From: a virus
Direction: 5' to 3' (one strand)
Length of the DNA stretch: 21,380 nt
IMG/VR virus record: IMGVR_UViG_3300001371_000011
Location: 1 to 21,380 of that record
In this document: piece by piece, positions 1 through 21,380 of the stretch
Numbering within the stretch: position 1 is the first letter of the stretch
How the letters are laid out: the number at the start of each line of letters is the position of its first letter
Position numbers and translations under genes: made by a program
The notes under the pieces: model-generated
Databases searched by the model: none
What the model saw: only the letters and a program-made list of their open reading frames with translations
What the model was told of the DNA's origin: nothing

Positions 1-282
1 TTAGCCATGCCGCGTTATGATGCGAATAGCAGACCGTTTTCACTGGTCAATCGTCGCCATATTGAAGCAATCAAAGCCAGTGCTGGTTATAGCGATGCTC
101 AAATTCTCGCGGCCTTCGGTTGGACGGACGGTAGAGATGACACGCGCTTCGGCGCTTTGGTCAATGTAGGCAGCGCAAAAAGTTTGCTGAACAAAGCGCA
201 CTATCAAAACCTGCTTACGAATACAGGCTTAAGCGGAGAACAGATTATGAACAGATTAGGTTTAACGGATAATCGGGTATGA
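1..282 (+). CDS. C-terminal part of an unrecognised protein (cut by window edge)
   Basis: The frame is open from base 1, and the first ATG (base 7) has no room for a visible ribosome site, so this is probably the end of a longer gene starting outside the window. The visible 91 residues are soluble and mostly helical. Two similar stretches recur: residues 18-38 (HIEAIKASAGYSDAQILAAF, then GWTD) and 63-87 (AHYQNLLTNTGLSGEQIMNRL, then GLTD). They look like an internal tandem repeat of about 45 residues. It overlaps the next gene by ATGA, so the two are likely translated together. Position just before tail-fibre and holin-like genes suggests a virion or lysis-associated protein, but this is context only; no family was recognised. 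Confidence 0.6.
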   Translation, partial: LAMPRYDANSRPFSLVNRRHIEAIKASAGYSDAQILAAFGWTDGRDDTRFGALVNVGSAKSLLNKAHYQNLLTNTGLSGEQIMNRLGLTDNRV

Positions 283-665
283 ACGACGACATGAGATCTG
301 TAATCAAATCTTTAGCTGACGCATCAATCATCCTTATATTGGTGTTTATATTTGCTGACCGGATTGACGCGGTAGGCGAACCCATTGCCCGTTATCGCAT
401 CATTGGCTTGCAGCCATTCGCTTTCGAGTGGACAAGCAACCTCCCCTACTCAGAAGATCGCCCGATGCTTTGGAATAGCACGGATGGCTTCACAGAATTT
501 AAAGAATACCACCTGCTCTATTCCATCGTGGACACGCAGTCACAAAATATCATTGAAGTATTTATAACTGAACATAAGACCATGTTTGCTTGGACATTTA
601 ATCAAGCGCGTGGTAAAGATGGCAACCCCCATCCAATTCATGCCGTGTGGATTAATACACCCTAG
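279..665 (+). CDS. small membrane-anchored protein of unknown function
   Basis: 128 residues; the ATG at 279 overlaps the upstream stop codon (ATGA), which fixes the start. Residues 13-27 (ASIILILVFIFA and neighbours) form one strong hydrophobic segment, followed by about 100 polar residues rich in W, F and Y. This suggests an N-terminal anchor or uncleaved signal with an external domain. No catalytic motif or family was recognised. It sits between a probable virion gene and a tail-fibre-like gene, so a role in lysis or virion assembly is possible but unproven. The reading frame ends with TAG at 663-665. Confidence 0.65.
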   Translation: MNDDMRSVIKSLADASIILILVFIFADRIDAVGEPIARYRIIGLQPFAFEWTSNLPYSEDRPMLWNSTDGFTEFKEYHLLYSIVDTQSQNIIEVFITEHKTMFAWTFNQARGKDGNPHPIHAVWINTP

Positions 666-770
666 TTTCGCTTCTGAAAAGGTGATCATTCACAGATTTA
701 TAGGTGCATAGGAAATTTTCTAGGCTCTTAATTTGTGGTACAATTTACATATTAAACAAATGAGGGAATT

Positions 771-1634
771 ATGAGTACAAATTATCATACTGCACACGCT
801 ACCGATGGAGCACTTTCAGCGACAGAATTAAATAGTCGACTGAGTGGTTTGGATACAGGGATAACCTCTGCACGACTGACAGCCGGCACAGAAACAATCG
901 CTAGTGGAATTGTCACAGTATCCCCCACTGGCAATTATAATTTGATAATTGCCGCCGAATCTGGTACAAGTGATAATTTGGATGAGATCACGGGCATTGG
1001 TGTTGGTGATATTGTTTTGTTACGTGCCAATGCTGGCGATACAATTACGGTCATTCATCAAAACGGTGTAACCAATGACTTTTATAATGTGACCGGTGGG
1101 AACATTGACTTGAGCGAGGACAATCCGCTTGTGTATGTTCTGACTGAATCTGGAAAACTTATGCAGATTCAGACATCGGTAAGCAGATCAATTGCAATTC
1201 TGCGTGACGAGAAATCGACAGGGACGGATGGTGGCACAGCCTTAGTGACCACATGGAATCCGCGTGATCTGAATACGGAAACCTATGACCCTGATGGGTT
1301 GGTAACTATCGCATCCAATGAATTTGTACCCATTGCAGGCACTTATGAAATTTTCGCTCAAGCTGGTGCAGGTGCCACAACGCAAAAACATAGGTTGCGG
1401 CTGTATAATGTGACAGGAGCAGCGGTTGTGGATTATGGTCTGAGTATGGCAACCAGCACCGCAACTGAATCTGGACTTGCTACAATCAATACAATCTTTA
1501 CCGCTAATGGCACAGATTCCTATCGTATAGATCATTGGACAAAGGTGGGTCGCGTCACTGATGGGCTTGGTAGTGCCAATGATGATGGTTCAAACGAAAT
1601 TTATCTCCAAATCCGCTTAGAAAAAATATCCTAA
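771..1634 (+). CDS. putative tail-fibre / receptor-binding protein with C1q/TNF-like C-terminal domain
   Basis: 287 residues, preceded by the ribosome site GAGGGAATT just before the ATG at 771. The protein is beta-rich, poor in cysteine, and full of T, S, G, N and D. Residues about 45-140 read as a first beta domain (GIVTVSPTGNYNLI..., ending VYVLTESGKLMQIQ). Residues about 180-287 have the pattern of the trimeric C1q/TNF-like jelly-roll seen at the tips of phage fibres: FVPIAGTYEIFAQAGAG, then an RLRLYN strand, an internal T/S-rich stretch, and a closing IYLQIRLEKIS strand. The family assignment rests on this strand pattern, not on a search. It stands alone after a 105-bp gap and is followed by two membrane-associated genes. 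Expected role: binding the host surface. Confidence 0.65.
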   Translation: MSTNYHTAHATDGALSATELNSRLSGLDTGITSARLTAGTETIASGIVTVSPTGNYNLIIAAESGTSDNLDEITGIGVGDIVLLRANAGDTITVIHQNGVTNDFYNVTGGNIDLSEDNPLVYVLTESGKLMQIQTSVSRSIAILRDEKSTGTDGGTALVTTWNPRDLNTETYDPDGLVTIASNEFVPIAGTYEIFAQAGAGATTQKHRLRLYNVTGAAVVDYGLSMATSTATESGLATINTIFTANGTDSYRIDHWTKVGRVTDGLGSANDDGSNEIYLQIRLEKIS

Positions 1635-1667
1635 TGATGAGAATTCAAGCTGTGAAAGGAAATATCC

Positions 1668-2309
1668 ATGCTAGATGAGAACATGATTCAATTATTAGCC
1701 TCAATGATTGCCGTATTACTTGGTATTGTTGGATGGGCACAATTAAAACAACGAGCCGCCAATCAGAAATTGCAGATTGAAATGGCTGGATTGAAAGTTC
1801 AATCCGATAATAATGCCCGTCAAGATAGTAATACTAAGGCACTGATTCAGGTAATCAGTGAATTGACATCCACCCAATCCAAGCTCATGACAAGTATTCA
1901 CGATCTTGGGAAATCATTGACTGAAAGTGATTTGGAAATTACAAAAAATATTTTATCCAATCGGGCAATACAAGAACAAACCAGCAAGGTCTTGGTACAA
2001 TTAAATCATCAGATTACCAGTCAGACAGCCAGCAAGACTGAATTGGCAGACATCAAGCAAATTATCAGTGAGCAAATTAGCCAAGTGCGCTTGACTATTA
2101 ACGAATTGCGTCAAATGGTTGATAAAAACCATTTGACGCAAATTGATGAAATCGCAAATATCGGCACTGCTACCAAGTCACAATTGACTTTAATTGTGGA
2201 CAGCTTGAGTACATTGGAAGTACGTATCCAAAAGAAACAAACAGACCAGCTAACCATCAACAAATCTGTACCTACCGAATCAAATGAATCTCAAGGAGAT
2301 GAAAAATGA
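1668..2309 (+). CDS. membrane-anchored coiled-coil protein
   Basis: 213 residues; AAGGAAA lies 8 bases before the ATG at 1668. Residues 8-24 (LLASMIAVLLGIVGW) form one transmembrane segment. Residues 26 to about 190 are a long, nearly glycine-free, Q/S/T/L/I-rich heptad region typical of coiled coils. The tail is polar. It overlaps the holin-like gene by four bases (ATGA), so the pair is probably co-translated and may act together at the membrane during lysis. A spanin-like or holin-accessory role is possible, but there is no lipobox, so this is conjecture. The coding sequence contains a perfect 15-bp inverted repeat at 2106-2141 (listed separately). Confidence 0.65.
   Translation: MLDENMIQLLASMIAVLLGIVGWAQLKQRAANQKLQIEMAGLKVQSDNNARQDSNTKALIQVISELTSTQSKLMTSIHDLGKSLTESDLEITKNILSNRAIQEQTSKVLVQLNHQITSQTASKTELADIKQIISEQISQVRLTINELRQMVDKNHLTQIDEIANIGTATKSQLTLIVDSLSTLEVRIQKKQTDQLTINKSVPTESNESQGDEK
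2106..2141. repeat. perfect 15-bp inverted repeat inside a coding sequence
   Basis: Left arm TTGCGTCAAATGGTT (2106-2120), 6-base spacer GATAAA, right arm AACCATTTGACGCAA (2127-2141). The arms are exact reverse complements, making a strong hairpin in the middle of the coiled-coil gene. No T-tract follows, so it is not an ordinary terminator. A second 15-bp hairpin of the same design lies in the gene at 18696. Confidence 0.9.
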
Positions 2310-2821
2310 AAATTGAACACATGCTTATTGTCCTGATTATCATTTTGCTAGTGGTAATTGCCCCCCAGGCCAACCCTGCGGCAAGTCAAGCGGCTGGTGA
2401 TATGCTCAATCCGCCCGTCGATTTCTTGACTGAATTAATTCAAACTGTATTCAATGGCTTATCACAATTTCAGGGTGATTTATGGCAATGGCTTCTAGGC
2501 ACTGGCATATCAATTCCTTTGACGTGGGGGATTGTGGCGGCAATTAAAAAATTACCTCAATTGCAAGCTGTTTCAGGTCAAGTATTGGCGACCATCGTCG
2601 GCTTCATACTCTTTGCGATACTGTATGCCGCACAGCATTTTGGATATAGCTCACAGCATGAAATCGTTATACAGATGGCAGTAGGGATTTTGGCAATTCT
2701 CACGGGTGGGGCAGTCACACAATACGGAGCATCCACAATACACGACAACACGTTAGACACGGTATTATCGCTTTCCTATGATCGTCAAGCTGATTCTGTG
2801 CTGGATGAGCTTAGGACTTGA
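2306..2821 (+). CDS. holin-like multi-pass membrane protein
   Basis: 171 residues; AAGGAGAT precedes the ATG, which overlaps the upstream stop (ATGA). Hydrophobic segments lie at about residues 6-20, 65-80, 92-110 and 120-138, separated by an amphipathic region (39-62) and followed by a charged tail ending DELRT. Size, membrane topology, coupling to a membrane-anchored coiled-coil protein and position at the end of a tail-fibre operon fit a phage holin or holin-like lysis protein, but no endolysin is adjacent in this window. The last codons and stop lie inside the 139-bp repeat that recurs after the sulfotransferase gene, so the 3' end of this gene is the apparent source of that repeat. Other membrane roles are not excluded. 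Confidence 0.55.
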   Translation: MKIEHMLIVLIIILLVVIAPQANPAASQAAGDMLNPPVDFLTELIQTVFNGLSQFQGDLWQWLLGTGISIPLTWGIVAAIKKLPQLQAVSGQVLATIVGFILFAILYAAQHFGYSSQHEIVIQMAVGILAILTGGAVTQYGASTIHDNTLDTVLSLSYDRQADSVLDELRT

Positions 2822-2940
2822 TTTAAGCAATTTTCCAGAGTGTTAAGCTATATACACTGCTAAACATAGTAGGAAACACTGGAAAACACTGTTTCCAGAG
2901 CAAGAAAAGAGAGACTAGATTGATACCTAGTCTCTTTTTT
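2802..2940 (+). repeat. 139-bp direct repeat, copy 1 (gene end + 50-nt core + terminator)
   Basis: About 92% identical, without gaps, to 7445-7583. It begins within the last codons of the holin-like gene, contains the 50-nt core 2816-2865 (shared, in either orientation, by four loci), a weaker hairpin (GGAAACA 2872-2878 / TGTTTCC 2890-2896) and a terminator. The two copies bracket 4.6 kb that includes the glycosyltransferase/sulfotransferase cassette. Confidence 0.9.
2910..2940 (+). terminator. rho-independent terminator, probably bidirectional
   Basis: Perfect 9-bp stem AGAGACTAG (2910-2918) / CTAGTCTCT (2927-2935) with an 8-base loop, followed by T5 and preceded by an A-rich stretch. It closes the plus-strand structural/holin operon and, read backwards, can stop minus-strand transcription from 3259. 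Confidence 0.9.
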
Positions 2941-2986
2941 GTTTTGTCTGAGGATTTTAGCTATGCTTGGTAAGCTGTGAAATCAA

Positions 2987-3018
2987 AAACCCCACAGGAC
3001 GGGGAGTTTGTGGGGTTT
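2987..3018 (-). terminator. rho-independent terminator of the minus-strand unit
   Basis: Perfect 10-bp arms AAACCCCACA (2987-2996) / TGTGGGGTTT (3009-3018). Read on the minus strand the stem is followed directly by TTGATTTC with extra T residues, giving a U-rich tail; on the plus strand it is followed by AAGGAAAAA. It therefore serves the minus-strand gene ending at 3050. Confidence 0.8.
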
Positions 3019-3049
3019 AAGGAAAAAATATGACTTTTTAAGCACATTC

Positions 3050-3259
3050 CTAGCATACCATAATTTTGACTTCGCGCAAGTGCCAAATTTCTGTGCGGCT
3101 ATGCTGGCGCTTGTCTGCGGCAATCAATTCCCAATTGGGGTTATCCTTGACCCATGCGGCAGCCTCTTGAGCATTGCATGGTTCAGGCTTCGGCATTGAT
3201 TCATTTTTGATCTTTGCCCCTGCAATTTTATCATTTTTGAAGTGTAGGTAAATAATCAC
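3050..3259 (-). CDS. small protein of unknown function, 69 residues
   Basis: GTG start at 3257-3259, chosen because a near-perfect ribosome site (AAGGAG) lies 6 bases upstream on the minus strand. The protein is soluble. Its central part, PCNAQEAAAWVKDNPNWEL, resembles small phage proteins with a helix followed by a conserved W, but no family could be named. It is the last gene of a short minus-strand unit and is followed by its own terminator (2987-3018). Its leader is the repeat that also precedes the minus-strand gene starting at 12420, so the two genes may share regulation. Confidence 0.7.
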   Translation of the reverse strand: MIIYLHFKNDKIAGAKIKNESMPKPEPCNAQEAAAWVKDNPNWELIAADKRQHSRTEIWHLREVKIMVC

Positions 3260-3266
3260 TCTTTGC

Positions 3267-3383
3267 TCCTTATGCTTAATTGTGTGCTTTAAAAGTGCTG
3301 TTTTTAGCTGTTTGGGAGAGTGTTTAGCAGTGTATATAGCTAAACATTCTGGAAAATTGCTTAAATCAAGTTCTATGCTTGAA
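3267..3383 (-). repeat. about 116-bp repeat, copy 1 (gene end / hairpin / gene leader)
   Basis: Near-identical to 12428-12542, the main difference being a 2-base indel in the hairpin loop region. On the minus strand it runs from the stop codon of the upstream gene (3373-3375) through the 50-nt core (3371-3322) with an imperfect hairpin, to just before the ribosome site of the 3259 gene. It carries the same core as the 139-bp repeat, in opposite orientation. Confidence 0.9.
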
Positions 3384-3572
3384 TTAAGGCTAATTCACGT
3401 CGTTCACTTGCCACGTTCATAGCTGCGTCACTCCAAGACATTGCAATGGCGGTCGCTTGTTCAATGCTTGCTTTGCGTGTGCCGATAAGCAATGATTCTG
3501 CCCGTTGATCAAAACATTTTTCAGTGCTTGTGCAAGGGCAGTTTCACTTACTGAATGGTCATTGCTAGTCAC
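3373..3572 (-). pseudogene. frameshifted small gene (about 65 residues)
   Basis: Two minus-strand frames join into one convincing protein. The first reads VTSNDHSVSETALAQALK from a GTG at 3572-3570. The second continues CFDQRAESLLIGTRKA to a C-terminus RRELALIQA and a TAG at 3375-3373. They meet at a run of five A residues on the coding strand (T5 at 3517-3521); one more A would restore a single frame. The predicted protein is Ala/Glu-rich and helical and was not recognised. The stop and downstream sequence match the end of the 338-residue gene at 12532. Loss of function, a sequencing error, or slippage at the A-tract are all possible. The start is uncertain because no good ribosome site is visible at the right distance. 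Confidence 0.55.
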
Positions 3573-3612
3573 GTAGGCTAGTCTATTTCACTCCCAAAAT
3601 GTTAAGGTGCTA

Positions 3613-3698
3613 GTGCTTAATTTGTCAATGCTTACAGCTTAACAAATAGCTAAAATTCTGTCAAGTGTTTCCTCAAAGCCTGTTAAAATTGATTGAAC
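3613..3698 (-). promoter_or_regulatory. 86-bp regulatory repeat, copy 1
   Basis: Gap-free near-identical copy of 8252-8337. On the minus strand it begins with the last codons FNQF and stop of a gene (intact at 8322, only a remnant here), and then has two TTGACA hexamers that could be -35 boxes. One candidate is the distal TTGACA followed after 18 bases by TAACAT in this copy. It lies upstream of minus-strand genes in both places, so a promoter/leader role is likely. Confidence 0.55.
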
Positions 3699-3727
3699 TT
3701 GATTGAATATTCAATATGACGTATAAT
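3699..3727 (+). promoter_or_regulatory. sigma-70-type promoter of the glycosyltransferase cassette
   Basis: TTGATT (3699-3704), a 17-base spacer and a perfect TATAAT (3722-3727), about 25 bases before the first ribosome site of the cassette. The spacer contains the 14-base palindrome listed next, which suggests repression. Confidence 0.7.
3702..3715. promoter_or_regulatory. palindromic operator candidate in the promoter spacer
   Basis: ATTGAATATTCAAT is an exact 14-base palindrome that overlaps the end of the -35 box and fills most of the spacer. A protein bound here would block RNA polymerase. No second exact copy was noticed in the window. Confidence 0.5.
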
Positions 3728-3751
3728 TCAGGAAACGAAAGGAATTTTCAT

Positions 3752-4357
3752 ATGACATGGGTACAATTGAATGCCCCAATGCAATTTACAACCGCAGGAA
3801 AACCCGTCAATTATCAGATAGGTGATTTTGTTGAAATTCATAACACCAATGAATTGCAGAAATTGACCGCAGATGGCAAAGTACGACCTCTTTATATAGA
3901 TGATATTCTGGCAAATATGAGTGGTGGGCTGGTTGCGCCTTATGCAATCAATAATCTATACAATCTCCCCTTCACGCAATCAGAGCCAGCACCGATATAT
4001 CCACAGACCATTGTTATTAATCAGAGTAAGGGAATGCCAAAGATATTGAGCAATATCGGACGAGCCGCAATCGTGCTGAAATTGCTAAAACGCTATGAAT
4101 TGGTATTGATTATGTCAAGCTATGCGGAACGAGCGTTGCATATTGCGAAGGATGAGCATGAACGCACATTGGCAATTTGTGGTGATCTTCGTATACCGTA
4201 TTATGCGAATATTTTCGGGGTGACTGACAGCAAAAAAGGGAAAGAGTTTTGTGAAGTTTTGAATCAAGAAATGGCATATGGCTCACAGCTTGCAATGGTT
4301 CGCGCATTATATCAAACCATGCCCATCACCTACTACCTGCCAAAGGAATGGCTGTAA
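3752..4357 (+). CDS. unknown protein, first gene of the glycosyl/sulfo-transferase cassette
   Basis: 201 residues. An in-frame ATG occurs at 3716, but it lies at the promoter -10 region and has no ribosome site. The ATG at 3752 follows AAAGGA by about 8 bases and is preferred. The N-terminal 45 residues (MTWVQLNAPMQFTTAGKPV, then QIGDFVEI) read as a small beta-barrel-like domain. A proline-rich linker with P/I/Y residues follows, then a helical C-terminal half with no visible active-site motif. It is not a glycosyltransferase by motif. The stop overlaps the start of the next gene (TAATG), so it is translationally coupled to the first glycosyltransferase and may act as its partner or acceptor. 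Function unknown. Confidence 0.75.
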   Translation: MTWVQLNAPMQFTTAGKPVNYQIGDFVEIHNTNELQKLTADGKVRPLYIDDILANMSGGLVAPYAINNLYNLPFTQSEPAPIYPQTIVINQSKGMPKILSNIGRAAIVLKLLKRYELVLIMSSYAERALHIAKDEHERTLAICGDLRIPYYANIFGVTDSKKGKEFCEVLNQEMAYGSQLAMVRALYQTMPITYYLPKEWL

Positions 4358-4980
4358 TGAATGGAGTGATTTATAGTGCATTTGGAGAAAATGCCAGGAT
4401 GCAGGCATTATTAAGCATCCAAACATTGAAACGCAATAATCCTAACATTGAAATTTGCGTTGTTACGGATGACTCGCAGGTATTTAGGAACGATGTTAAT
4501 CAGACAATACAAGCAGAAAATGACCCATATGGTCGTGAAACAAAATTGGCAATCGACAAATTATCCCCATTCAAGCATACATTATATATGGATGCGGATA
4601 CTCGTGTGCATGGCAAAATTGATTATTTGTTTGAGTGCCTCACAATTGCCGAATTTGTCTGCACAATCAGCGAACAACAAAACGAAAATTGGTTGTGGCA
4701 TATTGATGAGACTGAACGCAATGCAACCTTAAACGAATTACCCTGCTTGCCATTACAGATTCAGGGTGGCTTATTTGCATTCAAAAAATCGCCCAAAGTT
4801 CGCTCTTTTTTCGCAACATGGCGTAAGGAATATGCGCGTTATCCTGCAATTTATGACCAAGCCGCCATGACACGAGCGTTGCATCATGTTCCGCTAAAAA
4901 TGTGGATAGTGGGTCGTGAATTCAATGGGGGTGCGGTGATTCACCACTTGTATGGGAAAGCTCGTCGTGATGCAAAATAA
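4357..4980 (+). CDS. GT-A-fold glycosyltransferase (nucleotide-sugar transferase)
   Basis: 207 residues. The ATG at 4357 overlaps the previous stop (TAATG) and has AAAGGA 9 bases upstream; the in-frame ATG at 4348 lies directly against that site and is unlikely. The N-terminus (NGVIYSAFGENARMQALLS) fits a nucleotide-binding strand-loop-helix. KHTLYMDADTRVHG carries the DxD motif (D79, D81) that binds metal and nucleotide sugar in GT-A enzymes. A QGGLFAF strand, DQAAMTRALHH and a C-terminal HHLYGKARR follow, the latter in the place of the terminal metal-binding histidine of GT8-like enzymes. It is paralogous to the C-terminal half of the next gene. It probably transfers a sugar to an unknown acceptor in the cytoplasm; donor sugar cannot be read from the sequence. 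Confidence 0.85.
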   Translation: MNGVIYSAFGENARMQALLSIQTLKRNNPNIEICVVTDDSQVFRNDVNQTIQAENDPYGRETKLAIDKLSPFKHTLYMDADTRVHGKIDYLFECLTIAEFVCTISEQQNENWLWHIDETERNATLNELPCLPLQIQGGLFAFKKSPKVRSFFATWRKEYARYPAIYDQAAMTRALHHVPLKMWIVGREFNGGAVIHHLYGKARRDAK

Positions 4981-5070
4981 GACCCGTGTCACAAGACAAA
5001 AATGGTCTATTGCCACTGTTTTAAGCTGTCCTATGCTATGCTCTGAATCTGCATTTTGAGCTATTCCATG
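4971..5070 (+). repeat. 100-bp inverted repeat, copy 1
   Basis: 97 of 100 positions match the reverse complement of 13648-13747, without gaps. It covers the last codons and stop of the first glycosyltransferase and ends exactly on the ATG (5068-5070) of the next gene. It may therefore carry a promoter and start region. Confidence 0.95.
5010..5037 (+). promoter_or_regulatory. possible internal promoter in the 100-bp repeat
   Basis: TTGCCA (5010-5015), 16-base spacer, TATGCT (5032-5037), about 30 bases before the fusion glycosyltransferase. It is conserved in the other repeat copy, where it points along the minus strand toward the large minus operon. The -10 box is weak. Confidence 0.35.
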
Positions 5071-6750
5071 CTCTCGTTTACTGCTATTACAATTACTGGC
5101 GAAAATAAAAAAGGTGATGTGATCTCAAGACTGATGGTTGAATTGGCAAACGAAACGGGTTGGTCAATTTCCAAAGCACCTCGCCCCAATGCGGATTTGA
5201 ATTATTTTGGACTTTATATTCAAGTCGCACAGTCACCCCATGTCGTGCAATCATTGAAAAAAACGGCGGCATGGTTCAGCCATTACGAGATTCAGCGCAA
5301 GGATAAAATGGATTGGTGGCACAGTGCCAGCAAGATAGTGGACATTCGCACCACCACAGCCATGCAATATTTTGACTTGCTCAAACCCACTGGCGAAACA
5401 AAATTGGTATTTCCGCCACCCGTTGATTCACAATTCAAACCACGAAAACCACGTATCGGAATTAGCGGATTTGTACACCCGTCGGGTCGTAAGGGGGAGC
5501 ATCTTATCAAGCAATTATTCAGTGATTATGGTAGACATTGGGACATCGTCGCCAGTGGGCAAGGATGGCCTGTCAAAGATTGCAAGCTGCGTGATTGGTC
5601 AGAATTGCCAGCATTTTATCAGAGTTTGGACGTATATCTTGCCACTGGTATAACCGAAGGAATTCCCATGCCACCGCTTGAGGCATTGGCTTGTGGAGTG
5701 CGAATTGTAGTCCCTGAAAATGTCGGCATTTTAGATGGTTTGAGGTCTCATGGTTCATCGGTTTATTATTATCGCCAGAATGATTACGATCATCTGTGCG
5801 AAATTCTGTCGCTTGCTGTCAGTGATGCGATTGGCAAGCATCGACATATTGTGAGCGAATTCAATAGCAAAATGTGGGCATTATCGCATATGCAAGCCTT
5901 CGGGATTGTAGCGGATAAGGTGCAGTCAGTGAGTGTCGCCCCGATTGAAATAATCATGCCCAAAGAACCTGCCCCAATTGCGAAAACTGTGAACCAGTTC
6001 ACGGAGAAATCAGGTGCAATTCTTGTCGCTTATGGTGACCCTGCACGAAAATGCGCTGAACGATTATTGACAAGCTGGTCACGATTCATGCCTGATTATC
6101 CAATTGCCTTAGTCAGCGATTCAGATATTGCAAGCCCTGACAACCATCTATTTATCAATCATGCTGACACGGACATTGGCGCGAGGTCGGTCAAAACGCA
6201 ATTATACTCAATTGCACCGAGCGAATGGGATAATGTGCTATATCTGGATGCTGATACCGAGATCATAGCAGACGTATCACAATTGTTTCGCTGGCTGGAT
6301 TCAGGGTGGGAATTCATAATCTGCACCAATCCATTTGAGCATAAATCATTATTGGATGGCAGACGACCCGACAATGGCGAGGAATTGGATTACACTTTGT
6401 CAATATTGCAAAACGAAGATATTTTACAACCCAACGGGGGAGTATTCGGCTTTCATCGGAATGACCGCACCCAAGTATTTATGGAAACATGGTATACAGA
6501 ATGGCAACGCTGGTCAGCACGAGACCAGATGGCATTATTACGAGCATTGCATCATGTCCCGTTGGCATGGTTGTTGCTCGGCAATGAATGGAATACCATC
6601 ATTCGTTCAGGTGTGGATTTGACTGTGGAAATGAGTGCAGGAATACTGCATTATCCAATGAATGCTAGACGATGGGCTGGTATTATTTATGGGAAATTGG
6701 ACAGTCAAGAGGCTTGGAACCGTGTCAAGGAATGGGAGAGCAAAAAATGA
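5068..6750 (+). CDS. bifunctional glycosyltransferase: GT-B (GT4-like) fused to GT-A domain
   Basis: 560 residues from the ATG at 5068; a TTG at 5056 is in frame but has no ribosome site. Residues about 1-290 are a GT-B domain: GFVHPSGRKGEHL (about 135-147) is the GRKGE loop, and TEGIPMPPLEALACGV (196-211) is the classic E-x7-E donor-phosphate site of GT4 enzymes. A proline-rich linker follows (about 296-310). Residues about 314-560 are a GT-A domain with NVLYLDADTEI (DxD at 394-396), a QPNGGVFGF strand, DQMALLRALHH and ILHYPMNARRW. The second half is clearly paralogous to the preceding gene product. Such a protein could add two sugars in succession to one acceptor. The final stop overlaps the sulfotransferase start (ATGA). 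Confidence 0.85.
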   Translation: MLSFTAITITGENKKGDVISRLMVELANETGWSISKAPRPNADLNYFGLYIQVAQSPHVVQSLKKTAAWFSHYEIQRKDKMDWWHSASKIVDIRTTTAMQYFDLLKPTGETKLVFPPPVDSQFKPRKPRIGISGFVHPSGRKGEHLIKQLFSDYGRHWDIVASGQGWPVKDCKLRDWSELPAFYQSLDVYLATGITEGIPMPPLEALACGVRIVVPENVGILDGLRSHGSSVYYYRQNDYDHLCEILSLAVSDAIGKHRHIVSEFNSKMWALSHMQAFGIVADKVQSVSVAPIEIIMPKEPAPIAKTVNQFTEKSGAILVAYGDPARKCAERLLTSWSRFMPDYPIALVSDSDIASPDNHLFINHADTDIGARSVKTQLYSIAPSEWDNVLYLDADTEIIADVSQLFRWLDSGWEFIICTNPFEHKSLLDGRRPDNGEELDYTLSILQNEDILQPNGGVFGFHRNDRTQVFMETWYTEWQRWSARDQMALLRALHHVPLAWLLLGNEWNTIIRSGVDLTVEMSAGILHYPMNARRWAGIIYGKLDSQEAWNRVKEWESKK

Positions 6751-7451
6751 ACGACTATTATCATCCAAAAAAGTACCTTATCATTGCTAGTATTCGCAGT
6801 GGTGGCACATTATTAAGCCATGCACTGGATAGCCACCCGATGATTCATGCCTACCGGGGCGAATGCTTGCACCATGATGATCCAATTCGTATGGCTGTCC
6901 ATGAACCACTTGACGGATTAAATGCGATACTCAGTCTATACGGCTATCATAGTAATATCGCTAAAATTTCATGGGGTCAATTGATTTCATTTTTTCCTGC
7001 TATCATGCGAATGCAATGGGATGGCATTATTGGATTGAAGCGTAACAATCCAATCCGTGTTTTTGTGAGCGATCAGATTCGCAGACAGGATAAGGAAATG
7101 CTTAATATCGCTCACACGTTCAAAGAGCGACCCAAAGTGCTGATCAAGATCAATCCGCCAGCATTAGCGAATTTTGTCAGTGATTATCAAGAAACAGACA
7201 AGAAAATTACGGGCATTATCAATGACTTGGCAAGCAATCGACTTTTTTTGAGCTATGAACAAATCGAACATGGTTTCTCAGATTTGGTTACCCATAATCT
7301 GTGCAGGTTCTTGGATGTACCAACTAAACAATTTGATTATCACATTATCAAACGCAACCCTTACCAATTGAGCGAATTAATTCAGAACTATAATGATCTC
7401 TATCATTATTTTGAAAATAATCACCCTGAGCTATTATCTTATCTTGGATGA
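6747..7451 (+). CDS. PAPS-dependent sulfotransferase-like protein
   Basis: 234 residues. The ATG at 6747 overlaps the upstream stop (ATGA) and has GGAG 8 bases upstream. Residues 17-31 (RSGGTLLSHALDSHP) match the 5'-phosphosulfate-binding loop of the sulfotransferase superfamily (R-S-G-T-T-L-L..L-x-x-H-P pattern). KRNNPIRVFVSDQIRRQ fits the 3'-phosphate-binding R...S motif. SYEQIE (near residue 169) is the usual 'YE-L' element, and the C-terminal FLDVP is also typical. It would move sulfate from PAPS to a hydroxyl, most likely on the glycan built by the two upstream enzymes. The family usually has about 250-300 residues, so this is short. The acceptor is unknown. Confidence 0.85.
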   Translation: MNDYYHPKKYLIIASIRSGGTLLSHALDSHPMIHAYRGECLHHDDPIRMAVHEPLDGLNAILSLYGYHSNIAKISWGQLISFFPAIMRMQWDGIIGLKRNNPIRVFVSDQIRRQDKEMLNIAHTFKERPKVLIKINPPALANFVSDYQETDKKITGIINDLASNRLFLSYEQIEHGFSDLVTHNLCRFLDVPTKQFDYHIIKRNPYQLSELIQNYNDLYHYFENNHPELLSYLG

Positions 7452-7583
7452 GCTTAGGGCTTGATTTAAGCTGTTTTCCAGAGTGTCAAGCTATATACAC
7501 TGCTAAACATAGTAGGAAACACCGGAAAACACTGTTTCCAGAGCAAGAAAAAAGAGACTAGATTAATATCTGGTCTCTCTTTT
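7445..7583 (+). repeat. 139-bp direct repeat, copy 2
   Basis: Matches 2802-2940 at about 92% without gaps. Here it starts at the last codons of the sulfotransferase gene but in a different reading frame, so the tail of the holin-like gene (GATGAGCTTAGG) is present as non-coding DNA. This indicates that copy 2 was placed here by recombination. The 50-nt core lies at 7459-7508. Confidence 0.9.
7553..7583 (+). terminator. rho-independent terminator between convergent operons
   Basis: AGAGACTAG (7553-7561) pairs with CTGGTCTCT (7570-7578) with one G-T pair; an 8-base loop, T-rich tail and A-rich upstream flank. It should stop both the plus-strand cassette and the minus-strand operon ending at 7612. 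Confidence 0.85.
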
Positions 7584-7611
7584 TGATTTGTGAGGGTCAA
7601 GATTGTGGAAT

Positions 7612-7959
7612 TTATGCTGAAAATCGTTTGGCTAATAACATTGCGGTCAGTGCTGAAAGTCCAAGATTATGATATTCATGCCATTTTTTCTCATCGGCAG
7701 TATAGCGTTCAACATAAGTCTCGGATTCATGAGCGATTTCATAATCAATTGCACGTTCATTGCGGTAAATTTCTTGTCCCATTTTCTTGGCGTTGTATTC
7801 AACATAATGTAATGAATGCTCTGAGAAGCGAGGATTGGAAAAATATTTGACATCCACATTTTTCAAATCTTCGCTCTCAATTTGTTCTTGAGCATACACA
7901 AATAAGCTGTGCGTTCCGAGCCATTTTCCGTCTGATGAAAAAATGCTATAAAATCCCAT
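7612..7959 (-). CDS. unknown protein, 115 residues, last gene of the minus operon
   Basis: ATG at 7959 with AGGGGAGA 6 bases upstream. The N-terminal part (MGFYSIFSSDGKWLGTHSLF) reads as short beta strands. The middle is rich in E, Y and K with a helical stretch, and the C-terminus (GLSALTAMLLAKRFSA) is hydrophobic enough to be one membrane segment. No family was recognised. It follows the 84-residue gene by 19 bases and ends just before the bidirectional terminator at 7553-7583. Confidence 0.7.
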   Translation of the reverse strand: MGFYSIFSSDGKWLGTHSLFVYAQEQIESEDLKNVDVKYFSNPRFSEHSLHYVEYNAKKMGQEIYRNERAIDYEIAHESETYVERYTADEKKWHEYHNLGLSALTAMLLAKRFSA

Positions 7960-7978
7960 GATTATCTCCCCTGAATTC

Positions 7979-8233
7979 TTATGAATTCAATAATGTTTCA
8001 AAGTGATTAAAGAATTTGACATCGAAAAAATCATATGCTTCATTGATTGTGTCTGTGATTTCTTCAATCGGGCAATGTGCATCAATTAAAGTGTAATTGA
8101 CTTCGTAAAAGTAGACTGTGACGGTCACACGGTTATTGTGGAATGTTAGCTCAAATTCTGCGCCATTATCAATTTGGAAAAAAAAGTGCATTTGGGCTAA
8201 ATTTGTTCTTGGGTTGATTGTGTGCTTAATCAT
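7979..8233 (-). CDS. small protein of unknown function, 84 residues
   Basis: The ATG at 8233 has AAAGAG upstream and is preferred to the TTG at 8248, which lies within that site. The product is soluble and beta-rich (AQMHFFFQIDNGAEFELTF, then VTVTVYFYEVNYTL) followed by an acidic helix with two D-F-F/F-F motifs. No family was recognised. It is the first gene after the 86-bp regulatory repeat at 8252-8337, so it may be driven from its own promoter as well as by readthrough. Confidence 0.7.
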   Translation of the reverse strand: MIKHTINPRTNLAQMHFFFQIDNGAEFELTFHNNRVTVTVYFYEVNYTLIDAHCPIEEITDTINEAYDFFDVKFFNHFETLLNS

Positions 8234-8251
8234 GTCGGTCTCTTTCAATCT

Positions 8252-8337
8252 GTGCTTAACTTGTCAATGCTTACAGCTTAACATAGATTTAAAATCTTGT
8301 CAAGTATTTCCTCAAAGCCTGTTAAAATTGATTAAAC
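8252..8337 (-). promoter_or_regulatory. 86-bp regulatory repeat, copy 2
   Basis: Gap-free match to 3613-3698. On the minus strand it contains the final codons (FNQF) and TAA of the 139-residue gene, then TTGACA-AGATTTTAAATC-TATGTT and a second TTGACA. Spacing of these boxes is not ideal (12 bases for the first pair). Conservation in two places between unrelated flanks supports a regulatory role. Confidence 0.5.
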
Positions 8338-8741
8338 TCTGGTGGTGAATCAAGCAAACCATCCCTAATCGCTGCCCCAATTTCTCTGAATTTATCGGTA
8401 ATTATCCATGCTCCACATTCTAGCCGAAGATAATCATCGGCTGGCACGATATATTCATGCAGTGCAAGCCAGCGAAATGCTTCGGGATACAATTCCCACC
8501 CACCGATTTCCTCCCGGCAGCATCGTGCATATGATTTCAGATCAAGCAATACATGATATTCGCTATAGCCAAACTCATCAGATGAGATTAAGCGATTATC
8601 CTCATCAAAAATTGAATAACTATCGTGATCTAATTGATTGTGAATCGCTCTCCCTGCATCACGTTTTGCTTGCTTCAAATCTTGATAATAGCTTGTCTCA
8701 ATACGCCCAAACCGTCTTGATTCATAGATTACGGTATACAT
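8322..8741 (-). CDS. unknown soluble protein, 139 residues
   Basis: The ATG at 8741 is preceded by AAGGAG at 6 bases, which decides the start over upstream in-frame codons. The N-terminal part (MYTVIYESRRFGRIETSYY) predicts strands followed by an amphipathic helix (DLKQAKRDAGRAIHNQL); the middle is acidic (FDEDNRLISSDEFGYSEY). The C-terminal half has several W residues. No family or active site was recognised. Its last codons lie within the 86-bp repeat; a remnant of the same 3' end is left at 3682-3698. Confidence 0.7.
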   Translation of the reverse strand: MYTVIYESRRFGRIETSYYQDLKQAKRDAGRAIHNQLDHDSYSIFDEDNRLISSDEFGYSEYHVLLDLKSYARCCREEIGGWELYPEAFRWLALHEYIVPADDYLRLECGAWIITDKFREIGAAIRDGLLDSPPEFNQF

Positions 8742-8754
8742 CAAAATCTCCTTA

Positions 8755-9048
8755 TTATGTTTCCGCCGATTCGCCCCATGCCAGTGATTCAGGTAATTCA
8801 AACTCAAGGTTTTCGATTGTCAATGAATGCCCAATCGTGATTGGAAAAACTCTTTGCAAATCGACAATTACCACCTCATAGTCAATAATTGCCAAAACTG
8901 CAACCACTGTACCACTCAGAATAGCCAAAAAATCTGCTTTGATAATGAGCATTCTATTCGCCAGTGGGATAGCCTTATCAATGCTGGTAGCATAGCCTAA
9001 TACCTCATCGTTCCTGTCTAGCAATCGCAAAAATACTTGATCATCCAT
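8755..9048 (-). CDS. unknown protein with a central hydrophobic stretch, 97 residues
   Basis: ATG at 9048, inside the end of the nuclease gene (8-base overlap), with GGGGAT about 5 bases upstream, so it is translationally coupled. Residues about 36-65 (IIKADFLAILSGTVVAVLAI...) are hydrophobic and may be a buried beta core or one membrane segment. The sequence begins DDQVFLRLLDRNDEVLGY. No family was recognised. The stop lies just before the ribosome site of the next gene. Confidence 0.65.
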   Translation of the reverse strand: MDDQVFLRLLDRNDEVLGYATSIDKAIPLANRMLIIKADFLAILSGTVVAVLAIIDYEVVIVDLQRVFPITIGHSLTIENLEFELPESLAWGESAET

Positions 9049-9604
9049 TACAATCCCCTATCACTCTCTGAATCTGCTTAATGTAATCTTGCTTTGTGCT
9101 TTCATAGCGCAAGACGCGCCAACCCAATTCAATTGCATGATTGTATTTGACCAGATCATTGATATACCCTTTGGCGCGATTATGTCTGCCATGCCCATAT
9201 AATCCGCCCTCAAGTTCCACAGCCACTTTGCAAAGAGGCCATGCGAAGTCGAATGCCCATTTGCCCTGCTTGCTGAATCTGTATTCAGGTATCGGCATTT
9301 TAGGACTGATTTCTTTCCATGACAGCCAAAATACAAGCTCAAGCCGTGAGAACCAATGCTCATCATAAAAATAGGCAAAAATCTTACCTGCTTTATTGAC
9401 ACGCACATAATAAATATGAGCATACATTACCGCAATTGGGATGGGTAATTTCTCAGTCGTTTCCGTTATTTGTTTTTTAGTCGGCTTTGCTGGTTTTTTG
9501 ATCTTCGTGACAGATTGTGCAGTGCATAATGGACAATAATCATGCACTGCATTATATAGCCCGTGAGTAGGGCAATTTTTGAAATCGGAATTATCCCAAC
9601 TCAT
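9041..9604 (-). CDS. PD-(D/E)XK endonuclease-like protein with N-terminal zinc-knuckle motif
   Basis: 187 residues. The ATG at 9604 overlaps the stop of the upstream gene (ATGA) and is preferred to the TTG at 9652. Residues 11-27 (CPTHGLYNAVHDYCPLC) give C-H-C-C ligands for a possible zinc site. Residues about 115-170 match the VSR/DUF559-like nuclease fold of many phage proteins: KWAFDFAWP (D119), VAVELEGG (E130/E132), GRHNRAKGY, KYNHA and GWRVLRYE. In this family the D...ExE residues bind metal for DNA cleavage. It lies in the minus operon near an HTH protein. Likely a phage recombination, replication or host-DNA nuclease; substrate unknown. Confidence 0.8.
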   Translation of the reverse strand: MSWDNSDFKNCPTHGLYNAVHDYCPLCTAQSVTKIKKPAKPTKKQITETTEKLPIPIAVMYAHIYYVRVNKAGKIFAYFYDEHWFSRLELVFWLSWKEISPKMPIPEYRFSKQGKWAFDFAWPLCKVAVELEGGLYGHGRHNRAKGYINDLVKYNHAIELGWRVLRYESTKQDYIKQIQRVIGDCNG

Positions 9605-9822
9605 CGTAGCATCCGATGGTGGTAACCCGTCCGTTGCTTGTGTGCGACACAAATTGATAGTGTCGCACAGAATAGAATCAGCAAATAAATGCCAGCATAA
9701 ATTACAATGCCAATATCCCCAAAATATTGCATGAATAATTGGGGAATATAGATCATATGAATTGCCAACAATTCAATTATTGTCAGTTTATATAGCCATG
9801 CTGGTGCTTTGGATTTGCTCAT
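9601..9822 (-). CDS. small membrane protein with two transmembrane segments
   Basis: 73 residues from the ATG at 9822 (MSKSKAPAWLYKL), with GAG about 6 bases upstream. This start lies inside the end of the HTH gene (35-base overlap), and a longer frame upstream is only the shadow of that gene. Two hydrophobic segments, about residues 13-35 (LTIIELLAIHMIYIPQLFM) and 41-60 (IVIYAGIYLLILFCATLSI), are joined by a short loop, a hairpin topology. The basic tail ends HHRMLR and overlaps the nuclease start. Holin-like topology, but no functional evidence. Confidence 0.6.
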   Translation of the reverse strand: MSKSKAPAWLYKLTIIELLAIHMIYIPQLFMQYFGDIGIVIYAGIYLLILFCATLSICVAHKQRTGYHHRMLR

Positions 9823-10513
9823 TAGGTACTCGAATCGTAAACGAAAAATTGGGGGGAATCGGCTTATCCGAAAATAACAAATACGTGCCATTTTGCTGGC
9901 ATACTGCCCTGATCTCAATTGCAGTGGTGGTTTCCAAAAACCGTGATGTATTGCGATTCACAGCCTCATTCATTTGTTCGCAGACTGAGGATACCATTGC
10001 GTCAGGAATAATGGCAGGAATTTGACTGCCACCGATACTCACAAATCCGCCCGTAATCTCGGCATCCTCAATCACTGCAAGGCTATGCCGAAAAATTGCT
10101 TGACTTGGTGTGACACCTAGCTTCGCTGATACGGCTTGTGCCAATTTGTAAACTTCGGGCATAAGTTTATTTTCGGCACTGATGATTCGTTTCAATTGCC
10201 GCAATTGCTTATCGTTCACAATCACGTCGGGAATCGTAGCGATAATTTGTTCCGCATAGGGCATGGCGGATTTGTACTGGCGAATGCGACTATCATCCAA
10301 ATTCCACACTTTGCGACAATACTCTTTCCATGTTTTTGCAATCATCAAATACCGCTTGCTTGCCTTAATAATAAGGGCAATCTTGCAAAATTGCACCCAT
10401 GAATTCAATGCCTTTTTTAGCTCTTTGGTTGCTCTGCGTTGCAAAGCATAAAATCGTAGTGGCATAGATTGGTAAATCTTTGATATTTTAGTCGCTTGAG
10501 CTTGATGATACAT
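9788..10513 (-). CDS. HTH DNA-binding protein, ParB/replication-regulator-like
   Basis: 241 residues; ATG at 10513 inside the end of the preceding gene, with AAGGAAG upstream. Residues about 58-108 (KTWKEYCRKVWNLDDSRIRQ, then a QLRQLKRI segment) resemble the helical HTH region of ParB-like plasmid and phage proteins: 'W-x-x-Y-C-x-x-x-W-x-L-x-x-S-R', an A/Y/E segment and a 'Q-L-R-x-L' segment. A basic N-terminus and a C-terminal beta-rich domain follow, with no nuclease or ATPase motif. No ParA-type ATPase is adjacent, so a repressor or replication regulator is as likely as a partition protein. It is a plausible regulator of the repeated sites in this genome, but that is inference. Confidence 0.6.
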   Translation of the reverse strand: MYHQAQATKISKIYQSMPLRFYALQRRATKELKKALNSWVQFCKIALIIKASKRYLMIAKTWKEYCRKVWNLDDSRIRQYKSAMPYAEQIIATIPDVIVNDKQLRQLKRIISAENKLMPEVYKLAQAVSAKLGVTPSQAIFRHSLAVIEDAEITGGFVSIGGSQIPAIIPDAMVSSVCEQMNEAVNRNTSRFLETTTAIEIRAVCQQNGTYLLFSDKPIPPNFSFTIRVPNEQIQSTSMAI

Positions 10514-10754
10514 GCCACACTTCCTTATTTTCCATAGCGCACAATTGACGGGTTATCGTTTGCAATTGCTCATCAATTGCACTGAGTTTTTCCTGCTCAT
10601 CGTCCGAAAATGATTCTTTCAATTTCATGGCACGAACCTGATTAATCGTTGCACGAGCCGATTTCAGCAAAGCCACCGCACGATTGGTATTTGCCAAGAT
10701 TCGGATTTCCTTACGTGTGATTAAAATTCCTTCACTCAATTTATTTTTTGCCAT
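10488..10754 (-). CDS. small helical protein, 88 residues
   Basis: ATG at 10754 with AAAGGA about 8 bases upstream. Almost wholly helical and charged (KEIRILANTNRAVALLKSAR; SDDEQEKLSAIDEQLQTITR), so probably a coiled-coil dimer; the end is Ser/Asp-rich. It overlaps the HTH gene downstream by 26 bases. No family was recognised. Confidence 0.65.
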   Translation of the reverse strand: MAKNKLSEGILITRKEIRILANTNRAVALLKSARATINQVRAMKLKESFSDDEQEKLSAIDEQLQTITRQLCAMENKEVWHVSSSSSD

Positions 10755-10798
10755 TGTTCAAATCCTTTCCTATGCGTGATGTAATTGGAAAATGGTTT

Positions 10799-10897
10799 TT
10801 AATGCTCCAACAATATATCAGACTGAATCTTTACATATGGCATAATTGCTTCGGCAATTTTACGTACAGATTCTTTGGCAATTTCTTGGTTATCCAT
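10799..10897 (-). CDS. very small protein, 32 residues
   Basis: Minus strand: ATG at 10897, stop TAA at 10801-10799. An AGAGG ribosome site lies about 9 bases upstream. It reads MDNQEIAKESVRKIAEAIMP, then about 12 further residues, forming an amphipathic helix. It fills an otherwise empty gap between two operon genes in the same direction, which supports its reality. Function unknown. Confidence 0.5.
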   Translation of the reverse strand: MDNQEIAKESVRKIAEAIMPYVKIQSDILLEH

Positions 10898-10952
10898 TTT
10901 AACAAGCCTCTTTCGTTTTGTAATATACTGATTGACTGAATATGTTACGCTT

Positions 10953-11828
10953 TCATGATTTTGTTTTTAGCCAAGCATTCTTTTCCTCAGAGATTAATCC
11001 CAAACTCACACCCCCCATCTGTTCGCTAATCTCTTTCAATGATAGTTCATTTGGGTGGTCATGAGCATTCAAAAAATCGTGAACACGTTGTCGTGCAGGT
11101 GTCTTGGGTTTCATGGGTTCATGAACTTCATGAATGATTTCATGAACCCGATGTGATTTCACAGGTTTCATGAAATTTTCATGAAGCATATTATCGAGAT
11201 TATCAGCGATTCCACGACGTTTCTTATAGATTGCCCATGCACGATCCTTCTTGCTTTCGTACTCATCTATTTCGATAGCGTAGGTCAGTGGCAATAATGC
11301 CAGCACTGCACCAGCCGCCGTTTGGGTTATGAACGGGGCAAGACTGAGAAACGTTGCCACCAGCAGTGAAATAACCCACCCAACACCTGTCGATTTATCA
11401 ATCACCCCATAGCCATCATAGATTATCAAAATATTGGTAAGGATGCTGGTAATGCCGCCAAAAATGGCAATCATGCCCATTGCCTTCATGATTTCAGATA
11501 GATCAAGGTTGTCAATTTGCGTCTTGCTTGTGTAATGTGCCGACACAATCCAATAGGTTGCCACAAACACCAGAACGTCAATCAAAATCCAACCCAAAAA
11601 ACCAGCAAGCAGACTGATTACATCATGCAATGTACCCATTGCCCATTGCGCTCGGAATGCAAACTGAATCGCAGGAATTGTGGTCATAGAGGAAAGCAAT
11701 AAACTGGCAATTAATGATACAACCATAACAGCCATAATCATTCTGTTTTTTTGCTGTGGCTGCGGCTTACGCCGTTCATAATCCGCCTCAAAAATTTGGT
11801 ATAATTTTTGCTCCCGATCAAGATTCAT
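10953..11828 (-). CDS. polytopic membrane protein with C-terminal cytoplasmic HTH-like tail
   Basis: 291 residues; the ATG at 11828 overlaps the upstream gene by 11 bases. Hydrophobic segments lie at about residues 30-48, 66-84, 86-98, 115-137 and 149-185 (the last long enough for two), giving five or six membrane passes. A charged region (187-245) follows, with a H/V/E/M repeat around 218-242. The last 45 residues (RQRVHDFLNAHDHPNELSLK, then EISEQMG) resemble a short winged-helix domain. No family was named; membrane tethering of a DNA-binding tail could link replication or sensing to the membrane. Five TTCATGAA palindromes lie in the codons of the charged region. Confidence 0.6.
   Translation of the reverse strand: MNLDREQKLYQIFEADYERRKPQPQQKNRMIMAVMVVSLIASLLLSSMTTIPAIQFAFRAQWAMGTLHDVISLLAGFLGWILIDVLVFVATYWIVSAHYTSKTQIDNLDLSEIMKAMGMIAIFGGITSILTNILIIYDGYGVIDKSTGVGWVISLLVATFLSLAPFITQTAAGAVLALLPLTYAIEIDEYESKKDRAWAIYKKRRGIADNLDNMLHENFMKPVKSHRVHEIIHEVHEPMKPKTPARQRVHDFLNAHDHPNELSLKEISEQMGGVSLGLISEEKNAWLKTKS
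11118..11185. repeat. cluster of five TTCATGAA palindromes
   Basis: Exact 8-base palindromes at 11118, 11127, 11139, 11167 and 11178 (first bases), all within 68 bp of the coding sequence of the membrane protein. A partial copy (TTTCATGGG) precedes them. They encode the H-E / M-K pattern on the minus strand. They could be protein-driven or a set of binding sites. Confidence 0.8.
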
Positions 11829-12420
11829 GATTCAATCTTTTCCCCAATATGCTTGTTAGGTCAATCATTTCTCGGATTTTATTCGCTTGCCACAGAAGGG
11901 TTTCTGCACAGATTTCGTCTGTGATCGCTTTGCCATTTTCACGATAATTCGTCTTGGTCACAGATTCCCCCGCCATCGCTACATACATAAGATCATCCCA
12001 CGCGACCATCCAAGCAGATTCCCAATCACTGCCACGACCAATTGCCCGTATATCGTCATTCGCTGCCTCACGAGCAAGGTGTAAGGCATTTTGAACCTCA
12101 AATCTTCCAATGGATTCACCACCTGCTATCTGCCGTTTCAAATCAATGAATGCCAGACTGCGATAGTCATGAATCAGATCGAAAACAGTCAAACCATTTA
12201 ACAATGGTTGTTCTAACATAGCCACTTGCAACGCAAAGTTTTGCGAACGGGAAATAAGACCCAATTGGTCAATTATCCATATCATCCAGTCCCCTCGTGG
12301 GCAATTTTCCCATGCTTGTGAAACAGACGTTTGGGTCTTGAGCCATTCAATCCCCTCATTACATGGATTATGAATATATTGGAATTTTGTACTGAGTAGA
12401 TAATCTATCGTTATTGTCAT
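11818..12420 (-). CDS. CNEG-family protein, copy 1 (200 residues)
   Basis: ATG at 12420 with AAGGA 8 bases upstream. The N-terminal half shares the signature HNPCNEGIEWL...AWENCPRGDWM with the gene at 19271. A conserved C-x4-W...AW-x2-C-x-R-x-D-W-M core of this type occurs in small phage and bacterial proteins, often with repetitive Ala-rich helices, but no activity is established that I can name. The C-terminal half differs from the other copy, with a LAREAANDDIRAIGRGSDWES segment and an AWDDLMYVAMAG segment in helical repeats. Stretches of 51 and 35 bases of the DNA are identical to the copy at 19271, so duplication was recent. It is preceded by the 116-bp repeat. Confidence 0.7.
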   Translation of the reverse strand: MTITIDYLLSTKFQYIHNPCNEGIEWLKTQTSVSQAWENCPRGDWMIWIIDQLGLISRSQNFALQVAMLEQPLLNGLTVFDLIHDYRSLAFIDLKRQIAGGESIGRFEVQNALHLAREAANDDIRAIGRGSDWESAWMVAWDDLMYVAMAGESVTKTNYRENGKAITDEICAETLLWQANKIREMIDLTSILGKRLNHES

Positions 12421-12427
12421 GATTCAA

Positions 12428-12542
12428 TCCTTATGCTTAATTGTGTGCTTTAAAAGTGCTGTTTTTAGCTGTTTGGGAGAGTGTTTAGCTGTATATAGCT
12501 AAACACTCTGGAAAATTGCTTAAATCAAGTTCTATGCTTGAA
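12428..12542 (-). repeat. about 116-bp repeat, copy 2, with a perfect 13-bp hairpin
   Basis: Near-identical to 3267-3383. The hairpin is exact here: AGAGTGTTTAGCT (12478-12490), loop GTATAT, AGCTAAACACTCT (12497-12509). It starts at the stop codon of the 338-residue gene and ends just before the ribosome site of the 12420 gene. Without a T-tract the hairpin is a processing site or operator rather than a normal terminator. Confidence 0.9.
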
Positions 12543-13548
12543 ATTGATAAATATGATAAAAGTTCTTGAATTGGATGAGATTATCATCCTTCATCAATTG
12601 CTTACCATCCTTAGTGGTGGATGATGCACGAATGACCAGATAGGCATCATCCACCTCCCACGAATTCCCTTCACTCATTGAATGATTCTTTGGGATGCGC
12701 AGATCATCCTGAATGGCTTTATATTCCCAAGAATTCTCGTCAATATAAATCAGCTTATCCTTGCCCTCAATTGGAATATTAATCACCAATTGCTCTCCCA
12801 ATTTCCGTACACTGATTTTGCCAGTGATGGGGTAGGCAATTAAATCCTTATCATTGAACAACACGTCCAAATGATGAAATGGAACGGTGGTAATTTCGGC
12901 GGTTTTCTCAAACTTCATACCACCACCTTGTACGAATTCCTGCAATCTCAAATATTTCGTGTCACCAAGTCGTTGACATAAGCGCAAATTAATTTCTTTT
13001 GATTCATTGGCGCTTGATTCAGATGGCATGTCGATAACATTGGTCGCTGGTGTTTCCTCATCAGACTGTGAGATTGATGAAATATTTTGCGGATTCATAA
13101 TCGTTGAGCCGAAATTGATTGCATTCTTAATAAACAATTGCACACCCTTTGGATGCGTGTGCAATAATGCCAGCGCATCACTGGGTAGGGTATTGCTTGA
13201 GACTGACAAGCGCAAGCCCGTTCCCATATTCCAGACGGTTACATAAGGTTCACCATCACTTGCCAACAATTGACCCCCACGAATTTTCGGATTGTGAATT
13301 GCTTCATGATTGCGATCATCAGGCAATGGCGTGTCGGTGAGGTATGCAGACATCACCAAAACCCAATTGGCAATTGTGGATGCAATGAGCATTTCGTATT
13401 CGTTCGCAGTGGGTCGGAATGCTTCGTCAATCATGCTGTTATATGCTGCCAAACGACTGTCAATAATCAATTTGAATGCTTGATCCGTCCCCATAATTTG
13501 CAGTGCCAGTGGCACACCACCTGCACTCGTGTGCTGTGAAGCCATCAT
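12532..13548 (-). CDS. unknown protein, 338 residues, first gene of the minus operon
   Basis: ATG at 13548 (a second ATG follows at once) behind AAGGA; the consensus promoter at 13578-13605 lies 30-57 bases upstream. The protein has an N-terminal helical part (residues about 10-75), a middle with a Ser/Glu/Asn-rich linker (about 155-185), and a C-terminal beta-rich half with alternating hydrophobic residues (ITGKISVRKLGEQLVINIPI, then KDKLIYID). No membrane segments or catalytic signature were found. The layout N-terminal helices, linker, beta-rich end suggests a two-domain DNA- or protein-binding factor, but I do not recognise the family. The stop codon is part of the 116-bp repeat. Confidence 0.75.
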   Translation of the reverse strand: MMASQHTSAGGVPLALQIMGTDQAFKLIIDSRLAAYNSMIDEAFRPTANEYEMLIASTIANWVLVMSAYLTDTPLPDDRNHEAIHNPKIRGGQLLASDGEPYVTVWNMGTGLRLSVSSNTLPSDALALLHTHPKGVQLFIKNAINFGSTIMNPQNISSISQSDEETPATNVIDMPSESSANESKEINLRLCQRLGDTKYLRLQEFVQGGGMKFEKTAEITTVPFHHLDVLFNDKDLIAYPITGKISVRKLGEQLVINIPIEGKDKLIYIDENSWEYKAIQDDLRIPKNHSMSEGNSWEVDDAYLVIRASSTTKDGKQLMKDDNLIQFKNFYHIYQFQA

Positions 13549-13577
13549 ATTTTCCTTTCATAAATTCCATTAATTCC

Positions 13578-13605
13578 ATTATATGCCCACTTAAAATAAT
13601 GTCAA
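13578..13605 (-). promoter_or_regulatory. consensus sigma-70 promoter of the minus operon
   Basis: On the minus strand TTGACA (13605-13600), 16-base spacer, TATAAT (13583-13578). Both boxes are perfect. It drives the run of genes from 13548 down to about 7612. Confidence 0.85.
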
Positions 13606-13647
13606 GACGCAATCATGGGATTGACAAAAACCACGCAAAAACCTGCA

Positions 13648-13747
13648 CATGGAATAGCTCAAAATGCAGATTCATGGCATAGCATAGGACAGCTTAAAAC
13701 AGTGGCAATAGACCGTTTTTGTCTTGTGACACGGGTCTTATTTTGCA
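13648..13747 (-). repeat. 100-bp inverted repeat, copy 2
   Basis: Reverse complement of 4971-5070 with three mismatches. It lies in the divergent control region and does not overlap a credible gene here. Its internal promoter candidate points along the minus strand. With copy 1 it forms an inverted pair 8.6 kb apart, able to invert the segment between them. Confidence 0.95.
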
Positions 13748-13805
13748 AATTTGGGGCATTATTTTTGCAGGAAAATGTCGGTGGATTTTTGTGCTTAATG
13801 TAGTC

Positions 13806-13835
13806 TTGACAGGTTTTTGAATAGTGGTATATGAT
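13806..13835 (+). promoter_or_regulatory. sigma-70-type promoter of the replication operon
   Basis: TTGACA (13806-13811) with TATATG after 16 bases (13828) or TATGAT after 18 bases (13830-13835). It lies 120 bases before the initiator gene, leaving a leader that contains two hairpins. Confidence 0.65.
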
Positions 13836-13858
13836 CAAGATGCGACTGATGGGACAAT

Positions 13859-13886
13859 AAAAAAAAGAGCGAATTATATGTCGCTC
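13859..13886 (-). terminator. hairpin in the replication leader; terminator if read on the minus strand
   Basis: GAGCGA (13867-13872) / TCGCTC (13881-13886), with eight A residues on the left side. On the minus strand this is a stem followed by T8, a terminator that would keep readthrough out of the minus operon. A second hairpin, CGATGC / GCATCG, follows at about 13901-13921. Together with the two promoters and the 100-bp repeat these fill the 407-bp gap 13549-13955; no gene was seen there. Confidence 0.6.
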
Positions 13887-13955
13887 TCCATTCACCGCTT
13901 GCGATGCCCGTTCTTTGCATCGAAATAATTATAGCAGACTTGAAAGGATTTAACG

Positions 13956-14999
13956 ATGCTTAATTTTGACCTCCGCAATGCCCGACTGGGTGGCAATTTA
14001 GGATGGCTTTTTGTGATGTATTGCTTACATGCTGATCATCACCACAGGTGTTATCCGAGCGATGAATTGCTCATGAAGGAAACGCAGTTTAACAGCACTG
14101 CAACGATTACCAAATATCGTGACCAATTAATTGAGAAACAAGCGATTATTCTCGTGCCGCATGATAAGCGCATGGCAAGCGAAGCCCATCTGCACCAACG
14201 CAAATACGTTTATCAAATCACTGGCTTAATCATTCAAGCAGACTGTGAACCTGTTCACACCCTCTATTTTCCTTCCCCCGAAGCATTATTGAGCCATTTA
14301 ACGATTCTGCACGATCTTGGTTTTGATGTCACCCCATTCCAAAAAATGGTTGAAAGATTTGATAATGAGGATTTAAACCTTCATTTTTTAAAACTTTTAA
14401 AATTTAAAGCCAAAGTAGTACAATTAAAAGATATTAAAGATAATTTAAAAGATTTAGGATTGCTAAAAGCGCAAATCCTAGACGTTTTAAAATCTGCGGA
14501 TAGCCCTCTCAGTACCCGAGCAATCGCCAGTGCCTTGAATTTCGATAAGGATGTTTTTGATGTATTCAATGGCGAACATTTTTTGACCTTGCAATCGCTG
14601 TACCATGATAATATCGTGCTATGGCAAGACAAAGAAACGGGACGCGAATATTGGATAAAATCAGAGTATGAAAGCAAAGTAAATCGGCTTGAAATTGATA
14701 CGATAGAATCTGCATTACGAGAGCATTGGGGAATAGAGGGCATAAGATCAAAACATTTGGCGCATATGTTTAGTGGCTCATCACAGCATAAAGCCTACAA
14801 GCAATATGCCGCATCCTTCACTGATGATAGGCAAATAACGCTAGATGAGATTAAACGATTCCCTGCATGGTGGGCAAAGCAGTGCGAAGGAACGACCTTG
14901 CCACTTTCACCTGAGAAATTAGAGGATTACGTACTCAGAATGCGTAAGGAAATAACAAAATCGAATGACTTATCGCACTTAGATTCAGGAGCAATATAA
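13956..14999 (+). CDS. replication initiator-like winged-helix protein
   Basis: 347 residues; GAAAGGA about 8 bases before the ATG. Residues about 15-65 (GWLFVMYCLHADHHHRCYPS, then the NSTATITKYRDQLI segment) match the winged-helix N-terminus common in phage replication proteins: a leading helix, 'C-Y-P-S-D-E-L-L', then a recognition helix. A long lysine-rich helical middle (145-200) and a second possible helical DNA-binding part (STRAIASALNF) follow. It is the first gene of the replication block and overlaps the primase-helicase (TAATG), which supports a role in origin recognition or helicase loading. An origin was not located, although the AT-rich stretch around 14360-14460 inside this gene is a candidate. 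Confidence 0.7.
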   Translation: MLNFDLRNARLGGNLGWLFVMYCLHADHHHRCYPSDELLMKETQFNSTATITKYRDQLIEKQAIILVPHDKRMASEAHLHQRKYVYQITGLIIQADCEPVHTLYFPSPEALLSHLTILHDLGFDVTPFQKMVERFDNEDLNLHFLKLLKFKAKVVQLKDIKDNLKDLGLLKAQILDVLKSADSPLSTRAIASALNFDKDVFDVFNGEHFLTLQSLYHDNIVLWQDKETGREYWIKSEYESKVNRLEIDTIESALREHWGIEGIRSKHLAHMFSGSSQHKAYKQYAASFTDDRQITLDEIKRFPAWWAKQCEGTTLPLSPEKLEDYVLRMRKEITKSNDLSHLDSGAI

Positions 15000-16918
15000 T
15001 GGCAAGCACACGAGACCAAGTTAAAAGTTTGTTAAGCAGTGATTCACGATATTGGAAAGATTCTGACCATTATCATGGCACAGCACCGAGCATGATTCGT
15101 GCTGGCTCAGATAGTCCGACATTTTCAGTCGAATTTTTCGGTGATGAGTACGGGCAATATAAAGATTTTAAAACGGGGGATGGCGGTTCACTCTATACAC
15201 TGGCGAAATTATTGGGAATTACCTTGCCTCAGCAAGCACCTGCACAAAATACAAAATTGGTAAGATCATTATCTGAATATGAATCATCACATGGGATTGA
15301 GGCTGGATGGTTGGCCAAGCAGGGATGGATTGAAGGGAAACATCCCTTCAATGGCACTGACCGACCAGCATTATTTATACCTGCACAAGATGGCAGCATT
15401 CAGGTTCGATTCTTAGATCACAATAAGCCAAGCTATATCTGGAAGTCCCCACGTAATGATGCGCCATTGCCATTCTACGGCACATCCAAAGCCGTAGCGA
15501 TTGCCGAAGAATCGAAATTGGATTTTCTGCTATTGGTCAATGGTGCTGGATCAGTAGAGGCTTGTCAGTCGTACAAAATCCCTGCATTTTGCGTCTTGGG
15601 TGGTGAAAATAATTTTACGCAAGCCCATGCCAATATTGTGATCGAAAAATGGGATAAACGAGTAGTGATTGCACTGGACAGCGATACAGCAGGGCATAAC
15701 GCAACCAATAAAATTTTACCCATGTTTGGGGATAGGGGATTGTCAATTGATTGGCAAGGCATTGAACACTTTGACGCGGCGGATTTTATCTGCCTTTGGC
15801 AAGACCAAGCGTTAAAAGAAATTAAAACAATGGTTCAGAATGCTACCGTATTGTTACCGAGCCGCAATGCTCATGATGCGCTAAAAAATGTAATTGCCGA
15901 GATCAAAGGGGAGCGCAAGCCAACGGGTCGTTATATTCCCCAACCCTTCAAATTGTTACATAAATTCGGCGGAAATTGCGAGATATTAGAACCTGATCGA
16001 CTGACAGGTGTCTTGGGATTATCTGCACACGGTAAAACATCGTTTTGGCACAGCCTGGTAATGATGCTCATGTATAACCCAAGACGCTTTGGATTTATGA
16101 TAGACGGCCGGGAATTTTCGCCCGAATCAGATTCATTACGCCGCATCCAAATTATTGAGCGTGATGATAGCCTTAGTTATACTGCGGTGCTGCGTCACAA
16201 TATGCGAATGCAGGAAGAATCAGAGGCTATTCCACAGTATGCCATGCTCGGTACTGTCATGTCTGATGAGAAAATTGAGAAACTTGATAATCGGCAAAAA
16301 GAGCTTGAGGACGATTGGCTCGGCATGATTGAATATGCCGAAGAATATGAGTACATTGAGGATACCCTAGAGTATAATCGTCGGCGGACGATTGAACTAC
16401 GCAAGCAGGGGAAACCAATGGATATGTGGATATTTGACTATCTTGGGTTGTATCGTTTACATGAGGAAAGTATGCGTGGTCGCAATGATGTTCCAGCCAA
16501 TATCATCCTTGAAAAAATCAAAAAAGCCTGTCGTGATGTTCACGTTCATGGTGTTGTCTTATTGCAACCAAATAAGACCCCCAGCGCAGAGCAATTGGCA
16601 CGCAATGAACGTCTGAAAGTCAATGATATTGCCTACGCTAACCCTAATCATTTTAATCTCATTTTAGGACTGAATACCCTATACAGCGCAAAACCATTTT
16701 GGGATTCCCCAACGCAAACCTATCTCAGAAAAATGGGTACAGATGGCAAGGAAATAATTGACAAAATGGAATTAAAAAATGATACCTACGCAGGGGTAAT
16801 TGAAGTCTTGAAAAACACTTTCGGCAGTACGGGGTATGTCAATATTCGGGCAGATTATCGCAATTTGCGTTGGTGTGACGAATCATGGGATAGCAACGAT
16901 CTGCGAATGAGGACTTGA
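14999..16918 (+). CDS. TOPRIM primase-helicase (DnaB-like ATPase domain)
   Basis: 639 residues; start overlaps the previous stop (TAATG). The N-terminus keeps the end of a primase zinc-domain pattern (GQYKDFKTGDGGSLYTLAKL, 52-71) but has no zinc cysteines. Residues about 165-262 are a TOPRIM domain: AIAEESKLD (E170/E171) and ALDSDTAGHNA (D227, D229). Residues about 335 to the end are a RecA-type helicase: Walker A GLSAHGKTS (340-348), Walker B MWIFDYLGL (D480) and GVVLLQPNKT (518-527), which stands where DnaB has its SQLNR motif. This layout is that of T7 gp4/Twinkle-type proteins that unwind the fork and, if active, prime it. The missing zinc site may mean relaxed or absent priming. Confidence 0.9.
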   Translation: MASTRDQVKSLLSSDSRYWKDSDHYHGTAPSMIRAGSDSPTFSVEFFGDEYGQYKDFKTGDGGSLYTLAKLLGITLPQQAPAQNTKLVRSLSEYESSHGIEAGWLAKQGWIEGKHPFNGTDRPALFIPAQDGSIQVRFLDHNKPSYIWKSPRNDAPLPFYGTSKAVAIAEESKLDFLLLVNGAGSVEACQSYKIPAFCVLGGENNFTQAHANIVIEKWDKRVVIALDSDTAGHNATNKILPMFGDRGLSIDWQGIEHFDAADFICLWQDQALKEIKTMVQNATVLLPSRNAHDALKNVIAEIKGERKPTGRYIPQPFKLLHKFGGNCEILEPDRLTGVLGLSAHGKTSFWHSLVMMLMYNPRRFGFMIDGREFSPESDSLRRIQIIERDDSLSYTAVLRHNMRMQEESEAIPQYAMLGTVMSDEKIEKLDNRQKELEDDWLGMIEYAEEYEYIEDTLEYNRRRTIELRKQGKPMDMWIFDYLGLYRLHEESMRGRNDVPANIILEKIKKACRDVHVHGVVLLQPNKTPSAEQLARNERLKVNDIAYANPNHFNLILGLNTLYSAKPFWDSPTQTYLRKMGTDGKEIIDKMELKNDTYAGVIEVLKNTFGSTGYVNIRADYRNLRWCDESWDSNDLRMRT

Positions 16919-16943
16919 CATAATTATAATAGAACTATATGAT
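16915..16943 (+). promoter_or_regulatory. sigma-70 promoter overlapping the helicase stop codon
   Basis: TTGACA (16915-16920), exactly 17-base spacer, TATGAT (16938-16943). The TGA of the helicase lies inside the -35 box. It drives the HTH gene and the following unit. Confidence 0.85.
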
Positions 16944-16978
16944 TAATCATGACAGATTATCGAAAGGATTAAGCACAA

Positions 16979-17308
16979 ATGAAAATATGGAATCGGAAAT
17001 TTAACGAAGAGGATGTGAAATTTCTGCGTGAAAATGTAAACGCTGAAAATTGTTTGGAAATTGCCGAACAGTACGGTTGTTCATGGTTTACCGTTGCCCA
17101 AGCGGTACGAGGTAATTCGTACAAGGAATTCAATGACAAATATCCGCCAGTCGAAATTGGTCGCAAGAAAATAGTCGGGGGTCTGACTGACAAGGATAAG
17201 AATCTCATTCGCCAGCGTGTCAATGATGGGGAATCGCAACGAGAGGTTGCCGATTCCTATGCAATCTCTGAGAGCTATGTTAGCAAAATCATGAAATTTG
17301 TTCGCTGA
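16979..17308 (+). CDS. double-HTH DNA-binding regulator, 109 residues
   Basis: ATG at 16979, with GAAAGG 12 or so bases upstream. Two helix-turn-helix segments are visible: residues about 21-46 (NCLEIAEQYGCSWFTVAQAV) and 78-104 (SQREVADSYAISESYVSKIM). They are joined by a KYPPVEIGRKKI linker. Small proteins with two homeodomain-like HTH units of this kind often serve as phage regulators or as DNA-binding subunits of terminases. It has its own strong promoter (16915-16943), which fits a regulator. Target sites are unknown; the palindromes and repeats in this window are candidates. Confidence 0.7.
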   Translation: MKIWNRKFNEEDVKFLRENVNAENCLEIAEQYGCSWFTVAQAVRGNSYKEFNDKYPPVEIGRKKIVGGLTDKDKNLIRQRVNDGESQREVADSYAISESYVSKIMKFVR

Positions 17309-17334
17309 TATGACCTTTTAAGCAAAGTGAGAAA

Positions 17335-17568
17335 ATGATGGCTAAAATCGTTTTGAAGAAATTAAGTGATGCAAAGCCTACGGACATCTTATGTCAAGGT
17401 ATCTATCGGGATGGTCAGATAACAGCACTTGGCTATCTTAAAGATTATTTTGTATCTGGTGGTCATACTCAAGTCCGAATTGAAACACCAGAAGGCGAAA
17501 TAATACCAATGAGTATCAAATCTCCTAATATCCCTCAGTCATGGTTTATTGTGAACGATGACGAATAA
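17335..17568 (+). CDS. unknown small beta-rich protein, 77 residues
   Basis: ATG at 17335 followed by a second ATG at 17338; the ribosome site is weak (GTGAG). Reads as a small beta protein (TDILCQGIYRDGQITALGYL; QVRIETPEGEIIPMSI) with an acidic end. The next element is a terminator 5 bases after the stop. No family was recognised. Confidence 0.65.
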   Translation: MMAKIVLKKLSDAKPTDILCQGIYRDGQITALGYLKDYFVSGGHTQVRIETPEGEIIPMSIKSPNIPQSWFIVNDDE

Positions 17569-17573
17569 ACCAC

Positions 17574-17597
17574 AAGGCGCTTCCGACGAGGCGCTTT
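17574..17597 (+). terminator. GGCGC-type terminator, copy 1
   Basis: AAGGCGCTT and GAGGCGCTTT fold through GCGC/GCGC and U-G/U-A pairs around a short loop with a T3 tail. It is one of four near-identical hairpins (also 18346, 20064, 21064); this copy has one base change (TTCCGACG). Confidence 0.65.
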
Positions 17598-17621
17598 ACA
17601 GAAACTATTTGAGGCGAAAAA

Positions 17622-18347
17622 ATGAAATTAGTGGTAATTCATGGCGCAAACATAAGCACACCCAGAGTGTGCAGGCGAGCATCGTGGCTCTATGGCTCAC
17701 GTGATGACCACAAACCATATGGCGACGTGTTTATGTTGGATTACCATTGGCAAGGCCACTCTATCAAACGCTGGTCGCGGTATCTTAAATTGATAGATCA
17801 ATACAAGCCCACACAAGCGGTTTGTATGGATTTTGAACGGCCAAGCCAAGCTGCACAAATGCACGTCAGGATTAAGCATCTTAAAGCGCGTGGCGTGATG
17901 CCTATCATCGTGCCAAAGTTTGAAGGCGCTGTGAGCTATATCCCCCCTGTTGCCATAATCGGAATATCAGTACCAACCGATTACGCCGGGTTCTTGCCTC
18001 GAGTTGATGAGGTGCAAGGACGCGATTTACACCTTCTCGGTGGAATGCCTGACCAGTGGAAATGGTTAATCGGCTATTATCGGGGTGCAAATGTCGTCTC
18101 GATTGATGGCAATAAATTTATGAGGTCAGCACGGAGCTTTGGTCGCATCTGGTCGCGATATGGGTATGAACGGGAACGCGGTATTCGCGGATGTGGATTC
18201 AGCGATTCAGCGATTGCAATTGTTTCCCTACGCAATGCGAGAAGATACTTAGACAACGATTTTATGCCAAGCAGCAAAGATAAAAGAATTAAAGATTGCA
18301 TGAGAGCATTAGGGCTGTACGACAGACAACTAGCATTAGCAATATGA
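17622..18347 (+). CDS. tRNA-guanine transglycosylase-like protein (possible DpdA-type DNA-base modifier)
   Basis: 241 residues; TTGAGGCG about 7 bases before the ATG. The fold pattern suggests a TIM barrel: KLVVIHGA first strand, AVCMDFERPSQAAQ (D70 in a strand-end position), MPIIVPKFEG, AIIGISVPTDYAGFLP, LHLLGGMPDQWKWLI, NVVSIDGNKFMRSA (D162) and a late GIRGCGFSD. HLLGG...V-x-S-x-D-G/S-x-x-W/F is typical of the C-terminal half of TGT barrels, where two aspartates act in base exchange. Phage relatives (DpdA-like) insert 7-deazaguanines into DNA. No queuosine-precursor genes are seen here, so the base would come from the host. Assignment is by pattern only. Confidence 0.5.
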   Translation: MKLVVIHGANISTPRVCRRASWLYGSRDDHKPYGDVFMLDYHWQGHSIKRWSRYLKLIDQYKPTQAVCMDFERPSQAAQMHVRIKHLKARGVMPIIVPKFEGAVSYIPPVAIIGISVPTDYAGFLPRVDEVQGRDLHLLGGMPDQWKWLIGYYRGANVVSIDGNKFMRSARSFGRIWSRYGYERERGIRGCGFSDSAIAIVSLRNARRYLDNDFMPSSKDKRIKDCMRALGLYDRQLALAI

Positions 18348-18369
18348 GCGCTTTCGACGAGGCGCTTTT
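18346..18369 (+). terminator. GGCGC-type terminator, copy 2
   Basis: The same hairpin as at 17574 with a T4 tail. It begins inside the stop codon of the TGT-like gene, so the gene ends exactly at the terminator. Confidence 0.7.
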
Positions 18370-18391
18370 ACAACTTCTTTATATTTGATGC

Positions 18392-18421
18392 TTGACTTAT
18401 CAAGTGTACTCATGATATAAT
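18392..18421 (+). promoter_or_regulatory. sigma-70 promoter with overlapping dyad
   Basis: TTGACT (18392-18397), 18-base spacer, TATAAT (18416-18421). The -35 box lies in the dyad CTTGA-CTTA-TCAAG (18391-18404), a possible operator. Confidence 0.75.
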
Positions 18422-18454
18422 ATAGGTAGTCAAGTAAGCAAATAGGAGATCGAA

Positions 18455-18703
18455 ATGACCAACGAAACTAAGAAATTTGAAATTATGGCTAGTGAAATAG
18501 GTTTTGATTTTGAGAACGATTTACTAATTCAATGTGACCGTGAACCAGTCACACAAGAAGATTGGGATACAATCAATGATTTTGTGGTTTCAAATTTTCC
18601 TCTTACATCGGATGATGTTTCTCACGGTTTTGTTAGCGATAGCTGCATGGTATATCTTCCAGAACAACAAAATGAAGGCTTTCTGGATGTAGCCAATGCC
18701 TAA
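18455..18703 (+). CDS. small acidic protein of unknown function, 82 residues
   Basis: ATG at 18455 behind AGGAGAT, 30 bases downstream of a strong promoter. The product is acidic with two possible amphipathic parts (KKFEIMASEIGFDFENDLLI; EDWDTINDFVVSNFPL). It overlaps the next gene by 8 bases. Together they resemble a small two-gene unit of acidic protein plus DNA-binding protein, which can be a toxin-antitoxin or anti-repressor pair, but nothing proves this. Confidence 0.7.
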   Translation: MTNETKKFEIMASEIGFDFENDLLIQCDREPVTQEDWDTINDFVVSNFPLTSDDVSHGFVSDSCMVYLPEQQNEGFLDVANA

Positions 18704-18908
18704 GATACAAATAACAATCAGTGATGAGCTGCACAAGCTCATCACTGATTACTCAGAAGTGCACGATTGCACCGTATCATTTGCAGCATCACAGTTCGCC
18801 GCAATCGGGGCGGAGACGTTATACAGCAAATCAGTAAAAGCCACTAAAAACAAATGGGGTGGCAAGCGCAAAGGATCGGGACGGAAAAGCAAAAAGGACG
18901 CTGACTAG
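18696..18908 (+). CDS. ribbon-helix-helix-like DNA-binding protein, 70 residues
   Basis: ATG at 18696, overlapping the previous stop; GGATG upstream. The start, PKIQITISDELHKLI, fits the beta strand plus first helix of a ribbon-helix-helix (Arc/CopG type) protein, with TVSFAASQFAAIGAETL as the second helix. The basic C-terminus KWGGKRKGSGRKSKK is typical of DNA- or RNA-contacting tails in small phage proteins. A perfect 15-bp hairpin lies at codons 8-18. The end of the gene lies in a GGACGC/GCGTCC hairpin. It may regulate its own operon. Confidence 0.6.
   Translation: MPKIQITISDELHKLITDYSEVHDCTVSFAASQFAAIGAETLYSKSVKATKNKWGGKRKGSGRKSKKDAD
18716..18750. repeat. perfect 15-bp inverted repeat near the start of the RHH-like gene
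   Basis: AATCAGTGATGAGCT (18716-18730), loop GCACA, AGCTCATCACTGATT (18736-18750). It begins 18 bases after the start codon. It could slow translation or serve as an operator for the encoded dimeric protein. Confidence 0.9.
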
Positions 18909-18915
18909 AGCGTCC
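18896..18915 (+). terminator. GGACGC/GCGTCC hairpin at a gene end, weak terminator candidate
   Basis: GGACGC (18896-18901), 8-base loop containing the TAG stop, GCGTCC (18910-18915). No T-tract follows, so termination is doubtful; mRNA 3'-end stabilisation or coupling control is equally possible. Confidence 0.4.
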
Positions 18916-18931
18916 AAGTTGGGAGGGGATA

Positions 18932-19015
18932 GTGATTTGCATCTCTATACCGACTGAATATAGTGGATATTTACCAGATGATAGCGAACTACGAGACGCA
19001 CTGGAAGGCGAATAA
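18932..19015 (+). CDS. very small protein, 27 residues
   Basis: GTG start at 18932 close behind GGGAGGGG; TAA at 19013-19015 overlaps the ATG of the next gene (TAATG). It reads VICISIPTEYSGYLPDDSEL and then RDALEGE. The strong ribosome site and stop-start overlap suggest a translated leader that couples to the next gene. Function unknown. Confidence 0.5.
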   Translation: MICISIPTEYSGYLPDDSELRDALEGE

Positions 19016-19239
19016 TGGACTATCTAATTGTGAAAACATATGGAGTTCTTGAAATTGAAGATTATCACGAAATTGATAATTTACTTAACGAACACAATGA
19101 ATATAGCTATGATTCTACAATTGATCTGATTATGGCAGGCTTTCCAGTGGACATGATAAAAACCTGCATTACAGATGGCATCCCCTCCACGTCGGCTATT
19201 GCTTTATTTCGGTATAAATCAACGGGCATGAAGGACTAG
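19015..19239 (+). CDS. small acidic protein of unknown function, 74 residues
   Basis: ATG at 19015 overlaps the stop of the 27-residue reading frame and has GGAAGG about 8 bases upstream. The protein is acidic and helical (YHEIDNLLNEHNEYSYDSTI; LIMAGFPVDMIKTCITDGI) and has no recognised motif. It is followed 31 bases later by the CNEG gene in the same direction. Confidence 0.65.
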   Translation: MDYLIVKTYGVLEIEDYHEIDNLLNEHNEYSYDSTIDLIMAGFPVDMIKTCITDGIPSTSAIALFRYKSTGMKD

Positions 19240-19270
19240 AGAATACCCCTTATCTAAGGCGAAAACGATA

Positions 19271-19711
19271 ATGATTACTTTAAAATACCTGCTTGGTGAA
19301 AAATTCCAATATATTCATAATCCATGTAATGAGGGGATTGAATGGCTCAATGCCCAAACCACTTTGGAGCAAGCATGGGAAAATTGCCCACGAGGGGACT
19401 GGATGCTCTGGTTGCTTGGTGAGCTAAACCTGCTCACAGAACAACAAGAGCTTGCGTTGCAAGTGGCTATGTTAGAAACCCCTCTGGCTGATGGACGTAA
19501 GGTGCTAGACCTCATCACTGACCCTCGCAGTCTGGCATTCATTGATTTGAAACGCCAGCGACTTTCTGGTGTTGAAATTGATGCTGCGTCTTGGGGTGTG
19601 ACTAGGTCTGCGGCTAGTGATGCGGCTAGGGGGTGGCAAGCGGAGAAGGTTCGTGAAATTGTACCATTTAGTATTAGTATATTTGGAGAAAACGATGACA
19701 CCACAGATTGA
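19271..19711 (+). CDS. CNEG-family protein, copy 2 (146 residues)
   Basis: ATG at 19271 with AAGGCG about 9 bases upstream. The N-terminal half matches copy 1 (12420, minus strand): FQYIHNPCNEGIEWLNAQTT, AWENCPRGDWMLWLL, ALQVAMLE and DPRSLAFIDLKRQ. The copies then differ, and this one lacks about 50 residues of the C-terminal helical region, though both end in a related QAxKIRE/QAEKVRE segment. DNA stretches of 51, 35 and about 24 bases are identical to copy 1, much closer than the rest. The tail overlaps the start of the next gene by 17 bases. Confidence 0.7.
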   Translation: MITLKYLLGEKFQYIHNPCNEGIEWLNAQTTLEQAWENCPRGDWMLWLLGELNLLTEQQELALQVAMLETPLADGRKVLDLITDPRSLAFIDLKRQRLSGVEIDAASWGVTRSAASDAARGWQAEKVREIVPFSISIFGENDDTTD

Positions 19712-19904
19712 AGAATTCATTCTCATGGGGGAAGCAAGGGAAGATATTCAGCAGTGCATTGAATGGATACAGGCTGAAATGAATAGTCCTGTTAGAGTAA
19801 TTATGCGTGATGAGGATTGGAATTGGCTACTAGCGCGGTTAAAGAACGCTCGAACATTGTTACACAATTTAGACAATATTTCTGATAATCGAGACTTTCC
19901 TTGA
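19695..19904 (+). CDS. small helical protein, 69 residues
   Basis: ATG at 19695 with GGAGA 6 bases upstream; a longer frame upstream is the shadow of the CNEG gene. It reads MTPQIEEFILMGEAREDIQQ, then a W-rich helix (DEDWNWLLARLKNARTL) and ends SDNRDFP. The stop TGA overlaps the ATG of the next gene (TGATG). Confidence 0.65.
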   Translation: MTPQIEEFILMGEAREDIQQCIEWIQAEMNSPVRVIMRDEDWNWLLARLKNARTLLHNLDNISDNRDFP

Positions 19905-20056
19905 TGACCATTGAGCAACGATGTATTGCTGAGTATTGGCGACAATATGAAATATTCAAGCAAGCAGAAAAAGCACAAATAGAATCCGTCATGCTGGCGT
20001 GTCTTGCTAGTATGAATACCATAGTGAAAATTTGGGGCTATACACCAGAACCATAG
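19904..20056 (+). CDS. small protein, 50 residues
   Basis: ATG at 19904 overlaps the upstream stop (TGATG); TAG at 20054-20056, 8 bases before a terminator. It reads MTIEQRCIAEYWRQYEIFKQ, then a helical AEKAQIESVMLACLASM segment ending GYTPEP. The overlap and terminator placement support a real gene closing this unit. Function unknown. Confidence 0.55.
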   Translation: MTIEQRCIAEYWRQYEIFKQAEKAQIESVMLACLASMNTIVKIWGYTPEP

Positions 20057-20063
20057 CCACACA

Positions 20064-20087
20064 AAGGCGCTTTCGACGAGGCGCTTT
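20064..20087 (+). terminator. GGCGC-type terminator, copy 3
   Basis: The same hairpin as at 18346 and 21064, with a short T3 tail before ACA. It closes the unit 18455-20056. Confidence 0.65.
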
Positions 20088-20091
20088 ACAT

Positions 20092-20205
20092 CTGATAGGC
20101 AAGGTCAATCGCTATTTCAAAAAGGCTGAGGGCATTCCTCGGCATCTCGCCAAACTAACGGCTCAACTCGAAATTACTAATATCATTTCAGCAAGGAAGG
20201 ACTAA
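20092..20205 (+). pseudogene. coding-like remnant without a start codon
   Basis: The frame from about 20092 to the TAA at 20203-20205 reads LIGKVNRYFKKAEGIPRHLA and then 17 further residues ending ISARKD. It looks like the C-terminal end of a helical basic protein. The frame stays open leftward through the terminator to a TTG at 20032, but has no credible start. It is probably the 3' end of a gene truncated by recombination at the terminator. The end lies at the ribosome site of the ASCH gene. Confidence 0.35.
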
Positions 20206-20207
20206 GG

Positions 20208-20693
20208 ATGTTGTTTAAACAAGAGCTAAGACACAAGATGCTTGAGGTCAAAAAGACTCAAACACGTCGCCCGGTCAAAGATGGTGAATATCTTAAATTC
20301 GATGATCAAGTTATTGCTGCTAATGGTCGCATCAAACGGCAAGTGGGTCATGAGTATGCAGTCCAGTACGGGCGTGGCAAACCCACGTGCTGGTGGAGGC
20401 AAAATCATGCTGCTGAACCTATAGAAATCCCATATAGCCTGTACACGAAGGAACGAGAGCAATCTGGGAAAGATTGGCAGGCAGCCTTCACACAGGATAA
20501 AGGCTGGAAGCAATTCAAAATCGAAATCATCCGTATCCGCCGTGAAGATGTCCGCAATATCTCTCATGAAGATGCCATTGCCGAGGGGTTCAGCAACCGA
20601 CATGGATTCTTGGAAACATGGTGTGGATTCTATGATGCCGGCATCATTAAGCACATTGGGAAAGAATGGAATGCTCTGCCCATCAGGTGGTAG
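20208..20693 (+). CDS. ASCH-domain protein
   Basis: 161 residues; AAGGAAGGACTAAGG precedes the ATG. The protein shows the ASCH pattern of phage and prophage members: LFKQELRHKMLEVKKTQTRR (the 'K-T-x-T-R-R' element), GHEYAVQYGRG for the beta-barrel strand, WKQFKIEIIRIRREDV with a 'I-x-I-x-x-I-R-x-E' strand, and ISHEDAIAEGFSNRHGFLE ('DAxAEGF'). ASCH proteins bind RNA or act on modified nucleosides (some hydrolyse N4-acetylcytidine). It ends at an amber codon, after which the same frame stays coding-like for 38 codons. It heads the unit closed by the terminator at 21064. Confidence 0.85.
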   Translation: MLFKQELRHKMLEVKKTQTRRPVKDGEYLKFDDQVIAANGRIKRQVGHEYAVQYGRGKPTCWWRQNHAAEPIEIPYSLYTKEREQSGKDWQAAFTQDKGWKQFKIEIIRIRREDVRNISHEDAIAEGFSNRHGFLETWCGFYDAGIIKHIGKEWNALPIRW

Positions 20694-20810
20694 AGCTATG
20701 AGTGGTGGCAAACGATCTCCACTGTTCCAAGCGAAATTCGTGGCGAATCAGTTCTTGCACTTTCGCTAGAAGGTGTCATTGAGGATGAGGAAACAGATGA
20801 TGATGGATGA
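20694..20810 (+). other. in-frame coding-like tail after the ASCH amber codon
   Basis: In the ASCH frame, the TAG at 20691-20693 is followed by 38 sense codons to a TGA (20808-20810). They read SYEWWQTISTVPSEIRGESV, then LALSLEGVIEDEETDDDG. The run has no start codon of its own. It could be a lost C-terminus, a fused remnant of another gene, or an amber-readthrough extension. Other frames here give only a 23-residue reading. Confidence 0.4.
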
Positions 20811-21057
20811 TAAATGTGAGTGTTCAAAGTGTAAAAGCGGTAACTGGCGTTGTTGGGATGAGCGCGTTGAGTGGTTTTTTGATCCCGCCGAAACCGATAC
20901 AGAAAATCAATATTTTGAATTTCCTGTCGGCTATCTTGTCTGTAAAGATTGCGGCAATGCTTGGCTAGATTACCCTGATTTTGGTGATGATGTTCAACAC
21001 ATTGGCAGCACACACCAATTAAATCAAATTTGGTATGGATATGATTATGACGGCTGA
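20797..21057 (+). CDS. zinc-ribbon-like protein, 86 residues
   Basis: ATG at 20797 with TGAGG 6 bases upstream (three ATG codons in a row, so the exact start is uncertain by two residues); overlaps the ASCH tail frame. Two cysteine pairs, KCECSKC near the N-terminus and LVCKDCG about 40 residues later, plus an RC in between, fit a small zinc ribbon. The stretch between is acidic with several W/F residues, and the C-terminus is acidic and Tyr-rich. Zinc-ribbon proteins of this size occur in phages as DNA/RNA binders or transcription modulators; the specific role is unknown. Confidence 0.65.
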   Translation: MMMDDKCECSKCKSGNWRCWDERVEWFFDPAETDTENQYFEFPVGYLVCKDCGNAWLDYPDFGDDVQHIGSTHQLNQIWYGYDYDG

Positions 21058-21063
21058 CTACCC

Positions 21064-21091
21064 AAAGGCGCTTTCGACGAGGCGCTTTTTT
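21064..21091 (+). terminator. GGCGC-type terminator, copy 4
   Basis: Hairpin AAAGGCGCTTT / GAGGCGC with a T6 tail, the best U-tract of the four copies. It separates the ASCH/zinc-ribbon unit from the methyltransferase gene. Confidence 0.85.
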
Positions 21092-21147
21092 ATCCCTGCC
21101 CCTACTAAGATATTGGATATTATGATTAAGACATTAAAAAGGATACT

Positions 21148-21380
21148 ATGAACCTGCTACCGACATTCGCACAATCACATCAAGACATCACTCCCCTGCT
21201 GAACCAGATACACCACAGCGATTGTTTTGATTTGCTGGCAAGGTTGCCTGATAAAAGTGTGGATATGGGGTTGGTAGATTTACCGTACAATAGCTTAACT
21301 CATCTTGAATGGGAAAGTAAATTTGATTTAACTGCTATGTGGGTAGAGGTTAAGCGTGTTTTAAAGGCCAATTGTGTAGC
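21148..21380 (+). CDS. DNA methyltransferase (DLPY type), N-terminal part, cut by window edge
   Basis: ATG at 21148 with AAAGGA 5 bases upstream. The visible 77 residues include IHHSDCFDLLARLPDKSVDM and LVDLPYNSL, the catalytic motif IV (usually D/N/S-P-P-Y; the DLPY form is common in phage N6-adenine methyltransferases), then LEWESKFDLTAMWVEVKRVL. The order (HSDCFDLL then catalytic motif) matches beta-class amino-methyltransferases, where motif IV comes first. It uses S-adenosylmethionine to methylate adenine (or N4 of cytosine). The target and the C-terminal part lie outside the window. No restriction partner is visible here, so it could protect the phage from host restriction. Confidence 0.85.
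   Translation, partial: MNLLPTFAQSHQDITPLLNQIHHSDCFDLLARLPDKSVDMGLVDLPYNSLTHLEWESKFDLTAMWVEVKRVLKANCV

Follow-up and report, generated by a model that had tools for sequence, protein, structure and literature searches.

The sequence analysed here (the window, 21,380 nucleotides) comprises bases 1-21380 of an IMG/VR virus record of 38,007 bases from an uncultured tailed phage, with a single 28-N scaffold gap at 21381-21408 separating the window from the head genes of the same record. A cassette of four genes lies at window positions 3752-7451, where the late region ends, and not beside the major capsid protein (MCP) gene:

3752-4357, +, g1: GT-A-derived protein lacking DxD; small beta domain at the N-terminus
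4357-4980, +, g2: single-domain GT-A glycosyltransferase, DxD motif DADT
5068-6750, +, g3: GT4-type GT-B half (E-x7-E) fused to a GT-A domain (DADT)
6747-7451, +, g4: predicted PAPS-type sulfotransferase

The cassette is two genes behind a tail-fibre-like gene (771-1634), a position by which a tail component is also a possible target of its products. A DNA methylase and a ParB-like protein are encoded on the contig of the window phage, and the large terminase is encoded in the record outside the window. A second contig (L005) matches record positions 30427-38007 at 99.9%. The following genes also lie in the rest of the record:

27350-29647, HK97-type portal
29884-30975, maturation protease
30965-32275, MCP
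32312-32734, 140-aa protein of unknown function, encoded right behind the MCP
33525-33980, SAM methyltransferase, beside the MCP site
33985-34653, head-tail adaptor
36510-36953, major tail protein (tail tube)

All four open reading frames that a first-pass annotation had described as coupled genes were present. Start codons were refined to ATG 3752 for g1 (AGGAA ahead of the ATG), ATG 4357 for g2, ATG 5068 for g3, and ATG 6747 for g4, giving a TAATG overlap between the g1 stop and g2, an ATGA overlap between the g3 stop and g4, and a g3 start within a repeat (R, listed below). Two alternative starts were rejected, ATG 3716 for g1, which overlaps the -10 element TATAAT at 3722-3727, and ATG 4348 for g2, which leaves too little space for a ribosome-binding site.

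On sequence evidence, the N-terminal half of g3 (g3N) is a GT4-type GT-B glycosyltransferase, and both g2 and the C-terminal domain of g3 (g3C) are GT-A glycosyltransferases. PF00534 was matched in g3 at 34.7 bits (cut-off 26.4, E 1.6e-8), and the GT4 structure 5i45 was matched by the g3 profile (E 5e-8). The E-x7-E motif of g3N reads E-G-I-P-M-P-P-L-E, its glutamates E197 and E205 being invariant in a 13-member alignment, and full-length relatives of g3 from 12 aligned phage loci are 36-44% identical to it. g2 is 34% identical to g3C and shares its DADT motif, with D82 and D84 of the GT-A DxD invariant in 14 alignment rows. The single-protein Pfam scan placed g2 under the cut-off for PF03407 (E 9.6e-4), and a combined g2/g3C profile matched glycogenins (glycogenin-2 at E 7.6e-6).

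The g1 product had been annotated as an unknown protein, a description that its profile match and modelled fold replace with that of a relative of GT-A glycosyltransferases. The g1 family matched the g2/g3C family profile to profile over 125 columns (probability 97.9, E 3.1e-13), and residues 47-201 of the g1 model (pLDDT 82) resemble GT-A/nucleotidyltransferase folds, with moderate Z-scores of up to 7.6. Since a complete DxD is missing at the corresponding position in all 14 members of the g1 family alignment, a non-catalytic role for g1 is suggested.

For g4, an AlphaFold2 (AF2) model was generated from a 14-member alignment (pLDDT 88.7, pTM 0.86), and has the fold of PAPS enzymes. Nearly all of the 50 PDB entries listed for this model were sulfotransferases, the top match being trehalose sulfotransferase Stf0 (Z 12.6, 3.7 Å over 194 residues), with heparan sulfate 3-O-sulfotransferases (3-OST) at Z 11.2-11.8. 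The RSGGTLLSHALDSHP motif is present in g4, and the P-loop RSGGT and the R-x8-S 3'-phosphate motif align with those of Stf0 at equal spacing, R99 and S108 falling within the stretch aligned to HRPDVVSQAVS of Stf0. The g4 sequence alone reached E 0.083 against PF13469 (13.6 bits, under the 27-bit cut-off), and 12 of the 14 family members matched this profile at E<=0.01 (best 2.5e-8). A phmmer search of the PDB with g4 alone returned chance matches only, and none of the PHROG sulfotransferase families matched g4. Judging from the model, g4 probably transfers sulfate. The DxD, GT4 E-x7-E and RSGGTLLSHALDSHP motifs cited in the first-pass annotation were thus all recovered (in g2/g3C, g3N, and g4, respectively), and its assignment of the enzymes as GT-A, GT-B+GT-A fusion, and PAPS-type is supported by profiles, Pfam, and the structure-based search with the g4 model.

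The g4 structure scores alike for carbohydrate and tyrosine sulfotransferases (Z 12.6 vs 12.4), with the tyrosylprotein sulfotransferases TPST1/2 at Z 12.1-12.4 (TPST1 12.4) standing level with Stf0, as would be expected if g4 were a protein (tyrosine) sulfotransferase that modifies a virion protein without involvement of the glycosyltransferases. We regard this as quite unlikely, given that the spacing of the 3'-phosphate motif is that of the trehalose enzyme, and that g4, in the survey described below, was gained or lost yet always within glycan loci. The cassette enzymes would build a sugar chain, to which sulfate is very probably added.

Three kinds of repeat were found in and around the cassette and elsewhere in the record:

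2802-2963, +, repeat T, copy 1: terminator unit with a stem-loop, following the gene at 2306-2821
7445-7592, +, repeat T, copy 2: terminator directly 3' of g4
22989-23142 and 32733-32886, -, repeat T, further copies
3612-3735, +, repeat P, copy 1: g1 promoter unit, TTGATT-17-TATAAT at 3699-3727
8226-8341, +, repeat P, copy 2: completes the direct-repeat pair around the cassette
22206-22096 (-) and 33127-33257, repeat P, other copies
4971-5079, +, repeat R: control element, also the source of the g3 start-codon region
13750-13637 (-), 27126-27271 and 36215-36430, repeat R, other copies

T copy 1 is 93% identical to 7445-7583, with a terminator-like stem at 2905-2940, and among the P copies TATAAT is retained only ahead of g1 and of the 33264/methyltransferase module beside the MCP. 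A search of Rfam gave no match. The control region that had been ascribed to the cassette is real, but is made of these genome-wide repeats and is not private to it, and the proposal of one promoter shared by all four genes found no support, as repeat R, with a promoter-like TTGCCA-16-TATGCT, lies between g2 and g3. Copies of R precede g3, a minus-strand gene, the portal gene (27126-27271), and the tail tube gene (36215-36430). Because R stands ahead of g3, portal, and tail tube, and supplies the g3 start region, expression of g3 and g4 may go together with that of the structural genes, separately from g1 and g2.

Direct pairs of P and T flank the cassette, with start-to-start spacings of 4639 (P) and 4643 (T), and T and P also stand together at the MCP site, exactly where other phages carry the cassette and where the methyltransferase remains. 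Since the same pairs occupy both places, recombination between terminator/promoter repeats probably carried the cassette from behind the MCP to its present place where the late region ends. An assembly misjoin through the repeats is unlikely, the longest exact shared stretches being 50-57 nt. The arrangement can be likened, by description and not by sequence, to the T4-type mobile regulatory cassettes of Arbiol et al. 2010, in which repeated promoter and stem-loop units reportedly flank exchangeable gene modules; those belong to another phage group, and the present phage has three kinds of repeat.

The order of the genes in other phages was surveyed in loci selected by similarity to g3 or g4 and not by capsid genes, so a capsid-gene neighbourhood was not built into the survey. 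Scanning viral contigs with the single proteins g2, g3, and g4 gave no relative, alignment queries being needed, and in phage isolate collections the g3 and g4 families had no match and g2 only weak ones (Synechococcus phage ACG-2014f, E 0.1). Profile searches identified about 60 further loci with the gene set; alignment-based relatives of g2/g3C were present in 35 viral loci, the g4-family alignment search yielded 15 loci, and the g3 alignment search of genome bins yielded 11, six of them from Chloroflexota. Gene order was read with profile HMMs, and the 56 loci in which the N-terminal domain of g3 was present were reduced to 40 non-redundant groups at 85% identity. The MCP was on the contig in 38 of the 40 groups, and g3 was downstream of it in 37 of these 38, the sole exception being the window phage. 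The distance from MCP to g3 in the 37 groups was within 200 bp in 25 and within 3.5 kb in 36, the farthest being 4.8 kb; six of these MCPs were checked, all as PF05065. This synteny rules out a private insertion of the cassette in the window phage.

The set was not encountered in hosts in an unrelated role, the outcome named beforehand as speaking against the annotated function: a phage head module surrounded g3 wherever the locus could be annotated, except in L061, in which none of the genes was recognised as a capsid gene. Gene order recurred in many phages, and an Anaerolineae MAG contig (L056) carries, in the order of the window phage, MCP, a gene of the 32312 type, g1, g2, g3, and the beginning of g4, its genes being 28-42% identical to those of the window. 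At L024, g3N, g3C, g4, and a methyltransferase gene are joined by 4-nt overlaps. Order in independent phages, these overlaps, and the shared order at L056 support the earlier proposal that the four genes act in one pathway.

g4 was found in 13 groups, with at least 7 changes of presence on the g3 tree. A locus of the same kind, L006, carries a different sulfotransferase (PF13469, E 2e-25) together with a GT2, methyltransferases, and a further glycosyltransferase, and at G002 the locus is extended by a UDP-sugar dehydrogenase and another sulfotransferase. An epimerase-like protein (GxxGxxG start, read by eye) is also encoded at G002. Because L006 and G002 hold different sulfotransferases in the same kind of locus, such enzymes were recruited into the capsid-linked glycan locus more than once, and the entry of different sulfotransferases into one locus speaks most strongly for sulfate as part of the product.

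Among the targets first proposed (virion, DNA, or host surface), the position behind the MCP in 37 groups favours the virion. Alteration of host surface glycans during infection or lysogeny (capsule/O-antigen-like conversion, superinfection exclusion) would be in line with the change of host serotype by phage glycosyltransferases (Markine-Goriaynoff et al. 2004, as cited in PMC10955285), and the window cassette, which stands apart with a promoter and a terminator of its own, is moron-like. This explanation is nonetheless unlikely, as the relatives hold the cassette inside the head module by the MCP and not near lysogeny genes in the stretches read, and a non-exhaustive Pfam examination of cassette genes recognised neither a flippase nor a gene of the GtrA/GtrB type.

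Phage DNA as the substrate, with a hypermodified base that is glycosylated and sulfated, is very unlikely. Computational work has proposed such bases for some phage systems (Iyer et al. 2013, as cited in PMC10829341), to which glycosyltransferases and sulfotransferases are linked (PMC10829341), and the DNA methylase and ParB-like protein on the contig would suit them. A thymidylate-synthase-type enzyme (PF00303), however, was absent from nine group contigs, which are incomplete, in a search with a working control; the locus is tied to capsid genes rather than to DNA metabolism genes; and the fused glycosyltransferase and the long cassettes with UDP-sugar dehydrogenase resemble glycan synthesis, so DNA hypermodification finds little support. 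A search of the group contigs, likewise incomplete, for TET/JBP (PF12851) gave no match, and its control was silent too.

The reading that we prefer, with a probability of about 0.58, is that the cassette forms the main part of a virion-decoration module placing sugars, methyl groups and, often, sulfate on a virion protein, and was later relocated in the window phage. The virion appears the likeliest target because g3 lies behind the MCP in 37 other groups, control elements are shared with structural genes, and capsid glycosylation has been reported for mycobacteriophages Che8 and Rita (see below); neighbourhood as such denotes co-inheritance and says nothing of the substrate. In the proposed scheme, g2 and both halves of g3 would transfer sugars in succession to a protein of the virion, the most likely acceptors being the HK97-fold capsid protein and the small product of the gene that follows it directly. 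The most likely part for g1, which lacks the metal-binding DxD, is that of a non-catalytic partner or of an adaptor for the acceptor. g4 would move sulfate from host PAPS onto the glycan, presumably onto sugar and not tyrosine, and the SAM methyltransferase at 33525-33980, left beside the capsid gene, would methylate the glycan. In the window phage the set would have been shifted from its ancestral MCP-adjacent place to the end of the late region via repeat recombination. More tentatively, and at somewhat less than even odds, a large uncultured phage group, some members of which probably infect Chloroflexota, may coat its capsids with phage-made methylated, sulfated glycans, with g1 as acceptor adaptor, and this would be the first case of a phage particle sulfated by enzymes that a virus encodes. 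Such a glycan coat, being negatively charged, could alter adsorption, particle stability, or diffusion.

Capsid glycosylation of Che8 and Rita (Freeman et al. 2023, as cited in PMC11256854) resembles the present case in having phage-encoded glycosyltransferases and a capsid protein target, the latter presumed here. In the related phage Maravista, the glycosyltransferase genes are found close to the 3' end of the genome, whereas here they stand behind the MCP in most relatives, and the sulfotransferase and the fused GT4-GT-A enzyme are extra in the present cassette. g3 and g4 had no detectable homologue in 50,697 phage records by searches that included tblastn, remote homology being possible. 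g4 shares with Mycobacterium Stf0 (PDB 1TEX) and PF13469 the fold, the P-loop RSG-T, and the R-x8-S motif, but is only about 16% identical to Stf0 over the structural alignment and is phage-encoded. Sulfotransferases also occur in the genomes of OM43-type marine phages and cyanophage S-SRM01, where Sulfotransfer_3 genes are described with a function that the authors call unclear (PMC10580990); the g4 family occupies a constant position within a glycan locus linked to capsid genes. A literature search found no earlier demonstration of sulfate on the particle of any phage. Glycosylation of phage virions is known and the putative sulfation is the part of interest. To the small number of documented examples of virion glycosylation in phages the module adds a second gene set, without detectable sequence similarity, and the fixed place of a sulfotransferase family in a capsid-linked locus makes phage sulfotransferase function testable.

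Directly behind the gene for the major capsid protein lies a small gene (phrog_28483; contig 32312-32734), relatives of which were found mostly in loci also carrying single-domain g2 (the GT-A glycosyltransferase) and long-form g1 (the GT-A-derived protein lacking DxD), and its product may be the acceptor of the glycan.

A 29-nt element with the core AAAGGCGCTTTCGACGAGGCGCTTT, a candidate terminator or binding site, recurs between genes of the replication region, and two paralogous genes on opposite strands share 75-79% DNA identity across long stretches.

Repeated features of the window.
17569, 18340, 20059, 21060: 29-nt intergenic element, four copies
11818-12420 (-): paralogue 1
19271-19711 (+): paralogue 2

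Beyond the window, contig 21372-21989 encodes a DNA methylase (PF01555), whose gene enters a 28-N scaffold gap (21381-21408) that leaves the gene start uncertain.

Among the surveyed related phage loci, L067 (G002:C1:18000-34000) is a glycan-type locus of great length downstream of capsid genes, encoding a UDP-sugar dehydrogenase, an epimerase-like protein, a sulfotransferase, and several other enzymes. In locus L007 (8089-9168), the methyltransferase carries a fused P-loop kinase domain, which matches chloramphenicol phosphotransferase-like proteins (1.2e-7) and APS kinase (1.8e-4).
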